A stretch of DNA of 64,000 nt, from the NCBI RefSeq assembly GCF_011682145.1, contig NZ_WHJH01000011.1:1-64000 (forward strand), in the 5' to 3' direction. Position 1 is the stretch's first letter. Each line of letters begins with the position of its first letter. The notes below the pieces were generated by a model. It saw nothing but the letters and a program-made list of their open reading frames with translations, did not search any database and was not told the DNA's origin. Position numbers and translations under genes: made by a program. Source of the DNA: Massilia mucilaginosa (GTDB taxonomy: Bacteria; Pseudomonadota; Gammaproteobacteria; Burkholderiales; Burkholderiaceae_D). Of the stretch, positions 1 to 64,000 are shown piece by piece.

Positions 1-79
1 AGGCACGAATCGTTTGCCCGGATTCGGCCTGCGCCTGCAGGCGCGCCGGCCAGAGTTCGTGCTTCGTTGGCTCTTGCAT
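1..79 (-). CDS. IS66-type accessory protein TnpA-like, N-terminal fragment
   Basis: Only the first 26 codons are inside the window. They begin ATG at 79, preceded by the ribosome-binding sequence CAGGAG with good spacing. The peptide starts MQEPTKHELWPARLQAQAES and continues SGQTIRA. The pattern 'K-x-x-L-W-x-x-R' followed by 'SGQ(S/T)' resembles the N-terminus of the short helix-turn-helix protein that precedes tnpB and tnpC in IS66 elements. The call rests on a very short stretch and on the adjacent IS-like terminus. Confidence 0.5.
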   Translation of the reverse strand, partial: MQEPTKHELWPARLQAQAESGQTIRA

Positions 80-161
80 GTTCGTGACTCCTGAGTTGAT
101 GGAGTACCGATTCTGGATGCCGAAAATTAGCAATGGAAGGTGGGGTAAATAGACCGCTTAC
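1..161 (-). mobile_element. End of a probable IS66-family insertion sequence (partial)
   Basis: Read on the minus strand from 161 downward, the sequence begins GTAAGCGGTCTATTTACCCC. A terminal GTAAGCG is typical of IS66-family ends (family knowledge, from memory). About 80 bases further in, a small reading frame starts on the same strand and resembles the first IS66 accessory protein. The element leaves the window at position 1, so its other end and target duplication cannot be seen. Its outer edge lies 17 bases before the first ATG of the histidine kinase. Confidence 0.6.
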
Positions 162-178
162 TCTCGACCAAGCGCGAC

Positions 179-2131
179 ATGACGCAGGCCAAGGCCGCGC
201 GCGACACCCTGCTGATCGAAGCGAAGTTCCGCGACCTGCTCGAATCGACCCCGGACAGCATCATCATGGCCAACCCGACCGGCACCATCGTGCTGGCCAA
301 CGCCCAGGCCGAGCGCCTGTTCGGCTACGAAAGGGGCGAACTGAACGGCAAGCTGATCGAAGTCCTGCTGCCGGCCCGCTTCCAGCACGGCCACGTGGGG
401 CACCGCTCGCGCTACTTCGAGCAGTCGCGCACGCGCACCATGGGTGCCGGGCTGGAGCTGTACGGCGTGCGCAAGGACGCGATCGAGTTCCCGGTCGAAA
501 TCAGTCTTTCGCCGATCAGCACGGATGCCGGGGCCTTCGTCATCAGCGCGATTCGCGATGTGGGCGAGCGCAAGAAGGCCGAACAGAAATTTCGCGGCCT
601 GCTCGAATCGGCGCCGGACGCGATCGTGATCGTCAACCGCGACGGCGAAATCGTGCTGGTCAATTCGCAGACCGAAAACCTGTTCGGCTATCCGCGCAGC
701 GAGCTGCTCGGCAAGAAAGTCGAGATCCTGATCCCGCAGCGCTTCGCCGGCCAGCATCCGCATTTCCGCACCAGCTTTTCGGCCGAGCCGCGCCCGCGCT
801 CGATGGGCGCCGGGCTGGAACTGTACGGCTTGCGCCGCGACGGCACCGAGTTTCCGGTCGAAATCAGTCTCTCGCCGCTGGAAACCGAGGACGGCGTGCT
901 GGTCTCGTCGGCGATTCGCGACATCACCGATCGCAAGCGCATCGAACGCGCCCTCAACGACAAGAAGGTCGAGCTCGAACGCGCCAACCAGGCCAAGGAT
1001 TTGTTCCTGACCAGCATGTCGCACGAGCTGCGTACCCCGCTCAACGCCATTCTCGGCTTCGCCCAGCTGCTGGCCAACGAATCGCTGCCGTCCACCGCCG
1101 TGCAAAAGCGCAGCTTCGTGCGTAATATCCTGACGGCCGGCGAGCACCTGCTGACCCTGATCAACGAAATCCTCGACCTCGCCAAGATCGAATCGGGCAC
1201 CCTGAGCGTGTCGCTCGAAGCGGTGATGCTGTCCGGCGTGCTGGACGAAGTGCAGGCCATGGTGGGCGACAGCGCCACCCAGCGCGGCATCCGCATGGTG
1301 TTCCCCAGGCCCGAGCCGCTGACGGTGGTGGCCGACCACACGCGCCTCAAGCAGATCATGCTGAACCTGCTGTCGAACGCCATCAAGTACAACCGCGAGC
1401 AGGGCGTGGTGGTGGTCAACGTCAACCTGATCGGCCCGGCGCGGGTGCGCATGTCGGTGCAGGATACCGGCAAGGGCTTGCGTCCCGACCAGCTCAGCGC
1501 CCTGTTCCAGCCGTTCAACCGGCTCGGCCAGGAAGGCGGCAGCGAAGAAGGCACCGGCATCGGGCTGGTGGTGACCAAGCGCCTGGTCGAGCTGATGGGC
1601 GGCACCATGGGAGTGTCGAGCACGGCCGGTATCGGCAGCGTGTTCTGGATCGAGCTGGAACTGAGCGGCAATGCCCCTATGGTGCAGGGCGTGGCCGCCG
1701 CGCCCGCGCCGCGCGCCCTGCCGGCCGTGGCCGAGGGCGACCCGTCGGTGTCGACCCTGCTGTACGTGGAAGACAATCCGGCCAACCTGATGCTGGTCGA
1801 AGAAATCGTCGGCTTCCGGCCCGACCTGGCGCTGATTTCCGCGCCCAGCGCCGAGCTTGGCATTGCACTGGCGCAGAGTTACCTGCCGCACGTGATCCTG
1901 ATGGACATCAACCTGCCCGGCATGGATGGGTACGAAGCGCAGCGCCTGCTGCGCAACGACCCGCGCACGGCGCACATTCCGGTCATTGCGCTCAGCGCGA
2001 ATGCGATGGAGCGCGACGTCAAGCGCAGCATTGCCGCCGGTTTTTTTGCGTACCTGACCAAGCCGATCGATATCGACGCCTTCACGGCGGCGGTGGACCG
2101 GGCGCTGGCGCCTGCGGCCGCGCCCGATTAG
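179..2131 (+). CDS. Hybrid sensor histidine kinase, PAS-PAS-HisKA-HATPase-REC, probably 5'-truncated
   Basis: A 650-residue soluble hybrid kinase with no membrane segment. Two near-identical PAS domains (about 15-130 and 135-255) each end in the linker 'AIRD..(E/D)RK'. The dimerisation domain carries the H-box SHELRTP with phospho-acceptor His282. The ATPase domain shows the N-box around Asn400, DTGKGL (429-434) and GTGIGL (458-463). A C-terminal receiver (about 526-645) has Asp531-Asn532 acidic-pocket residues, phospho-acceptor Asp576 and Lys628. The ATG at 179 is the first in-frame start after a stop at 146. However, the residues just before and after it ([10 protein letters not shown]) look like the tail of a further PAS domain, and the IS end lies 17 bases upstream. 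An N-terminal sensory portion has probably been lost; the signal is unknown. Confidence 0.88.
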
Positions 2132-2215
2132 GCGCGTGGTTTTACGGCACAGCTGTTGCGGCGGATGCGATTCATTGTTAATTTCAACGCGCTGTTAACC
2201 CTGATCGGAGAGAGA

Positions 2216-2647
2216 ATGAAAACGCTGTCTCAGCTTGTTTGCATCGGCACGCTGGCGCTGGCGACCGGCTGCGTCCACAGTCCCGCCACCGGCGACAGCA
2301 CCTACCAGGGGCTCGGCGGCCAGGGCGGAATCAAGAAGATCGTGGACACCTTCGTGCCGATCATCATGGCGGACGCGCGCATCAAGGAATCGTTCAAGGA
2401 TACCGACCTGAAGAACCTGTCGATGCGGCTGGAAGAGCAGTTTTGCGCATTGTCCGGCGGCCCGTGCAAGTACAAGGGCAAGGACATGAAAGATATTCAC
2501 GACGGCTTGAACATCACCAACGCCCAGTTCAACGCCCTGGCCGAGGATTTGCAGGCGGCCATGGACAAGCATGGCGTGGCGCCGGCGGTGCAGAACAAGC
2601 TGGTGGCCAAGCTGGCGCCGATGCAGAAGGATATTGTGACGAAGTAG
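2216..2647 (+). CDS. Group I truncated haemoglobin, lipoprotein form
   Basis: A 143-residue protein with lipoprotein signal MKTLSQLVCIGTLALATGC (lipobox LATGC, Cys19), so the globin is probably anchored in the periplasm. The core shows the family pattern: a helix with DTFVPIIMADARI, the GGPCKYKGKDM loop, and the proximal haem ligand His95 in DIHDGLNIT. ATG 2216 is chosen because it follows CGGAGAGA and begins the signal peptide; the frame opens 20 codons earlier without a better site. It may handle oxygen or nitric oxide (inference). A strong hairpin follows the stop. The convergent neighbour is an anti-sigma factor. Confidence 0.88.
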   Translation: MKTLSQLVCIGTLALATGCVHSPATGDSTYQGLGGQGGIKKIVDTFVPIIMADARIKESFKDTDLKNLSMRLEEQFCALSGGPCKYKGKDMKDIHDGLNITNAQFNALAEDLQAAMDKHGVAPAVQNKLVAKLAPMQKDIVTK

Positions 2648-2664
2648 CGCGCCGCCGGCAGCAT

Positions 2665-2695
2665 CCGTCGTTTCCGGCAATGCCAGAAACGACGG
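2665..2695. terminator. Hairpin between convergent genes (REP-like)
   Basis: The 14-base arm CCGTCGTTTCCGGC (2665-2678) pairs with GCCAGAAACGACGG (2682-2695), with one G-U-type mismatch and a 3-base loop. No T-run follows on the plus strand. It lies between the stop codons of the haemoglobin and anti-sigma genes, so it could stop transcription from both sides. Its centre, CCGGCAATGCC, resembles the hairpin at 5117-5133, suggesting a dispersed repeat family. Confidence 0.6.
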
Positions 2696-2703
2696 CGCCA
2701 ACG

Positions 2704-3408
2704 TTACAACCTTACCCAGTTACCCTTGTACACAATCGGCCCGGTCGGTCCATTCGGGTCCGGCGAGCCGCCCTTCGGCTCCAGGGTCACCGCCAGCACC
2801 GCGATATCGTCGCTGATCGCATTTTCCGTCAACGTAAACCGGCCCTTGTTGTCAGCCAAAACCCCCAGCGAACGCGGTTTGCCCGACTTCGGCACCGCCC
2901 ACAGATGCAGGCTCTTGTCGGCCGCAAGCTGGTCGCCGCCCACCACCCGCGCTTCGAGTGCGTGGTGCTTGCGGTCGGCGGTCAGCACCATGGCGGTCTG
3001 CGCCTTGTCGTCGCTCAGGGTCGCCACGTACGAAATGACCGGCGCATCGACCGGACGGTTGGTTAACACGACCACCAGCAGCAAGGCCGCCATGGTGGTC
3101 GACACCATGCCCAGGCTGCGCCAGAACGCCAGGTTCTCGTTCAGCCAGAAGCGCCAGCCGCCCGCCTTCCCGGCCTTGAGATCGAGACGCCGTTCGATTC
3201 CGGTCCACACGCTTTTCGGCGGCTTCACGTCACCGGCAAACTCGGCCATGGGCGCCAGGCGCTGCTGCCATTCGGCGGTGATGTTGCGCAAGTCGGCGTC
3301 CTGGTGCATCCAGCCTTCGAAACGGCGCCGCGCGCCGCCCCTGAGCGTGCCCAGCACGTATTCCGCCGCCAGTTTCTGGCGCAGCACGATGTTATGTCGG
3401 ATGTTCAT
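2704..3408 (-). CDS. Membrane-bound anti-sigma factor (RskA-like)
   Basis: A 234-residue protein with a cytoplasmic N-terminal domain (about 1-90, beginning MNIRHNIVLRQKLAAEYVLG as in zinc-less anti-sigma domains), one membrane segment (about 98-116) and a periplasmic C-terminal domain matching the anti-sigma-K RskA type (LHLWAVPKSGKPRSLGVL, then LAVTLEPKGGSP). It should hold the partner sigma factor inactive until a periplasmic signal triggers release or proteolysis. Its start overlaps the sigma gene stop by four bases (ATGA), so the two are translationally coupled. The signal cannot be read from sequence. Confidence 0.87.
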   Translation of the reverse strand: MNIRHNIVLRQKLAAEYVLGTLRGGARRRFEGWMHQDADLRNITAEWQQRLAPMAEFAGDVKPPKSVWTGIERRLDLKAGKAGGWRFWLNENLAFWRSLGMVSTTMAALLLVVVLTNRPVDAPVISYVATLSDDKAQTAMVLTADRKHHALEARVVGGDQLAADKSLHLWAVPKSGKPRSLGVLADNKGRFTLTENAISDDIAVLAVTLEPKGGSPDPNGPTGPIVYKGNWVRL

Positions 3409-3995
3409 GTTTGCTCCCGTTTCGCGAGGCAGGTGCGCAGTTTTTCAAGACTGCGCCTGATCCAGGTTTTCACGGTTCCGACTGGTAGCTTCATCTGCTC
3501 GGCCACTTCGCTGTGCGACAGGTCGTGGTAATAGGCCAGCGCGACAACCTGGCGATGCATGCCTTCGAGCGCGGACATGCACCACGCCAGCGCTTTCGCA
3601 TCGCCACTCATCTGCAACGCTTCGATCGGCGTCGCCTGCGGATCCTGTAGAGCATTCATGACTTCACTATCAAACTGTTCCGCATCTATTTCAACCGGGA
3701 CGTCGCTGCGCCGGAGGTGGTCGAAAGCCTTGTTCCGGACAATGGTCGCCATCCAGGTCATCGGCGCTGCAAGATGGCTCTGGTAGTTCGCGGCATTGTT
3801 CCAGATCGCGACATAGCTCTCTTGCAAAACCTCTTCAGCGAGCTCGCGCTTGTGCAATATACGCAGCGCGAAGCCAAACAGTTTCGGCGAAGTTGCATCG
3901 TAGAGGGAACGGAAGGCGCCGCCATCGCGTTTGCCGGCTGCCAGAAGCCAGATGCGTAGTTGCTGCGGGTCGAGCGGATTGACGTCGGTGGACAC
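3405..3995 (-). CDS. ECF sigma factor (SigK/ECF19-like)
   Basis: A 196-residue extracytoplasmic-function sigma factor. Region 2 (about 22-95) contains ELAEEVLQESYVAIWNNA and the promoter-opening segment MTWMATIVRNKAFDHLRR. Region 4 (about 135-190) ends in the helix-turn-helix LSHSEVAEQMKLPVGTVKTW. Translation starts at GTG 3995, with AAGG about seven bases upstream; no in-frame ATG precedes region 2. It is cotranscribed with its anti-sigma factor and divergent from the DUF3034 gene, which shares the control region 3996-4203. That gene, the haemoglobin and its own operon are natural target candidates (inference). Confidence 0.92.
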   Translation of the reverse strand: MSTDVNPLDPQQLRIWLLAAGKRDGGAFRSLYDATSPKLFGFALRILHKRELAEEVLQESYVAIWNNAANYQSHLAAPMTWMATIVRNKAFDHLRRSDVPVEIDAEQFDSEVMNALQDPQATPIEALQMSGDAKALAWCMSALEGMHRQVVALAYYHDLSHSEVAEQMKLPVGTVKTWIRRSLEKLRTCLAKREQT

Positions 3996-4203
3996 TGAGC
4001 GCCTTGAAAGTGGGGTCGGGTGGCCGCGGCGTGGCGCGGAGTGCTCGGTGAGGTTATCCCAAAGCCATACCGGAATACAACAAACTTATTTGCAAAATAC
4101 AGCAAAATAGTTGAATCCAATCGGGCGCCGTTTGCGTACGCAGTATTGTAAAGACGGCTAACTTTGGTTCGTGCAGCACTTATCACCCTAACGAGGAGAG
4201 AAT
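3996..4203. promoter_or_regulatory. Divergent control region; candidate ECF promoter toward DUF3034 gene
   Basis: A 208-base region, markedly more AT-rich than its flanks, between the divergent sigma-factor and DUF3034 genes. On the plus strand TGAATCC (4112-4118) and CGTACG (4135-4140) are separated by 16 bases, a layout compatible with an ECF-type -35/-10 pair. This is an inference from spacing only. GAGGAGAG at 4191-4198 is a strong ribosome-binding site for the downstream ATG at 4204. Confidence 0.3.
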
Positions 4204-5094
4204 ATGCAGATCATGCGCGTGGGTGGCTTGTTCTTGGCGGCAAGTTTGACAGCCGGCACGGCGTACGCACAGGGCCGGCCCGACTTGGGCAAGCTGACCG
4301 CGACCGGCGGCGTGAGCCAGCTCGAAGGCGCGGGCGGCGGCGGCCTGACGCCGTGGGCCTTGATCACCGGCTACGGCAGCCGCGACAGCTGGGGCGCGAA
4401 CGCGCACTACACCGGCGTGCGCACCCAGGATTACACCCTCGACACGGCCGGGGTGGCGCTCGGGCTGGCCGATCGGATCGAACTGTCGCTGGCGCGGCAG
4501 CACTTCAAGGGCAGCCTGGCGCCGCTGAACCAGCTCAGCATCAAGCAGGATATCCTGGGCGTGAAGGTGAAACTGGCGGGCGACGCCGTGTACGGGCAGG
4601 ACAGCCTCACCCCGCAGATCGCCGTCGGCGCAATGTATAAACGCAACAAGGGCGTGGGCGGGCTGGGGGCGCTGGGCGTGACCAATGTGACGCAGCTGGG
4701 CGCGAAGGATGACAGCGGGACCGATGTGTACGTGGCCGCGACCAAGCTGCTGTTGCAGCAGAGTCTGCTGCTGAACGGCACCGTGCGCGCGACCAGGGCC
4801 AATCAGATGGGCTTGCTGGGGTTTGGCGGCGACAAGGGCGATTCGTACAAGGCGATGCTGGAAGTGTCGGCCGCGTACATGATCGACCGCCAGCTGGTGG
4901 CCGGCGTGGAATACCGCCGCAAGCCGCACAATCTGGGGGTGGACAATGAAAAGGCGTATTACGATGTGTTCGTGGCCTGGTTCCCGAGCAAACATGTGTC
5001 GGTGACGGCGGCCTACGCGGTGCTGGGGGATATTACGGTGTTCAACCCGACGCGCCAGCGCGGCGCGTATCTGTCGGTGCAGACGGGGTTTTGA
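4204..5094 (+). CDS. DUF3034 family exported protein, probable outer-membrane beta-barrel
   Basis: A 296-residue protein with a signal peptide ending in TAYAQG (cleavage after about residue 22). The rest is rich in alternating hydrophobic/polar strands with Gly-rich turns (GAGGGGLTPWALITGYGS, then DRIELSLARQ) and ends in YLSVQTGF with a C-terminal Phe, as in outer-membrane barrels. This pattern is that of DUF3034 proteins, whose function is not established. It starts at ATG 4204 after GAGGAGAGA and is divergent from the ECF sigma gene, suggesting sigma-dependent control (inference). Confidence 0.8.
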   Translation: MQIMRVGGLFLAASLTAGTAYAQGRPDLGKLTATGGVSQLEGAGGGGLTPWALITGYGSRDSWGANAHYTGVRTQDYTLDTAGVALGLADRIELSLARQHFKGSLAPLNQLSIKQDILGVKVKLAGDAVYGQDSLTPQIAVGAMYKRNKGVGGLGALGVTNVTQLGAKDDSGTDVYVAATKLLLQQSLLLNGTVRATRANQMGLLGFGGDKGDSYKAMLEVSAAYMIDRQLVAGVEYRRKPHNLGVDNEKAYYDVFVAWFPSKHVSVTAAYAVLGDITVFNPTRQRGAYLSVQTGF

Positions 5095-5102
5095 ACGCTA
5101 CC

Positions 5103-5158
5103 CACCGAACCGACTTCCCGGCATTGCCGGAACCGACTTCCCGCGGAGGCGGGAACGA
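5103..5158. repeat. Paired REP-like hairpins between convergent genes
   Basis: Two adjacent hairpins lie between the DUF3034 stop and the TlpA-like stop. TTCCCGGC..GCCGGAA (about 5115-5132) has a one-base bulge. TTCCCGC-GGAG-GCGGGAA (5138-5155) is a perfect 7-bp stem. The second matches the core of the larger repeats at 35960-36046 and 62344-62433. They probably act as a bidirectional terminator as well as being members of a dispersed repeat family. Confidence 0.6.
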
Positions 5159-5163
5159 CGAAA

Positions 5164-5685
5164 TCAGCCCGCGATCGTCTTTTCCAGCAACTTATGCAAG
5201 GCCGGGAAATCCGGTTCCCCCACATAGCGCTTGATGATCTTGCCATCCTTGTCGATCAAAAACGTGGTCGGCGTCAAGGTCACATCCCCGAACGCCTTGG
5301 CAATATCCCCGCCGCTATCGAGCGCCACGGTGAACGGCAAACGGTTGGTCTCGGCATAATTGACCACGTAATTCGGCGCGTCGTACTTCATCGCCACGGC
5401 CACGAATTCCATGCCCTGGCCCTTGAACTTGTTGTACGTATCGACCATCTGCGGCATTTCCTTGACGCAGGTTACGCACGAGGTTGCCCAAAAATTGACC
5501 ATGACCACCTTGCCGCGCAAGCTTTGCGAGCTGATCTTCTGGCCTTTGATGTCGATGAAGGTCACGTCCGGCGCGGGCGTGCTGCGCGCCAGCGAGGAAT
5601 AGCCGATGGCGGCAATGGCCACCACCGCCGCGCCGATAAGCGCCGGTTTGAGCCAGGAAGTACGGGGCGGAGTCTGGGTGGACAT
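5164..5685 (-). CDS. TlpA-like membrane-anchored thioredoxin
   Basis: A 173-residue protein with one N-terminal membrane anchor (about 12-32) and a periplasmic thioredoxin fold. The active site is WATSCVTC (Cys70, Cys73) within VVMVNFWATSC, and the cis-Pro loop is LTPTTFLID. TlpA/ResA-type proteins reduce disulfides outside the cytoplasmic membrane, often for cytochrome maturation or copper delivery; the substrate here is unknown. ATG 5685 fits the family length. An ATG 11 codons upstream (5718) is in frame and cannot be excluded, as neither start has a good Shine-Dalgarno. A BON-lipoprotein gene lies 100 bases upstream in the same direction. Confidence 0.85.
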   Translation of the reverse strand: MSTQTPPRTSWLKPALIGAAVVAIAAIGYSSLARSTPAPDVTFIDIKGQKISSQSLRGKVVMVNFWATSCVTCVKEMPQMVDTYNKFKGQGMEFVAVAMKYDAPNYVVNYAETNRLPFTVALDSGGDIAKAFGDVTLTPTTFLIDKDGKIIKRYVGEPDFPALHKLLEKTIAG

Positions 5686-5785
5686 GACGGTGGACACGGG
5701 AATGGAACAGAAAGTCATTATAGCCGCGCTGCAAAAACGCTGCCCGCGCGGCCATCCACAGGGGGCTGGACGCCCGCGCGTTGAA

Positions 5786-7022
<1,237 letters not shown>

Positions 7023-7081
7023 TTATAGTGCAGCAGCCCGCGAACCCGGAGAAGTACGATGAAATTTGCTCCGGTACGCTC

Positions 7082-7441
7082 TTACAACTGGATGGCGTTG
7101 CGCAGCCATTCCATGCGTTCGCCGTCGATGGCGATGACGTCGAAGCGGCACGGCGGCACCTGCGCAAAGCGCAGCAGGTAGGTCTGGGCCGCGCGCACCA
7201 TGCGGCCAATCTTGGCGGGGGTGATGCTGGCGGCCGCGCCGCCGTGGCTGCTGCTTGCGCGCTGGCGTACTTCGACGAACACCAGTTCCTCGCCGTGGCG
7301 CAAAATCAGGTCGATTTCGCCGCCCCGGCAGCGGTAATTCGCTTCCACCAGGCGCAAGCCCTGGCTTGTCAGATAGTCGAGCGCTTTCTGTTCCCACTGC
7401 TGGCCCTGGCGCTGCTTGCCGCTCAGCCGGGCCGGCCACAT
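7082..7441 (-). CDS. yraN: YraN family (UPF0102) endonuclease-like protein
   Basis: A 119-residue small protein of the UPF0102 family, with a PD-(D/E)XK-like nuclease core: GQQWEQKALDYL, ANYRCRGGEIDLIL, then EELVFVEVRQR. The Glu/Asp of GEIDLI and the E-x-R/K of VEVRQR are the expected metal and catalytic positions. ATG 7441 gives the family length. The open frame continues upstream only by overlapping the antisense/other frame of lpoA. Only one base separates it from the lpoA stop, so it is probably cotranscribed with lpoA and followed by gmhA. Confidence 0.87.
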   Translation of the reverse strand: MWPARLSGKQRQGQQWEQKALDYLTSQGLRLVEANYRCRGGEIDLILRHGEELVFVEVRQRASSSHGGAAASITPAKIGRMVRAAQTYLLRFAQVPPCRFDVIAIDGERMEWLRNAIQL

Positions 7442-7442
7442 C

Positions 7443-8720
7443 TTACTGCCCGCCGCCCGACGGCTTGAAGCTGCCGCCCTGGTAGACCGCGGTCGGCTGG
7501 ACCCGCTCGAAGCGCGCCGGACCATCGCCGAAGCTGACCGACAGCCGTCCCGTCACGCCGTCCATGGTGAACGGCGCGCCCGGATGCAGGGTGATCTCGC
7601 GCGCCACGCGAAACGCATCGATGCCGAGCGCGTACAGGCGGTCGAGGTCGAGCGTGCGGCGGCTGGCGTTCCAGCGCGGATACACCATCACGGCAGGATG
7701 GTCGGGCTGGACTTCCCACGGCAGGTCGAGCAGGCGCACGCCGTCGAGTTCGGCCAGGGCCTTGCCCGGTTCGGTGCCCGGATTGACCGACGAGGTGCCG
7801 TAGGCCGGCACACTGGTGCCGAGCGAGGCGCGTACCTGGCGCAGCTGGTCGGCGTCGAGCGCGGTAAACAGCAGGGTCGGCTGTTCGGCATCGACCCGGT
7901 TTCTCAGCTGCGAGATGCCCGATTCGCTCAGGTAACCGTTGGAGGCGGCCAGTTCCACCGTCTGCGACTCGTTGCCCAGCTGCTTCCACTGGGCTGCGAA
8001 GGCATTGGCGATGCGGCGCTGCCAGGCGTTGGCGCCGGACACCACCAGTGCGCGCGCACCCGGATGCTCGCTCGCGGCCCACTGGGCCACCTGGCGCGCT
8101 TCGTCTTCGATCGACAGGCCCATCACCAGCAGATTGTGCGGCAGCGCGCCGCCGGTGCCGCGACCTTCCGGATGGTTCAGGGCGATGGTCGGCTTGCTGA
8201 CGGCCACGCCGGCGCCGGCGATCGCGCTTACCGCCGAGCGTGCCAATGGGCCGACCACGATATCGTTCTCCGTCAGCGCGGTGGCATAGGCGGCCAGCAC
8301 GTCTTGCGGGCTGTCACCGGTTTCGATCAGCTTGACTTCGAAGCCGGTGCGGTCGCGCTCGTAAGCGGCCATGAAACCGGCGCGCAGCGCGCCAGCCGGT
8401 GGGCCGAGCGCATCGGAACGCGTGGGCAGCAGCAGGCCGATGCGGGTGGCGGGTTTGCTGTCAACGGCCAGGTCGGCCGCGCGCGGATTTCCGCTGGGAA
8501 CGCTGGCGCCGGGCGGCGCGTCGACCGGCATGGTCTCGACCTCGGCTTCCGGGATGACCGGTGCGATGATTTCCGGCGCACGCGGCGGGACCGGTGCGAC
8601 GCTTGTGTTTGGCTCGATAGGCGCGCACAATCCCCCCGGCCTGTCGCAGGGCGTGCTGCAGGCACTCAACATCGTGAGCGCACTAACGGCGAACAGGCCC
8701 TTCAGACTTTTAATCAGCAT
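7443..8720 (-). CDS. lpoA: LpoA/LppC-type activator of penicillin-binding protein, lipoprotein
   Basis: A 425-residue outer-membrane lipoprotein (signal MLIKSLKGLFAVSALTMLSAC, Cys21) with a proline-rich linker (about 35-85). It ends in a periplasmic-binding-protein fold of the LppC type: RIGLLLPTRSDALGPPAGAL, NDIVVGPLARSAVSAI, ALVVSGANAWQRRIANAF and PAYGTSSVNPGTEPGKALAELDGVRLLDLPW (in separate segments). LpoA proteins stimulate PBP1a from the outer membrane. Enterobacterial LpoA also has an N-terminal TPR domain, which is absent here, as in many betaproteobacteria. The divergent rsmI starts 12 bases away, so the promoters of each lie inside the other's coding sequence. Confidence 0.87.
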   Translation of the reverse strand: MLIKSLKGLFAVSALTMLSACSTPCDRPGGLCAPIEPNTSVAPVPPRAPEIIAPVIPEAEVETMPVDAPPGASVPSGNPRAADLAVDSKPATRIGLLLPTRSDALGPPAGALRAGFMAAYERDRTGFEVKLIETGDSPQDVLAAYATALTENDIVVGPLARSAVSAIAGAGVAVSKPTIALNHPEGRGTGGALPHNLLVMGLSIEDEARQVAQWAASEHPGARALVVSGANAWQRRIANAFAAQWKQLGNESQTVELAASNGYLSESGISQLRNRVDAEQPTLLFTALDADQLRQVRASLGTSVPAYGTSSVNPGTEPGKALAELDGVRLLDLPWEVQPDHPAVMVYPRWNASRRTLDLDRLYALGIDAFRVAREITLHPGAPFTMDGVTGRLSVSFGDGPARFERVQPTAVYQGGSFKPSGGGQ

Positions 8721-8732
8721 TACCACTCCCAA

Positions 8733-9644
8733 ATGACAGAATTCCAGACCAGTCCGATCGCCCAGCTTCCCGTCATTGGCGAGGCCGTGCATCAGTCCTA
8801 TCCTACAGCAACCCTGTATATCGTGGCTACTCCCATCGGCAACGTCACCGACATCACCGTGCGCGCCTTGCACGTGCTGTCGCTGGTCGACGCGGTCGCT
8901 TGCGAAGACACGCGCAACACCGGCAATCTGCTGACCCGCTTCGGCCTGTCGCGCCCGATGATCGCCGCGCACCAGCACAACGAACGCGAAGTGGCCGACA
9001 AGCTGATCGCGCGCCTGCAGGCCGGCGAGCGCATCGCGCTGGTGTCGGATGCCGGCACGCCGGGCGTCTCCGACCCGGGCGCGCGCATTGTCGACGCTGT
9101 GCGCGCCGCCGGCCTGCGCGTGGTGCCGGTGCCGGGTGCTTCGGCGGCGGTGACGGCGCTCTCGGCCAGCGGGCTGGTCAACGACCAGTTCTATTTCGTG
9201 GGCTTCCTGCCGGCCAAGGCCAAGCAGCGCGAAACCGCCCTGCAAAAACTGCTGACGGTCGGCGCGACCATGGTGTTCTATGAAGCGCCGCACCGCATTC
9301 TCGATTGCGTGGAAGCGCTGGCCGGCGTGTTCGAGCCGGCGCGCCAGGTCGTGTTCGCGCGCGAGCTGACCAAGCTGTTCGAAGAAATCCATCGTTGCCC
9401 CTTGTCCGAGGCGCTGGCCTGGGTCAAGGCCGATGCGCACCGCGAAAAGGGCGAGTACGTGGTGCTGCTCGAAGGCGCGCAGGCCGAGGGCGATGCGGAG
9501 GAAGCCGAGGCCGAGCGCATCCTCAATATCTTGCTGGCCGAGTGTTCGGTCAAGCAGGCCGCCAACCTGACCGCGCAAATTACCGGGCGCAAGAAGAATG
9601 CCCTGTACGACCGCGCGCTCGAAATCAAGGGCCAGCAGGACTGA
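8733..9644 (+). CDS. rsmI: 16S rRNA (cytidine-1402 2'-O)-methyltransferase RsmI
   Basis: A 303-residue tetrapyrrole-methylase-fold enzyme that methylates the ribose of C1402 in 16S rRNA using S-adenosylmethionine. Recognisable family blocks are LYIVATPIGNVTDITVRAL, CEDTRNTGNLL, VSDAGTPGVSDPGARIVDAV, PVPGASAAVTALSASGL and FYEAPHRI. The C-terminal extension (about 240-303, QAANLTAQITGRKKNALY) is usual in the family. ATG 8733 is the first start after the divergent lpoA start. The pairing lpoA / rsmI divergent is common to proteobacteria. Confidence 0.95.
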   Translation: MTEFQTSPIAQLPVIGEAVHQSYPTATLYIVATPIGNVTDITVRALHVLSLVDAVACEDTRNTGNLLTRFGLSRPMIAAHQHNEREVADKLIARLQAGERIALVSDAGTPGVSDPGARIVDAVRAAGLRVVPVPGASAAVTALSASGLVNDQFYFVGFLPAKAKQRETALQKLLTVGATMVFYEAPHRILDCVEALAGVFEPARQVVFARELTKLFEEIHRCPLSEALAWVKADAHREKGEYVVLLEGAQAEGDAEEAEAERILNILLAECSVKQAANLTAQITGRKKNALYDRALEIKGQQD

Positions 9645-9828
9645 TCTGCATCAATCGCACTTTCGCGTCATCGCCATTGTCCAAGCGTGACGCGGGCTGC
9701 TTCGAACCAACCGTCGTGCAAGTCGTCTCGGGGGACTATGCCCGGCGGCTGCCGCGGAGCAGCGCGCGTACCGGCGGCGCTCGAACATTCGGCCGATAAG
9801 AATTCTTTAAAAAATAGCTTGCTATTCG

Positions 9829-9902
9829 ATAGTGCACTACTTATACTTCTTCACATGGACGGCAAACAAACAAACCGCCTGATGCAAAATGTAGTGCACT
9901 AT
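9829..9902. promoter_or_regulatory. Pair of inverted palindromic operators before the first hydrolase gene
   Basis: ATAGTGCACTAC (9829-9840) and its exact reverse complement GTAGTGCACTAT (9891-9902) lie 62 bases apart centre to centre, about six helical turns. Each is itself nearly palindromic around AGTGCACT. They sit 41 to 114 bases before the ATG at 9943 in an AT-rich stretch. This is the pattern of a repressor or activator dimer binding two sites on one face of the DNA. The protein that binds is not identifiable, and no regulator gene is adjacent. The rest of 9645-9828 holds no gene I can recognise. Confidence 0.55.
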
Positions 9903-9942
9903 ACAATAGCCAACTAACTTAAATCTTTGAAAAGGAAACATC

Positions 9943-10731
9943 ATGAAAGCCATCAACACCATCGCCCTCGCCCTGTCGATCACCGCCGCAGCCGCAGCAA
10001 CCCCGGCACTGGCAGCGCCAGTCGCCGTCAAGCCAACCGTCATCCTGGTGCATGGCGCCTTTGCCGACGCAGGCAGCTGGAACGGCGTGGCCGCCAAGCT
10101 GCGCGCCGACGGCTACAGCGTGATCGGCGCGGCCAACCCGCTGCGCAGCGTCAAGGGCGACGCCAGCGTGGTGTCCGACATCGTCAAGAGCGTCAAGGGC
10201 CCGGTGGTGCTGGTCGGTCACTCCTACGGCGGCGCCGTGATCTCGACCGCCGCCAACGGCAACCCGAACGTGAAAAGCCTGGTCTACGTGGCAGCCTTCG
10301 CTCCGGACCAGGGCGAGACGGCACTTGAATTGTCCGGCCGCTTCCCCGGCGGCACGCTGGGTCAGGCGCTGGCCGAGCCGGTCTCCATCGCTGGCGGCGG
10401 CAAGGATTTCTACATCCAGCAAGACAAGTTTCATCAACAGTTCGCCGCCGACGTGCCGAAGGCCGATGCCCAGCTGATGGCAATCGCCCAGCGTCCGATC
10501 GCCGAAGCCGCGCTGACCGAAGCGTCCGGCGCACCGGCCTGGAAGAACCTGCCGTCGTACTTCATCTACGGCACCGGCGACAAGAACATTCCGGCCGCAG
10601 CACTCGGCTTCATGGCCGAACGCGCCAAATCGCGCAAAACGGTTGAAATCAAGGGCGCCTCGCACGTCGTGATGACCTCGAACCCGGCCGCCGTTGCCCG
10701 CCTGATCGAAGACGCCGCACAGACCAAGTAA
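9943..10731 (+). CDS. Exported alpha/beta hydrolase
   Basis: A 262-residue protein with a cleavable signal peptide (about 1-25, ...TPALA-AP). The alpha/beta-hydrolase core shows the oxyanion loop VILVHGAFADAGSW, the nucleophile elbow VGHSYGG (Ser about 95), an Asp in YGTGDKNIP and a His in KGASHVVM near the C-terminus, so the triad is complete. Substrate unknown; members of this group are often annotated as salicylate-esterase-like or general esterases. AAAGGA precedes ATG 9943. A second, unrelated secreted hydrolase follows 55 bases downstream behind a similar control sequence. Confidence 0.85.
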   Translation: MKAINTIALALSITAAAAATPALAAPVAVKPTVILVHGAFADAGSWNGVAAKLRADGYSVIGAANPLRSVKGDASVVSDIVKSVKGPVVLVGHSYGGAVISTAANGNPNVKSLVYVAAFAPDQGETALELSGRFPGGTLGQALAEPVSIAGGGKDFYIQQDKFHQQFAADVPKADAQLMAIAQRPIAEAALTEASGAPAWKNLPSYFIYGTGDKNIPAAALGFMAERAKSRKTVEIKGASHVVMTSNPAAVARLIEDAAQTK

Positions 10732-10744
10732 GCCGATCAAATAT

Positions 10745-10763
10745 ATAGCTCACTACTTAATAG
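10745..10763. promoter_or_regulatory. Third copy of the hydrolase operator-like sequence
   Basis: ATAGCTCACTACTTA (10745-10759) matches ATAGTGCACTACTTA (9829-9843) at 13 of 15 positions. It lies 24 bases before the start of the second hydrolase gene. Sharing the sequence suggests both hydrolases answer to one regulator; this is an inference from similarity alone. Confidence 0.4.
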
Positions 10764-10786
10764 ACATCAAACTAAAAGGAAACACC

Positions 10787-11791
10787 ATGAAATCCGCTCT
10801 CGCCCTGACCCTGCTCGCCGCTTCCCTCTCGACCGCCCACGCAGCCAGCCTGCCCGGCGTCGAACGCAACACCGCGCAATTCCTGAAAGCGATCGAAGGC
10901 GGCAAGCCGCTCAACCAGATGACGCCCGATGACGCGCGCGCCGTGCTGGTCGGCGCGCAGGCGGGCAGCAAGGTGGCGCTGGCGCCGGCCGATGTGAGCG
11001 AAAAGACCGTCACCCTCGACGGCAAGGCGGTCAAGCTGAGCATCGTGCGCCCGGCTGGCGCCAAGGGCAAGATTCCGGCTTTCATGTTCTTCCACGGCGG
11101 CGGCTGGGTGCTGGGCGACTATCCGACCCACGAGCGCCTGGTGCGCGACCTGGTGGCCGGTTCCGGCGCGGCGGCGGTGTTCGTCAACTACACGCCGTCG
11201 CCGGAAGCGGGCTACGGGGTGGCGGTCAAGCAGGCGTATGCGGCGACCCGCTGGGTGTCCGAGAATGGCGACGCCATCAACGTCGACGGCAAGCGCCTGG
11301 CGGTGGCCGGCAACAGCGTGGGCGGCAACATGGCGGCGGTGGTCAGCCTGATGGCCAAGGACCAGGGCGCCCCCAAGCTGCGGGCCCAGGTGCTGATGTG
11401 GCCCGTGACCGACGCCAACTTCGATACGCCGTCGTACAAGCAGTTCGCCGACGGCCACTTTCTGACCCGCGACCTGATGGTCTGGTTCTGGGACCACTAC
11501 ACCAAGGATGCGAGCGCCCGCAAGGAGATCTACGCTTCGCCCCTGCAAGCGAGCAACGCGCAACTGCAAGGCTTGCCGCCGACCTTGATCCAGACCGCCG
11601 AATTCGACGTGCTGCGCGACGAAGGCGAAGCCTATGCCCGCAAGCTCGACGCGGCTGGGGTGGATGTGAAAAGCGTGCGCTACAACGGCATGATCCACGA
11701 CTTCGGGCTGCTCAACGCGCTGGCCACCTTGCCGGGTACCCGCAGCGCACTTGAGCAAGCGTCGCAGGAATTGAAGCTGCGCTTGAAATAG
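10787..11791 (+). CDS. Exported alpha/beta hydrolase of the hormone-sensitive-lipase type
   Basis: A 334-residue protein with signal peptide MKSALALTLLAASLSTAHA. The family IV esterase signature is present: FFHGGGWVLGDY (HGGG oxyanion motif), nucleophile motif GNSVGGNMA (Ser about 183), Asp in AEFDVLRDEG and His in GMIHDFGLL. These enzymes hydrolyse short-chain acyl esters. AAAGGA precedes ATG 10787. Separated by 55 bases from another secreted hydrolase of a different subfamily, it is probably coregulated with it. Confidence 0.87.
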   Translation: MKSALALTLLAASLSTAHAASLPGVERNTAQFLKAIEGGKPLNQMTPDDARAVLVGAQAGSKVALAPADVSEKTVTLDGKAVKLSIVRPAGAKGKIPAFMFFHGGGWVLGDYPTHERLVRDLVAGSGAAAVFVNYTPSPEAGYGVAVKQAYAATRWVSENGDAINVDGKRLAVAGNSVGGNMAAVVSLMAKDQGAPKLRAQVLMWPVTDANFDTPSYKQFADGHFLTRDLMVWFWDHYTKDASARKEIYASPLQASNAQLQGLPPTLIQTAEFDVLRDEGEAYARKLDAAGVDVKSVRYNGMIHDFGLLNALATLPGTRSALEQASQELKLRLK

Positions 11792-11834
11792 GCAGTCGTG
11801 ACCGGGCCTGCGCCAGACAGAACCGGTCGATTAT

Positions 11835-12494
11835 CTACCACTTGCACCCGCTGTCCTTCTTGTCGAGCAGGAGGACGAGCGGGGCCAGCAATCCGCCGGG
11901 AATCCCATCTTTGCAGTCCGCCCGTTTCGCCTGGGCAATCACACGGGCTGCCTTGGTTTCGGTGGCGTACGGTGTGGGTGGAATCTGCGCCACCGCCATG
12001 CCGGCGCGCGCCGGGTCCGGTTTGGTGGCGATCTCGCGCGCAAACTTGCGGGCCGCGTCCGGATCGAACTGCGGCGGGCCGGACGGCGGCGCCACCGTGA
12101 ATGCTCCGGCCGCAGTCGCTTCCGTCTCCGGCAACGCAATCACATCAGGCGCCATGATACTGTCGGCTGGCGCCTCTGTCGCCGCCTCCGCCTGCGCTGT
12201 TTTCTCCCTTTCCGCTTTGAACGCTGGCGTCGGTTTCAATGCCGGCTTCGGTTTCACCTCGGGCTCAGTCTTCGGCGCCGCTTCAGGCAGGATCTCCGCC
12301 GTCGGCGCGCGCAGCGTTACCACCAGCGCCTCGCGTGGCCCATCGGCATTGTCCTGCCACGGCGGCACCACGCCCTGCCGGTACGCGAACAGCAACAGTC
12401 CATGCAAGGCAATGGACACCGCGATGCCGGCACCAATCCGCAGCAAAACGCGGTCATTCACGGCCGGACCATGGGCAGGTGCGTAAAAATTCAT
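11835..12494 (-). CDS. Membrane-anchored proline/alanine-rich hypothetical protein
   Basis: A 219-residue protein not recognised as a named family. It has a short cytoplasmic N-terminus, one membrane segment (about 20-38, GAGIAVSIALHGLLLFAY), a long Pro/Ala/Glu/Lys-rich spacer (about 65-150) and a C-terminal portion with two Cys (KRADCKDGIPGG and DSGCKW) that could form a disulfide. The layout resembles TonB/TolA-like periplasm-spanning proteins, and the 'MNDRVLL..GIAVSIALHGLLL' start is typical of that group. No TonB C-terminal fold is evident. It is divergent from the tRNA-Pro promoter region. Confidence 0.7.
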   Translation of the reverse strand: MNFYAPAHGPAVNDRVLLRIGAGIAVSIALHGLLLFAYRQGVVPPWQDNADGPREALVVTLRAPTAEILPEAAPKTEPEVKPKPALKPTPAFKAEREKTAQAEAATEAPADSIMAPDVIALPETEATAAGAFTVAPPSGPPQFDPDAARKFAREIATKPDPARAGMAVAQIPPTPYATETKAARVIAQAKRADCKDGIPGGLLAPLVLLLDKKDSGCKW

Positions 12495-12532
12495 CTATTT
12501 CTTAGAAAAATGCGAAAAAATCATACTGATCC

Positions 12533-12561
12533 TTGACCAAGTGCATTCCCTCCGCTATGAT
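12533..12561 (+). promoter_or_regulatory. Sigma-70 promoter of tRNA-Pro
   Basis: TTGACC (12533-12538) and TATGAT (12556-12561) are separated by 17 bases, close to the sigma-70 consensus. Transcription would begin about 12568, three bases before the mature tRNA 5' end. Confidence 0.75.
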
Positions 12562-12570
12562 TCTTGTCCT

Positions 12571-12647
12571 CGGAGTGTGGCGCAGCCCGGTAGCGCACCT
12601 GGTTTGGGACCAGGGGGTCCAAGGTTCGAATCCTTGTACTCCGACCA
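12571..12647 (+). tRNA. tRNA-Pro (anticodon TGG)
   Basis: A 77-base cloverleaf with encoded CCA. The acceptor stem CGGAGTG pairs with TACTCCG (one G-U). The anticodon stem CCTGG/CCAGG (12598-12602, 12610-12614) encloses loop TTTGGGA with anticodon TGG at 12605-12607. The T arm contains GGTTCGAATCC. It decodes CCA/CCG proline codons. No integrase or attachment repeat is visible nearby. Confidence 0.96.
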
Positions 12648-12660
12648 TGATTTGATATGC

Positions 12661-12688
12661 AGGCTGATGAAGAAGACCTCATCAGCCT
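12661..12688 (+). terminator. Hairpin downstream of tRNA-Pro
   Basis: AGGCTGATGA (12661-12670) and TCATCAGCCT (12679-12688) form a perfect 10-bp stem with an 8-base loop, 13 bases after the tRNA. No T-run follows, so termination is likely but not certain. It also lies just beyond the stop of the convergent cupin gene. Confidence 0.5.
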
Positions 12689-12723
12689 GTCATACTCCCC
12701 CGGCAGCATCTCTTCCAGCAACA

Positions 12724-13239
12724 TCATTCTCCGTCCCAGTAGTCGACCGATTGGCCAATGTGGCCTACTGTCCGTTGTGGCAAGGTGTTTGCACCGCCGC
12801 CCGCATCGAGCAGCAGTGTCGCATACTTCCCGGAATCGGGAAATTCCACCACTTCCGGCGATTGGTTCGTGCTCAGCGCCAGATAGCGCAACTCCCCCTC
12901 CCCTGTATTGATAATCTGATGTGCCGTCTCCTGCCCGCCCGCCGGACACGCAACAATATCGCCCTGCCGCAACGCATAGCTTTCGTCCCCGATCCTGATC
13001 AATCCACACCCTTGGACAACGATGAACACCTCTTCGTTCACCCGGTGGTTATGAAAAGGGAAGGCGCGTTTGCCGGGCGCCAGCGCGGTCAGGTTGCAGC
13101 CGAGGGCGCGCATGCCGATCAGTTCGCCAATCATCGCCATGCGCGGCGCAAAACGCTCGGCGGCGGCACCGGTGGCCGCGTACTGCGGCGGCAACGCTTG
13201 CGGCGCCAGTTGGTCGAGGTTGATGACGGGATGGGGCAT
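12724..13239 (-). CDS. Cupin-domain protein
   Basis: A 171-residue single-domain cupin. Metal-binding motif 1 is FPFHNHRVNEEVFIVVQGCG (His-x-His ... Glu). Motif 2 is GDIVACPAGGQETAHQIIN, with a further His. A Trp-Asp tail ends the protein. Cupins of this size range from enzymes to sugar-binding proteins, so no specific role can be given. ATG 13239 is chosen because AGGAGAG lies just upstream; the frame opens 36 codons earlier. It is divergent from a LysR-type regulator gene, the usual arrangement for a regulator and its target. Confidence 0.82.
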   Translation of the reverse strand: MPHPVINLDQLAPQALPPQYAATGAAAERFAPRMAMIGELIGMRALGCNLTALAPGKRAFPFHNHRVNEEVFIVVQGCGLIRIGDESYALRQGDIVACPAGGQETAHQIINTGEGELRYLALSTNQSPEVVEFPDSGKYATLLLDAGGGANTLPQRTVGHIGQSVDYWDGE

Positions 13240-13316
13240 GCGGCTCTCCTTTGCATAACGATAAGTCATTATAGAAGTGCGGCGCGGGAAGAAAAACAGC
13301 GGCAAGCGTAATACAC

Positions 13317-13334
13317 TGTCAATCTGAATTGACA
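13317..13334. promoter_or_regulatory. LysR-type operator, perfect inverted repeat
   Basis: TGTCAAT-CTGA-ATTGACA is a perfect 7-bp inverted repeat around a 4-base centre, 15 bases before the LysR start ATG (13350). It contains the T-N11-A arrangement typical of LysR-type regulators. It probably mediates autorepression and control of the divergent cupin gene. Confidence 0.6.
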
Positions 13335-13349
13335 ATCGATCGCCCATTT

Positions 13350-14246
13350 ATGCTGAACCTGAACCGGCTGCAAATGTTCGTCGCCATCGTCGAGACCGGC
13401 TCTTTCACCAAGGCCGCGGCCAGCCTGGACGTCACCAAGGCCATGCTGAGCTTCAACCTGAAGCAGCTCGAAGGCGAGCTCGGCGTGTCGCTCCTGACGC
13501 GCACCACGCGCCGCATCGCGCTGACCGATGCGGGCCAGCGCTTCTTCGACAGTTGCGTGCAGGTGCTCTCGCAGGCCGAAGCGGCCATCGACGCGGCACG
13601 CAGCAGCCATGCGGCGCTCACCGGCACGCTGCGCGTGACCTCGACCGCCGAATACGGCGCGCACATGGTGGTGCCCGCGCTGGCCGCATTCGCGCGCGAG
13701 CATGCCGGTTTGAAGGTGGACTTTTCGGCGTCGCCCGGATTGGCGGACCTGGTGTCGGACCGGTTCGACCTGGCGCTGCGTTTGGGCAGCCTGCGCGACT
13801 CGACCTATCGCGCGGCGCTGATGGCGCGCTTTGCCACCCTGCCGGTGGCCAGTCCCGATTACCTGGCGCGCCACGCGGCGCTGGAGACGCCGCAGCAGTT
13901 GCAGGCGCTCGATGGCATCTTCCACGCGCGTTTTGAAGGGCCGTTAAGCTGGACGCACACGGCCAGCGGCGACAGCGTCGCCACCACGCATTCACGGCAG
14001 CGCATCGTCACCGACAACGCCGCCGGCATGCGCAGCTTTGCGCTGGCCGGTGCGGGCGTGGCGATTTTGCCGGAGTGGCTGGTGCAAGATGATATGGCGG
14101 CGGGACGCCTTGTGCGGCTACTGCCCGCGTATGCGTTGCCGGAACAGGGCGTGTATGCGGTCTATCCGAACACGCGCCACCTGCCGGCCAAGGTGGCGAT
14201 GTTCATCGCCTTCCTGCGCGTGTTTCTTGCCAACCGGGAGGCGTGA
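13350..14246 (+). CDS. LysR-family transcriptional regulator
   Basis: A 298-residue regulator. The N-terminal winged helix-turn-helix (1-60) reads NRLQMFVAIVETGSFTKAAA and LSFNLKQLEGELGVSLLTRT. A LysR substrate-binding domain follows (about 88-290, FSASPGLADLVSDRFDLALR). It falls in the CrgA-like branch typical of Burkholderiales. ATG 13350 is preferred; a TTG seven codons upstream lies inside the putative operator. The divergent cupin gene is the best target candidate. Its stop is four bases from the stop of the convergent liuE. Confidence 0.9.
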   Translation: MLNLNRLQMFVAIVETGSFTKAAASLDVTKAMLSFNLKQLEGELGVSLLTRTTRRIALTDAGQRFFDSCVQVLSQAEAAIDAARSSHAALTGTLRVTSTAEYGAHMVVPALAAFAREHAGLKVDFSASPGLADLVSDRFDLALRLGSLRDSTYRAALMARFATLPVASPDYLARHAALETPQQLQALDGIFHARFEGPLSWTHTASGDSVATTHSRQRIVTDNAAGMRSFALAGAGVAILPEWLVQDDMAAGRLVRLLPAYALPEQGVYAVYPNTRHLPAKVAMFIAFLRVFLANREA

Positions 14247-14250
14247 TAGC

Positions 14251-15162
14251 TTATCCGGCGCGCTTGGCCGCAATCGCATTGCCCGCGCGGCTCGACCCCT
14301 TGCGCCCCAGATGCTGCGAAATGAACTGCCCCGCATCGACCACCATATCGAGATCGATTCCGGTTTCGATCCCCAGCCCCTGCATCAGATACAGCACATC
14401 CTCGGTCGCCACGTTCCCGGTCGCACCCTTGGCATACGGGCAGCCGCCCAGTCCCGACACCGACGAATGAAAGATCGACACGCCCACTTCCAGGCTGGCA
14501 TAGATATTCGCCAGCGCCTGCCCGTACGTGTCATGAAAGTGGCCGGAAATCCGGTCCAGATGAAACTCCTGCGCCGCGCGCAGCATCACCGCCTGCGTCT
14601 TGCGCGCGGTCGACACGCCAATGGTGTCGGCGATGTCGATCTCGTCGCATCCCAGTTCGCGCATGCGGCCCACCACGTCGGCCACGGCGTCCAGCGACAC
14701 CTCGCCCTGGTACGGACAGCCGAACGCGCAGCTGATGCTGCCGCGCAGGCGCAGCCCGTGTTCCTTGGCGGCCTTGGCCACGCTCTCGAAGCGCGCAATC
14801 GATTCGGCGATCGAGCAGTTGATGTTCTTCTGCGAGAACGCCTCCGAGGCCGACCCGAAAATCACCACTTCGTCAGCCCTGGCCGCCAGCGCCGCGTCAA
14901 AGCCCTGCATGTTGGGCGTGAGCGCCGAATAGATGGCGCCGGCGCGGCGCGTGATCCCGGCCATCACCTCGGTGCTGGTCGCCATCTGCGGGACCCACTT
15001 GGGCGACACGAACGACGCCGCTTCGATATTCGCAAAGCCGGCGCGCGAAAGGCGGTCGACCAGCTCGATCTTGACGGCGGCGGACACCGACTCCTTTTCG
15101 TTTTGCAGGCCGTCGCGCGGCCCCACTTCGACGATCTTGACTTGTTGCGGCAGGGTGCTCAT
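14251..15162 (-). CDS. liuE: Hydroxymethylglutaryl-CoA lyase
   Basis: A 303-residue TIM-barrel enzyme cleaving 3-hydroxy-3-methylglutaryl-CoA to acetoacetate and acetyl-CoA, the last step of leucine degradation. It shows the N-terminal VEVGPRDGLQNE with catalytic Arg/Asp and the metal-binding HFHDTYGQ. The HMG-CoA lyase signature SVSGLGGCPYAKGATGNV, with its active-site Cys, separates it from other DRE-TIM lyases. It is the last gene of the minus-strand liu/bio block, 35 bases after the ghrA-like gene. Confidence 0.95.
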   Translation of the reverse strand: MSTLPQQVKIVEVGPRDGLQNEKESVSAAVKIELVDRLSRAGFANIEAASFVSPKWVPQMATSTEVMAGITRRAGAIYSALTPNMQGFDAALAARADEVVIFGSASEAFSQKNINCSIAESIARFESVAKAAKEHGLRLRGSISCAFGCPYQGEVSLDAVADVVGRMRELGCDEIDIADTIGVSTARKTQAVMLRAAQEFHLDRISGHFHDTYGQALANIYASLEVGVSIFHSSVSGLGGCPYAKGATGNVATEDVLYLMQGLGIETGIDLDMVVDAGQFISQHLGRKGSSRAGNAIAAKRAG

Positions 15163-15197
15163 GGCGGTTCCTTGTTCGAAATGTGATACAGGCGCGA

Positions 15198-16127
15198 TTA
15201 ATACCCGCGTACGCGGTCGACCACGTCGGCCACCGGCTCGCCGCGTTCGAGCGCGCCGATCTTGCCGGCGATCTGCGCCACGCTTTCGCTGCGCAAGGTC
15301 AGCGCCGAGATGTGCGGCGTGATGGTGATGCGCGGCTCGTCCCAGAACGGGTGCGGCCCCGGCAGCGGCTCGTTGCGGAACACATCGAGCGTGGCGCCGG
15401 AGATATGACCCGAGCGGATCAACGTCAGCAAATCCGGCTCGGCCAGATGCGCGCCACGCGCCACATTGACCACATACGCCCCTTCGGGCAGCTTGGACAG
15501 GTTGGCGCGCGCCAGCAGGTTGGTGGTGTCGGGCGTGAGCGGCAGCATGCACACCAGCACCCGCGTGCCGCGCAAGAATGCATCGAGGCCGTCTTCCCCG
15601 GCAAAGCAGGTCACGCCGTCGATTTCCTTGTGGCCGCGGCTCCAACCGCGCAGCGGAAAACCGAACTGCGCCAGCGAATCGAGCACGCGCCGCCCCAGCA
15701 TCCCCATGCCCATCACGCCGACCGTGAACTGCGCCTTGTCGAACTGCGGCAGCGGCGCCCAGACGCCACGCCGCGCCTGCCGTTCGTATTCGTCGAAACG
15801 GCGGTAGTAGCGCAGTACCGCGTGCGCCACGTACTCGGCCATCTGGACCGCCATGCCGGCGTCGCCCAGGCGGATGATCGGCACCGGCGGCAGCGCATCG
15901 CCGAACTTGAGAATGGCATCCACCCCGGCGCCGGTCAGGAAGATCGCCTTGACCCTGGCCAGCTGGTCGAGCAGCGCCGCCGGCGGCGACCACAGGACCG
16001 CGTAATCGCAAGGCGCGCAGGGCACGCCTTCCTGCCAGACCACCACCTCGGCTTGCGGCAGCACGCTGGCGAAATCGCGGACCCACGGCTCGGTAACGCC
16101 GTCGGCCCGATGTAGAAGAATGCGCAT
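15198..16127 (-). CDS. ghrA: Glyoxylate/hydroxypyruvate reductase A-like D-2-hydroxyacid dehydrogenase
   Basis: A 309-residue NAD(P)H-dependent reductase. The nucleotide-binding motif VGVMGMGMLGRRVLDSLAQF (about 140) is followed by MLPLTPDTTNLL, VVNVARGAHLAEPDL (catalytic Arg) and PHISALT (His of the Glu-His pair). A QMAEYVAHAVLRYYRRFDEY block and a short N-terminal domain are typical of GhrA. ATG 16127 follows GGAGA; a GTG four codons earlier is possible. It lies between liuD and liuE with short gaps, so it is presumably cotranscribed. Its relation to leucine catabolism is unclear, as it is not part of the standard pathway. Confidence 0.87.
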   Translation of the reverse strand: MRILLHRADGVTEPWVRDFASVLPQAEVVVWQEGVPCAPCDYAVLWSPPAALLDQLARVKAIFLTGAGVDAILKFGDALPPVPIIRLGDAGMAVQMAEYVAHAVLRYYRRFDEYERQARRGVWAPLPQFDKAQFTVGVMGMGMLGRRVLDSLAQFGFPLRGWSRGHKEIDGVTCFAGEDGLDAFLRGTRVLVCMLPLTPDTTNLLARANLSKLPEGAYVVNVARGAHLAEPDLLTLIRSGHISGATLDVFRNEPLPGPHPFWDEPRITITPHISALTLRSESVAQIAGKIGALERGEPVADVVDRVRGY

Positions 16128-16168
16128 GCTTGTCTCCACTATGGGTTTCTATTTTTATGGTCTGCTTT

Positions 16169-18211
<2,043 letters not shown>

Positions 18212-18245
18212 GCGTGGGTCTCGATCGATTGTTGTTCTAACGGGA

Positions 18246-18358
18246 GCCTCGACAAACCTACTGCGCGGCGTCATTGTCGCCTTGCGATGCTCGCCGTACC
18301 TTCGTACGACTGCGCTTCTCGGACGAAACTGACGCCGCTCGCTACGGTTTTTCGAGGC
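18246..18358. other. Large imperfect inverted repeat between bioB and liuD
   Basis: The left arm 18246-18273 (GCCTCGACAAACC... GGCGTCA) and right arm 18330-18358 (TGACGCC ...GGTTTTTCGAGGC) match at about 23 of 29 positions when one is reversed. The 56-base centre carries its own small palindrome, CGTACCTTCGTACG. On the transcript it starts about 17 bases after the bioB stop and ends 35 bases before the liuD start. It may be a terminator/attenuator, an RNA stabiliser or a dispersed repeat; sequence does not decide. Confidence 0.55.
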
Positions 18359-18375
18359 CCCCTGGGTTGTTGGGA

Positions 18376-19404
18376 TCAGCCGCCGCAGCTGGCCTTGGGC
18401 GCCGATTCCAGGGTCGACGCGCGCGTGACCAGGCCCAGTTTGGCCAGCAGGACGCGGTCATCCTCGGCTTCCGGGTTATCGGTCGTGAGCAGTTTGTCGC
18501 CGTAGAAAATCGAATTGGCGCCGGCCAGGAAGCACATCGCCTGCACCGCTTCGCCCATCTGGCGGCGGCCCGCCGACAAGCGCACGCGCGCCTCCGGCAT
18601 GGTGATGCGCGCCACCGCGATGGTGCGCACGAATTCGAACGGGTCGAGCGGGTCCATGCCGTGCAGCGGCGTGCCTTCGACCTGCACCAGGTGATTGACC
18701 GGCACCGATTCCGGGTACGGGTTCAGGTTCGCCAGTTGCGCGATCAGGCCGGCGCGTTGCAGGCGCGATTCGCCCATGCCGACGATGCCGCCGCAGCAGA
18801 CCTTCAGGCCGGCGCTGCGCACGCGGCCCAGCGTGTCCAGGCGGTCCTGGTATTCGCGGGTCGAGATCACGTTGCTGTAGAACTCGGGCGCGGTATCGAG
18901 ATTGTGGTTGTAGTAGTCGAGGCCCGCTTCTTTCAGGCGGTCGGCCTGGCCTTCTTCGAGCATGCCGAGGGTGGCGCAGGTTTCCAGGCCCAGTGCTTTG
19001 ACTTCGCGCACCATCTCTTCGACCTTTTCCATGTCGCGCTCTTTCGGGCTGCGCCAGGCGGCACCCATGCAGAAACGCGTGGCGCCGTTGGCCTTGGCCT
19101 GGCGCGCGGCGTCCAGCACCGTGTCGATGCCGAGGATCTTCTTGGCTTCAACGCCGGTGTCGTAGCGCGCCGCCTGGGGGCAGTAGCTGCAGTCTTCCTC
19201 GCAGCCGCCGGTCTTGATCGACAACAGCGTGGCCAGTTCGACGTCGCCCGCCGGGAACTGCTTGCGGTGCACGGTCTGGGCCTTGAACATCAGGTCGTTG
19301 AACGGCAGCTCGAACAGCGCCAGCACGTCCGCCAGCGGCCAGGTGGCCGTGTCAAGCAGATTGATCGCCGCCGCAGGCGGGTGGAAAGAGAGAGTTTGGG
19401 ACAT
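18376..19404 (-). CDS. bioB: Biotin synthase
   Basis: A 342-residue radical-SAM enzyme inserting sulfur into dethiobiotin. The SAM-cluster motif is [20 protein letters not shown] (Cys-x3-Cys-x2-Cys). Downstream are [31 protein letters not shown] and the second-cluster Arg region [16 protein letters not shown] 19404 gives the standard length. It is fourth in a tight bioA-bioF-bioD-bioB series (gap 16 bases from bioD) and lies directly before the biotin-dependent liuD. Confidence 0.97.
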
Positions 19405-19420
19405 CGTGGTTCCTTCAGGT

Positions 19421-20227
19421 TCAGTCGCGCGCGGACGGCCAGCCAGGCAGCCCCGCGAGATCAATAAATTTGGCCGCTTCGGCAGCCGTCGGCTGGTCGA
19501 GGTACGGGATGCGCCCGAGCAGGCGCGCCGGGATGCGTTCGGCCAGCGCGTCGACATTCTCGTCGGCGAAGCGCATGTCCGGGTCGATCTCGTTGACCAC
19601 CCAGCCGGCCAGCACCAGGCCGCGCGCGATAATCGCTTCGACCGTCAGGAGCGCATGGCTGATGCAGCCAAGGCGCAAACCCACTACCAGGATCACCGGC
19701 AGGTTGAGTTGTTCGGCCAGCTGGGCGCTGTCGAAAAGGTCCGAAAACGGTACCCGGAATCCGCCCACGCCCTCGACCACCACGGCATCCGAGGCGGCCG
19801 CGATTTCGGCATAGGCGGCGATGATCGGCACCGGTTCGATGGTCACGCCATCGAGTTTGGCGGCGATGTGCGGCGCACAGGCTTCGCGCAGCATGTAGGG
19901 GGTGGTGATGTTGACCGGCAGGTGCACGCTGCTCTCGGCGACCAGCATGTCGGCGTCGTCGTTATGCAGTTCGCCGTCGCGCATGGCCGCGCCGGCGGCC
20001 ACCGGCTTCATGCCGCAGGCGCGCACGCCCCCGGCCACCAGCGTGTGCAGGATCGCGGCCGAGACCAGCGTCTTGCCGATTTCGGTGTCGGTGCCGGTGA
20101 CAAAACAGCAGAAGCGCGACGGCAGGCCTTCGGCCGCCAGCGACGGCTGCGGCTCGGCCACCAGTACGGGGTCGGCACCCGGCACCGGTTCGGTCACCAC
20201 GGGTACGATGGGGTCATTGAGGCTCAT
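19421..20227 (-). CDS. bioD: Dethiobiotin synthetase
   Basis: A 268-residue ATP-dependent carboxylase closing the ureido ring of dethiobiotin. After a longer than usual N-terminal extension (about 1-38, Pro/Val-rich) come the P-loop [16 protein letters not shown], the substrate segment GMKPVAAGA, and [15 protein letters not shown] 20227 is one base from the bioF stop. The extension could mean the true start is further in, but no closer ATG precedes the P-loop. Confidence 0.94.
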
Positions 20228-20228
20228 C

Positions 20229-21410
20229 TCACGTCCTTTCCAGGTCGTTGAGCACAGCGGCAAGCTGCGCGACTTCTTCATGCGTGTGCGCGGCCGACAG
20301 GGTCGCGCGCAGGCGCGCAGTCCCTTCGGGCACGGTCGGAGGTCGGATCGCCGGCACCCACAGGCCGTGGCCGTGCAGGCCGGCGCCGATGCGCAGGACT
20401 TCTTCGTTGGTGCCGATCACGATCGCCTGGATCGCGGTGGTCGACGGCACCCGCTGCCAGTGTTTCAGGTCGAGCTGTTCGTCGAAGGCGGCGATCAGCG
20501 ACGCCAGGTGCGCGCGGCGCGAAGCGCCTTCGTCGCCGCCGATGATGCCGATGCTGGTCAGGAGCGCATGCGCCAGCGCCGGCGGCGCTGCGGTGGTGTA
20601 GATGTAGGGCCGGCCGCGCTGGATCATCAGTTCGATCACGCTGGCGTGCGCCGCCACGAACGCGCCGCCCACGCCGGCTGCCTTGCCCAGGGTACCCATG
20701 TAGACGATATTCGGCGAGCGCAGGTCGAAGTGTTCCAACGCGCCGCGTCCATGCGCGCCCAGCACGCCGAAGCCATGGGCGTCGTCGATCACCAGCCAGG
20801 CGTGGTGTCGCTCGCACAGCGCCAGCAGTTCGGGCAGCGGCGCGATATCGCCATCCATGCTGAAGACGCTGTCGGTGACCACCAGCTTGGCCGTCGCATT
20901 GCTGGCGGCGAGCATGGCGCCAAGGGCCGCCAGGTCCGCGTGCGGATACACCTTGACCGAGGCGCGGGCCAGGCGGGCGCCATCGATCAGCGAGGCGTGG
21001 TTGAGCGACTCCGAAAAAATCTGGGCGTCGCCATCGGCGCCGAGCGCGGTCAGGATGGCCAGGTTGGCCATGTAGCCGGTGCAAAAACTCAGCGCGCGCG
21101 CCGATTCCAGGTGCGGGCCGACGAATTCGGCCAGCCGGTCTTCCAGCCGCTGGTGCGCCACGCTGTGGCCGGAGATCAGATGCGAAGCGCCGCTGCCGGC
21201 GCCGTACAGGCTTGCCCCTTCGCGCAGCGCGTCGACCACGCGCGGGTGCGCCGCCAGGCCCAGGTAGTCGTTGCTGGCAAAGGCCAGCAGCGCGCGTCCG
21301 CCCACCGTCAGGCGCGGCTTGCACGGGGTTTCGACCACGCGCCGTTCGCGCGTCAGGCTTTGCTCGTCGAGCTGGCGCAGTTGACTCTCGATTGTGTCGA
21401 TCAGTTTCAT
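20229..21410 (-). CDS. bioF: 8-amino-7-oxononanoate synthase
   Basis: A 393-residue PLP-dependent enzyme condensing pimeloyl thioester with alanine. It shows [60 protein letters not shown] and the cofactor-lysine segment [15 protein letters not shown]. It starts at ATG 21410, three bases after the bioA stop. It uses the same biotin precursor route as the flanking bio genes; bioC and bioH, needed to make the pimeloyl donor, are not in the window. Confidence 0.95.
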
Positions 21411-21413
21411 CAA

Positions 21414-22751
21414 TCAGCTCGCAATCACGGAGTCGAACACGGCGCGGGTGCGCTCGGCCAGGCCGTCGCTTTCCTCGTCGCTGAGGATATACGGCGGCAT
21501 CAGGTACACGGTGCGGCCGATGGGGCGCAGCAGCAGTTCGTTGTCCAGCGCGCTGGCAAAGAAGCGGCGCGAGAAGGTGGCCGCGCGCGCGGCGTCGGGT
21601 TCCACCGCGTCGAAGGCCCAGATCATGCCGCGCTGGCGGAAATTGCGCACGCGCTCGTGTTGCGCCAGCGGCGCCAGGGCCATCGTCAGGCGCGTGGCGC
21701 GCGCGCGGTTGCGGTTCAATACATCGTCTTCCTGGAAGATCTGCAGGGTCGCCAGCGCCGCGCGGCAGGCCAGCGGATTGCCGGTGTACGAGTGCGAATG
21801 CAAAAAGCCGCGCGTGACATCTTCGCTGTAGAAGGCCTGGTACACCTCGTCGCGCGTGAGCACCAGCGAGAGCGGCAGATAGCCGCCGCTGATGCCTTTA
21901 GAGAGGCACAGGAAGTCGGGCCAGATGGCGGCCTGCTCGCAGGCGAAAAAGGTGCCGGTGCGTCCGCAGCCGACCGCGATTTCGTCGAGAATCATGTGCA
22001 CCTGGAAGCGGTCGCACAGTTCGCGCACCAGGGTCAGGTAGAGCGGGTCGTGCATCGCCATGCCGGTCGCGCACTGCACCAGCGGCTCGATGATGATGGC
22101 GGCGATGTGGCCGGCGCGTTCTTCGAACAGCTTTTCCACGTCGGCGGCGGCGCGCCGCGCCACGTCCTGCGCGCTTTCGCCTTCCTGCGCGTTGCGCGCG
22201 TCCGGCGACGCCACCACGCGCGCGGCGCGCAGCAGCGGGCCGTAGGCATCCTTGAACAGGGCCACGTCGGTCACGGCCAGCGCGCCGATGGTTTCGCCGT
22301 GGTAGCTGCCTTGCAGGCACACGAATTCCTGCTTGTCCGACAGGCCCGCGTTGCGCCACGCATGAAAGCTCATTTTCAGCGCGATTTCCACCGCCGAGGC
22401 GCCGTCCGAGGCGTAGAACGCGTGGCCGAGCACCTTGCCGGTCATCTCGGACAACTGCTCCGACAGGCGCACCACCGGTTCGTGCGTGAAGCCGGCCAGC
22501 ATGGCGTGCTCCAGCCGGTCCAGCTGGTCCTTCAGGGCCGCGTTGATGACCGGGTTGGCGTGGCCGAACAGGTTGACCCACCATGAACTGATGGCGTCCA
22601 TGTAGCGCTTGCCCTCATGGTCGTACAGCCACGCACCGCGCCCGTGGCTGACCGGGATCAAAGGCACCGTTTCGTGGTGCTGCATCTGCGTGCAAGGGTG
22701 CCACACGCTGCGCAGGCTGCGCGCTACCCAATCCTGGGACATGTCCGCCAT
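21414..22751 (-). CDS. bioA: Adenosylmethionine-8-amino-7-oxononanoate aminotransferase
   Basis: A 445-residue class-III aminotransferase converting 7-keto-8-aminopelargonate to 7,8-diaminopelargonate, with S-adenosylmethionine as amino donor. BioA hallmarks are VWHPCTQM, DAISSWWVNLFGHA, FYASDGASAVEIALKMSF, GSYHGETIGALAVTD, MILDEIAVGCGRTG and the lysine segment LCLSKGISGGYLPL. ATG 22751 is used, with Met4 (22742) an alternative. Only four bases separate it from the upstream hydratase gene, so biotin synthesis is transcriptionally tied to the liu genes. Confidence 0.95.
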   Translation of the reverse strand: MADMSQDWVARSLRSVWHPCTQMQHHETVPLIPVSHGRGAWLYDHEGKRYMDAISSWWVNLFGHANPVINAALKDQLDRLEHAMLAGFTHEPVVRLSEQLSEMTGKVLGHAFYASDGASAVEIALKMSFHAWRNAGLSDKQEFVCLQGSYHGETIGALAVTDVALFKDAYGPLLRAARVVASPDARNAQEGESAQDVARRAAADVEKLFEERAGHIAAIIIEPLVQCATGMAMHDPLYLTLVRELCDRFQVHMILDEIAVGCGRTGTFFACEQAAIWPDFLCLSKGISGGYLPLSLVLTRDEVYQAFYSEDVTRGFLHSHSYTGNPLACRAALATLQIFQEDDVLNRNRARATRLTMALAPLAQHERVRNFRQRGMIWAFDAVEPDAARAATFSRRFFASALDNELLLRPIGRTVYLMPPYILSDEESDGLAERTRAVFDSVIAS

Positions 22752-22755
22752 CCTG

Positions 22756-23541
22756 TTACACCAGCCACGACGGCTTGCGTTTTTCGAGGAAGGACGCCAC
22801 GCCTTCGCGCCCTTCGCTTGATGCGCGCACCTTGGCGATGCGTTCGGCGGTGTCGACCACCATGGCCGCGTCGACCGCTTGGCCGGCCACCTCGCGCACC
22901 AGTACCTTGGCTTCGCGCACGGCGTTCGGGCTGCTGGTGACGAGCGCGTTGACGATCGCCGCCACATGCGCGTCGAGCGCGTCGGCAGGCACGATATCGT
23001 GCACGAAGCCGATGCGGTGCGCTTCCTGGGCGCTGAATTTTTCGGCCGTGAGGAAGTAGCGGCGCGCCGCGTTCTCGCCCATGGCGCGGATCACGTACGG
23101 CGAAATGGTCGCCGGGATCAGGCCCAGTTTGACTTCGGACAGGCAGAAGCTGGCGCTGTTGACGGATACCGCGATGTCGCACGCGGCCACCAGGCCCATG
23201 CCGCCGGCGTAGCAGTCGCCCTGGATCTTGGCGACCACCGGTTTCGGGCACAGGTAGATCGCGCGCAGCATCTCGGCCAGCTTGGACGCGTCCTCGCTGT
23301 TTTCGGCGTGCGAGTAGCCGGCCATTTTCTTCATCCAGTTCAGGTCCGCGCCGGCGCAGAAGGCCGGGCCGTTCGCATCGAGCACGATGGCGCGGATGTC
23401 GTCGCCGCGTCCCAGTTCATCGAAGGCCAGCGACAGTTCGGCGATGGTGATTTCGTTGAAGGCGTTGCGCACGTCCGGGCGGTTCAGGGTGACGGTGGCG
23501 ACCTTGTCGGCGGTGGCAACGGCGAGAGTTTGATAGTCCAT
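22756..23541 (-). CDS. liuC: Enoyl-CoA hydratase family, probable methylglutaconyl-CoA hydratase
   Basis: A 261-residue crotonase-fold protein. It shows VTLNRPDVRNAFNEITIAEL, the oxyanion segment GPAFCAGADLNWMKKM and GDCYAGGMGLVAACDIAV, plus ISPYVIRAMGENAARRYFL. The second step Glu is replaced as in methylglutaconyl-CoA hydratases of this type. Context between liuB and the other liu genes supports hydration of 3-methylglutaconyl-CoA to HMG-CoA. It starts 21 bases after the liuB stop. Confidence 0.9.
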   Translation of the reverse strand: MDYQTLAVATADKVATVTLNRPDVRNAFNEITIAELSLAFDELGRGDDIRAIVLDANGPAFCAGADLNWMKKMAGYSHAENSEDASKLAEMLRAIYLCPKPVVAKIQGDCYAGGMGLVAACDIAVSVNSASFCLSEVKLGLIPATISPYVIRAMGENAARRYFLTAEKFSAQEAHRIGFVHDIVPADALDAHVAAIVNALVTSSPNAVREAKVLVREVAGQAVDAAMVVDTAERIAKVRASSEGREGVASFLEKRKPSWLV

Positions 23542-23562
23542 GCGATTCCTTTACCTGAAGCT

Positions 23563-25170
23563 TTACATGCGGAAGACGCCGAACTTCGTGTCCGGGATCT
23601 CCGCGTTGAGGGCGGCCGACAGGCCCAGGCCGAGCACCATGCGGGTGTCGGCCGGATCGATCACGCCATCGTCCCACAGGCGCGCGGTGGCGTAGTAAGG
23701 GTGGCCCTGGTGTTCGTACTGGTCCTTGATCGGCTGCTTGAAGGCGGCTTCTTCGTCAAGCGACCACTGGCCGCCCTTGCCTTCGATACCGTCGCGCTTG
23801 ACCGTGGCCAGCACCGACGCGGCCTGGTCGCCACCCATGACCGAGATGCGCGCATTAGGCCACATCCACAGGAAGCGCGGCGAGAACGCGCGGCCGCACA
23901 TGCCGTAATTGCCGGCGCCGAAGCTGCCGCCGATGATGACCGTGAACTTCGGTACCGCCGCCGTGGCGACGGCCGTGACCATCTTGGCGCCGTTGCGGGC
24001 GATGCCTTCGTTTTCGTACTTGCGCCCGACCATGAAGCCGGTGATATTTTGCAGGAACACCAGCGGGATCTTGCGCTGGCAGCACAGTTCGATGAAGTGC
24101 GTGCCCTTCAATGCCGACTCGGAAAACAGAATGCCGTTGTTGGCGATGATGCCGACCTTGACGCCATAGATATGGGCGAAGCCGCAAATGAGGGTGGTGC
24201 CGTAGCGCGCCTTGAATTCGTCGAAGTCGCTGCCGTCGACGATGCGGGCGATGACTTCGCGCACGTCGAAGGGTTTGCGCGTATCGACCGGGATCACGCC
24301 GTACAGTTCTTCCGGCGCGTACTTCGGTTCGACGGATTCGCGCAGCGCCATCTGGGCCGGTTTCACGCGGTTCAGGTTCGAGACGATGGTGCGCGCCAGC
24401 GACAGCGCATGCAGGTCGTTCTGCGCCAGGTGATCGACCACGCCCGACAGGCGCGTGTGCACGTCGCCGCCACCCAGGTCTTCGGCCGTGACCACTTCGC
24501 CGGTGGCCGCTTTGACCAGCGGCGGGCCGCCCAGGAAAATCGTGCCCTGTTCCTTGACGATGATCGACTCGTCGCTCATGGCCGGCACGTAGGCGCCGCC
24601 GGCGGTGCAGGAACCCATGACGACGGCGATTTGCGGGATGCCCTTGGCCGACAGATTGGCCTGGTTGAAGAAGATGCGGCCGAAATGGTCGCGGTCGGGG
24701 AACACGTCGTCCTGGTTCGGCAGGTTGGCGCCGCCCGAGTCGACCAGGTAGATGCACGGAAGGTTGTTCTGGTCCGCGATTTCCTGCGCGCGCAGGTGCT
24801 TCTTGACCGTCATCGGGTAATAGGTGCCGCCCTTGACGGTGGCATCGTTACAGACGATCACGCACTCCTGGCCGGACACGCGGCCGATGCCGGTGATGAT
24901 GCCGGCGGCGGGCGCGGCGCCGTCGTACATGTCGTAGGCGGCCAGTTGCGAAAATTCGAGGAAGGGCGTGCCGGGATCGAGCAGCATCTGCACGCGGTCG
25001 CGCGGCAGCAGTTTGCCGCGCGCGACATGCTTGGCGCTGGCGGCGTCGCCACCACCGGCGGCGGCCGCGGTGACCTTGGCGCGCAGGTCGTCGACGATGC
25101 GTTGCATGGCTGCGGCGTTGGCCTTGAAGTCGTCGCTGCGCGGATTGAGTTTGCTGTCGATGTGGGGCAT
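23563..25170 (-). CDS. liuB: Methylcrotonyl-CoA carboxylase, carboxyltransferase beta subunit
   Basis: A 535-residue carboxyltransferase subunit, the usual MCC-beta length. It shows [101 protein letters not shown] and [10 protein letters not shown]. With liuD it converts 3-methylcrotonyl-CoA to 3-methylglutaconyl-CoA. It is the first gene of the nine-gene block. Isovaleryl-CoA dehydrogenase (liuA), often upstream, is not in this window. Confidence 0.94.
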
Positions 25171-25182
25171 TGCGATCCTTTT

Positions 25183-25608
25183 TTAGTCCGGGAAACTGCC
25201 GTCCAGGTAGTACCAGCGCGCCACGCCGTCGTGGGTCTCGCGAACGAAACGGCTCACTTCGTGCAGGCGGTGCGCGCGCCCGCCAATCTTGTAGCGGGCG
25301 ACGAATTCTACGGTATCGGCGTCCGGCGATTCTAGCAGGTTTGCTTGACGTTTACGTAAACGTAAGGCAGATTTAATCTCCAGTCCGAGCCAGCGGGTTT
25401 GCTCGTTTTCGCCGACGATGGGATCGGCCGGTACCGTGCTCGGGTGCCAGGTGGCGCGCAGGTAGGCCTCATTGCCCTGGGTGTAGGCGCTGTAGCGCGA
25501 GCGCATCAGGGTTTCGGCCGTCTGAGGCACGGCGTCGCCGCTCAGGAAAGGAGCGCAGCAAGTGGCGAAGGTGGCGCCGCCGCAGGGGCAGGTGGAGGGA
25601 GAGGGCAT
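25183..25608 (-). CDS. ychJ: YchJ family (UPF0225) SEC-C-motif protein
   Basis: A 141-residue protein with the N-terminal metal-binding motif CPCGGATFATCCAPFLSGD (Cys-x-Cys ... Cys-Cys), followed by PQTAETLMRSRYSAYTQGNEAYLRATWHPS and the NTF2-like core, as in YchJ. Function is not established. ATG 25608 fits the family. Around codons 80-87 the nucleotide sequence contains a perfect palindrome and the codons change to TTA/CGT/AAA, unlike the GC-ending codons elsewhere; this part may double as the promoter of liuB, which starts 12 bases after the ychJ stop. Confidence 0.88.
   Translation of the reverse strand: MPSPSTCPCGGATFATCCAPFLSGDAVPQTAETLMRSRYSAYTQGNEAYLRATWHPSTVPADPIVGENEQTRWLGLEIKSALRLRKRQANLLESPDADTVEFVARYKIGGRAHRLHEVSRFVRETHDGVARWYYLDGSFPD
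25329..25363 (-). promoter_or_regulatory. Palindromic operator and candidate promoter of the liu/bio block, inside ychJ
   Basis: ACGTTTACGTAAACGT (25348-25363) is a perfect 16-bp palindrome. On the minus strand TTTACG (25360-25355) is followed after 20 bases by TAGAAT (25334-25329), a promoter-like pair with the long spacer of MerR-controlled promoters. ACGT-containing palindromes of this kind are described for the MerR-family leucine-catabolism regulator LiuR (from memory). No merR gene is in the window. The leader to liuB would be about 150 bases. Confidence 0.55.
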
Positions 25609-25758
25609 GATTGTTTGCAGAAACAGAATCTTGCAATTATCCGCCATATTGCCGCTGACGATGGAACGGTCCGCACATTTGCGTGCGCGCAGACTGTGCT
25701 CATCGAACGCTGTTAAGTTTGATGTCGTCGATTGACATTTTGCGTTGACAGGCGATCC

Positions 25759-26706
25759 ATGACCAAGAACTTTGCCAGGCCATTGCTGGACCACGAAAGC
25801 ATCGAGGCGTTTTTATGCGGGTGCCTTAATATCAGGCACGAACTCAGGCTGCACGGCGGCGACAAGCTCGATCTCCTCGAATTGTGCAAATGCATTCGTG
25901 ATGCGGAGCGCGCGTCGGAAGCGGCGCTGGAAAGCTCGACAATGACGAGCCGGCGCAACCGCGTGCCGCAATACCGCAGCGATCTGGCACGCGACGGTCT
26001 GCGCCGCCAGATTGTGCGAGAGCTTATCAGTAACGACAGGCTTGGTTCTGACGACGATATTCGTCTTGGACATGGTGGCTCGAAACCACATGGGCAAGAA
26101 GCGCACCCCGGGGCATGCGCCTATATTGTGACCGGCCTGCCAGCGTCGGGTAAGTCGGCACTGGTCAGCGCAATCTCGGATCGCCTGGGAGCAATGGTGC
26201 TCGATTCGGATTTTGCCAAGCGCAAGCTGCCTGAATTTGCGCACGCACTGGCCGGACCGATGCTGGTTCATGAGGAGTCACGTCTGCTTGTTTTTGCGAA
26301 CTCCAACCCGCCATCGTTGTCAAAGTACTGCATGTCGAAAAGACTGAACGTCGTTGTGCCGCTCGTGGGCAATGACGAACGTCGTTTGAAAGCTGTACGC
26401 CAGTCCTTTCGCGCACATGGGTATCGGGTTCACCTGACAGCCCTGTTGCTGAGTCGAGCCAAAGCAACAGAGCGGGCGCTTGTGCGATTTCTGGAAACGG
26501 GACGCTACATTCCGCTCAGTATGATCTTCGACAAATATGCGAACGATCCTGTTTTGAACTATTACAAAGCATGGATGGATGCCGATACCGGCAAGGATGC
26601 CGGATGGGCGTCATTGGGAGCGTTGGTTGCGGCGAACAGTCCGCTGCGAGTTCACAGCTTTAGTTCGCATGCCAACCCGGCCGCACTATGGGAGCACGCA
26701 GCATGA
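25759..26706 (+). CDS. Zeta-type toxin family P-loop kinase
   Basis: A 315-residue protein with an N-terminal helical region (about 1-115) and a zeta-like kinase domain. It has the Walker A motif GLPASGKS (126-133), VLDSDFAKRKLPEF with the conserved acidic residues, VHEES, and the zeta-type RFLETGRYIP segment. Zeta toxins phosphorylate UDP-N-acetylglucosamine; the related AvrRxo1 group acts on NAD. The kinase substrate here is unknown. ATG 25759 is chosen; a TTG nine codons upstream exists. The stop overlaps the next gene (ATGA). Base composition is less GC-rich than the neighbours, suggesting acquisition by transfer. Confidence 0.75.
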   Translation: MTKNFARPLLDHESIEAFLCGCLNIRHELRLHGGDKLDLLELCKCIRDAERASEAALESSTMTSRRNRVPQYRSDLARDGLRRQIVRELISNDRLGSDDDIRLGHGGSKPHGQEAHPGACAYIVTGLPASGKSALVSAISDRLGAMVLDSDFAKRKLPEFAHALAGPMLVHEESRLLVFANSNPPSLSKYCMSKRLNVVVPLVGNDERRLKAVRQSFRAHGYRVHLTALLLSRAKATERALVRFLETGRYIPLSMIFDKYANDPVLNYYKAWMDADTGKDAGWASLGALVAANSPLRVHSFSSHANPAALWEHAA

Positions 26707-27014
26707 AAAAGACATCACTTCGCAAGAATCGCTTTTCTACGGAATCAGCCCGGTTGCCGGACGATTTCCCCATGCGCAAACTCAGCAGGAAGCCGCGGTC
26801 CTACCGCGCCAATTCCAGCAGCGCTCGCTTGAGCTTAAGAGAGATGATGATGCGCCAGTGGGATGACTCCGGCATTGCGGAGCTTCTGGGCGCAGGTATG
26901 GGCCGGCCGATTTCTCCGGAAGCGCAGGCTTTCTACGACCATATCGACGCCGTAAAGGCAGGCAAAGCAACATGGGATGAATATGAAAAACCTGTGGTCA
27001 GCGAGGCGGCTTGA
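26703..27014 (+). CDS. Small partner protein of the zeta-type toxin (candidate antitoxin)
   Basis: A 103-residue protein not recognised as a family. The first half is very basic (MKKTSLRKNR, MRKLSRKPRSYR). The second is acidic and probably helical (SPEAQAFYDHIDAVKAGKAT then WDEYEKPV). It starts four bases inside the toxin gene, so it should be translated with it. In classical epsilon-zeta pairs the antitoxin comes first; toxin-first order with a roughly 100-residue partner is known for AvrRxo1-Arc1. The antitoxin role is an inference from order and size. Confidence 0.6.
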   Translation: MKKTSLRKNRFSTESARLPDDFPMRKLSRKPRSYRANSSSARLSLREMMMRQWDDSGIAELLGAGMGRPISPEAQAFYDHIDAVKAGKATWDEYEKPVVSEAA

Positions 27015-27020
27015 GCGCGT

Positions 27021-27132
27021 AACCCAAGCCCTTCCAGGCTGATCGGCGACGCATCGCCGCGCATCACGTCAGCCAATATGCTGGCCAACCCGCACGCAAA
27101 GGTCAAACCCAGCGATCCGCGATCCACCTTCG
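27021..27132 (-). pseudogene. Degenerate copy of the 3' end of the dadA-like gene
   Basis: About 110 bases align at roughly 85% with 27652-27763, the last codons of the FAD-dependent oxidoreductase. The translations read SLGLTFACGLASILADVMRG here and PLGFTFACGSASILAEVMRG in the intact gene. Similarity stops sharply after LGLR; the normal stop codon is missing. It is a diverged duplication or recombination scar left beside the toxin genes. Bases 27133-27310 hold no recognisable gene. Confidence 0.75.
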
Positions 27133-27310
27133 TCCTCCATGCGCTTTCGGACACGCTCTGATCGCATGTCAAAGATTGTTGCATGCTGGAATCCTCGCCG
27201 CCCTTGGGACGCCCCCTCCTCCGCTGCTGTCCGGCCTACCCGAGAACGCCTTGTTCCGGGAGTGTGTCGTGGCTGGTACGCGTTGTTGACTTGTAGATTG
27301 GGAAATCGTT

Positions 27311-27550
27311 ATGGCGAATGGAAAAATTGAATTCAAGCTTGCTGAGCCCGATCTTGAAGAAGATCCGGATCACGATCCCGAGGACGATCTTCAGGTTGCG
27401 TATCTGAGCCTTCCCGATCACCCGGCAGTGCGCGTGGCCGGCCGTGGAAAAATGGCGCGTCTATCCGATCTCATCGACTATGAAGGCGCGGATATTTTCC
27501 TGGACTTCGACGCTGCCGGACGTCTTATCGGCATCGAAGTCCTGGCATAG
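27311..27550 (+). CDS. DUF2283-like small protein
   Basis: A 79-residue acidic protein. After a highly acidic stretch (EPDLEEDPDHDPEDD) come AYLSLPDHPAV and DIFLDFDAAGRLIGIEVL. The ending 'D-x-D-x-x-G-x-(L/I)-x-G-I-E-(V/I)-L' is the hallmark of DUF2283 proteins, which are small, of unknown function, and often sit in accessory regions beside toxin-antitoxin genes. It lies between the two dadA-related segments. Confidence 0.65.
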   Translation: MANGKIEFKLAEPDLEEDPDHDPEDDLQVAYLSLPDHPAVRVAGRGKMARLSDLIDYEGADIFLDFDAAGRLIGIEVLA

Positions 27551-27646
27551 CGGCCGAATCCGCCGGGACTGATCCAACGCTTCCCTGTGCCCTTTGCGTA
27601 CCGCATGTTTCCGCTCCGGCTCACTTGGGCATCACGGCATGCCTGT

Positions 27647-28882
27647 TCAGCCCCGCAGCCCCAGCCCCTCCAGGCTGATCGGCGGCGCCTTGCCCCGCAT
27701 CACCTCGGCCAATATGCTGGCCGACCCGCACGCAAACGTAAACCCCAGCGGCCCGTGCCCCACGTTCAGCCACAAGTTGCCGAGCGGCGTGGCCCCGATG
27801 AGCGGCGCGCTGCCGGGCGTGGCCGGACGCAGCCCCGCCCACGCGCTCACCTGCCCGTAATCGGCCGCCAGCGGCATCACCGCGTGCGCCTGGCGCAGCA
27901 GGCCCGCGATCCGGCCCGCGTCGAGCGAGGCATCCTCGCCCACCATGTCGACCATGGCCGCCACCCGCAACTGCGCGCCGATGCGCGCATACAGCACCTT
28001 GCGCTCGAAGTCGGTCACGCTGATCTCGGGCGCGCGGTCGCCCGGCCGGACCGGCGCGGAGAGGCTGTAGCCCTTGAGCGGATATAAGGGCAGATAGATG
28101 CCGGCGGTGGCCGCCAGGGTACGGCTGCGGATGCCCGCCGCCAGGACAAAGTCGTCGGCGGCCAGCATGCCGGCGCTGGTATCGAGCCAGCGCACCGTGC
28201 CGTTCTCGACCAGCAAGCTGCGCGCGTCGCCGCGCACCACCCCGCGAAAACGCGGATGCGCGCGCAGGCGCTGTCCCAGCCCGACACAAAACGCGTGGCA
28301 GTCCGCCACCGCCTCGCCGCGATTGAACATGCCGCCGGCCAGCACCGCCTGCGCCGCCGCCAGCGCCGGCTCGCGCGCCACGCACTCGGCCGCCGACAGC
28401 ACGTCGCCGCCCTGTGCCGCGCGCGCCGCCGCGGCGAAGACCTTGGGCGAGCGGTACACCACCAGCTTGCCCGCCTCGCGCCAGGCAAACTCTTCTTTAG
28501 GCAGGATGCCGTCCAGCCGCTCCATCGCTGTGCGGCTCAGCTCGCCAAGTTGGAGCAGGCGCGTCGTGGTGCGGCGGTGCGTGTCCGCATTGCAGTGCGC
28601 CACGAACTGCGCCAGCCAGCGCCACTGGCGGCGGTCGGCCTCGGGCCGGAAGCGCAGCGGGCCATCTTTCTGCACCAGCCAGCGCAGCGCCTTGAGCGGC
28701 ACCCCGGCGTCCGCAAACGGCGCCACATAGCGATAGCTGAGCTGGCCGCCATTGCGGAAACTGGCGCCCGCGCCGAGCGTGGCTTCGGCTTCGAGCAGGG
28801 TCACGCCGAACCCGGCCTCGAGCAGCCACCAGGCCGATGCCAGTCCCACCACCCCGCCGCCGATCACGATCACTTCCCGCAT
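27647..28882 (-). CDS. FAD-dependent D-amino-acid dehydrogenase (DadA-like)
   Basis: A 411-residue flavoprotein of the DAO family. The N-terminal dinucleotide fold is VIVIGGGVVGLASAWWLLEA followed by a Glu at the end of strand 2. GASFRNGGQLSYRYVAPFAD is typical of DadA, and the C-terminal NVGHGPLGFTFACGSA closes the FAD site. It probably oxidises D-amino acids at the membrane, passing electrons to quinones, and could consume D-alanine released by the murein-recycling genes (inference). ATG 28882 is chosen because it begins the Rossmann fold. Confidence 0.87.
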   Translation of the reverse strand: MREVIVIGGGVVGLASAWWLLEAGFGVTLLEAEATLGAGASFRNGGQLSYRYVAPFADAGVPLKALRWLVQKDGPLRFRPEADRRQWRWLAQFVAHCNADTHRRTTTRLLQLGELSRTAMERLDGILPKEEFAWREAGKLVVYRSPKVFAAAARAAQGGDVLSAAECVAREPALAAAQAVLAGGMFNRGEAVADCHAFCVGLGQRLRAHPRFRGVVRGDARSLLVENGTVRWLDTSAGMLAADDFVLAAGIRSRTLAATAGIYLPLYPLKGYSLSAPVRPGDRAPEISVTDFERKVLYARIGAQLRVAAMVDMVGEDASLDAGRIAGLLRQAHAVMPLAADYGQVSAWAGLRPATPGSAPLIGATPLGNLWLNVGHGPLGFTFACGSASILAEVMRGKAPPISLEGLGLRG

Positions 28883-29243
28883 GCCGCTGCACCTCCCGCT
28901 ACCTTGACGCCCCCAGCTTACGGACTGGGCGCCGCGTGCGCCAATGAATCGTGCAGCCACGCCCATAACCGCCGCTCATGAGTCTTGTCGATGAAATAAG
29001 AACTCTGGCCCCTTTGTCAGCACGGCATAAAATTTCCGCAGCGGCGCGGGAGCCGGCCACCCAATCAGGCTAGAATGTACGACCAGCGCCACATTATTTT
29101 GCCGCCAGCTATAACGTGCTGATATGCGCGCGGTGAATAATTTCATACTGGCGCATACTGACCGGCAGCGGCATTGCGACTACACTATCGCGCGCGCCGG
29201 CATGACGGAGCAGCACAGGACCATGACCATGAGCGGAACCGTA
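28883..29243. promoter_or_regulatory. Divergent control region between dadA-like gene and GntR regulator
   Basis: A 361-base stretch without a convincing gene. TTTCATACTG (29141-29150), followed by another CATACTG (29154-29160), is repeated exactly at 29994-30003 just before murQ. A shared sequence ahead of the regulator and its neighbour is what a GntR-type operator would look like. Several in-frame ATGs (29124, 29202, 29223, 29229) fall at its end, so the regulator may start earlier. Confidence 0.35.
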
Positions 29244-29984
29244 ATGAGCACTACCCACACCGATTTCAAGGTCGATTCGAACGACAACTCCCCGCTGTAC
29301 ATGCAAGTGGCGCGCAAGCTGATCCAGGATGTGCGCGACGGGCGCTATCAGGTCGACCAGGCATTGCCGTCCGAACGGCTGCTGTCCGAACAGCTCGACG
29401 TCTCGCGCGTCACCGCCCGCAAGGCCATCGACCAGCTGGTCGAGCAGGGCCTGGTGGTGCGCCGCCGTGGCTCCGGCAACTACGTGGCGCCGCGCATCGA
29501 GCAGCCGCTGTCGAACCTGTCGAGCTTTTCCGAGCAGTTGCAGCAGCGCGGCTACCGCCCCGGTTCTCAGTGGCTCAGCCGCTCGGTGGTGGTCGCCTCC
29601 GCCGACGAGCAACTGAGTCTCGGATTGTCGCCGAATGCCCGCGTGGCCCGCCTCGAACGCCTGCGCCTGGCCGACGATGTGGTCATGGCCTACGAGGTCA
29701 GCGTGATTCCCGCCAGCGTGCTGGCACGGCCGGAAGCGGTCGGCAACTCCCTGTACGAGCACCTGGCCACCACCGGCCACACTCCGGTGCGCGCGCTGCA
29801 GCATATTCGCGCCATGAATGCCGGCGCCGTCCTGGCCGGCCAGCTCGGCGTGCCCGAAGGCCAGGCCGTGCTGTACATCACGCGCGTGGGCTACCTGGAA
29901 TCGGGCCAGGCGGTCGAACTGACCCATTCGTATTGCCGCAGCGACCACTACGACTTCGTGGCGGAGATGCGCCGCGTCGCCTGA
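29244..29984 (+). CDS. GntR/HutC-family transcriptional regulator
   Basis: A 246-residue regulator. The winged helix-turn-helix (about 14-80) reads YMQVARKLIQDVRDGRYQ and SERLLSEQLDVSRVTARKAI, followed by GLVVRRRGSGNYVAPR. A UTRA effector domain (about 95-240) contains YEVSVIPASVLARP and VELTHSYCRSDHYDFVAEM. HutC/NagR-type members sense phosphorylated amino sugars. Its place at the head of a murein-recycling island suggests control by N-acetylmuramate or N-acetylglucosamine 6-phosphate (inference). The start is uncertain because five in-frame ATGs precede the domain. Confidence 0.87.
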   Translation: MSTTHTDFKVDSNDNSPLYMQVARKLIQDVRDGRYQVDQALPSERLLSEQLDVSRVTARKAIDQLVEQGLVVRRRGSGNYVAPRIEQPLSNLSSFSEQLQQRGYRPGSQWLSRSVVVASADEQLSLGLSPNARVARLERLRLADDVVMAYEVSVIPASVLARPEAVGNSLYEHLATTGHTPVRALQHIRAMNAGAVLAGQLGVPEGQAVLYITRVGYLESGQAVELTHSYCRSDHYDFVAEMRRVA

Positions 29985-29993
29985 TGCGATTCT

Positions 29994-30003
29994 TTTCATA
30001 CTG
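29994..30003 (+). promoter_or_regulatory. TTTCATACTG element before murQ
   Basis: The sequence is identical to 29141-29150 ahead of the GntR gene. It lies 53 bases before the murQ ATG, immediately after the regulator stop codon. Possible GntR operator; inferred from repetition and position only. Confidence 0.35.
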
Positions 30004-30055
30004 AACGCTGCCTGTTTGGCATTACACTAGCCGCATCCCCAGCAGCGGAGCGGCC

Positions 30056-30937
30056 ATGTTGAATACCGAAACCCCGGACCGGCAGCATGCGGCCCTCGAC
30101 CAGTATCCGACCGCCGAGCTGGTCGACGCACTGGTCGACGACCAGTTCAATGCGGTGCGCGCGGTGCGGGCGGCATCAAGCCAGATCGCCGCCGCCGTCA
30201 CGGCCGCGCTGCCGCGCATCGAAGCCGGCGGGCGCCTGATGTATGTGGGCGCCGGCACTTCCGGCCGTCTTGGCGTGCTCGACAGCGTTGAACTGTATCC
30301 CACCTTTTCCTGGCCGCACGAACGCGCGCTGGCGCTGCTGGCCGGCGGCATCGACGCCATGTTCGTCGCCGTCGAAGGGGCCGAGGACGACACTGCCCAG
30401 GGCGCGGCCGACCTGCGCGCCTTGAATCCAGGACGCGACGACGTGGTGCTGCTGCTGGCCGCTTCCGGCGCCACCCCCTACGTGCTGGGCGCGCTGCAAG
30501 CGGCCAGCGAGGCCGGCGCGCTCACGGTCGGCTTCGCCAACAATCCCGATGCGCCCGTGGTGCGCGGCGCGCAGATCGGCATCACGCTCGACACCGGCCC
30601 CGAAGTCATTTCCGGCAGCACCCGCCTGAAGGCCGGCACTTCCCAGAAAATCGCCCTCAACACCTTTTCGAGCGCCTTGATGGTGCGTTTACACAAGGTC
30701 TACGGCAACCTGATGGTAGACTTGAAACCAAGCAATGCCAAGCTGGTGCTGCGCGCGGTCCGCCTGACGATGTTTGCCACCGGCGCCGACGAGGCCGCCG
30801 CCCGCGCGGTGCTGGAACAATGCGATTTTCATGTCAAGGTCGCCATCGTGGCCCTGACCAAAAAAACCAGTATCGGCCAGGCCAGGGCCCTGCTTGACAG
30901 TGCGCGCGGCAGCGTACGCCAGGCACTGGCCGCTTGA
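30056..30937 (+). CDS. murQ: N-acetylmuramic acid 6-phosphate etherase
   Basis: A 293-residue SIS-domain enzyme cleaving the lactyl ether of MurNAc-6-phosphate to give GlcNAc-6-phosphate. The family signature is complete: RLMYVGAGTSGRLGVLDSVELYPTF, VEGAEDD, LLAASGATPYVLGAL, GFANNPDAPV, GPEVISGSTRLKAGTSQKIALN and VDLKPSNAKL. A C-terminal three-helix domain (about 245-293) is present. The next gene is an AmpG-type permease after 79 bases, which contain an 8-bp GC hairpin (30956-30978) that could attenuate readthrough. Confidence 0.95.
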   Translation: MLNTETPDRQHAALDQYPTAELVDALVDDQFNAVRAVRAASSQIAAAVTAALPRIEAGGRLMYVGAGTSGRLGVLDSVELYPTFSWPHERALALLAGGIDAMFVAVEGAEDDTAQGAADLRALNPGRDDVVLLLAASGATPYVLGALQAASEAGALTVGFANNPDAPVVRGAQIGITLDTGPEVISGSTRLKAGTSQKIALNTFSSALMVRLHKVYGNLMVDLKPSNAKLVLRAVRLTMFATGADEAAARAVLEQCDFHVKVAIVALTKKTSIGQARALLDSARGSVRQALAA

Positions 30938-31016
30938 CGCCATCCCGTGACGTGCGCGGGCCGGCGCCAGCGGCCCGCCCTGCCTGCATGATCACGAAAG
31001 AACAATAAGAACTGCG

Positions 31017-32303
31017 ATGCAAACTGCGATGCAAACCAAGCAAGACAGAAGCCCCTGGCTGTGGGTGCCTTCCCTGTATTTCGGCCAGGCCATTCCCTAC
31101 GTGGTGGTGATGACCCTGTCGGTCCTGATGTACAAGGACCGCGGCGTCGGCAACGACGATATCGCCTTTTACACGAGCTGGCTGTACCTGCCCTGGGTCG
31201 TCAAGCCGCTCTGGTCGCCGCTGGTGGACATGGTGCGCACCAAGCGCTGGTGGATCGTCTCCTTGCAGCTGGCCATCGGCGCCGCGCTGGCCGCGGTCGG
31301 CTTCACGATGCACCTGCCGGGCTGGTTCCAGATGAGCCTGGCCGTGCTGTGGGTGATGGCCTTCTTTTCCGCCACCCACGACATCGCCGCCGACGGCTTC
31401 TACATGCTGGGCCTGAAGCAATATCAGCAAGCCGCCTTTGTCGGTGTGCGCAGTACCTTTTACCGCCTGGCCACGATTGCCGGCGGCGGCGCGATGGCCA
31501 TGCTGGCGGGCAAACTGACCACCAGCACGGGCGACGTCGGCTTTGCCTGGTCGGTCGTGTTCTTCGTGCTCGCGGCGCTGTTCAGCGGCCTGTTCGCCTA
31601 TCACAGCGTGGTGCTGGGGCGGCCGGCCGAAGACAAGACCGTGCTCGGGAGCGAGAACAAGCTGGCCGAGTTCTTCGCGACGTTTGCCTCTTTTTTCGGC
31701 AAGCGCGATATCTGGCTGATCCTCGGTTTCATCCTCACCTTCCGCCTGGGCGAATCGCAATTGCTGAAACTGGCGATTCCCTTCATGAAGGACCCGGTCA
31801 TCAAGGGTGGGCTCGGCATGACGACCGCGCAGGTCGGGCTGGCTTACAGCACCATCGGCATCATCGCGCTGACCCTGGGCGGGCTGCTGGGCGGCTTGCT
31901 GATTTCGCGCTGGGGCCTGAAACGCTGCCTGTGGCTGATGGTGTTCGCGGTGCACCTGCCCGACGTCGTGTTCGTGTACCTGGCCACCGCGCTGCCACAG
32001 GATTTCGTGTTGATCGCGGCCAGCATCGCACTGGAACAGTTCGGCTACGGCTTCGGTTTCACCGCCATGCTGCTGTACATGATCATGGTCTCGGACGGCG
32101 AGCACAAGACGGCGCACTACGCCATCTGCACCGGGCTGATGGCGCTCGGGATGATGGTGCCGGGCATGTTCAGCGGCAAAATCCAGGAATTCCTGGGGTA
32201 CCAGAACTTTTTCATCTACGTTTGCGTGATGACGATTCCCGCTTTCCTCATGGCGGCGCTGGTGAAGATCGATCCTGAGTTCGGCAAGAAAACCGATCAA
32301 TGA
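31017..32303 (+). CDS. AmpG-like MFS permease (muropeptide uptake)
   Basis: A 428-residue membrane protein with about 12 hydrophobic segments. The N-terminal SLYFGQAIPYVVVMTLSVLMYKDRGV, then LPWVVKPLWSPLVDMV and FFSATHDIAADGFYM, match the AmpG/PAT-MFS group that imports anhydro-muropeptides. Two starts are possible (31017, or Met5 at 31029). It overlaps the next gene by four bases (ATGA). Cotranscription with murQ fits import and processing of wall fragments. Confidence 0.85.
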   Translation: MQTAMQTKQDRSPWLWVPSLYFGQAIPYVVVMTLSVLMYKDRGVGNDDIAFYTSWLYLPWVVKPLWSPLVDMVRTKRWWIVSLQLAIGAALAAVGFTMHLPGWFQMSLAVLWVMAFFSATHDIAADGFYMLGLKQYQQAAFVGVRSTFYRLATIAGGGAMAMLAGKLTTSTGDVGFAWSVVFFVLAALFSGLFAYHSVVLGRPAEDKTVLGSENKLAEFFATFASFFGKRDIWLILGFILTFRLGESQLLKLAIPFMKDPVIKGGLGMTTAQVGLAYSTIGIIALTLGGLLGGLLISRWGLKRCLWLMVFAVHLPDVVFVYLATALPQDFVLIAASIALEQFGYGFGFTAMLLYMIMVSDGEHKTAHYAICTGLMALGMMVPGMFSGKIQEFLGYQNFFIYVCVMTIPAFLMAALVKIDPEFGKKTDQ

Positions 32304-33424
32304 CGGCCCCAGCCCGCCTGACTTCGCTGGATGCCTTCCGCGGCTTCACCATCGCGGCCATGACCCTGGTCAATAATCCGGGCGACTGGGCGCATCTGTA
32401 TTCCCAGCTCGCCCACGCCCAGTGGCACGGCTGGACCTTCACCGACTGGATTTTTCCGTTTTTTCTTTTCATCGGCGGCGTCTCGATGGCCTTCTCGCTG
32501 GGCCGCCTGGCCGCAGCCGGGGCCGACAAACCGGCCCTGCTGCGTAAACTCGCGGTGCGCGCCGGCATCATCTTCCTGATCGGCCTGGCGCTGAACCTGA
32601 TCCCGGGTGCCGACTTGTCCACCGTGCGCATCCCCGGCGTGCTGCAACGGATCGCCATGTGCACCCTGCTGGCCGCGCCCATCGTGCTGTATTTCAGCTG
32701 GCGTCAGCAAGTGCTGTGGATTATCGGCCTGCTGGCGCTCTACAGCGTGCTGATGCTGCTGGTCCCGGTGCCCGGCATCGGCGCCGGCGTGCTCGAACCG
32801 GGCCAGGACTTTGGTGCTTACATCGACCGCCTGCTGCTCGACGGTCACCTGTGGCCGCAATCCAAAACCTGGGATCCCGAAGGCTTGCTCTCGACCATCC
32901 CGGCCCTGTGCAGCCAACTGCTGGGCGTGCTGGCGGGGCGCTGGCTGTTGTCGAACCACTCGCGCAGCGAGCAGACCGTCTGGATGCTGCTGGCCGGCCT
33001 GGCGCTGCTATGGATCGGCGCCATGCTCGACGTAATTCTCATGCCGATCAACAAGAGCCTGTGGACACCATCCTTTTGCCTGTTCATGACCGGCTGGGCG
33101 CTGATCGTGTTTTCCAGCTTTTACTGGTTGCTCGACGCCAATCCCCACGCGGCGATCCGCACCGCGGCGGCGCGCTGGAGCACCCCGCTCATCATTTATG
33201 GCATGAATGCACTCTTCATTTTCGCGTTTTCCGGGCTGGTGTCTAAAATGCTGGGTTTTATCGCGCCCGGCGGCGTCAGCCTGGCGGCGCGCCTGTATGC
33301 ACAGGTGAGCGCGCTTGGCGTGTCGCCGGTCAACAGCTCTTTGCTTTATGCTCTGCTGTTTAATGCGGCAATGTTCTTGATCGCATGGGGCATGTGGCGC
33401 AAGAAGTGGTTCGTAAAAGTTTAA
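32300..33424 (+). CDS. NagX-like membrane acyltransferase (heparan-alpha-glucosaminide N-acetyltransferase family)
   Basis: A 374-residue protein with about 10 membrane segments. The opening RLTSLDAFRGFTIAAMTLVNNPG and HGWTFTDWIFPFFLFIGGVSM are the signature of the HGSNAT/NagX (DUF5009-type) family, and GVLQRIAMC follows in loop 2. NagX genes accompany chitin and GlcNAc use and are thought to move or acylate amino sugars at the membrane; the exact reaction is unproven. It starts on the ATGA overlap with the permease. Confidence 0.85.
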   Translation: MTAPARLTSLDAFRGFTIAAMTLVNNPGDWAHLYSQLAHAQWHGWTFTDWIFPFFLFIGGVSMAFSLGRLAAAGADKPALLRKLAVRAGIIFLIGLALNLIPGADLSTVRIPGVLQRIAMCTLLAAPIVLYFSWRQQVLWIIGLLALYSVLMLLVPVPGIGAGVLEPGQDFGAYIDRLLLDGHLWPQSKTWDPEGLLSTIPALCSQLLGVLAGRWLLSNHSRSEQTVWMLLAGLALLWIGAMLDVILMPINKSLWTPSFCLFMTGWALIVFSSFYWLLDANPHAAIRTAAARWSTPLIIYGMNALFIFAFSGLVSKMLGFIAPGGVSLAARLYAQVSALGVSPVNSSLLYALLFNAAMFLIAWGMWRKKWFVKV

Positions 33425-33437
33425 ATTGGGGAATGGT

Positions 33438-35069
33438 TTGCAGCCGAACAGGACAAGACGCGCATTCGCGCGAGCAGGAGTAGCCGGCGCCATGGCGCTG
33501 AGCGGGTTGATGACAGCGTGCACCACGAACACGCCGGTGGCGCCGGGCGCGGCCTATGGCGTGACGCCCAGCCCGGCCACCATCCAGGGCGGCAGCGAGA
33601 CCGTGCCGCCGCTGGCGCCGCGCGAGTTCCGCGCCGCCTGGGTCTCGACCGTGGCCAATATCGACTGGCCCTCGCGCGCCAACCTGCCGGCCGAAAAACA
33701 GCAGGCCGAGGCCATCGCCATCCTCGATCGCGCCAAGGCCATGAACCTGAACGCCATCGTGCTGCAGGTGCGGCCGAGCGCCGACGCCATCTATCCGTCC
33801 AAGCTGGAACCGTGGACCGAGTACCTGAGCGGCACCCAGGGCCAGGCCCCGCAGCCGTGGTACGACCCGCTCAAGTTCTGGGTCACGCAAGCCCATGCGC
33901 GCGGGCTGGAACTGCACGCCTGGTTCAACCCCTACCGCGCGCGCCACGCCACCGCCAAGTCGGCGCCGGCGCACGACCATATTTCCAAGTCCAATCCGGC
34001 GGCCGTGAAGACCTACGGGCGCTTTTTGTGGATGGACCCGGGCGAAGAATCGGCGTCGAAACACACCCTGGACGTGATCCTCGACGTGGTGCGCCGCTAC
34101 GACATCGACGGCGTGCACCTGGACGACTATTTCTATCCGTATCCGATCGAAGCGCCCGGCGCCAGCGGTGCCGAAACTGCCGCGCTCGACGGCGCTTACG
34201 TGCCCAAGGCCGAGCTGGAGTTTCCCGACCAGCCGGCCTGGCAGCGCTATTTGCTGTCCGGCGGCAAGCTGGACCGCGCCGACTGGCGGCGCCAGAACGT
34301 CAACAAGCTGATCGAAGCGATGTACACCGGCATCCACCGCGAGAAAAGCTGGGTGCGGGTCGGCATCAGCCCGTTCGGCATCGGCCGTCCGGACCGGCGC
34401 CCGAAAGGCATCGTCGGCTTCAGCCAGTACGACAAGCTCTACGCCGACGCCGAACTGTGGCTCGCCAACGGCTGGCTCGATTATCTGTCGCCGCAGCTGT
34501 ACTGGTCGATTGCCCAGGCGCCGCAGGCGTACGACGTGCTGCTCGACTACTGGGTGGCGCAGAACGGCAAGCGGCGCCATATCTGGCCGGGACTGTTTAC
34601 CAGCCGCATCGGTGCTGCCAGCAAAGGTTTCCCGGCCAGGGAAATCGTGCAGCAGATCGGCGTCACGCGCAGCCGCGCCGGCGCCGGCGGCCACGTGCAT
34701 TTCAGCATGGTGGCGCTGATGGAAAACCGCCAGGGCCTGACCGACCAGCTCAAGGCCGGTCACTACGTCGCCCCGGCGCTGGTGCCGGCCTCGCCATGGC
34801 TGGGCAACGAGACGCCCGGCGTGCCGACGGTGACTGCGCGGCGCGAGGGCAACGGCGTCGCGCTCAAGCTCACGGCCGGCAAGTCGAATGCGCAGTACGC
34901 GATCTGGTCGCGCCACGGCGGCGAATGGCGCTTTGCCGTCGTGCCCGCCTCGCGTGCCGACTGGACCGTGCTTGATGACGCCAGAAACGGCCCGGCCAGC
35001 GCCGTGTTCGTCAGCGCGGTCGACCGCCTCGGTAACGAAAGCGAACGCGTGACGGTCCTCAAGCCATGA
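33438..35069 (+). CDS. Family-10-like glycosyl hydrolase lipoprotein (GHL10/DUF187)
   Basis: A lipoprotein of about 543 residues. The signal contains RRAFARAGVAGAMALSGLMTAC. The hydrolase domain (about 60-400) begins FRAAWVSTVANIDWPS and shows AIVLQVRPSADAIYPSKLEPW, ARGLELHAWFNPYRAR, DIDGVHLDDYFYPYP and VRVGISPFG. A fibronectin-like C-terminal part follows. Related proteins (YngK, DigH) cleave denuded glycan strands, which fits the neighbourhood. TTG 33438, behind GGGGA, is the likely start; a TTG at 33426 is also open and the first ATG (33492) would lose the charged n-region. Confidence 0.85.
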   Translation: MQPNRTRRAFARAGVAGAMALSGLMTACTTNTPVAPGAAYGVTPSPATIQGGSETVPPLAPREFRAAWVSTVANIDWPSRANLPAEKQQAEAIAILDRAKAMNLNAIVLQVRPSADAIYPSKLEPWTEYLSGTQGQAPQPWYDPLKFWVTQAHARGLELHAWFNPYRARHATAKSAPAHDHISKSNPAAVKTYGRFLWMDPGEESASKHTLDVILDVVRRYDIDGVHLDDYFYPYPIEAPGASGAETAALDGAYVPKAELEFPDQPAWQRYLLSGGKLDRADWRRQNVNKLIEAMYTGIHREKSWVRVGISPFGIGRPDRRPKGIVGFSQYDKLYADAELWLANGWLDYLSPQLYWSIAQAPQAYDVLLDYWVAQNGKRRHIWPGLFTSRIGAASKGFPAREIVQQIGVTRSRAGAGGHVHFSMVALMENRQGLTDQLKAGHYVAPALVPASPWLGNETPGVPTVTARREGNGVALKLTAGKSNAQYAIWSRHGGEWRFAVVPASRADWTVLDDARNGPASAVFVSAVDRLGNESERVTVLKP

Positions 35070-36010
35070 GTGGACTCGGCCTTGGCATCGATGCCGGCGG
35101 CACCTGCACGCGCTGGGCGCTGGCGGCGCCCGATGGCGCCATCGTGGCCGAGGGCGAGCAGGCAGGCTTGTCGGCCTTGCAGATGGGCAGCAGCGACGGC
35201 CGCGCCAAGGTGCGGGCGAGTTTTGCCGCGCTGGCCGCCAGCGTGCTGGTCCATGGCCAGGCGCAGGCCGTGCGGGCCGGCTTGACCGGTTTCGGCGGCG
35301 ACGGCGCGCTGTTGCGGCAGTGGCTGGCCGCGCCGCTCGGCTTGCCGGTGGAATCGGTGCTGCTCTCCAGCGATATCGACATCGCGTATCTCGCCAGTTT
35401 TGCGCCGGGCGAGGGCTATCTGGTGTACGCCGGGACCGGCTCGATCGGTGCGTGGATCGATGCCGATGGCGTGTCCCACCGTGCCGGCGGACGCGGCGTG
35501 ATCCTGGACGACGGCGGTGGCGGCTTCTGGATCGCGCGCGAAGCGCTGCGCCACATCTGGCGCAACGAGGATGAAGAACCGGGCCGCTGGCGTTCGTCGC
35601 CGCTGGCGCGGGCCGTGTTTGCGCAGATCGGCGGCGACGACTGGGCGCTGTCGCGCCAGTTCATGTACGGACAGGAGCGCGGCGAGGTCGGGCGGCTGGC
35701 GCTGGCGGTGGCGGCCAGTGCCGAGGCCGATCCGGTCGCGGGCGCGATTTTGAAAGAAGCGGGACGCGAACTGGCGCGCCTGGCGCGGGCCTTGACGATG
35801 CGCTTCGGCGCGCGCCCGGTGGTGCTGGCCGGCCGCGCCGCCGCGCTGCATCCGCTGATTGTGAACACGATGCGCGCCGAATTGCCGGATACGATAAGCT
35901 TGACGCAAACGACCGCCCGCGCTCATCATGCAGCGGCGCGTTTAGCCGCCACCGCCACCGTCGTTCCCGCGCAGGCGGGAACCCAAGTTCCTCATGTAGC
36001 CACCGACTGA
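35066..36010 (+). CDS. BadF/BadG-type N-acetylglucosamine kinase
   Basis: A 314-residue sugar kinase of the ASKHA fold. PHOSPHATE-1 is GLGIDAGGTCTRWAL, PHOSPHATE-2 is VYAGTGSIGAWI, and GGRGVILDDGGGGFWIAREAL is typical of bacterial GlcNAc/glucosamine kinases. It presumably phosphorylates GlcNAc released by the preceding glycosidase. The last 13 or so residues (VVPAQAGTQVPHVATD) are translated from a dispersed repeat, so the native C-terminus has probably been replaced. It overlaps the upstream gene by four bases. Confidence 0.87.
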   Translation: MSGLGLGIDAGGTCTRWALAAPDGAIVAEGEQAGLSALQMGSSDGRAKVRASFAALAASVLVHGQAQAVRAGLTGFGGDGALLRQWLAAPLGLPVESVLLSSDIDIAYLASFAPGEGYLVYAGTGSIGAWIDADGVSHRAGGRGVILDDGGGGFWIAREALRHIWRNEDEEPGRWRSSPLARAVFAQIGGDDWALSRQFMYGQERGEVGRLALAVAASAEADPVAGAILKEAGRELARLARALTMRFGARPVVLAGRAAALHPLIVNTMRAELPDTISLTQTTARAHHAAARLAATATVVPAQAGTQVPHVATD

Positions 36011-36046
36011 GCTGCGAACTTGGGCTCCCGCCTGCGCGGGAGCGAC
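35960..36046. repeat. REPIN-like inverted pair of dispersed repeats
   Basis: The arms GTCGTTCCCGCGCAGGCGGG.. (35960-35990) and ..CCCGCCTGCGCGGGAGCGAC (36016-36046) are 31 bases each, differ at two positions, and are separated by 25 bases. Each arm also carries the internal hairpin CCCGC..GCGGG. The left arm lies inside the kinase reading frame. A diverged copy occurs at 62344-62433 and a single hairpin at 5138-5155. Such units are non-autonomous dispersed repeats. Confidence 0.8.
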
Positions 36047-36086
36047 GGAGGTAAATTTGACATTGCCTCTACCTCTACATTTGCCG

Positions 36087-36896
36087 ATGAAAACCCTGCT
36101 AGCCGCCCTCCTGATCGCCCTGCTCACCGGCTGCGCCACCGGTCCCGTCATCGACCACACCTACTCGGCCAAAGGCCAGAGCAGCCGCGTCAAGTTCGTG
36201 GTCCTGCATTACACGGCCATCAACCTGCCGCAGTCGATCAAGGTATTGACCGAGCAAACGGTGAGCAGCCACTACCTGCTGACCGACGAAGCCGTGCCCG
36301 TCGTCTACGGCCTGGTCGACGAAACGCGCCAGTCCAACCACGCCGGCGTATCGAACTGGAAAAACTACACCCTGCTCAACGGCAGCTCAATCGGCATCGA
36401 AATCGTCAACCCCGGCTTCACCGAATCCCCGGCCGGCCGCATCTGGTACCCCTTCCCGCAAGCCCAGGTCGACCGCCTGATCGTGCTGCTGCAAGACATC
36501 GTCAAGCGCCACAACATCCCGTCCGAAAACATCCTCGGCCACAGCGACATCGCCCCCCAGCGCAAGCAGGACCCCGGCCCGCTGTTCCCATGGGACCAGC
36601 TGGCCCGGCACGGCCTGGTGGCCTGGCCCGACGCCGCCAAGGTCGCCGCGGCGCGCCCCGTCTTCGACCTGATGCTGCCCGACGTCGCCTGGTTCCAGGC
36701 GCGCCTGGCCATGGTCGGCTACGCGGTGCCGCAGACCGGGCTGCTGGACGAAGCGACCCGCAACGTCATCGCCGCCTTCCAGATGAAATACCGTCCAATC
36801 ACCATCGACGGCGCGCCCGACGCCGAAACGGCGGCCCTGCTCGACGCCCTCACCACGCCCGCCGTGAAACCGGTCGCCGCGAAAACGGCGGCATAA
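36087..36896 (+). CDS. amiD: N-acetylmuramoyl-L-alanine amidase, AmiD-type lipoprotein
   Basis: A 269-residue outer-membrane lipoprotein (MKTLLAALLIALLTGC, Cys16). The amidase_2 domain (about 35-180) has zinc ligands in VVLHYTA, NHAGVSNW and GHSDIAPQRKQDPG, and SSIGIEIVNPG. A peptidoglycan-binding domain_1 is at the C-terminus (about 195-255, WFQARLAMVGY and AFQMKYRP). AmiD removes stem peptides from murein and anhydro-muropeptides. ATG 36087 starts the signal peptide; upstream sequence is the repeat pair. Confidence 0.92.
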   Translation: MKTLLAALLIALLTGCATGPVIDHTYSAKGQSSRVKFVVLHYTAINLPQSIKVLTEQTVSSHYLLTDEAVPVVYGLVDETRQSNHAGVSNWKNYTLLNGSSIGIEIVNPGFTESPAGRIWYPFPQAQVDRLIVLLQDIVKRHNIPSENILGHSDIAPQRKQDPGPLFPWDQLARHGLVAWPDAAKVAAARPVFDLMLPDVAWFQARLAMVGYAVPQTGLLDEATRNVIAAFQMKYRPITIDGAPDAETAALLDALTTPAVKPVAAKTAA

Positions 36897-36913
36897 GCGG
36901 AGCCGATAGCACC

Positions 36914-37822
36914 ATGCGCCTGCGCCACATCGAAGTCTTCCACGCCATCATGCAGGTGGGCACGATCAGCGGCGCGGCCCAGGTGCTGCACATTTCGCAG
37001 CCGGCCGTGACCAAAGTGCTGCAGCATTGCGAGCTGCAACTGGGCATGCCGCTGTTCGAGCGCGTGCGCGGGAAACTCTACCCCAAGCCGGAAGCGCACC
37101 GCCTGTTCGCCGAAACCGAAAAACTGCACCGCGACCTGCAAGGCATCCGCCGCCTCGCCGCCAGCCTCAAGGGCGGCGCGGTCGACACCATCCGCCTGGT
37201 GGCCACGCCGACCATCGCCGTCAGCGTGCTGCCGCAGGCAATGACGGTGTGGCGCAAGGCGTTTCCGCACACGCGCTGCGAGCTCGGCACGCACCACACC
37301 AGCGAAATCGTCCAGACCCTGCGCCTGGGCGAAGCCGACCTGGCGCTGTCGCTGCAAGACCCGCACCACCCCGGCATCGTCGCCGAAGCGCTGGCCGAGG
37401 GCGTGATGACCGTGATCGCCCCGCCAGGCAGCTGGAGCGCGGACCTGTGCGGCCAGCCGGTCGGCGCCGATGGCCTCAGCGGCGAACTGATCGGCCACGC
37501 CGGCAACGACCCGCTCGGCGAACAGCTGGTGGCCGCCTGCGAGGCGCAGGGCGTCCATCCGGTGTTCCACACGGTGGTGCAGACCTACCAGATCGCCCGC
37601 TCGCTGGTCGAGGCCGGCGCCGGCATGGCGGTGGTCGATCCGTTCACGGCGGCGTCGGCGCAGGATGCCAGGGTGCAGCGGCGCGCCTGGACCCCGCCGA
37701 TTCCCGTGCAGCTGTTTTTGCTCACCGCCAGCAATGCGCCGCTCTCGCACGGCGCCCGCGCCCTGGTCGCCAGCATCGGTGCGGCCGCGCGCCAGTGCCT
37801 GCTGCGTGGCGTGCCGCCATGA
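36914..37822 (+). CDS. LysR-family transcriptional regulator
   Basis: A 302-residue regulator. The N-terminal helix-turn-helix is LRHIEVFHAIMQVGTISGAA and LHISQPAVTKVLQHCELQLG. The effector domain (about 90-295) contains DTIRLVATPTIAVSVLPQAM and ARSLVEAGAGMAVVDPFTAA, similar to regulators of amino-acid and peptide catabolism. It starts 17 bases after the amiD stop and overlaps ddpX by four bases, so it is part of the operon rather than divergent from it. Its inducer may be a D-amino acid or dipeptide (inference). Confidence 0.9.
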   Translation: MRLRHIEVFHAIMQVGTISGAAQVLHISQPAVTKVLQHCELQLGMPLFERVRGKLYPKPEAHRLFAETEKLHRDLQGIRRLAASLKGGAVDTIRLVATPTIAVSVLPQAMTVWRKAFPHTRCELGTHHTSEIVQTLRLGEADLALSLQDPHHPGIVAEALAEGVMTVIAPPGSWSADLCGQPVGADGLSGELIGHAGNDPLGEQLVAACEAQGVHPVFHTVVQTYQIARSLVEAGAGMAVVDPFTAASAQDARVQRRAWTPPIPVQLFLLTASNAPLSHGARALVASIGAAARQCLLRGVPP

Positions 37823-38430
37823 TCGACGGCTTGCCGATAGAACAGGTCGGCCGGTGCGCCGACTTCCGCCACTTGTCGAGCATTGACGGGATTGCGGTCG
37901 ACCTGCGCTACGCGGGGGTGGACAACTTCACCGGACGCGACCTGTATTCGCCGTTCGACTGCGCCTGGCTGCACGTCGATGCCGCTAGCGCGCTGGAACG
38001 GGTGGTGGCCTGGCTGGCGCGCGCGCGGCCCGGCTGCACCGCGCTGATCCTCGATGCGCTGCGCCCGCAGCGGGTCCAGGAAGCGCTGTGGGACGCGCTC
38101 GACGGCACCGGCCTGCGCATGTACCTGGCGCCGCCCGAGCGCGGTTCGATCCACTCCTTCGGCATGGCGCTCGACATCACCATTCTCGACGAGCACGGGC
38201 GCGAACTCGACATGGGTACGGGCTTCGACGACATGAGCGAGCGCTCCCATCCGGCGCGTGAAGACCTGCTGCTGGCGCGCGGCGAGCTGACGCCGCTGCA
38301 TGTGCAAAACCGGCAACTGCTGCGCGCCGCGATGGCGCAGGCCGGGTTTGCAGGCATTGCCAGCGAATGGTGGCATTTCGATTATGGCGACCGCGACTGG
38401 GTCAGACAAACCTTTCAGCGCGTGCTGTAA
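37819..38430 (+). CDS. ddpX: D-alanyl-D-alanine dipeptidase (VanX/DdpX family)
   Basis: A 203-residue zinc dipeptidase. The VanX motifs are present: VDLRYAGVDNFTGRDLY, ILDALRPQRVQEALW (catalytic Arg), SIHSFGMALDIT (S-x-H-x-x-G-x-A-x-D zinc site) and ASEWWHFDYG (E-x-x-W-H). It hydrolyses D-Ala-D-Ala, allowing D-alanine from wall peptides to be used; in glycopeptide-resistant bacteria the same activity gives resistance, but no vanA/H ligase or reductase is here. No signal peptide, so it acts in the cytoplasm. Confidence 0.92.
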   Translation: MIDGLPIEQVGRCADFRHLSSIDGIAVDLRYAGVDNFTGRDLYSPFDCAWLHVDAASALERVVAWLARARPGCTALILDALRPQRVQEALWDALDGTGLRMYLAPPERGSIHSFGMALDITILDEHGRELDMGTGFDDMSERSHPAREDLLLARGELTPLHVQNRQLLRAAMAQAGFAGIASEWWHFDYGDRDWVRQTFQRVL

Positions 38431-40286
38431 GGCATCGCCAGCGCGTGGCATCCCGGACTGTTACCATAAAACAATCTCAACAACGCCCGCCGCCTCTTCC
38501 CATGAATATCAGCCTGAACGACCAGATCGGCGACGCCGAAGTCATTGCCTTGTACCGCGCCAACGAATGGTCCTCCGCCGGCAAGCCCGAGCAGCTGATG
38601 GCCGCCTTGCGCAACTCGCACAGCCTGGTGACGGCGCGCGAGGATGGCGTGCTGGTCGGCATCGGCAACGCCATTTCCGACGGCCACCTGGTGGTCTACT
38701 ACCCGCATTTCCTGGTCGACCCGGCGCACCAGCGCAAAGGCATCGGGCGCCTGATGATGCAGGCGCTGTGCGCGCGCTATGCCGGTTTTCACCAGCAGAT
38801 GCTGACGGCCGACGGCGACGCGATCGCCTTCTACGAATCGCTGGGCTTCACGCGCGCCGGCCGCACCGCGCCGATGTGGATTTACGCAGGTACCGAACAC
38901 TGAGCGGACAGGGCGGCCTTCGTCAATCCAGGCTTGGGTTTCTTTCATGCCGAGCCGGTAGCGCGCACAGTTAAAATCGGCAAGGATGTTCAGTTCCTGC
39001 GTGAGCAGTTCCTGGAACCTTGCCGTGTCCTCGGCGGGCAATTCCAGTGAAGCTATTGCCTCCGCCATCGGTTGACGCCGCCGGACCACCGCTCCCACCG
39101 ATGCGCTGAGTGCTTCGCGATACTTCACGCGAAAGGGATCCGGCGCATCCAGGGCTCCCGCCACGGCCTGGTACTTGGTCTGGGAGCGCCGATAGGTCCA
39201 TTCGAAGAGGTCAACCGCCATCGACACATCGCACGCCTCATACACACCCATCATCGCCAGCGCATAGTCGTCACGGTCGACATCGAGAAACGACAGTGGC
39301 GCCTGGTTATACAGCATCAGCGGAATATTGGCGGCGATCCGGCTCACGCGCTTGTTGCCGTCCTCGAAAGCCTGGAGGTACGCCAGGTTCACCCAGAGGA
39401 AAAAGGATGCCTCCAAAGGGTTCTTGATTTGCTGCGCCTTCAGGATGATGCGCTCGAACATCTCTTCCAGCACCGCCGCGACTTGGGACGGAATATACGT
39501 GCTGCCGCTGACGTTGACTACTTGCGTGCGCATCGTGCCGAGTGACGCGGCATCAACCAGCAGATCGTGCATGAGTATGGCATGCACATTGCAAACCAGA
39601 CGGGTGTTAAGCCCTTGCAGGGGAACCGCCTCCACAATGAATTCAATGGCAGCTTTATGATTGAGCAGCATGATGGCATCGCTGTCGGTCGCGGCAGCGC
39701 CGCTTTTGAACAGCCTCTCCGTATCCATCAGGGTGTAGCGATTCCCTTCGAGACGAGAGGATGACCATGACAGGTCGATCAGCAATTGCTCCAGCACTTT
39801 ACGGGCGTAAGTCCCCGCCGGAAGCCGGCCGGGGAGGTGGCCGAGCGCAAGCAGTTCGTCCGCGAGTTCAGGAGACAGCAAGAAAGTGTCGTCGGGCTTG
39901 TAGTTGTCGACAAATTCCCGGCGATACGTGACGGGGGTACGGGCCGCCACAGGCCGTGTCAGGTGTTGCCGGAGCTGCAGGCTGGCGGCGCTCCAGCGGG
40001 GTCGCTCGTCGGTGGAGATGGCGCTGGTGGGCGTGGCTGTTGCTGTCGGTTCAGGGGCAATAGTAGCCTCGCTTGTCAGCAGGCGATATCGCGTTGCGCG
40101 GGCTTTGCCCATCATCTCGACGTGGGCGGTCGACACCAGCTTGGCCAGCATGCGCTTGATAGCATCCTTGCTTGATCCGGTGGCATCAAGCAGTTGCGAC
40201 GATGAGACCAGCTCCTTCCCACCCACGGTCATGGCAGCCATGATTTGCAGCAGATCTGCGGTGGTCAGGCGGTCGTTATAGTGCAT
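38415..40286 (-). CDS. Fic-family protein with N-terminal winged helix; 3' end lost into GNAT antisense
   Basis: The open frame is 623 codons, but only about 461 are Fic-like. It carries an N-terminal DNA-binding-like domain (about 1-70, LLDATGSSKDAIKRMLAKL), the inhibitory motif SSRLEGN (176-182) and the Fic core. The core motif reads QAFEDGNKRVSR (305-316): the catalytic His of H-x-F-x-(D/E)-G-N is Gln305, so canonical AMPylation is unlikely. Residues 462-623 are merely the antisense of the GNAT gene, because no stop follows the core. Either the gene is 3'-truncated or the tail is really made. Composition is less GC-rich than the neighbours. Confidence 0.75.
   Translation of the reverse strand: MHYNDRLTTADLLQIMAAMTVGGKELVSSSQLLDATGSSKDAIKRMLAKLVSTAHVEMMGKARATRYRLLTSEATIAPEPTATATPTSAISTDERPRWSAASLQLRQHLTRPVAARTPVTYRREFVDNYKPDDTFLLSPELADELLALGHLPGRLPAGTYARKVLEQLLIDLSWSSSRLEGNRYTLMDTERLFKSGAAATDSDAIMLLNHKAAIEFIVEAVPLQGLNTRLVCNVHAILMHDLLVDAASLGTMRTQVVNVSGSTYIPSQVAAVLEEMFERIILKAQQIKNPLEASFFLWVNLAYLQAFEDGNKRVSRIAANIPLMLYNQAPLSFLDVDRDDYALAMMGVYEACDVSMAVDLFEWTYRRSQTKYQAVAGALDAPDPFRVKYREALSASVGAVVRRRQPMAEAIASLELPAEDTARFQELLTQELNILADFNCARYRLGMKETQAWIDEGRPVRSVFGTCVNPHRRGAAGAREAQRFVEGDRVAVGRQHLLVKTGIARAQRLHHQAPDAFALVRRVDQEMRVVDHQVAVGNGVADADQHAILARRHQAVRVAQGGHQLLGLAGGGPFVGAVQGNDFGVADLVVQADIHGKRRRALLRLFYGNSPGCHALAMPYSTR
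38502..38903 (+). CDS. GNAT-family N-acetyltransferase
   Basis: A 133-residue acetyltransferase. The acetyl-CoA motif A is HFLVDPAHQRKGIGRLMMQA (R-x-K-G-I-G), followed by ADGDAIAFYESLGFTRAGR. Substrate unknown. ATG 38502 lacks a strong ribosome-binding site but begins the fold correctly. The gene lies entirely within the antisense of the extended Fic frame; its stop (TGA 38901-38903) falls exactly where Fic similarity ends. Confidence 0.87.
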   Translation: MNISLNDQIGDAEVIALYRANEWSSAGKPEQLMAALRNSHSLVTAREDGVLVGIGNAISDGHLVVYYPHFLVDPAHQRKGIGRLMMQALCARYAGFHQQMLTADGDAIAFYESLGFTRAGRTAPMWIYAGTEH

Positions 40287-40340
40287 AAATCACCTCAATA
40301 GTCTGAGTCGATTCTACCTAAACCACGCCTTGTTGGGAGT

Positions 40341-40475
40341 ATCGGTGCACTTTTTCGAAGTATTGATGCATTTTCGTCAGAATCGGTGCATTTTTTCCGA
40401 GTATCGGTGCATTTCTTTGGGAATCGGTGCAGTTTTCGGAGAATCGGTGCAATTTCGGAGAATCGGTGCGATTCA
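40341..40475. repeat. Seven direct repeats (iterons) with 20-21-bp period before the Fic gene
   Basis: The core ATCGGTGCA occurs at 40341, 40382, 40403, 40423 and 40443, with the variants ATTGATGCA at 40362 and ATCGGTGCG at 40462. Spacings are 21, 20, 21, 20, 20 and 19 bases, each followed by a T/C-rich run such as TTTTTTCCGAG. The array fills the gap between the membrane-protein stop (40480) and the Fic start (40286). Two-turn spacing places all cores on one DNA face, as in iterons or cooperative operators. There are no CRISPR-like spacers. Confidence 0.85.
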
Positions 40476-40479
40476 TGGC

Positions 40480-41154
40480 TCAGCGCATCTTAGTGCGGCG
40501 GCGCAAGGTCAGGTCGTGGTAAATCACCACCATATTGGCCGACACAAACATCGGCACCAGCGCGCACAGCACGACGGCGATCAGCGTCGCCACCACCGCT
40601 TCGACCATCCGGTTCGACAGCGACACCATGTTGACGTCGAACGCGTTGACGCAGAACACCACCGGATAGACATAGCTGAATCCGAACGCCACATGCCACC
40701 AGTGCCCGCGCACCAGGCGCAGGCTGCCCGTCAGGGCCTTGATCACCGGCAGCCCATCGACAACCAGCGCGATCCACCAGAACGACAGCGCAATGAACAA
40801 ATAGGTACCGGGCACGATGAGCATGAGCGAGCCGGTCCCGACCGCCAGCATGAACAGCGCCGCCCCCGCCAGGCACGGCAGGAAGCTGCGCAGGCCGCGC
40901 CGCAGCGCCTCGCCCGCGCTCGCCGATCGCCCGTGCGCGCTGGCGTGCACCTGAACCACCAGTGGCGCCATCAGCGCCGGGCACAGCAGCAGGAAGGCGC
41001 CGATCAGGTACAAGGCCCAGGCCTGGCCGAGGTATCCCGCCTCGCCCAGAAGGTAGCCCGTCCCGAGCAGCGCGAACAGCAGCACCATCGGCAGCAGCGC
41101 ATACGGCAGCGCGCGCGTGAAACTGGTGTAGAACAGATGCAGCGCGGCGCGCAT
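40480..41154 (-). CDS. Hypothetical integral membrane protein
   Basis: A polytopic protein of about 225-240 residues with some six hydrophobic segments (e.g. LLPMVLLFALLGTGYLLG, LVVDGLPVIKALTGSLRLV, MVEAVVATLIAVVLCALVPM) and a basic C-terminus. The 'ALTGSLRLVRGHWWHVA' segment resembles the YciC/glycerophosphodiesterase-membrane-domain type of unknown function. The start is uncertain: ATG 41154 is given, a TTG at about 41196 would add 14 residues, and longer versions would overlap dacB. Confidence 0.65.
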   Translation of the reverse strand: MRAALHLFYTSFTRALPYALLPMVLLFALLGTGYLLGEAGYLGQAWALYLIGAFLLLCPALMAPLVVQVHASAHGRSASAGEALRRGLRSFLPCLAGAALFMLAVGTGSLMLIVPGTYLFIALSFWWIALVVDGLPVIKALTGSLRLVRGHWWHVAFGFSYVYPVVFCVNAFDVNMVSLSNRMVEAVVATLIAVVLCALVPMFVSANMVVIYHDLTLRRRTKMR

Positions 41155-41209
41155 CAGTTCGAGCGGCGCCAGCGGCGCCGGCGCGAGCCTGGACAAGACC
41201 GCTGCCGGC

Positions 41210-42679
41210 TTAATTCGCCACTCCCGAGCGCGCCACCCAATCGACCAGCGCATCGAGCACCGCACGGCCCTTGCCGTTGCCGATCAGCTCGCTGTTGATC
41301 ATGGCCACCACCACGCATTGCTGCCCGCCGGCATCGCGCACATAACCGGCCACCGCCACCACATTGCGCAAGGTGCCGGTTTTCAGGCGCGCACGCTGGG
41401 CCGCCGGGCTGTCGGCCAGGCGCCGGCGCAGGGTGCCGTCCACCGCCGCGATCGGCAGGCTGCTGACGAATTCGGGCGCCCAGTTGCTGCGCAGCGCCGC
41501 TTGCAGCACGCCGCCCATCTGCGCCGCGCTGATGCGTTCGATGCGCGACAGGCCCGAGCCGTTTTCCAGCACCAGCCCGCTGTCGTCGATGGCGCGCGCA
41601 CGCATCCAGTCGCGCACGGTGCGGTCGGCGCGCGCCACCGTGCTTTCGCCGGGAATGGTGGCCAGCGCGCGGCTGCCCACCACCGGATCGGCTTCCAGGC
41701 TGCCCAAGGTCAGGAACACGGTGCGCGCCAGGGTGTTGTCGGAGCTCTTGTTGTAGTCGCGCACGATGTCGGGCAGGCTGCGCGAGACGTGCTCGGCCAG
41801 CAGGCGCGTGGCCGGCGGGCTGGCCGCTTCCACGGTCTCGCCCACCAGCACCCCGCCGAGGCGATGCCAGGTGGCGCGGAACAGGCGGTCGAGGTAATCC
41901 TGGCGGTCGAGCACGTTGACCCGGTACGACCTGGCGCAGTGTTTCGGAAAACTGCCCTTGAGCAGCACCGTGATCTTGCCCGTGCGCTCGCGCCGCACCT
42001 CCGGCGGCTTCCAGCCGTTGGCCCAGCTGCCGCAGTCGGCGTCGATCAGGGTCATGGCCGATGTCACCGTCACGCCCTCGAGCGCCGGAGAGGCCGCCAC
42101 CGCCACCGTGCCGGCGCCAGAGCGCAGGTCGAGTTCGAGCATGTTCTTGTTGACCATCAACGCGTCGGGAATCACGTTGGTGTAGGCCTCGGGCGATTCG
42201 TCGAATTGCGGCGCGCCGATATCAAGCCGGGCCGGGTTGAACAGCTCGCGGTCCAGCAGCAGGCGCCCGTCGATCTTGCGGATGCCCTGGTTGCGCACCG
42301 ATTGCAGCATGCGTTCGAGCACTTCGCCGCTGAAATCGGCATCGGCCCCGCCGCGCAGCACCAGATCGCCGCGCAGCACGTCGCCAGTCACGCCGGCGCC
42401 GCTGCGCAGTTCGGTGCGGCCGCGAAACGCCGGCCCGAGCTGGTCGAGCGCGACGATCGTGGTCACCAGTTTCATGGTCGAGGCCGGGTTGAGCGGACGC
42501 TCGGCCAGGTGCGACAGCAGCGCCGCGTCGCCGCGCAGCACCAGCGCGCTCATGGCGTCTTCCGGAATGTTGGCGTCGAACAGCAACTGGCTGACCGGGG
42601 CCGGCAACTGGGCGCTGGCCGCTTGCGTGAAAGCGAGCAGGACGGCAAGGGCGAGGGGTCGCAGCATCTTGATTCTCAT
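41210..42679 (-). CDS. dacB: D-alanyl-D-alanine carboxypeptidase/endopeptidase (PBP4)
   Basis: A 489-residue periplasmic class-C penicillin-binding protein with signal peptide ending in AASA-Q (about 23). The active-site motifs are STMK (Ser67, Lys70), the S-x-N element in YNKSSDN, and KTG in LKTGTLRN near the C-terminus. Family members trim D-Ala and cut cross-links in murein. ATG 42679 is used, with Met5 an alternative. It starts two bases after the SpmA/B-type gene stop, so the two are probably cotranscribed. Confidence 0.93.
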   Translation of the reverse strand: MRIKMLRPLALAVLLAFTQAASAQLPAPVSQLLFDANIPEDAMSALVLRGDAALLSHLAERPLNPASTMKLVTTIVALDQLGPAFRGRTELRSGAGVTGDVLRGDLVLRGGADADFSGEVLERMLQSVRNQGIRKIDGRLLLDRELFNPARLDIGAPQFDESPEAYTNVIPDALMVNKNMLELDLRSGAGTVAVAASPALEGVTVTSAMTLIDADCGSWANGWKPPEVRRERTGKITVLLKGSFPKHCARSYRVNVLDRQDYLDRLFRATWHRLGGVLVGETVEAASPPATRLLAEHVSRSLPDIVRDYNKSSDNTLARTVFLTLGSLEADPVVGSRALATIPGESTVARADRTVRDWMRARAIDDSGLVLENGSGLSRIERISAAQMGGVLQAALRSNWAPEFVSSLPIAAVDGTLRRRLADSPAAQRARLKTGTLRNVVAVAGYVRDAGGQQCVVVAMINSELIGNGKGRAVLDALVDWVARSGVAN

Positions 42680-42681
42680 AA

Positions 42682-43920
42682 TCAGCCGAAGAACAGGTAA
42701 GCGACGAAGATTGCAGCGACCATACCGGCCACGTCGGCCAGCAGGCCGTACGAAATCGCGTAGCGGGTTTTCCTGATGCCGACCGAGCCGAAATACAGGG
42801 CGATGATATAGAAGGTCGTGTCCGCCGCACCCTGGAAGATGCAGGCCAGGCGGCCGACGAACGAATCGACGCCGTAGGTCTTCATGGCGTCGATCATCAT
42901 CGCCTTCGAGCCGCTGCCCGAGAGCGGCTTCATCAGCGCGGTCGGCAGGGCGCCGGTAAAGCTGGTGTCGAGGCCGAACTGGATCAGTACCCAGTTGACG
43001 CCGCCGACGATCAGGCCCAGTACGCCGGAGTTGCGGATCACGCTGATGGCGACGAGCATGCCGACCAGGTAGGGAATGATCGTGATCGAGGTCTGGATGC
43101 CGCCCTTGGCGCCTTCGATAAAGGCTTCGTAGACATTGACCTTGTTGCGCATGGCTGCGACGATGAAGGTGACGATGATGGAAAACAGGATCAGGTTGGC
43201 GCCCACCCTGGAGACCAGTTCGATCTCGGCCTTGCTCAGGAAGAACGCGAAATAGCAGACCAGAGCGACGATGGCCGCCGTGGTGCCGCCGAGCCAGGCG
43301 AGCACGACCCGGTCGAGCAGATTGATGCGCTGCTTGAGGGCGACCGCAATGATGCCGACCAGGGTTGCCACGTAGGTCGCGATCAGGCAGGGAATGAAGA
43401 TATCGGATGGGTCCTTGGCGCCCAGGATCGCGCGCTGCGCCATGATCGACAGGGGAATGACGGTCAGGCCCGAGGTTTGCAGCACCAGGAACATGATCTG
43501 CGCATCGCTGGCCTCGTCCTTGTTGGGGTTGATCGACTGCAGGCTTTCCATCGCTTTCAGGCCGAACGGGGTGGCGGCGTTGTCCAGCCCGAGCATGTTG
43601 GCGGAAAAGTTCATCACCATGTGGCCGTTGGCCGGGTGGTCTTTCGGTACGCCGGGGAAAATGCGCGAGAAGAACGGTCCGATCACCCTGGCGATGAAAC
43701 CGACCGCACCGGCCTTCTCGCCGATGTTCATGATGCCGAGCCACAAGGTCATGATGCCGGCCAGGGGCAGGGCGATCTCCATCACGCTCGAGCGGGCCGA
43801 TTCGAAAGTGCCATCGATGATCTTCCTGAAGATATCGGTATCGCCGAGGAAAATCCACTGCGCCAGCGCCGCCAGGAAGCCGACCAGGAAAAAGCCGGAC
43901 CAGATGTAATTTAATGCCAT
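42682..43920 (-). CDS. Fused SpmA-SpmB nucleoside-recognition (Gate) membrane protein
   Basis: A 412-residue inner-membrane protein with about nine hydrophobic segments and two Gate repeats. The first half resembles SpmA (LPLAGIMTLWLGIMNIGEKAG, MNFSANMLGLDNAATPFGLKAME). The second resembles SpmB (SITIIPYLVGMLVAISVIRNSG, ALMKPLSGSGSKAMMID). The two are separate genes in Bacillus, needed for spore-core dehydration; in Gram-negative bacteria the fused form has no settled function. It sits directly upstream of dacB, as spmA-spmB lies beside a dac gene in Bacillus, hinting at a conserved link. Confidence 0.85.
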   Translation of the reverse strand: MALNYIWSGFFLVGFLAALAQWIFLGDTDIFRKIIDGTFESARSSVMEIALPLAGIMTLWLGIMNIGEKAGAVGFIARVIGPFFSRIFPGVPKDHPANGHMVMNFSANMLGLDNAATPFGLKAMESLQSINPNKDEASDAQIMFLVLQTSGLTVIPLSIMAQRAILGAKDPSDIFIPCLIATYVATLVGIIAVALKQRINLLDRVVLAWLGGTTAAIVALVCYFAFFLSKAEIELVSRVGANLILFSIIVTFIVAAMRNKVNVYEAFIEGAKGGIQTSITIIPYLVGMLVAISVIRNSGVLGLIVGGVNWVLIQFGLDTSFTGALPTALMKPLSGSGSKAMMIDAMKTYGVDSFVGRLACIFQGAADTTFYIIALYFGSVGIRKTRYAISYGLLADVAGMVAAIFVAYLFFG

Positions 43921-44069
43921 ATCGTATTCGTTTCGCGTAAGAGATGATGTTGCAGCGAGAGTATAGGCGCAGGTTACCGCGAATTAAGCAAACCATGCAG
44001 CTTGGCTATGTAAAAAGTCCGGCGCCGCCGCCGTGGCCTATCATACGCACCGGACCACGAGGATTTTCC

Positions 44070-45791
44070 ATGACGATTCGCCGCCTGATTGCCACCAGCG
44101 TTGCCGCCCTGCTGCTCGCCGCCCCCGCGCAGGCGAGCGAGAAAGTCCTGCACACCCTGCTGACCACCAGCGAAACCGGGCTCGACCCGGCGGTGGCGTC
44201 CGACATCGCCACCCTGAGCCTGCTCGAAAACCTGTTCGACCCGCTGCTGCGCTACGATGTCGACGCCCGTCCGGTGGCCCTGCGCGCCAACGCCGCCATG
44301 GCGCTGCCGGAGGTGAGCGCGGACGGCCTGGTGTACACCTTCCGCCTGCGTCCCGGCATGCTGTTCGCCGCCGATGCGGCCTTCAAGGGCGAGCGCCGCG
44401 AGGTGACCGCCGCCGACTATGTTTACAGCCTCAAGCGCCTGTACGACCCGGCCATCAAGTCGCCGTGGCTGTTCCTCTTCGAGGGCAAGCTCAAGGGCGA
44501 CGTCGCACTCAAGGAGGCGTTCAGCCAGTCCACCGAGATTGCCGGCCTGCAGGCACCTGGTCGCCACACCCTGCGTATCACCCTCTCCGCGCCCGACAAG
44601 AATTTCCTGTTTTACCTGGCCATGCCAGCATCAAGCGTGGTGGCGCGCGAAGTGATCGACGCCTATCCGCGCCAGGCCGGGAATCATCCGGTCGGCAGCG
44701 GTCCGTTCCGGCTGGGCGAGTGGAAGCGCAGCGACAAGATCGTACTGCTGGCCAACCGCGACTGGGGCGTCACCTGGCAAGGCCAGCGCCTGCCGTTGCT
44801 GGACAAAGTCGAGGTGCGCATCGCCGAGGAATTCCAGGGGCGCATGCTGGGCTTTTTGAGCGGCGAATACGATTACCTGGAGCAGGTGCCGGAATCGCTG
44901 ACCGACATGGTGATCAGCAACGGTCGGCTGAAACCCGAACTGGCCGCGCGCGGCATCGTGCTGAGCCGCTTTCCGGTGCTGCAGACCTATTACATGTGGA
45001 TGAACATGGAAGATCCGCTGCTGGGCGGCTACGGCAAGGACAAGGTCGCCCTGCGCCGCGCGATTGCGCTCAGCTACGACAGCGCGGAAGATATCGGCCT
45101 GCTCAAGAAAGGCTTCGCCCTGCGCGCCGAGTCGCCGTTGCCGCCGAATGTGCTCGGCTACGATCCCGCCTACCGCACGCCGGTGCCGTACAACAAGGCA
45201 CTGGCCCAGGCGCTGCTGGAGCGCTTCGGCTACCGCCAGCGCGATCCGGACGGATTCCGGCGCGGCCCGGACGGCAAGCCCGTCACCCTGACCATGCACA
45301 GCGAAGCGACCGTCGGCGGGCGCCTGCGCGACGAACTCTGGCGCAAGAACCTGAACGCCATCGGCCTGCGTGTGGTGTTCCGGACCGACAAGAAGACCGA
45401 AATCATCAAAGCCTCGCGCCTGGGCAAGGTGCAAATGTTCGAGAGCAACTGGATCGCCGATTTCCCGGATGGCGACAATTTTTATCAGTTGCTGTACGGC
45501 GCCAACCGTGGCCGCGCCAACTATGCGCGCTTCAATTTGCCAGCCTACAACGAGCGCTACGAACAGGCGCGCCTGCTGGGCGACTCGCCGGCGCGCCAGA
45601 AACTCTATGGCGAAATGAATCAATTGATTCACGCCTACAACCCTTGGGTACCGCTGAGCCACCCGCTCTCTGCCGACCTGCAACATCCGTGGTTAAAAAA
45701 CTACAAGCGCCACCCTGTCGAATTCACCACGTGGCGCTATCTCGACATCGATCCGGAACAGCGCACCCGCGCCAGTAAAATGGCCCGGTAA
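44070..45791 (+). CDS. ABC transporter substrate-binding protein, family 5 (peptide/oligopeptide)
   Basis: A 573-residue periplasmic binding protein with signal peptide MTIRRLIATSVAALLLAAPAQA. Family-5 features are SETGLDPAVASDIATLSLLENLFDPLLRYD, NHPVGSGPFRLGEWKRSDKI, ALRRAIALSYD and ESNWIADFPDGDNFYQLLYG (in segments). No permease or ATPase gene accompanies it, so it must work with components elsewhere. Beside PBP4, LD-carboxypeptidase and recycling genes, a murein tripeptide or oligopeptide is a reasonable ligand (inference). ATG 44070 starts the signal. Confidence 0.9.
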   Translation: MTIRRLIATSVAALLLAAPAQASEKVLHTLLTTSETGLDPAVASDIATLSLLENLFDPLLRYDVDARPVALRANAAMALPEVSADGLVYTFRLRPGMLFAADAAFKGERREVTAADYVYSLKRLYDPAIKSPWLFLFEGKLKGDVALKEAFSQSTEIAGLQAPGRHTLRITLSAPDKNFLFYLAMPASSVVAREVIDAYPRQAGNHPVGSGPFRLGEWKRSDKIVLLANRDWGVTWQGQRLPLLDKVEVRIAEEFQGRMLGFLSGEYDYLEQVPESLTDMVISNGRLKPELAARGIVLSRFPVLQTYYMWMNMEDPLLGGYGKDKVALRRAIALSYDSAEDIGLLKKGFALRAESPLPPNVLGYDPAYRTPVPYNKALAQALLERFGYRQRDPDGFRRGPDGKPVTLTMHSEATVGGRLRDELWRKNLNAIGLRVVFRTDKKTEIIKASRLGKVQMFESNWIADFPDGDNFYQLLYGANRGRANYARFNLPAYNERYEQARLLGDSPARQKLYGEMNQLIHAYNPWVPLSHPLSADLQHPWLKNYKRHPVEFTTWRYLDIDPEQRTRASKMAR

Positions 45792-45813
45792 TGCAAGCTG
45801 CATACCGCCGCGA

Positions 45814-45868
45814 GCCATTCGGCAAGCCATTCGGCAAGCCATTCGGCAAGCCATTCGGCAGGCCATTC
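45814..45868. repeat. 12-bp tandem repeat, about 4.5 copies
   Basis: GCCATTCGGCAA is repeated at 45814, 45826 and 45838, with a fourth copy ending AG at 45850 and a partial copy at 45862 (GCCATTC). It lies in the 210-base gap between the binding protein and the TonB-dependent receptor. Repeat number could vary between strains by slippage. The rest of the gap has no recognisable gene. Confidence 0.85.
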
Positions 45869-46001
45869 CCTGAAGTTATAGTTGCTTCAGGAAATTTCAT
45901 TGGTTGTCCCACTAGCCAGCGCGTAGGCTCGTTCGATTCATGACGTCTTGCCAAGAAAAATAATGTGTGCTCACAGAGCATCAAAAACCCAAGGAGAAAC
46001 C

Positions 46002-48830
46002 GTGAAGTCAAGCAAGCTAGCGCAAACGATGGCCCTGATGTTTGTGGCCGGCTCAGCCGCCGCGCAGGCAGCCGAGCAGCCCATGGCGCGTGTCGAAATC
46101 ACCGGCAGCAGCATCAAGCGCATCGCCCGCGAAGGCGCCCTGCCGGTCGAAGTGATTTCGCGCAAGCAGATCGAAGCCCAGGGCATCGTCAACGCCGAGC
46201 AACTGATCGCCACCCTGAACATCAACGGCAACGGTTCCGACAACCTGGCCAGCAACGCCGATGTCACCTCCGGCTCGCAGCGCGGCAACAACGGCGCGTC
46301 CTCGGCCAACCTGCGCGGCCAGGGCGCCGACAGCACCCTGGTGCTGCTCAACGGCCGCAGGGTCGCCACGCACGGCATGAAAGGCTCGGCGGTCGACCTC
46401 AACGCGATCCCCTTCGCGGCGGTCGACCGGGTCGAGGTGCTGAAAGACGGGGCCTCGGCCATCTACGGCACCGACGCCATCGGCGGCGTGATCAACTTCA
46501 TCCTCAAGAAAAACTACAAGGGCCTGGAAGCGCAGGCGTTCACCGACGTTACCGAAGCGGGCGGCGGCAATATTGCCCGCTACCAGGTCACGGGCGGCTT
46601 TGGCGACTTGCAGGAGCAGGGCTTCAATCTGCTGTTCGCCTTGTCCACCGGCGACAACAAGGCCCTGCGCGGCGACCAGCGCGACTTTGTGAACACTTTC
46701 CAGCCAGACCGTGGCGTCTCGGTCGACACGCGCGGCGCGCCGTTTGCCAATGTCTTCGCGACCAGCCTCGGCAACACAATTTTCAGCCGCGGCAGCAACA
46801 CCGGGCCGGTGCGGCGCGGCACCACGCAAGCCTATTCGGGCGTGAGCCTGCTCGATTTGCCGGGCGGCGCCGGCTGCGCATCGATCGACGGCATGGGCGC
46901 CTACGACGACAAGCTGTGGGACACGCCGTCGGGCGGCCTCGGCTGCGCCTGGGATACCGGGCGCGCCGCCGTGCTGCAGCAGCCCGTCAAGAACAGCAAC
47001 TTCGTCACGCGCGCCACCATGCGCCGTGGCGGGCACGAGTTTTTTGCCGAACTGGTCGGCGCCAAAACCGAGGTCGCCAAGCGCTTTTCGCCCAACCAGG
47101 TTTCGCCGAACGCGTCCACCTTCCCGGCCAGCTCGTTTTATCCAAGCACCGGCGCGGCCTACACCGAGGTGTTCAACGCGCTGGTGGCCGAGTTCCCGTC
47201 GATTGAAGCGAACCGCGGCTTGCCGATCGCCTACCGCTGGCGCTGCATGGAATGCGGCGACCGCGAAATCGCCACCGAAAGCAAAGCCGGCCGCCTGCAA
47301 CTGGGCGCGGACGGCCAGATCGGAAAATACGACTACAAGGTCGGCCTGGCGCGCGCCACCAGCGAGTCCGAATCGGTCCTCGGCAAGGGCTACAGCTACA
47401 CCGCTCCGCTGGCGGCCGCGCTCGGCAGCGGCCTGATCAATCCCTTCCTGAAAGCCGGCCAGACCCAGTCGCAGCAGGCGCTCGACCTGATCCGCGGCGC
47501 CTCGGCCGCCGGGGTCGTGCTGTACGGTGGCAAGACCACCCTGACCGCCTTCGACGCCTCGCTCTCGGGCGAGGTGTATTCCTTGCCGGCCGGCCCCATC
47601 ATGGCCGCCGTGGGCACCGATATCCGCAAGGAAGAATACAAATTCAACGGCGACCTGCGCAACATCGCCGAGCGGCGCGCCATCCTCAACGCGCCCTTCG
47701 ACGACGTCAATGCCCTGCCGCAAGTGAGCCGCGATATCCGCGCCTTTTACGCCGAAGTGCTGGTGCCGCTCACCAAGGAGCTGGACATTACCCTGGCGGC
47801 GCGCCAGGACCATTATTCGGGCTTCGGCAACACGCTCAATCCCAAAGTCTCGTTCCGTTACCAGCCGACCACGCAATTGCTGTTCCGTGGATCCTACAAC
47901 GAAGGTTTCCGCGCGCCCTCGTTCAATCAATTATTCAATGGCATCACCGAATCGGCCTACGCCGGCAAGGACCTGGCCGACCCGGGCAAATGCGCCAGCG
48001 GCAAGGTCGACACCACCAGGCCCGGCTGCGAATCGATCGGGCCGGTGATCCTGACTGGCGGCAAGCCCAACCTGGGACCGGAAACCTCCAAGCAGGGCAC
48101 CGTCGGCATGGTGTTCGAGCCATCCGCGCGTTTCTCGGCGAACATGGACATCTGGGAAGTGCGGCGCTTCGACACCATCAAGGAAGTCGACCTGCCGGTC
48201 ATGCTGGCCAACTACGACTTGTTCAAGGAGCAGTTCTACCGCGACGAGGCCGGCAACCTGGCCGGGATCGACCGGCGCTGGATCAACACCGGCGCGGCGA
48301 TTACGCGCGGCATCGAAGTTGGTGCCCGCACCAATGGCAAATTGTGGGCCGGCAACTGGGCGGCTGGCGTGGATGGTTCCTACTTGCTCAAGAAAAAGAG
48401 CAAACCTTTGGAAACGGCGCCTTACAGCAAGGATGAAGTTGGCGTGTTCAGCTTCACGGGCGACCTCGGCCTGACATGGAAGCACACCGCCTACGTCACC
48501 TTCGCCAAAGGGGCGTGGAGCGCCATGTTCCAGAACGTGTATCGCAGCGGCTACACCGACCAGGTGCTGCCTGGCGTGGCCAGCGGGCGCATCGTGCCGT
48601 CCAGTTACAATCCGAAAGTGGACGCGTATTCGATCTTTCATGCCAGCCTGAGCTACACTGGCGTGAAAAACCTGACCTTGACGGCCGGGATCAAGAACCT
48701 GTTCGACGAGGATCCGCCATTCGCCATTACTTACGACGGCAACACCGGCGCCGGCAGCTCGTGGGAACCACGCGTGGCCGACCCGCGCGGGCGTTCGCTG
48801 ACCCTGATGGCCAATTACAAGTTCCTTTGA
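46002..48830 (+). CDS. TonB-dependent outer-membrane receptor
   Basis: A 942-residue receptor. GTG 46002, behind AAGGAGAAACC, is the start, giving a signal peptide that ends AAQA-A (about 24). The plug domain (about 30-160) contains RVEITGSSIKRIAREGALPV, a TonB-box-like VEVISRKQI and the conserved LVLLNGRRVATHGMKGSAVD and GTDAIGGVINFIL. A 22-strand barrel follows, ending SLTLMANYKFL with a terminal aromatic-hydrophobic pair. The class imports peptides, sugars or metal chelates; the ligand is unknown, though the preceding peptide-binding protein suggests peptides. Confidence 0.92.
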   Translation: MKSSKLAQTMALMFVAGSAAAQAAEQPMARVEITGSSIKRIAREGALPVEVISRKQIEAQGIVNAEQLIATLNINGNGSDNLASNADVTSGSQRGNNGASSANLRGQGADSTLVLLNGRRVATHGMKGSAVDLNAIPFAAVDRVEVLKDGASAIYGTDAIGGVINFILKKNYKGLEAQAFTDVTEAGGGNIARYQVTGGFGDLQEQGFNLLFALSTGDNKALRGDQRDFVNTFQPDRGVSVDTRGAPFANVFATSLGNTIFSRGSNTGPVRRGTTQAYSGVSLLDLPGGAGCASIDGMGAYDDKLWDTPSGGLGCAWDTGRAAVLQQPVKNSNFVTRATMRRGGHEFFAELVGAKTEVAKRFSPNQVSPNASTFPASSFYPSTGAAYTEVFNALVAEFPSIEANRGLPIAYRWRCMECGDREIATESKAGRLQLGADGQIGKYDYKVGLARATSESESVLGKGYSYTAPLAAALGSGLINPFLKAGQTQSQQALDLIRGASAAGVVLYGGKTTLTAFDASLSGEVYSLPAGPIMAAVGTDIRKEEYKFNGDLRNIAERRAILNAPFDDVNALPQVSRDIRAFYAEVLVPLTKELDITLAARQDHYSGFGNTLNPKVSFRYQPTTQLLFRGSYNEGFRAPSFNQLFNGITESAYAGKDLADPGKCASGKVDTTRPGCESIGPVILTGGKPNLGPETSKQGTVGMVFEPSARFSANMDIWEVRRFDTIKEVDLPVMLANYDLFKEQFYRDEAGNLAGIDRRWINTGAAITRGIEVGARTNGKLWAGNWAAGVDGSYLLKKKSKPLETAPYSKDEVGVFSFTGDLGLTWKHTAYVTFAKGAWSAMFQNVYRSGYTDQVLPGVASGRIVPSSYNPKVDAYSIFHASLSYTGVKNLTLTAGIKNLFDEDPPFAITYDGNTGAGSSWEPRVADPRGRSLTLMANYKFL

Positions 48831-48878
48831 TGGCCCGGGCGGGCGGCCCTGCCATGGGCCGCCTTTCCGAAAGCATGC

Positions 48879-49970
48879 ATGTCCCCTAGCGACAAGATCA
48901 GCCGGCGCGCGTTTGCCGGCCTGGCGGCCGGCGCGGTGTTGCTGCCCTCCGCCGCGCACAGTGCGTCACCTGACGCGTCACGTAGTGGGTCACTTAGTGG
49001 ATCACGACCGATGCCGCGCACCCTGATCAAACCTCCCCGCCTGCACGCCGGCGATGTGATCGGCCTGGTCGCCCCGGGCGGACGCATCAACGACGAAGCC
49101 ATCACCTACGCGGTGGCGCGCATCGACGCGCTGGGATTCCGCCCCCGGCTGGCGAAGAACCTGCGCGCCGTGCATGGCGGCTACGCCGGGGCGGTGCAGC
49201 AGCGCGTGGACGACCTGCACGCCATGTTCACTGACCGCGACGTCAAGGCGATCTGGTGCGTTCGCGGCGGCTCCGGCTGCATTTCCTTGCTGGCGCACAT
49301 AGATTACGCCCTGATCCGTGCCAATCCCAAGATACTGCTGGGCTATTCCGACATCAGCGCCTTGCAGCTGGCCATCCTGAAGCAGGCGCGGCTGGTGACC
49401 TTTCACGGCCCGGTGGCCCTGTCGGGTCCGTCGGACTACGCAGTCGAGCACATGCTGGCGGTGCTGATGCATCGGCAGGATAGCTACACGATCCCGATGG
49501 CGCTGGAAAACAGCCGGCGCGCCCTGCTCGAACCGCATTTTTCCCTGCGCACGGTGACCAGCGGCCAGGCCACCGGGCCGCTCATCGGCGGCAACCTGAG
49601 CCTGGTCAGCGCGCTGATGGGCACGCCGTATGCGGCGGACTTCCGCAAAGCAATTCTATTCCTGGAAGAAGTCAACGAAGCGCCCTACCGGATCGACCGC
49701 TGGCTGACCCAGCTCGACCTGGCGGTAGGCCTGCGCCATGCGGCGGCGGTGATGATCGGCATTTGCGACCGCTGCGGGCCGGAAGATGAAGAACCGTCCT
49801 TAACGTTGGATGAAACCCTGGACCTGCATTTGAAGCCGCTGGTGATTCCGGCCGTGAGCGGCTATTCGTTCGGCCACATCCGCCACCAGTTCACCCTGCC
49901 GCTGGGTGTGATGGCCCGGCTCGACACCGCGCGCCAGACCGTCACCCTGCTCGAGCCGGCAGTCTCCTGA
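48879..49970 (+). CDS. ldcA: LD-carboxypeptidase (peptidase S66), Tat-exported
   Basis: A 363-residue enzyme. The N-terminus has a twin-arginine signal (ISRRAFAGLAAGAVLLPSAA), unusual because LdcA proteins are normally cytoplasmic. The catalytic triad is visible: Ser157 in GYSDIS, Glu263 in FLEEVNE and His333 in FGHIRH; RGGSG (129-133) matches the family's RGGYG. It removes the terminal D-Ala from tetrapeptides in murein recycling. It follows the receptor gene by 48 bases and may be cotranscribed. Confidence 0.88.
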   Translation: MSPSDKISRRAFAGLAAGAVLLPSAAHSASPDASRSGSLSGSRPMPRTLIKPPRLHAGDVIGLVAPGGRINDEAITYAVARIDALGFRPRLAKNLRAVHGGYAGAVQQRVDDLHAMFTDRDVKAIWCVRGGSGCISLLAHIDYALIRANPKILLGYSDISALQLAILKQARLVTFHGPVALSGPSDYAVEHMLAVLMHRQDSYTIPMALENSRRALLEPHFSLRTVTSGQATGPLIGGNLSLVSALMGTPYAADFRKAILFLEEVNEAPYRIDRWLTQLDLAVGLRHAAAVMIGICDRCGPEDEEPSLTLDETLDLHLKPLVIPAVSGYSFGHIRHQFTLPLGVMARLDTARQTVTLLEPAVS

Positions 49971-50009
49971 GCCCCACCCCACCGGCGGTTGATCGACACC
50001 GGCGGTCGC

Positions 50010-50672
50010 TCAGTGCGACACGATCTGCGACAGTACCGAAAACGCCGGCCCGGTCTGCGACTGTTCCAGCAGCACCGTCAGCTCAGAAAACGTGCACATC
50101 ATGGTGACCACGTTGATCTTGTTCCAGGCCAATTTTTTCAGCACGCCGTGATAAATGCCCGGCGTTTTCAAGGCGTCGGGATTGAGGCGCAGGGTCAGCG
50201 CGGTCAGGTTTTCTACCCGCGCAATATGGCGCTCGCTGGCAAAGGCCGATTCGACCATGTGGATCAGCGGCCGGCTGCATACCACCAGCATCTCGTGCAC
50301 CCCGCGCGTGACCGAGACAAAACTGCCTGGATGGCGCTCGGCCAGGGCCAGCAGTTCACGCTGGCATTCGTTGCTGTGGTCCGATAGCCGGTAGGTCACC
50401 AGGGTCAGCTCGGTGCGCGTGGTCAATTCGCTGGTGCGCGGCGAAATGACGATCGGCTGCGATTGCGCCGCTTGCTGCGGCAATCGCTCGGACAGGCGCC
50501 GCAGCGCCATCACCACGGCCGCCTGCCCCACCGGCTTCCACAGGTCCGATTCGAGCTGGGGCCGCAACTGGCGCGCCAGCTCCGACAGGTTGATCAGCCC
50601 GAGCGATATCCCTTCCGTCAGGAACGCCGATTCCGACACTATTTGCTCAACTTTGGTCGCGATCGAAAGCAT
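50010..50672 (-). CDS. ACT-like domain regulatory protein (hypothetical)
   Basis: A 220-residue protein with an N-terminal helical part (about 1-95, IVSESAFLTEGISLGLINLSELARQ) and a C-terminal part resembling paired ACT folds (about 100-220: SFVSVTRGVHEMLVVCSRPL, ARVENLTALTLRLNPDALKTPG then YHGVLKKLAWNKINVVTMMCTFSELTVLL in segments). The pattern is like the aspartate-kinase regulatory domain and occurs in conserved archaeal/bacterial proteins of unknown function. ATG 50672 follows GGAGAA. A small-molecule sensing role is inferred only. Confidence 0.7.
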   Translation of the reverse strand: MLSIATKVEQIVSESAFLTEGISLGLINLSELARQLRPQLESDLWKPVGQAAVVMALRRLSERLPQQAAQSQPIVISPRTSELTTRTELTLVTYRLSDHSNECQRELLALAERHPGSFVSVTRGVHEMLVVCSRPLIHMVESAFASERHIARVENLTALTLRLNPDALKTPGIYHGVLKKLAWNKINVVTMMCTFSELTVLLEQSQTGPAFSVLSQIVSH

Positions 50673-51423
50673 CTTTCTCCGGTCCTCACATGGGTAGCCG
50701 CCGCCCGTCCACCTGCGCGACATACGGCAAAAAGGCCCTGTCGCTGCACGCGTCCGTTTGTCGCTCTGTTACCGTGAATAAGTTCTCTTCGACTGTCCAA
50801 CTGGCACTACCCGCGTGCCGCACTCTCCTGCCGCACGTGTACCGTCGGCAAGTCGTTCAGGTTGGCTGGGTTTTCTGGGAATAGGGCCTGGGCAACAGCA
50901 CCGGAGGAGGAGACAAACATGCCCATGCATAGGTGAGGTGTGACGTCATGATTTTCCCGTTAACTGATTGCGCTTTATCCGGAGTGTGCCCCGTGCGCTT
51001 TAATCCATGTCGCCTGAGGGTTTTTCCCGGCAACTGAGATCGAGTGTAGACCGCATCCCCGCTCCAGCGCAATCGAATTGCGTTCGTTTTCCACGTGAAT
51101 TGTTACATTTCCGCACGTCTTAGAGTGCGACGTCTAATAACTGCCGTGTGGAAAAAATGCGTCACATTTACGTAAGTCAACAAAACATTCTTCAGGCAAT
51201 TTGCCTTGTATACCGTTCAGTTTCTCGAAAAGAATGTCTAAAACTGAACATTTAACGTCCATACGACCAAATCACCCATTTTTTTGACTTGGCTTAAGAA
51301 ACAGGAATAGTGTGCATTCTCTCGCGTTCACCGGACCAACTCATCGGCGCGCTCGGGTGGCCGCCACAGCATCGTGGCCAGCATTTCATCTCATTCAATC
51401 ACTGAACTACCAATGGAGAAATA
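50673..51423. promoter_or_regulatory. Long AT-rich leader before the M4 protease, with inverted repeat
   Basis: A 751-base gap. The last 320 bases are clearly AT-richer than the surroundings. GTTCAGTTT (51215-51223) and AAACTGAAC (51241-51249) form a perfect 9-bp inverted repeat with a 17-base centre, a likely operator. TTGACT (51284-51289), followed by AT-rich sequence near 51306-51311, is a possible promoter. I see no RNA gene or convincing protein gene in the rest. Confidence 0.45.
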
Positions 51424-53952
51424 ATGAACTTCCGCAAAACTTTGCTCGCTGCGACGATTGCTGCACTGCCTCTGATGATGGTTGGCCAGGCCCTGGCGAA
51501 CGCGCCGATCATGGCCGGTCCGACCGCCCTGCACTCGCCGCAGCAGGGCCAGGCCCTGGTCGCCAAGCTCGCTTCCACCCGCGCCACCCACGGCCTCGAC
51601 GCCGACCACGGTTTTTCCATCACGGTCCAGCATCCCGGCGTGATCGGCACCCGCATCAGCCGCGCCGCCCACACCTACAAAGGGGTGCGCGTGTTCCAGT
51701 CCGAATCGGTGGTGGTGACCAACGATAACGGCGATATCGTCAGCGAGTCGATTGCCGACCGCCGCTCGGGCCTGGGCCAGGGCAGCGGCGGCAATGCCGC
51801 CCTGCGCGCGCGCAGCGCCGGCCTGAATGTGGTGCCGCAAGTGCAGGCCAGCGCCGCGATCGACATGGTCATCAAGAAAGTGTCGCCGAACGCCGTGCAC
51901 CATGTGCCGCCGACCGCCGAACTGATCATCTATCCGATCGTCGTGACCAAGCGTGCTCCGGGCGCCCTGAACAAATCCGAAGGCCAGCTCAACGCGGTCG
52001 ACCTGGTCGACGAAGTGAGCGACTACGCGCTGGCCTACCTGGTCAAGACGCGCATGATGGAAGGCATCCATCCAGTCTTCTACGACACCATCGTCAACGC
52101 CGCCGACGGCAGCGTGATCAAGCAATGGAAAGCGCTGCAGACCGTGGCCGGCACCGGCAAGAGCCAGTACAACGGCACCGTGCCGCTCAACACCAGCGAG
52201 TCCGGCGGCACCTTCACCATGAAGGATCCGTCGCGCGGCACCGGCGGCACCTATGGCATGATGGCCATCACCAACGCCAACAAGACTTCCAGCGCCGGCC
52301 AGGTCTACACCAACAGCACCAACACCTGGGGTGACGGCCTGCAATACAACGGCGGCAGCACCACCAACGCCAACGGCCAGACCGCGGCCGTGAACGCGAT
52401 GTGGGGCTTGATGAACACCTACGACGCCCTGAAGAACGTGCTCGGCTGGCAGTCGCTGGACGGCAACAACACCTCCACCTACATCGCCGCCCACGTCAAC
52501 AGCAACTATGACAACGCCTACTACAGCGATGGCTGCAAGTGCATGTTCATCGGCGACGGCGGCAGCGCCTTCACCAGCCTCGGTTCGATCGACGTGATCG
52601 GCCACGAAATGGGCCACGGCGTGACCAACGCCACCTCCGACCTGACCTACAGCGGCGAGTCGGGCGGCCTGAACGAGTCGAGCTCGGACATCACCGGCGA
52701 AGTGGTGGAAGCCTATGCGCGCGCGGGCGGCACCGGCACGGTCATCCCGAACACCGGCAACGACTGGGCCATGGGCAAGGAAATCAGCAAATCGGGCAAC
52801 CCGCTGCGCTACATGTACAAGCCTAGCCTGGACGGTTCGAGCCCGAACGCCTGGAGCACCTCCCTCAAGAACCTGGACGTCCACTACAGCAGCGGCCCGA
52901 ACAACCGCATGTTCTATTTCCTGTCGCAAGGCTCGAACGCCAGCTCCTCGTCCAACTACTACAGCCAGTACCTGGTCAAGAGCCCGGCCGCGATGACCGG
53001 CATCGGTAGCGACAAGGCCTTCCGCATCTGGTTCAAGGCCGCCACCACCAAGTTCACCGCCTCGACCAACTACGCCGATGCGCGCACCAAGGTGATCGCC
53101 GCCGCCAACGAACTGTATGGCGTGGGCAGCAAGGAATCGATCGCCGTCACCCGTGCTTACGCGGCCATTAACGTGGGCGCCGACGTCGACGAAGGCGGCA
53201 CCCCGGGCGGCGGCGTGACGATCAGCTCGCAGCCAGCGAGCGTGACCGTGCAAGCCGGTTCCAGCGCGAACTTCTCGGTCACCGCCACCGGCGGCACCGC
53301 GCCGTACAAGTACCAGTGGCTGCGTAACGGCACGGAAATTGCCGGCGCCACCTCGGCTACTTACAGCCTGACCGCGCAAACCACCGACAGCGGCGCCGTG
53401 TTCAGCGTGCGCGTGACCGATTCGGCCACCAGCCCGACCACCGCCACCAGCGCCAACGCCACCCTGACGGTGGGCGGCGGCGGCGGCAGCTCCGAGCGCA
53501 TTGTCAACGGCGGCTTCGAAACCGGCACCACCGGCTGGGCCGGCAGCACCGGCGCCATCGGCAGCTTCAGCGGCCAGTCGGCCTACGAAGGCACGCGTTA
53601 CGCATGGCTGGGCGGCAACGGCACCACCACCAGCGAAACGCTGACCCAGTCGGTTGCCATTCCATCGACCGCCACCACCGCATCGCTGAGCTTCGCGCTG
53701 CATATCGATACCGCGGAAACCGAACGCGTGGCTTACGACCGCCTGACCGTCACGGTCAAGAATGCGGCCGGTAGCGTGCTCGCCACCCTGGGCACGTACA
53801 CCAACCTGAACAAGGCATCGGGCTACCAGATCCGTACCTTCAACCTGCTGCCGTACAAGGGCCAGACCGTGACCCTGTCGTTTGCCATGCGTGAAGATTC
53901 GTCGCTGCAAACCTCGTTCGTGGTCGACAAAGTCAGTCTGGTAACGCAATAA
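51424..53952 (+). CDS. Secreted M4 (thermolysin-like) metalloprotease with Ig-like and C-terminal domains
   Basis: An 842-residue pre-pro-enzyme: signal peptide (1-26, ...ALA-N), FTP/PepSY propeptide (about 35-245), peptidase_M4 catalytic domain (about 248-550), an Ig-like domain (about 598-688, QPASVTVQAGSSANFSVTAT) and a jelly-roll-like C-terminal domain (about 698-842, IVNGGFETGTTGW). Zinc ligands are His394 and His398 in HEMGH, and Glu418 in GGLNES. The catalytic His lies in DVHYSSGPNN. It is similar in layout to vibriolysins, which leave the cell by type II secretion; a T2SS-like operon follows directly. Confidence 0.95.
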   Translation: MNFRKTLLAATIAALPLMMVGQALANAPIMAGPTALHSPQQGQALVAKLASTRATHGLDADHGFSITVQHPGVIGTRISRAAHTYKGVRVFQSESVVVTNDNGDIVSESIADRRSGLGQGSGGNAALRARSAGLNVVPQVQASAAIDMVIKKVSPNAVHHVPPTAELIIYPIVVTKRAPGALNKSEGQLNAVDLVDEVSDYALAYLVKTRMMEGIHPVFYDTIVNAADGSVIKQWKALQTVAGTGKSQYNGTVPLNTSESGGTFTMKDPSRGTGGTYGMMAITNANKTSSAGQVYTNSTNTWGDGLQYNGGSTTNANGQTAAVNAMWGLMNTYDALKNVLGWQSLDGNNTSTYIAAHVNSNYDNAYYSDGCKCMFIGDGGSAFTSLGSIDVIGHEMGHGVTNATSDLTYSGESGGLNESSSDITGEVVEAYARAGGTGTVIPNTGNDWAMGKEISKSGNPLRYMYKPSLDGSSPNAWSTSLKNLDVHYSSGPNNRMFYFLSQGSNASSSSNYYSQYLVKSPAAMTGIGSDKAFRIWFKAATTKFTASTNYADARTKVIAAANELYGVGSKESIAVTRAYAAINVGADVDEGGTPGGGVTISSQPASVTVQAGSSANFSVTATGGTAPYKYQWLRNGTEIAGATSATYSLTAQTTDSGAVFSVRVTDSATSPTTATSANATLTVGGGGGSSERIVNGGFETGTTGWAGSTGAIGSFSGQSAYEGTRYAWLGGNGTTTSETLTQSVAIPSTATTASLSFALHIDTAETERVAYDRLTVTVKNAAGSVLATLGTYTNLNKASGYQIRTFNLLPYKGQTVTLSFAMREDSSLQTSFVVDKVSLVTQ

Positions 53953-53967
53953 CCCGGGTGACCCCAC

Positions 53968-53998
53968 AAGAGGATGGCTGGCTGTCCGTCCTCTTTTT
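53968..53998 (+). terminator. Rho-independent terminator after the protease gene
   Basis: AAGAGGATGG (53968-53977) pairs with CCGTCCTCTT (53986-53995) with one mismatch and an 8-base loop, followed by TTTCC within a T-rich tract. It separates the protease transcript from the secretion operon. Confidence 0.8.
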
Positions 53999-54105
53999 CC
54001 AGCTCCGGCTTCGGCCGGGGCTATTTTTCTTTCAGGAGGGGTGATGTCACCTGGATAAGCAGGTCTTTATCGGATGCAGGGATTAATGAGTACAAAGGGT
54101 CAACC

Positions 54106-55290
54106 ATGCAGTTTCAACTCCAGGTCCAGGCCGCCGCAGGCAGCCGCCAGCATATCGCCATCGATGCCCCCAGCGAAGCCGATGCCATCCGCATCGCCGC
54201 GCGCAAGGGCTGGCGCGTGCTTGCCATCGAGCGCCCGCAGGCGCAAGCCGAGCCGCGCCGCAAGCAAGCGTTTCCCCTCATGCAGTTCAGCCAGGAATTG
54301 CTGGCCCTGCTCGAAGCCGGGCTCAACCTGACCGAAGCCATCGCCACCTTGCACAACAAGGAAACCCAGCCGGCCACCCGCGCCACCATCGGCGCCATCT
54401 TGCAAACCCTACAACAGGGCAAGAGCTTGTCGGATACCTTGAACGATTTTCCCGCCATCTTCCCCGAAATCTACGTCGCCACCGTCCACGCGGCCGAGCG
54501 CTCCGGCAACCTGCCCGAAGCCCTCGGCCGTTTTGTCGCCTACCAGCTGCAATTCGAAGCGATCCGCAAGAAGCTGGTCTCGGCCGCCATCTATCCGGTC
54601 ATGCTGCTGGTGGTCGGCAGCCTGGTCACTCTGTTCCTGCTCGGCTACGTTGTGCCCAAATTCAGCGTGGTGTACGAAACCTCGGGACGCGACATCCCCT
54701 GGGCCTCGACAATGATGCTCGGCTTCGGCCAGGTCATGGCGGCCCATCCTTTCCTGTTGCTCGGCGCGCTGGCCGCGCTGGTCGGCGCACTCGTGTTCGC
54801 GCTCGGACACCCGGCGATCCGCCAGCGCCTCATTCTCGCGCTGCTGCGCCTGCCGGTGCTGTCCGCGCGCGCGGCCGAATTTCGCCTCGCGCGCTTTTAC
54901 CGCGCCCTGAGCCTGCTGCTGCACGCCGGCATTCCCCTGTCCAAAGGGCTGGCCATGGTCTCGGCCATGCTGCTCCCCGGCCAGCAGCAGCAGCTCGACG
55001 CGGCGCGCCGCGCGGTGCAGGAAGGCATGCCGTTTTCCAGCGCGCTGGAACAGAACCAGCTGGCCACGCCGGTCGCCCAATCCTTGCTCAAGGTGGGCGA
55101 AAACACCGGCCGCCTGGGCGACATGCTGGAGCGCTCGGCGCGCTTTCACGATGAACAATTCGCGCGCTGGGTCGACTGGGCCTCGCGCCTGCTCGAACCG
55201 CTGCTCATGACCTTCATCGGCGTGGTCATCGGCGGCGTGGTGGTGCTGATGTACATGCCGATCTTCGAACTGGCCGGGAGCCTGTCATGA
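54106..55290 (+). CDS. Type II secretion/type IV pilus inner-membrane protein (GspF/PilC/MshG-like)
   Basis: A 394-residue platform protein. After an N-terminal domain (about 1-55) come two T2SSF repeats (about 62-185 and 265-390), each with the FSQELLALLEAGLNLTEAI / FYRALSLLLHAGIPLSKGL pattern and the GExSG-like signature (AAERSGNLPEAL and VGENTGRLGDML). Three membrane segments are visible near 160, 215 and 370. ATG 54106 is the first gene of the operon, and its stop overlaps the ATPase start (ATGA). It should form the platform that links the ATPase to pseudopilin assembly. Confidence 0.92.
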   Translation: MQFQLQVQAAAGSRQHIAIDAPSEADAIRIAARKGWRVLAIERPQAQAEPRRKQAFPLMQFSQELLALLEAGLNLTEAIATLHNKETQPATRATIGAILQTLQQGKSLSDTLNDFPAIFPEIYVATVHAAERSGNLPEALGRFVAYQLQFEAIRKKLVSAAIYPVMLLVVGSLVTLFLLGYVVPKFSVVYETSGRDIPWASTMMLGFGQVMAAHPFLLLGALAALVGALVFALGHPAIRQRLILALLRLPVLSARAAEFRLARFYRALSLLLHAGIPLSKGLAMVSAMLLPGQQQQLDAARRAVQEGMPFSSALEQNQLATPVAQSLLKVGENTGRLGDMLERSARFHDEQFARWVDWASRLLEPLLMTFIGVVIGGVVVLMYMPIFELAGSLS

Positions 55291-56990
55291 ACGCGCCCGG
55301 CTTTCCGCACAATCCGGTGTCCGGCGCGCCGCTGTCGGCCGCGCTGGTGCAGCAGGCGCGCCTGGCCGCACTAAGCCAGGGCCGGCCGATGCTGGCCGTG
55401 CTCGAAGAGATGACCGGCCTGGAACCGGAAGCTTTCGTGGCCGAACTGGCCGCGCTGTTCTGCTATCCGCTGTGGACCATCGGCGCGCTGCAGGCCGGCA
55501 CCCCGGCCTTTGGCATGATGCCCTACACCGACTGCGCCCAGCGCGAGTGCGTGCTGATGGAGGGCCCCGGCGGCGCGCCCGCGCCCGTGCTGGTGCTGGG
55601 CGACCCCTTCGCCGACGATACCCTGCAATGGGCCGACGCCGCCCTCCCCGCCGGCTTTTCCGTGGCGCTGACGCACCCGGACGAGCTGACCGCCTATCTG
55701 GCGCAGCAGGAGAACGCGCAGCAAGCCATGGCCGGCATGGGCGGCGACGCCGACCAGGTCGAGAGCCTGGACCAGAGCATCGAAGACATCTCGCTGGTGC
55801 GCATCAGCGAAGACAGCAGCCCGGTGGTCAAGCTGGTCAACTCCACCATCTACGACGCGCTCAAGTTCCAGGCCAGCGACATCCACCTCGAATGCGACGG
55901 CGACAAACTGATCATCAAATACCGGGTCGACGGGGTGCTGGTGCAGGCCGGCCAGGTGCAGGGCTTGCAGATGGCCGAACAGATCATTTCGCGCATCAAG
56001 GTCATGGCCGACCTGGACATCGCCGAACGCCGCATTCCGCAGGACGGCCGCTTCAAGGTGCGCGTGAAAGGCGCCGAGATCGACTTCCGCGTCTCGATCA
56101 TGCCGAATATTTTCGGCGAAGACGCGGTGCTGCGCCTGCTGGACCGGCGCGCCCTGACCGAGGCGGCCCAGTCGCTGCGCCTGGAAAGCCTGGGCCTGAA
56201 CGCCGACGCGATTGTGCTGATCCGGCGCCTGGCCGCCAAGCCGCACGGCATGCTGCTGGTGACCGGCCCGACCGGCTCGGGCAAGACCACCACCCTGTAC
56301 GCGGCCATCACCGAGATCAACACGGGGCGCGACAAGATCGTCACCATCGAAGACCCGGTCGAATACCGCCTGCCGCGCGTGCTGCAAATTCCGGTCAACG
56401 AAAAGAAGGGCCTGACCTTTGCGCGCGGCCTGCGTTCGATTTTGCGGCACGACCCCGACAAGATCATGATCGGCGAAATCCGCGACGACGAAACCGCGCA
56501 GATCGCGGTGCAGGCCGCGCTCACCGGCCACCTGGTGTTCACCACCCTGCACGCGAACAATGTGTTCGACGTGGTCGGACGCTTCTTGCACATGGGCGTG
56601 GACGCTTACAGCTTCGCCGCCGCCCTCAACGGCATCGTGGCGCAGCGCCTGCTGCGCCTCAATTGCGAACACTGCGCGGTGGCGGTCCCGCCCGACCCCG
56701 ACGAACTGCGCGACAGCGGCCTGGCGCCCGAACAGGTGCTTGGCTGGCGCTTCAAGGCCGGCGCCGGCTGCGGCCACTGCCGCGGCACCGGCTACAAAGG
56801 CCGCAAGGCGGTGGCCGAAGTGCTGATGCTCAACGACGCCATGCGCGAAATGATCACCACCCGCGCGCCGGTCAGCCGCATGAAGGAAGAAGCCTCGCGC
56901 GCCGGCATCCGCCTGGTGCGCGAGGCCGCGCTGGACCTGGTGCGCCAGGGAGAAACCACATTGATGGAGCTAAACCGTGTCACTTACTGA
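55287..56990 (+). CDS. GspE/PilB/MshE-type assembly ATPase
   Basis: A 567-residue cytoplasmic hexameric ATPase. The N-terminal domain (about 10-150) is diverged. Next come the N2 domain (SDIHLECDGDKLIIKYRVDG), Walker A GPTGSGKTT (about 328-336), the Asp box VTIEDPVEYRL, Walker B KIMIGEIRDDETA and the His box LVFTTLHANN. Four cysteines in C-x2-C pairs (CEHC near 460, CGHC near 495) form the zinc module found in GspE and PilB. It powers extension or secretion. Confidence 0.94.
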   Translation: MNAPGFPHNPVSGAPLSAALVQQARLAALSQGRPMLAVLEEMTGLEPEAFVAELAALFCYPLWTIGALQAGTPAFGMMPYTDCAQRECVLMEGPGGAPAPVLVLGDPFADDTLQWADAALPAGFSVALTHPDELTAYLAQQENAQQAMAGMGGDADQVESLDQSIEDISLVRISEDSSPVVKLVNSTIYDALKFQASDIHLECDGDKLIIKYRVDGVLVQAGQVQGLQMAEQIISRIKVMADLDIAERRIPQDGRFKVRVKGAEIDFRVSIMPNIFGEDAVLRLLDRRALTEAAQSLRLESLGLNADAIVLIRRLAAKPHGMLLVTGPTGSGKTTTLYAAITEINTGRDKIVTIEDPVEYRLPRVLQIPVNEKKGLTFARGLRSILRHDPDKIMIGEIRDDETAQIAVQAALTGHLVFTTLHANNVFDVVGRFLHMGVDAYSFAAALNGIVAQRLLRLNCEHCAVAVPPDPDELRDSGLAPEQVLGWRFKAGAGCGHCRGTGYKGRKAVAEVLMLNDAMREMITTRAPVSRMKEEASRAGIRLVREAALDLVRQGETTLMELNRVTY

Positions 56991-57783
56991 ACTCTTCTCC
57001 AGCCGCACGGTGTGCGTCTCGCTCGCCCCCGACCTGCTCACCGCCGTGGTCCGCAGCGGCAAGCGCATCGTCGCCCACAGCGAAGTGCGGATTCCCCTCG
57101 ACCAGACCGACGGCAAATGGGATGGCGCGCTGGCCGCCTTCGGGACCTACCTGCGCACCGCCGGCGTGACCCTGAAAGGCGTGCCGGTGTCGGTCGCCCT
57201 GACCACGCGCTGGTGCCAGCTGGCCATGATCCCATGGAGCGACGCCCTGCTGCACCAGGGTTCGGCGCAGCGCTTCCAGCAGGCCCAGTTCATCGGCATC
57301 TACGGCGACGCCGCCCGTACCTGGGCCATCGTCTGCGACGACGCCCCGTACGGCCAGCCACGCCTGGCCTGCGCCATCGAACGCGACTTCCTGCAAGGCC
57401 TGCAGGACGTGGCGCGCGACTGCGGCCACCCGTGCATGGCGATCGAATCGGTGCTGTCGATCACCTGGCGCGCCATCGCCTCGAGCCAGCCGCAGGCCTT
57501 CGCGCTGGTCGAACCGGGCCGCCTGGTGCTGGCCGCCGCCGCCAACGGCCGCATTCATGCGGTGCAGGCGCAAGCCCTGCGCGGCCCGTGGGAAAACGAA
57601 CTGCCGCAAGCGTGGCAGCGCTGGACCCTGCGCGCGCCCGAACTGGGCGAGATTGCGCAGGTGGCGCTGGTCAGCCTCGACGAGCGCCCGGCAGCGCAGG
57701 CGCTGCCCGAGCACTTCGACATGGTCAAGCTGCCGCCGGCCCCGGCGCCCGGCTACGCCGCCGTGGCCATGATGAGGTGCTGA
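56977..57783 (+). CDS. PilM/MshI-like cytoplasmic actin-fold protein (diverged)
   Basis: A 268-residue protein with no membrane segment. The opening VCVSLAPDLLTAVVRSGKRI and DVARDCGHPCMAIESVLSITWRAI resemble the actin-like fold of PilM and the cytoplasmic part of GspL, but the nucleotide motifs are poorly kept. Assignment rests on position: ATPase, then this, then PilN/O/P-like proteins. It overlaps the ATPase gene by 14 bases. Confidence 0.7.
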   Translation: MSLTELFSSRTVCVSLAPDLLTAVVRSGKRIVAHSEVRIPLDQTDGKWDGALAAFGTYLRTAGVTLKGVPVSVALTTRWCQLAMIPWSDALLHQGSAQRFQQAQFIGIYGDAARTWAIVCDDAPYGQPRLACAIERDFLQGLQDVARDCGHPCMAIESVLSITWRAIASSQPQAFALVEPGRLVLAAAANGRIHAVQAQALRGPWENELPQAWQRWTLRAPELGEIAQVALVSLDERPAAQALPEHFDMVKLPPAPAPGYAAVAMMRC

Positions 57784-57785
57784 GC

Positions 57786-58340
57786 ATGGCGCTGACCCAA
57801 CTCAATTTTGTGCGGCAGGCGCCAGCGCCCAGGGGCTGGCGCCTGGCCTTGCTCGCTGGCGGCCTGCTGGCCCTTGGCGTGGCCGGCGTCGACCGGGTGG
57901 TGCAGGCGCGCCAGGCCGGCGCCCTGGAAGCGCAGCTGGCCCCGCGCGAAGCGCCGCGGGTGCGCCTGTCGGAAGCCGACCAGCGCGCGCAGGAGCGCCA
58001 GTTGGCCATCATCGGCGACGCCGTGCGCCAATTGAATTTGCCGGTCACGCGCCTGGTCAACACCGTGCAGGCGCCGCTTGATATCCACGTCGCGCTGCTC
58101 GGCATGGACTTGAACAGCAAACCGGAAAATGGCGCGGACAACGGTGCCAGGGGCGGCAGCGCCGCCGGCGGCCTGAAGATCGCCGCCGAAGCCGAAACCG
58201 CGGCCGACATGATGAACTACGTCGCCTACCTCAACGAGCAAGCCCTGTTCACTTCCGTGTACCTGGTCAAGCACGAATTGAACGGCGCGGCGGCCAACCG
58301 GCCGTACCGTTTTCAACTGGAGGCGCAATGGCAGGACTGA
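57786..58340 (+). CDS. PilN/MshI2-like inner-membrane protein
   Basis: A 184-residue bitopic protein. It has a short cytoplasmic N-terminus beginning MALTQLNFVRQ (matching the 'INLLP'-type PilN start that docks onto PilM), a membrane segment (about 20-38) and a periplasmic coiled-coil/ferredoxin-like domain (about 45-184, MMNYVAYLNEQALFTSVYLV then VKHEL). It follows the PilM-like gene by two bases and overlaps the next by 13. Confidence 0.75.
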   Translation: MALTQLNFVRQAPAPRGWRLALLAGGLLALGVAGVDRVVQARQAGALEAQLAPREAPRVRLSEADQRAQERQLAIIGDAVRQLNLPVTRLVNTVQAPLDIHVALLGMDLNSKPENGADNGARGGSAAGGLKIAAEAETAADMMNYVAYLNEQALFTSVYLVKHELNGAAANRPYRFQLEAQWQD

Positions 58341-58942
58341 AAATCGCCAGCACCGCGCGCCAGGCGGCAGCGCCGTCGATGCTGGCCGCGCGCCTCGCCT
58401 GGGAAGCGCGCCGCCATGGCGCCCGCCTGGGCTGGGGCGCCGCCGTCGGCGCCTGCGCGCTGGCGCTTGCGGCCGTGTGCGCGTGGCAGGCGCAGCGCCT
58501 CGAAGCGCGCCAGCGCGACCTCGCGCAGGCCATCAGCGCCGCGCGCGCGCTCAAACCGGCGCAGCAGCGGGTGGCGCTGCCCGACGGCGCGCGCCGCGTG
58601 GCCGCCTTCTACGCCTGGCTGCCGGCCCATGAAGCGATTCCCGACCTGCTCAAGCAGCTGGTCGACGTCGCCGCCAGGAATGGCGTGGTGCTGGCCAAGG
58701 CCGACTACAAGGCGCAGGCCGAGGATGGTGCCGCGTTCATGCGCTACCAGATCACCTTGCCGATCAAGGCCGATTACGCCAGGGTGCAGGCCTTCATCGT
58801 CGGCGCGCTGCGCGACATGCCGGCCCTGACGCTCGATTCCGTCACATTCAAGCGCGAGCAAATCGATACCGGCGAGGTCGAAGCGCGCGTGCATTTCAAC
58901 CTGCTGGTCAGGAAGGCCGCAGCAAAAGGAGGACGCCGATGA
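58328..58942 (+). CDS. PilO/GspM/MshJ-like inner-membrane protein
   Basis: A 204-residue bitopic protein with a membrane segment (about 38-56), a coiled-coil (about 57-80, QAQRLEARQRDLAQAISAA) and a periplasmic ferredoxin-like domain (about 95-195, with HEAIPDLLKQLVDVAARNGV and RYQITLPIKADYARVQAFIV). This is the PilO layout, and heterodimerisation with the preceding PilN-like protein is expected. It overlaps the next gene by four bases. Confidence 0.77.
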   Translation: MAGLKIASTARQAAAPSMLAARLAWEARRHGARLGWGAAVGACALALAAVCAWQAQRLEARQRDLAQAISAARALKPAQQRVALPDGARRVAAFYAWLPAHEAIPDLLKQLVDVAARNGVVLAKADYKAQAEDGAAFMRYQITLPIKADYARVQAFIVGALRDMPALTLDSVTFKREQIDTGEVEARVHFNLLVRKAAAKGGRR

Positions 58943-59478
58943 AAAAGATGACCATGGCGGTGGCGTTGGGCGTGACGCTGCTGGCCTGCTATTTCGCACC
59001 CGACGACGATACCGACATCATCGCCCCGGCCCAGGCGCGCACCATCGCCCCGGCGCCGTTGGTGCCGGTGCAGGCGGCGGCGCAGGAAAGCGAGGCGCCG
59101 GTGCTCGAGATTCGCCCGCGCGGGCAGGACGAAGAACTGGGCAACGCCTTTGCGCGCCAGAGCTGGCAGGCGCAGGTGCCGGTGGTGGAGGCCGCGCCGG
59201 CCAAGCCGGCCGACAGCGCCGTCACCAAGCCGGTGCAGGCCAGGGCGCCCGCCGGCGCCGGCGGCGCGCCGGAACTGCCGATCCGCCTGCTGGGGCGCTT
59301 TCTCGACGACGGCAGGCAGGCCTACTTTTTACAGGTCGAGGAACGCAACGTGGTCGCCTACGTGGGCGACAAGATCGACGACAGCTACAGCTTCGACAGC
59401 GCCGGGACGGACACGCTGACCTTCACGTATCTGCCGCTCCAGAAACAGCAGACACTCGCAGTAGGGGAGATGAATTGA
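58939..59478 (+). CDS. PilP/GspC/MshK-like secretin-interacting protein
   Basis: A 179-residue exported protein. It has an N-terminal hydrophobic signal (LGVTLLACYF, with a possible lipobox Cys17), a Pro/Ala-rich spacer (about 30-110) and a C-terminal HR-like beta domain (about 113-170, LPIRLLGRFLDDGRQAYFLQ then VAYVGDKIDDSY). That domain binds the N0 domain of the secretin in PilP and GspC. Its last codons overlap the secretin start. Confidence 0.75.
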   Translation: MKKMTMAVALGVTLLACYFAPDDDTDIIAPAQARTIAPAPLVPVQAAAQESEAPVLEIRPRGQDEELGNAFARQSWQAQVPVVEAAPAKPADSAVTKPVQARAPAGAGGAPELPIRLLGRFLDDGRQAYFLQVEERNVVAYVGDKIDDSYSFDSAGTDTLTFTYLPLQKQQTLAVGEMN

Positions 59479-61451
59479 ATCGCACACTGACCCGCAACAC
59501 GCTTCGCACCACACTTCGCACGCGCTTGTCCATGACTGCGCTGGCGCTGGCGCTTGCCGCCTGCGCCGGCCCGCAGACCTTCAAGGAAGGCAAGGCCCTG
59601 ATCGAGCAGGGACAGTTCGAGCAAGGCCTGGCCAGGCTCGAAGAAGCAGTGCGCCAGGACCCCGGCAACGCCGAATACCGGATTGGCTATTTGAACCGCA
59701 AGGCCAGCATCGTCCATGCCCTGAACGGACGCGCCGACCAGCTGCGCGGCCAGGGAAATTTTGCCGAGGCCGACAAGCTCTCGGCCCAGGTATTGGCGAT
59801 CGATCCGGCCAACGTGGTCGCGCGGCAGGGCATGCAGGCGGGGGCGCTGGAACAGCGCCACAAGGAGATGGTGGCCGGCGCCGAAGCGTCGTGGCGGCGC
59901 GCCGGCGAGGCCGACCTGGCGCAGGCGCTCGAAGCGCTGCGCGTGGTGCTGCAGGAGCGCCCCAACCAGCGCGACGCGCTGGCGCTCAGGAGCCGCATCG
60001 CCGACGAGCTGGCCAAAAAGAACGCCGGCGGCGGCAAGCTGGCCGCCGCCTACAAAAAGCCCGTGACGCTGGAGTTTCGCGACGCGCCGGTGCGCTCGGT
60101 GTTCGACTTCCTGGGCAAGGTCTCCGGCCTGAACTTCGTGTTCGACCGCGATGTGGATCCGGCCATCCGCACCACCATCTCGGTGCGCAATACCAGCCTG
60201 GAAGAAGCGATCCGCATGCTGCTGTCGGCCAGCCAGCTCGAACAGACGGTGACGGGCGAGCGCGCCATCACCATCTATCCGAACACCGCGCAAAAGGTGA
60301 AGGACTACCAGCAGCTGGTGGTGCGCAGTTTTTACCTGACCAATGCCGACGCCAAGACCGTCTCGTTTTCGATCAAGACCCTGCTCAAGGCCAAGGACAT
60401 CGTCACCGACGACCGCCTCGGCATCATCATGATGCGCGACACGCCCGACATGATCCGCATGGCCGAACGCATCATCGCCATGCAGGACATGGCCGACCCG
60501 GAAGTCATGCTCGAAGTCGAGGTACTGGAAGTCAAACGCACGCGTCTGATGGAACTGGGCGTGCGCTGGCCCGACAAGGCCACCCTGACCCTGGCCAGCG
60601 TGGGCGACAGCCTGAAGCCGCTGACCCTGGCGGACCTGGGTGGCATCAACCGCGGGCGCATCAACGTCGCCGTCGGCAGCGCCACCATCAGCGCCAACCA
60701 GGTCGATAGCGACAGCAACATCCTGGCCAATCCGCGCATCCGCGTGCGCAACAAGGAAAAGGCCAAGGTGCTGATCGGCGACCGGGTGCCGGTCATCACC
60801 GTCACCACCAACAACGGCGTCAGCTCCGACAGCGTGAACTACGTCGACGTCGGCCTCAAGCTCGATGTCGAGCCGAATGTGCATCTCGATGACGAAGTGG
60901 CGATCAAGATCAATCTGGAAGTGAGCAATGTGGTCAAGGAAGTGATCAGCAAGTCGGGCACGCAGGCTTACCAGATCGGCACGCGCAGCGCGGGCACGGT
61001 GCTGCGCCTGAGGGATGGCGAGACCCAGGTGCTGGCGGGCCTGATCAGCGACGAGGACCGGCGCAGCGCCGACAAGCTGCCGGGCCTGGGCGAACTGCCG
61101 GTGCTCAAGCGCCTGTTCGGCAGCCACAAGGACGATACCTCGCGCAGCGAGATCGTGCTGTCGATCACGCCGCGCATCCTGCGCGGAATGCGCCGCCCCG
61201 ACCTGACGACCGCGCAGTTCGATTCCGGGACCGAATCGAACGTGGGCGGTGTCGGGCCGGGTCCGGGCGGTGGCGCTGGCGCTGCCGGCGCAGCGCCGCC
61301 ACCGGCCGCGCAGGCGCAGCCAGTCGAGGCGCCGCCGCCGGCGCCATCGGCCATGACCGGCAACGACGAGCCGGCGCCGCAGCCCCAAAGCGGCGACGCC
61401 GGCACCGGCAAGCCGCCCGGCGCCGATGCGCCGCGCAAGGTGATCCAGTGA
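59475..61451 (+). CDS. GspD/MshL-like secretin with N-terminal TPR region, lipoprotein
   Basis: A 658-residue outer-membrane secretin. TTG 59475, behind GGGGAGA, is the start; the lipobox is LALAAC (Cys about 30). TPR-like repeats (about 35-185, GKALIEQGQFEQGLARLEEA and FAEADKLSAQVLAIDPANV) come before a secretin/STN domain (about 190-260). N1 follows, then the beta-domain (about 340-575) with SDSNILANPRIRVRNKEKAKVLIGDRVPVIT (in segments) and GTVLRLRDGETQVLAGLIS. A Pro/Gly/Ala-rich tail ends the protein. TPR fused to a secretin is not the standard GspD or PilQ layout. Confidence 0.93.
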   Translation: MNRTLTRNTLRTTLRTRLSMTALALALAACAGPQTFKEGKALIEQGQFEQGLARLEEAVRQDPGNAEYRIGYLNRKASIVHALNGRADQLRGQGNFAEADKLSAQVLAIDPANVVARQGMQAGALEQRHKEMVAGAEASWRRAGEADLAQALEALRVVLQERPNQRDALALRSRIADELAKKNAGGGKLAAAYKKPVTLEFRDAPVRSVFDFLGKVSGLNFVFDRDVDPAIRTTISVRNTSLEEAIRMLLSASQLEQTVTGERAITIYPNTAQKVKDYQQLVVRSFYLTNADAKTVSFSIKTLLKAKDIVTDDRLGIIMMRDTPDMIRMAERIIAMQDMADPEVMLEVEVLEVKRTRLMELGVRWPDKATLTLASVGDSLKPLTLADLGGINRGRINVAVGSATISANQVDSDSNILANPRIRVRNKEKAKVLIGDRVPVITVTTNNGVSSDSVNYVDVGLKLDVEPNVHLDDEVAIKINLEVSNVVKEVISKSGTQAYQIGTRSAGTVLRLRDGETQVLAGLISDEDRRSADKLPGLGELPVLKRLFGSHKDDTSRSEIVLSITPRILRGMRRPDLTTAQFDSGTESNVGGVGPGPGGGAGAAGAAPPPAAQAQPVEAPPPAPSAMTGNDEPAPQPQSGDAGTGKPPGADAPRKVIQ

Positions 61452-61918
61452 CGGCGCGCGGCTTCACCTTCATCGAGCTGATGATCACGCTGGCGATCAT
61501 GGGGACGCTGGCGGTGGTGGCGGTGCCGATGGCGCAAGTGGCGGTGCAGCGTGAAAAGGAGCGCAGCCTGCGCAGCGCCCTGATCGAGATTCGCGAAGGG
61601 CTCGAAGCGTACAAGAAGGCGGCCGACCTTGGCCGCGTCAAGATCGCAGCCGGCGACTCGGGCTATCCGAAAAAGCTGGAGGAACTGGTCGAGGGCGTGC
61701 CCGACCAGCTCAGTCCCGCCAGGAAGAACATGTATTTTCTGCGGCGCCTGCCGCGTGATCCGTTTGCCGCCCCGGACCAGGAGCGCGCCGCCGATACCTG
61801 GGCCAAGCGCTCGTATTCCTCGCCTCCGGATAACCCGAGCGAGGGCGAGGATGTGTTCGACGTCAGCTCGCGCTCGGCGGCGCTGGGATTGAACGGCGTG
61901 CCGCACAAACAATGGTGA
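61448..61918 (+). CDS. Type IV pilin-like/GspG-like pseudopilin
   Basis: A 156-residue prepilin. Short leader MTARG, then the methylation/cleavage site G|FTFIELMITLAIMG with Glu at +5, a hydrophobic helix (about 6-28) and a C-terminal globular domain with RSALIEIREGLEAYKKA and YPKKLEELVEGVP, like GspG. GTG 61448 overlaps the secretin stop (GTGA). A prepilin peptidase must be supplied from elsewhere. Confidence 0.88.
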   Translation: MTARGFTFIELMITLAIMGTLAVVAVPMAQVAVQREKERSLRSALIEIREGLEAYKKAADLGRVKIAAGDSGYPKKLEELVEGVPDQLSPARKNMYFLRRLPRDPFAAPDQERAADTWAKRSYSSPPDNPSEGEDVFDVSSRSAALGLNGVPHKQW

Positions 61919-62307
61919 TGACGATGAAACTGAAACGGGAACATTCCGGATTCACGCTGGTCGAACTGCTGGTGGTGATGGCGATCATCGCCACTCTCTT
62001 GAGCATCGCCGTGCCGCGCTATTTCAGTTCGGTCGACAAGTCGAAGGAAGTCGCGCTCAAGGAAAACCTGCAGGTGCTGCGGGTGGGGATCGACAAATTT
62101 TATGGCGACAAGGGCGTCTATCCATCCTCGCTGGGCGACCTGGTCACGCACAAGTATTTTCGCTCGGTGCCGGTCGATCCGGTCACCGAATCGAGCGTGA
62201 CGTGGCAGCCGGTGGCCTCCAGCGATCCTGACAAGCCGGGCGTGGCCGATATCCGCAGCGGCGCGCGCGGCAAGACGCGCGAAGGCGTACCGTATGAACA
62301 GCTGTGA
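61912..62307 (+). CDS. GspG-like major pseudopilin
   Basis: A 131-residue prepilin with leader ending EHSG, cleavage at G|FTLVELLVVMAIIATLLSI (Glu +5) and a GspG-type domain: KEVALKENLQVLRVGIDKFY, KGVYPSSLGDLVTHKYFRSVPVDPVT (in segments). Several starts are possible (61912, 61918, 61924). It overlaps the previous gene by seven bases. Two G-type pseudopilins in a row suggest one is the main fibre subunit and the other an initiator. Confidence 0.9.
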   Translation: MVMTMKLKREHSGFTLVELLVVMAIIATLLSIAVPRYFSSVDKSKEVALKENLQVLRVGIDKFYGDKGVYPSSLGDLVTHKYFRSVPVDPVTESSVTWQPVASSDPDKPGVADIRSGARGKTREGVPYEQL

Positions 62308-62343
62308 TGACGGGATTGTGCGCAGTATCGCCGGCTTAAGAGC

Positions 62344-62433
62344 CGTCATTCCCGCGAAGGCGGGAACCCAATTTTGTACCGAAGCTACAGGCGATTCCAT
62401 AAAATTCGATTCCCGCCTTTGCGGAAATGACGG
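62344..62433. repeat. REPIN-like repeat pair at the 5' end of the third pseudopilin gene
   Basis: The left arm (62344-62375, CGTCATTCCCGCGAAGGCGG..) and right arm (62401-62433, ..CCCGCCTTTGCGGAAATGAC) are inverted copies of each other with a few differences, including AATTTT/AAAATT at the inner ends. Same family as 35960-36046. It lies between the second and third pseudopilin genes and is open in the frame of the third. Confidence 0.8.
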
Positions 62434-62476
62434 TCTTGAGGTTCCCGATGACTCAAAAAATTGTCGATCGAGAGCG

Positions 62477-63016
62477 TTGAGGAGCGAGGCGGGGTTTGCC
62501 TATATCTGGACCCTGCTGCTGGTGGCCTTCATGGGCATCGGCAGCAGCATCGCCAGCGAGCTGTATTCGACCTCGGTACGGCGCGACAAGGAACGCGAGC
62601 TGCTGTTCATCGGCCACGAATTCCGCGCCGCCATCGCGCGCTATCACGGCAGCGCCGCCGCCGGGCCGCAGATGTATCCCCTGACCCTGCAGGACCTGGT
62701 CAAGGATCCGCGCTTCCCGAACGCCAGGCGCCACCTGCGGCGCCTGTACGCCGACCCGATCACCGGCAAGGCTGACTGGGGTTTGATCCGGGTGGAGGGG
62801 CGCATCGTGGGCGTGCATTCGCTGTCGCGGCGCGCGCCCATGAAGGTCGACAATTTCGACGATCACGACAGCGCATTTCGCGGCAAGGGACGGTATGCGG
62901 ATTGGACCTTCGTCTATCCGCACGATATGTTCATCCCGCCGCAGGAGGGCGAGGAAGGCAAGAATGGCGGGCCGCTGCGCATCGGCGAGCTGCCCAGGCC
63001 GGGTGCGCCGCGCTAG
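62477..63016 (+). CDS. Pseudopilin-like protein lacking Glu+5 (GspK/GspI-like role)
   Basis: A protein of about 179 residues with a prepilin-like leader and helix, LRSEAG|FAYIWTLLLVAFMGIGSS. The +5 Glu is missing, as in tip pseudopilins of the GspK type. The remaining domain (RDKERELLFIGHEFRAAIARY, YPLTLQDLVKDPRFPNARRHLRRLYADPITG in segments) is the form seen in many betaproteobacterial T2SS-like operons. TTG 62477 gives a normal six-residue leader. The frame is open back to ATG 62294, through the dispersed repeat, so an aberrant longer product is possible. Confidence 0.7.
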   Translation: MRSEAGFAYIWTLLLVAFMGIGSSIASELYSTSVRRDKERELLFIGHEFRAAIARYHGSAAAGPQMYPLTLQDLVKDPRFPNARRHLRRLYADPITGKADWGLIRVEGRIVGVHSLSRRAPMKVDNFDDHDSAFRGKGRYADWTFVYPHDMFIPPQEGEEGKNGGPLRIGELPRPGAPR

Positions 63017-63065
63017 CGCCGGATTGCTGCACCGTGCCGAGCGAAATGATGGCCAGCCGGCGCCG

Positions 63066-64000
63066 TCAGAACCACTTGCGGGTGAAGGTCATGGTGTACG
63101 GGAATGGCATCGCGCAGGGTTTGCCCGCGCAGCGCGCCGGTTTGTATTTCTCTTTCATGGCCACGAAGCCCGCCATTTCCGACAGCTTGGCGTCCGGCGT
63201 CACGTACACATTGACCGACTGCGCATTGCCCTCGCTGTCGACCATGACAATCATGCTCAGCAGGCCGTAGGATGGATCGCGCGCGTTGATCTTCTGGATC
63301 GCGCTCAGTACGTGGCCGTTGCCGAGCAGGGATACGGCGGCTCGTCGGCCGGGTCGAGCAAGGGGTACCATCCGCGCACGATGGTCCGTTCGGCATCGCT
63401 CATTTGTTCGTACGACAGCTTGAAGGGCACCGCGCCGTTGCTGACGACCTTGTGCGGGATGTGCGAGCCCAGGCGCGGCCGTTCCGATTTGAGGTTGTGG
63501 TCCTTGGCCGGCTCCGCCGCCTTCGGTGCGGGTGCGGGCGCGCTCACTTTGCCCTGCTCGCCATCGGCGCTCTGGCGGACGGCGGCGGCGCCGACCTGGC
63601 GCCCGTCCGCGTAGAACGCCTGGCCCCCGGCCGGCCGGTCATTCTTCCATTCACCGTCGTAGCGCCCGCCGAGCGTGAAGACGATCTTGCCCTTGCCCTC
63701 GCGCTGGCCGGCTTTCCATTGGCCGTCGTAGCGGTCGCCGAACTGGTTGACCGAGGTGCCGCTGCCGTCGCGCAGGCCGTCGCGGAATTGGCCGTCGTAT
63801 TCGTAGCCCGGGTAGTACATCAGGTAGCCCTTGCCATGCGGCCGGCCCTGTTCGACCATGCCTTCGTAGCGCCAGGTTTCCAGTTCGATGGTGCGCTTTT
63901 CGATCACGCCCACGCCGTGCGCATACCCGTCCTTGCATGGCCCTTGCCAGCGCATGTCGTCGCCTTTGGCGGCGTCGGGCAGGGCCAGCTTGCAGGCTTC
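63066..64000 (-). pseudogene. MORN-repeat protein with TonB-like C-terminal domain, frameshifted and 5'-incomplete
   Basis: The gene enters from the right edge. The first frame (64000 down to 63305) encodes at least four MORN repeats (YEGMVEQGRPHGKG, YDGQFRDGLRDGSG, YDGQWKAGQREGKG, YDGEWKNDRPAGG), a Pro/Ala linker and ...LLDPADEPPYP, then runs into a stop. The continuation (LLGNGHVLSAIQKINARDPS ... FPYTMTFTRKWF, resembling a TonB C-terminal domain) is in the next frame down to 63066. One base missing from the GGG run at 63329-63331 would restore one protein. Real mutation or sequencing error cannot be distinguished. Confidence 0.7.

What the first reader, a model, noticed from the sequence alone, without database searches (positions are those of the whole stretch)
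40341..40475. Array of seven helically phased iterons upstream of the Fic gene
Direct repeats of ATCGGTGCA with T-rich linkers recur every 19-21 bases over about 130 bases, filling the Fic promoter region. Phasing of two helical turns means a protein could polymerise along one face. Combined with a Fic protein that has a DNA-binding-like N-terminus and a dead active site, this may be an autoregulated system not described before. Replication iterons or phage-like operators are alternatives.
Basis: seen in the sequence. Interest (0 to 1): 0.72.

Follow-up and report, generated by a model that had tools for sequence, protein, structure and literature searches.

The report
Operator array of a self-controlling Fic protein
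A row of seven short DNA repeats in front of a Fic gene is most likely the docking strip for that gene's own protein, and across related bacteria the strip and the protein's DNA-reading part tend to change together.

Summary
The array is real: seven 9-bp sites (TGCACCGAT on the fic strand) at 19-21-bp steps, window 40341-40470, 54 bp upstream of the fic ATG; 1000 shuffles reach 4 copies at most, against 6. The protein is an N-terminal winged HTH plus a Fic domain with Gln for the catalytic His (80 of 80 aligned relatives). Sites of the form TG-NNNN-(G)AT, mostly one or two helical turns apart, lie upstream of many relatives: 52 of 79 fic loci have five or more copies of a 9-mer, against 11 of 693 other genes and 1 of 24 His-type fic genes. 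The core NNNN largely follows the recognition helix (GSSATVRR-AGCA 16 of 17 rows, SY[AS]TVGR-AGGA 9 of 9, SSKDA-CACC 3 of 3). Between this genome and Massilia rubra, array plus wHTH differ as one block (47-68% DNA identity inside, typically about 93% on both sides); one such two-sided case was seen. Pattern searches find the array only at fic in its own genome. Best reading: a solitary autorepressor with a pseudo-Fic domain. Binding, repression and the Fic domain's role are inferred. Autoregulated HTH-Fic proteins and Gln-type Fic proteins are in print; the searches named found no account of these arrays.

The parts
40341..40470 (-). operator array: seven 9-bp half-sites TGCACCGAT (two variants, TGCATCAAT and CGCACCGAT), steps 19-21 bp; + strand sites 40341-40349, 40362-40370, 40382-40390, 40403-40411, 40423-40431, 40443-40451, 40462-40470
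40311..40316 (-). likely -10 box TAGAAT; GGTAGAAT is also present upstream of fic in L039, L012 and L040
   Evidence: read by eye; inference
40289..40312 (.). promoter-proximal degenerate inverted pair of half-sites (TGAGTCGAT on +, TGAGGTGAT on -), overlapping the -10 box, the presumed start of transcription and the presumed ribosome-binding site
   Evidence: read by eye; comparable pairs in some relatives
38904..40286 (-). fic gene, 461 codons to the point where close relatives stop; wHTH plus Fic
40080..40277 (-). coding region of the N-terminal winged HTH (residues 4-69); recognition helix residues 40-52 at 40131-40169
   Evidence: AlphaFold2 model and VIA-align; covariation
38904..39995 (-). 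Fic domain and C-terminal region (residues 98-461); inhibitory helix motif SSRLEGN at 39741-39761; Fic motif QAFEDGNKRVSR at 39339-39374 (Gln in place of His)
40100..40485 (.). segment (array, promoter and wHTH) that differs as one block from the M. rubra allele, with identity of typically about 93% on both sides
   Evidence: limits read by eye from the alignment

Best explanation
The array is the operator of the adjacent gene and is read by that gene's own product. Each wHTH domain reads one 9-bp half-site TG-NNNN-GAT; sites placed one or two helical turns apart put successive protomers on one face of the DNA, so that binding can be cooperative and extend from the array into the promoter, where degenerate half-sites overlap the -10 box and the ribosome-binding site. 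The result would be steep autorepression of a solitary gene. The Fic domain keeps the fold and the inhibitory helix but has Gln for the catalytic His; it most likely serves as oligomerisation and nucleotide- or ligand-sensing domain. SHOWN by sequence: array, its recurrence and spacing, its covariation with the wHTH, its block-wise difference together with the wHTH between two alleles, its uniqueness in its own genome at the sensitivity of the pattern, the Gln. INFERRED: binding, cooperativity, repression, and the role of the Fic domain.
For: Five or more copies of a 9-mer upstream of 52 of 79 relatives versus 11 of 693 control genes and 0 of 395 shuffles. Of 243 neighbouring same-strand sites in 72 loci, 93 are 10-12 bp and 120 are 18-22 bp apart; 58 of 72 loci have a half-site starting within 40 nt of the start codon. 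The 4-bp core largely follows the recognition helix; partial Mantel core~wHTH given Fic 0.346, 0 of 999 permutations, against core~Fic given wHTH 0.071, 104 of 999, n=73. Window versus M. rubra: Fic 96%, wHTH 52% identical, cores CACC versus AGCC; DNA 47-68% identical across array and wHTH, typically about 93% on both sides. Array only at fic in its own genome (5 of 5 hits); in relatives 21 of 22 hits and 17 of 17 hits are at the fic promoter by their coordinates. His-type fic genes: 1 of 24 with five or more copies. wHTH and Fic folds predicted.
Against: No binding or expression data. Parsimony counts of core changes do not separate the trees (21 on the wHTH tree, 22 on the Fic tree). A Fic signal remains when only the recognition helix is controlled for (0.201, 1 of 999; in 31 dereplicated rows 0.358, 0 of 999). 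The code has exceptions (L086, L071, L080, L112, L121, L073, L076). A pair with the same core (L106/L118) also differs more in array and wHTH than in Fic, and the two-sided block was seen in one pair only. 27 of 79 loci have fewer than five copies, at least three of them with a broken or misplaced start. The promoter-proximal pair in the window does not match the array's CACC core. Random cores give far fewer site pairs (8-60 against 737) but a period signal of 0.48-0.63 against 0.72, so the period test is not clean. Repression rather than activation is inferred from site position only.
Confidence: 0.78

Rival explanations
1. The array is read by another host regulator, and fic is just its target.
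For: Only the sequence of the sites is known; binding was not tested.
Against: In its own genome the array was found at fic only, and nearly so in relatives; the core varies with the fic wHTH and differs together with it as one block.
Confidence: 0.07
2. Replication iterons or plasmid/phage remnants.
For: Regular direct repeats; two plasmid copies lie within about 6 kb of a replication initiation gene.
Against: No replication initiator among 9 neighbouring ORFs of the window (one ORF has no Pfam hit); no conserved neighbour gene in 76 loci and none among small ORFs; 2 distant relatives in viral contigs.
Confidence: 0.03
3. Neutral tandem duplication of a 10- or 20-bp unit, without function.
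For: Some arrays (Pseudomonas, Dyella) are nearly perfect 10-bp tandem repeats, as slippage would give.
Against: Spacing stays near one or two helical turns while linkers diverge and some units are inverted; the half-site follows the wHTH; present across genera.
Confidence: 0.04
4. Activation rather than repression: the protein bound at the array recruits RNA polymerase, or the array only titrates the protein.
For: The array lies upstream of the likely -10 box; the window's promoter-proximal sites are poor matches.
Against: 58 of 72 loci have a half-site within 40 nt of the start codon; the related HTH-Fic protein CccR is an autorepressor (PMC9755527, passages read).
Confidence: 0.15

Closest known systems
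CccR of Yersinia pseudotuberculosis (PMC9755527; passages read)
   Same: Class II Fic protein fused to an HTH domain that represses its own promoter through a repeated 10-bp box.
   Different: CccR has a C-terminal HTH, a catalytic His, and two inverted boxes 26 bp apart; here the wHTH is N-terminal, His is Gln, and the operator is a multi-copy, mostly direct-repeat array.
CbFic2 (PMC10628234; passages read)
   Same: Class II Fic with a winged HTH that binds DNA.
   Different: C-terminal HTH, Fic motif with His, studied on random DNA; no specific operator in the passages read.
Gln-type Fic/Doc clade D2 (PMC4454073; passages read)
   Same: Motif Qx[FY]x[DE][GV]NKR, His replaced by Gln.
   Different: Described there as usually single-domain proteins; no operator mentioned in the passages read.
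ArdK of the KorA family (PMC9723621; abstract and outline read)
   Same: HTH repressor that binds direct repeats.
   Different: A plasmid regulator of five genes; here one gene and arrays of up to 12 sites.
Mycobacteriophage stoperators (PMC9283540, PMC6550527; search listing only)
   Same: Many asymmetric sites read by one repressor; immunity types that differ in specificity.
   Different: Sites spread across a phage genome; here a single promoter of a solitary bacterial gene.
Sofic anti-phage protein (PMC12249575; start of abstract, two passages)
   Same: Fic protein with a defence role; the window protein matches the PADLOC SoFic model at 2.6e-14 over residues 165-329.
   Different: Sofic is described as an AMPylating toxin; the Gln of this family speaks against the same chemistry (inference).

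Membership tests
Fic/Fido fold (PF02661) | Fic domain above the curated score | tested here: met
Catalytic Fic AMPylase | HxFx[DE]GN[GK]R with the catalytic His (motif as given in PMC4454073) | tested here: not met
   Gln in 80 of 80 aligned rows, window included
Class II Fic | inhibitory helix [ST]xxxE[GN] N-terminal to the Fic core (motif recalled; CccR and CbFic2 examples) | tested here: met
   SSxLEGN in 80 of 80 aligned rows
Autoregulated HTH-Fic (CccR type) | HTH domain C-terminal to Fic and inverted operator boxes 26 bp apart | tested here: not met
   wHTH at residues 9-69 of the model; direct repeats 19-21 bp apart
Autoregulated HTH-Fic (CccR type) | binding to its own promoter and repression | not testable with these tools
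   only covariation and block-wise difference
Gln-type clade D2 of PMC4454073 | Qx[FY]x[DE][GV]NKR motif | tested here: met
   QAFEDGNKR in the window
Gln-type clade D2 of PMC4454073 | usually single-domain | tested here: not met
   wHTH plus Fic
Replication iterons | adjacent replication initiator gene | tested here: not met
   none among 9 neighbouring ORFs of the window; a replication gene lies within about 6 kb in 2 plasmid copies
Sofic-type anti-phage defence | protection against phage | not testable with these tools
   -

The most novel reading that the evidence does not exclude
The gene and its array form a solitary self-recognition module, comparable to a phage immunity region: alleles exchange array and wHTH as one cassette and become orthogonal, so that each copy is silenced only by its own kind; a newly arrived copy of another type is expressed in a burst, and the pseudo-Fic domain senses a nucleotide or a phage-made change that releases the whole array at once. 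Signs: the block-wise difference with sharp limits at one locus, different cores in 3 of the 4 genomes that hold two of the 80 named loci (L047/L049, L048/L087, L050/L117; not L085/L099), a relative without fic that keeps a hybrid array with both site types, and patchy presence (5 of 17 genus genomes).
Probability: 0.3. Interest if true: 0.85.

Novelty: new variant of a known kind. Interest (0 to 1): 0.7.

Why it matters
It offers a function, DNA-bound autoregulation, for a group of Fic proteins that lack the catalytic His; it gives a natural set of paired recognition helices and operators from which a winged-HTH reading code can be drawn; and it shows an operator and its DNA-binding domain differing as one block between two alleles of a locus, which makes the evolution of regulator specificity directly testable.

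Tried and rejected
Replication iterons and phage operators: no Rep or phage gene recognised beside fic in the window, two distant viral relatives only; the phages collection gave 18 distant hits, none covering 80% of the query. A partner gene (toxin-antitoxin): no conserved neighbour; with ORFs of 270 nt or more, 76 of 80 loci entered (count) and the largest cluster covers 9 loci (its example looks like an ABC-transporter ATPase, by eye); among ORFs of 25-89 codons within 400 nt of fic the largest cluster covers 5 of 80 loci. A regulon: not found; the patterns also missed the known fic array in 1 of 5 and 2 of 6 genomes, one pair lies elsewhere in G294, and the reversed control pattern had 4 hits in G296, so weak sites elsewhere are not excluded. 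A -10 box fused to a half-site as a family rule: only 13 of 72 loci, dropped. Core changes on trees: 21 versus 22, no discrimination. Control for the helical period with random cores: few pairs, but period signal 0.48-0.63 against 0.72, not clean. E. coli, for variation within a species: no match to an L104 query. NCBIfam has no family for the protein.

Selections: of 87 gathered loci, 7 with broken, short or doubtful N-termini were left out before the alignment of 80; 73 of these 80 passed the site-score threshold for the Mantel tests (72, where L123 was not included), and two cores (L057, L076) were reassigned by hand from the best to the second-best score. In one search, 79 of 80 loci had 240 nt upstream; loci with doubtful starts were kept in that count. 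In one search, 24 of 30 control loci were usable, and their starts were set mechanically.

Full report
OBSERVATION. The array is confirmed. Seven copies lie in register at 40332-40474 with steps of 21, 20, 21, 20, 20 and 19 bp, and they have the highest tandem-repeat scores in the window. Read on the fic strand the half-site is TGCACCGAT. In the 240 nt upstream of fic the best 9-mer has six copies with at most one mismatch; 1000 dinucleotide shuffles reach four at most, in 4 cases.

RELATIVES. 43 of 294 genomes of the family have a relative, 16 of 397 drawn from the phylum (own genome included), and 5 of 17 in the genus. A scan of genome contigs kept the best 80 of 247 confirmed matches, and three plasmid records were added. 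The upstream regions show repeats of a common frame, TG-NNNN-(G)AT, often with 10-bp or 20-bp steps. Counted without a preset motif, 52 of 79 fic upstream regions have five or more copies of a 9-mer, against 11 of 693 upstream regions of other ORFs in the same loci and 0 of 395 shuffles. Fic genes with the His motif in genomes of the same family behave like controls: 1 of 24 has five or more. Among 27 more distant relatives, 16 have GCGC as best core in the same frame, often as inverted pairs; no control was run for these.

PHASING. In 72 loci, 213 of 243 neighbouring same-strand sites are 10-12 or 18-22 bp apart, and the best common period is 10.0-10.25 bp. With random cores only 8-60 site pairs arise against 737, but they too show a period (0.48-0.63 against 0.72), probably because they fall in the same arrays; the period is therefore described, not proven. 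Neighbouring sites on opposite strands are most often 13-16 bp apart.

CODE. Sorted by the 4-bp core, the recognition helices fall into groups: GSSATVRR with AGCA in 16 of 17 rows (L086 differs), SY[AS]TVGR with AGGA in 9 of 9, [AT]SW[ST]TVKR with AGCT in 8 of 9 (L057 scored GGTT best), SSKDA with CACC in 3 of 3 (window, L012, L040), VG[KR]STIKR with GGCC in 5 of 5. Helices with SL go with AGCC in many rows but with AGCT in L071, L080, L112 and L121, and with AGCG in L073. The partial Mantel correlation of core with wHTH, given Fic, is 0.346 (0 of 999 permutations reach it), and with Fic given wHTH 0.071 (104 of 999), n=73; in 31 dereplicated rows 0.511 (0 of 999) and 0.129 (87 of 999). Residues 38, 40 and 44 are among the most informative on core positions 3 and 4, but so are 26, 33 and 68. 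Against: the number of core changes is nearly the same on both trees (21 and 22), and a Fic signal remains when only the recognition helix is controlled for (0.201; 0.358 in the dereplicated rows).

DIFFERENCE AS ONE BLOCK. The window and the M. rubra allele (L039, same locus) are 96% identical in the Fic part but 52% in the wHTH, with cores CACC and AGCC. Along the DNA, identity is mostly 82-98% up to the end of the preceding gene, 47-68% across array, promoter and wHTH, and mostly 88-100% from the end of the wing through the rest of fic. Synonymous divergence is 0.45 in the wHTH and 0.14 in Fic, which points to replacement by recombination. Three same-core pairs show no comparable drop (L106/L108, L051/L055, L104/L107; lowest bin in array or wHTH 83%), but another same-core pair, L106/L118, does differ more in array and wHTH (51-75%) than in Fic (80-90%), and L012/L040 differs in the array (65-80%) though little in the wHTH. 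A drop at both sides was seen in one pair only; in L053/L059 and L073/L063 the upstream DNA is unrelated, so only the inner limit can be seen. One relative, G111, gave no fic match but keeps an array with three CACC-type and two AGCC-type sites at the same place.

ISOLATION. A pattern for two consecutive sites hits only the window array in its own genome (5 of 5). In relatives 21 of 22 hits and 17 of 17 hits are at the fic promoter by their coordinates, although the patterns missed the fic array in 1 of 5 and 2 of 6 genomes. No neighbouring gene is conserved: the largest cluster covers 9 loci, 76 of 80 having entered, and 5 of 80 for small ORFs. At the window the neighbours include a GNAT acetyltransferase, a D-Ala-D-Ala dipeptidase, a LysR regulator, a D-Ala-D-Ala carboxypeptidase and a nucleoside-recognition-domain protein.

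MECHANISM. I take the protein to be a dedicated autorepressor: wHTH protomers fill the array on one face of the DNA and reach degenerate sites over the promoter; 58 of 72 loci have a half-site within 40 nt of the start codon. The Gln-type Fic domain probably holds the protomers together and senses a ligand. Binding and repression are inference; CccR is the nearest tested case (PMC9755527, passages read), and ArdK shows that an HTH repressor can bind direct repeats (PMC9723621, abstract and outline).

NOVELTY. Text searches in open-licence PubMed Central papers found autoregulated HTH-Fic proteins and Gln-type Fic proteins, but no account of these arrays, the code or the block difference in the listings and passages seen; subscription papers and preprints were not searched. 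I file it as a new variant of a known kind.

Noticed in passing
window 38415-38903: The window's fic frame lacks the stop codon at which close relatives end and runs on for about 160 codons antisense to the GNAT gene.
   Followed up: partly
L149 (G111) about 1345-1480: A genus relative without a fic match keeps a hybrid orphan array: three TGCACCGAT-type and two TGAGCCGAT-type sites.
   Followed up: partly
window 40289-40312; L012, L039, L040 promoters: The promoter-proximal half-sites differ in core from the upstream array (AG-type or GG-type beside CACC or AGCC), as if weaker sites were kept there or an older specificity persisted (by eye).
   Followed up: no
L179 upstream: One His-type fic gene has six ATGTATAGA sites in alternating orientation about 20 bp apart, perhaps another autoregulated Fic.
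   Followed up: no
window 45813-45868: A 12-bp unit repeated 4.7 times at 97% matches, just after the solute-binding protein gene.
   Followed up: no
L096 upstream, Dyella flagellata: Twelve half-sites of the TGGGCTGAT type, eleven of them in 10-bp steps, the highest copy number.
   Followed up: no
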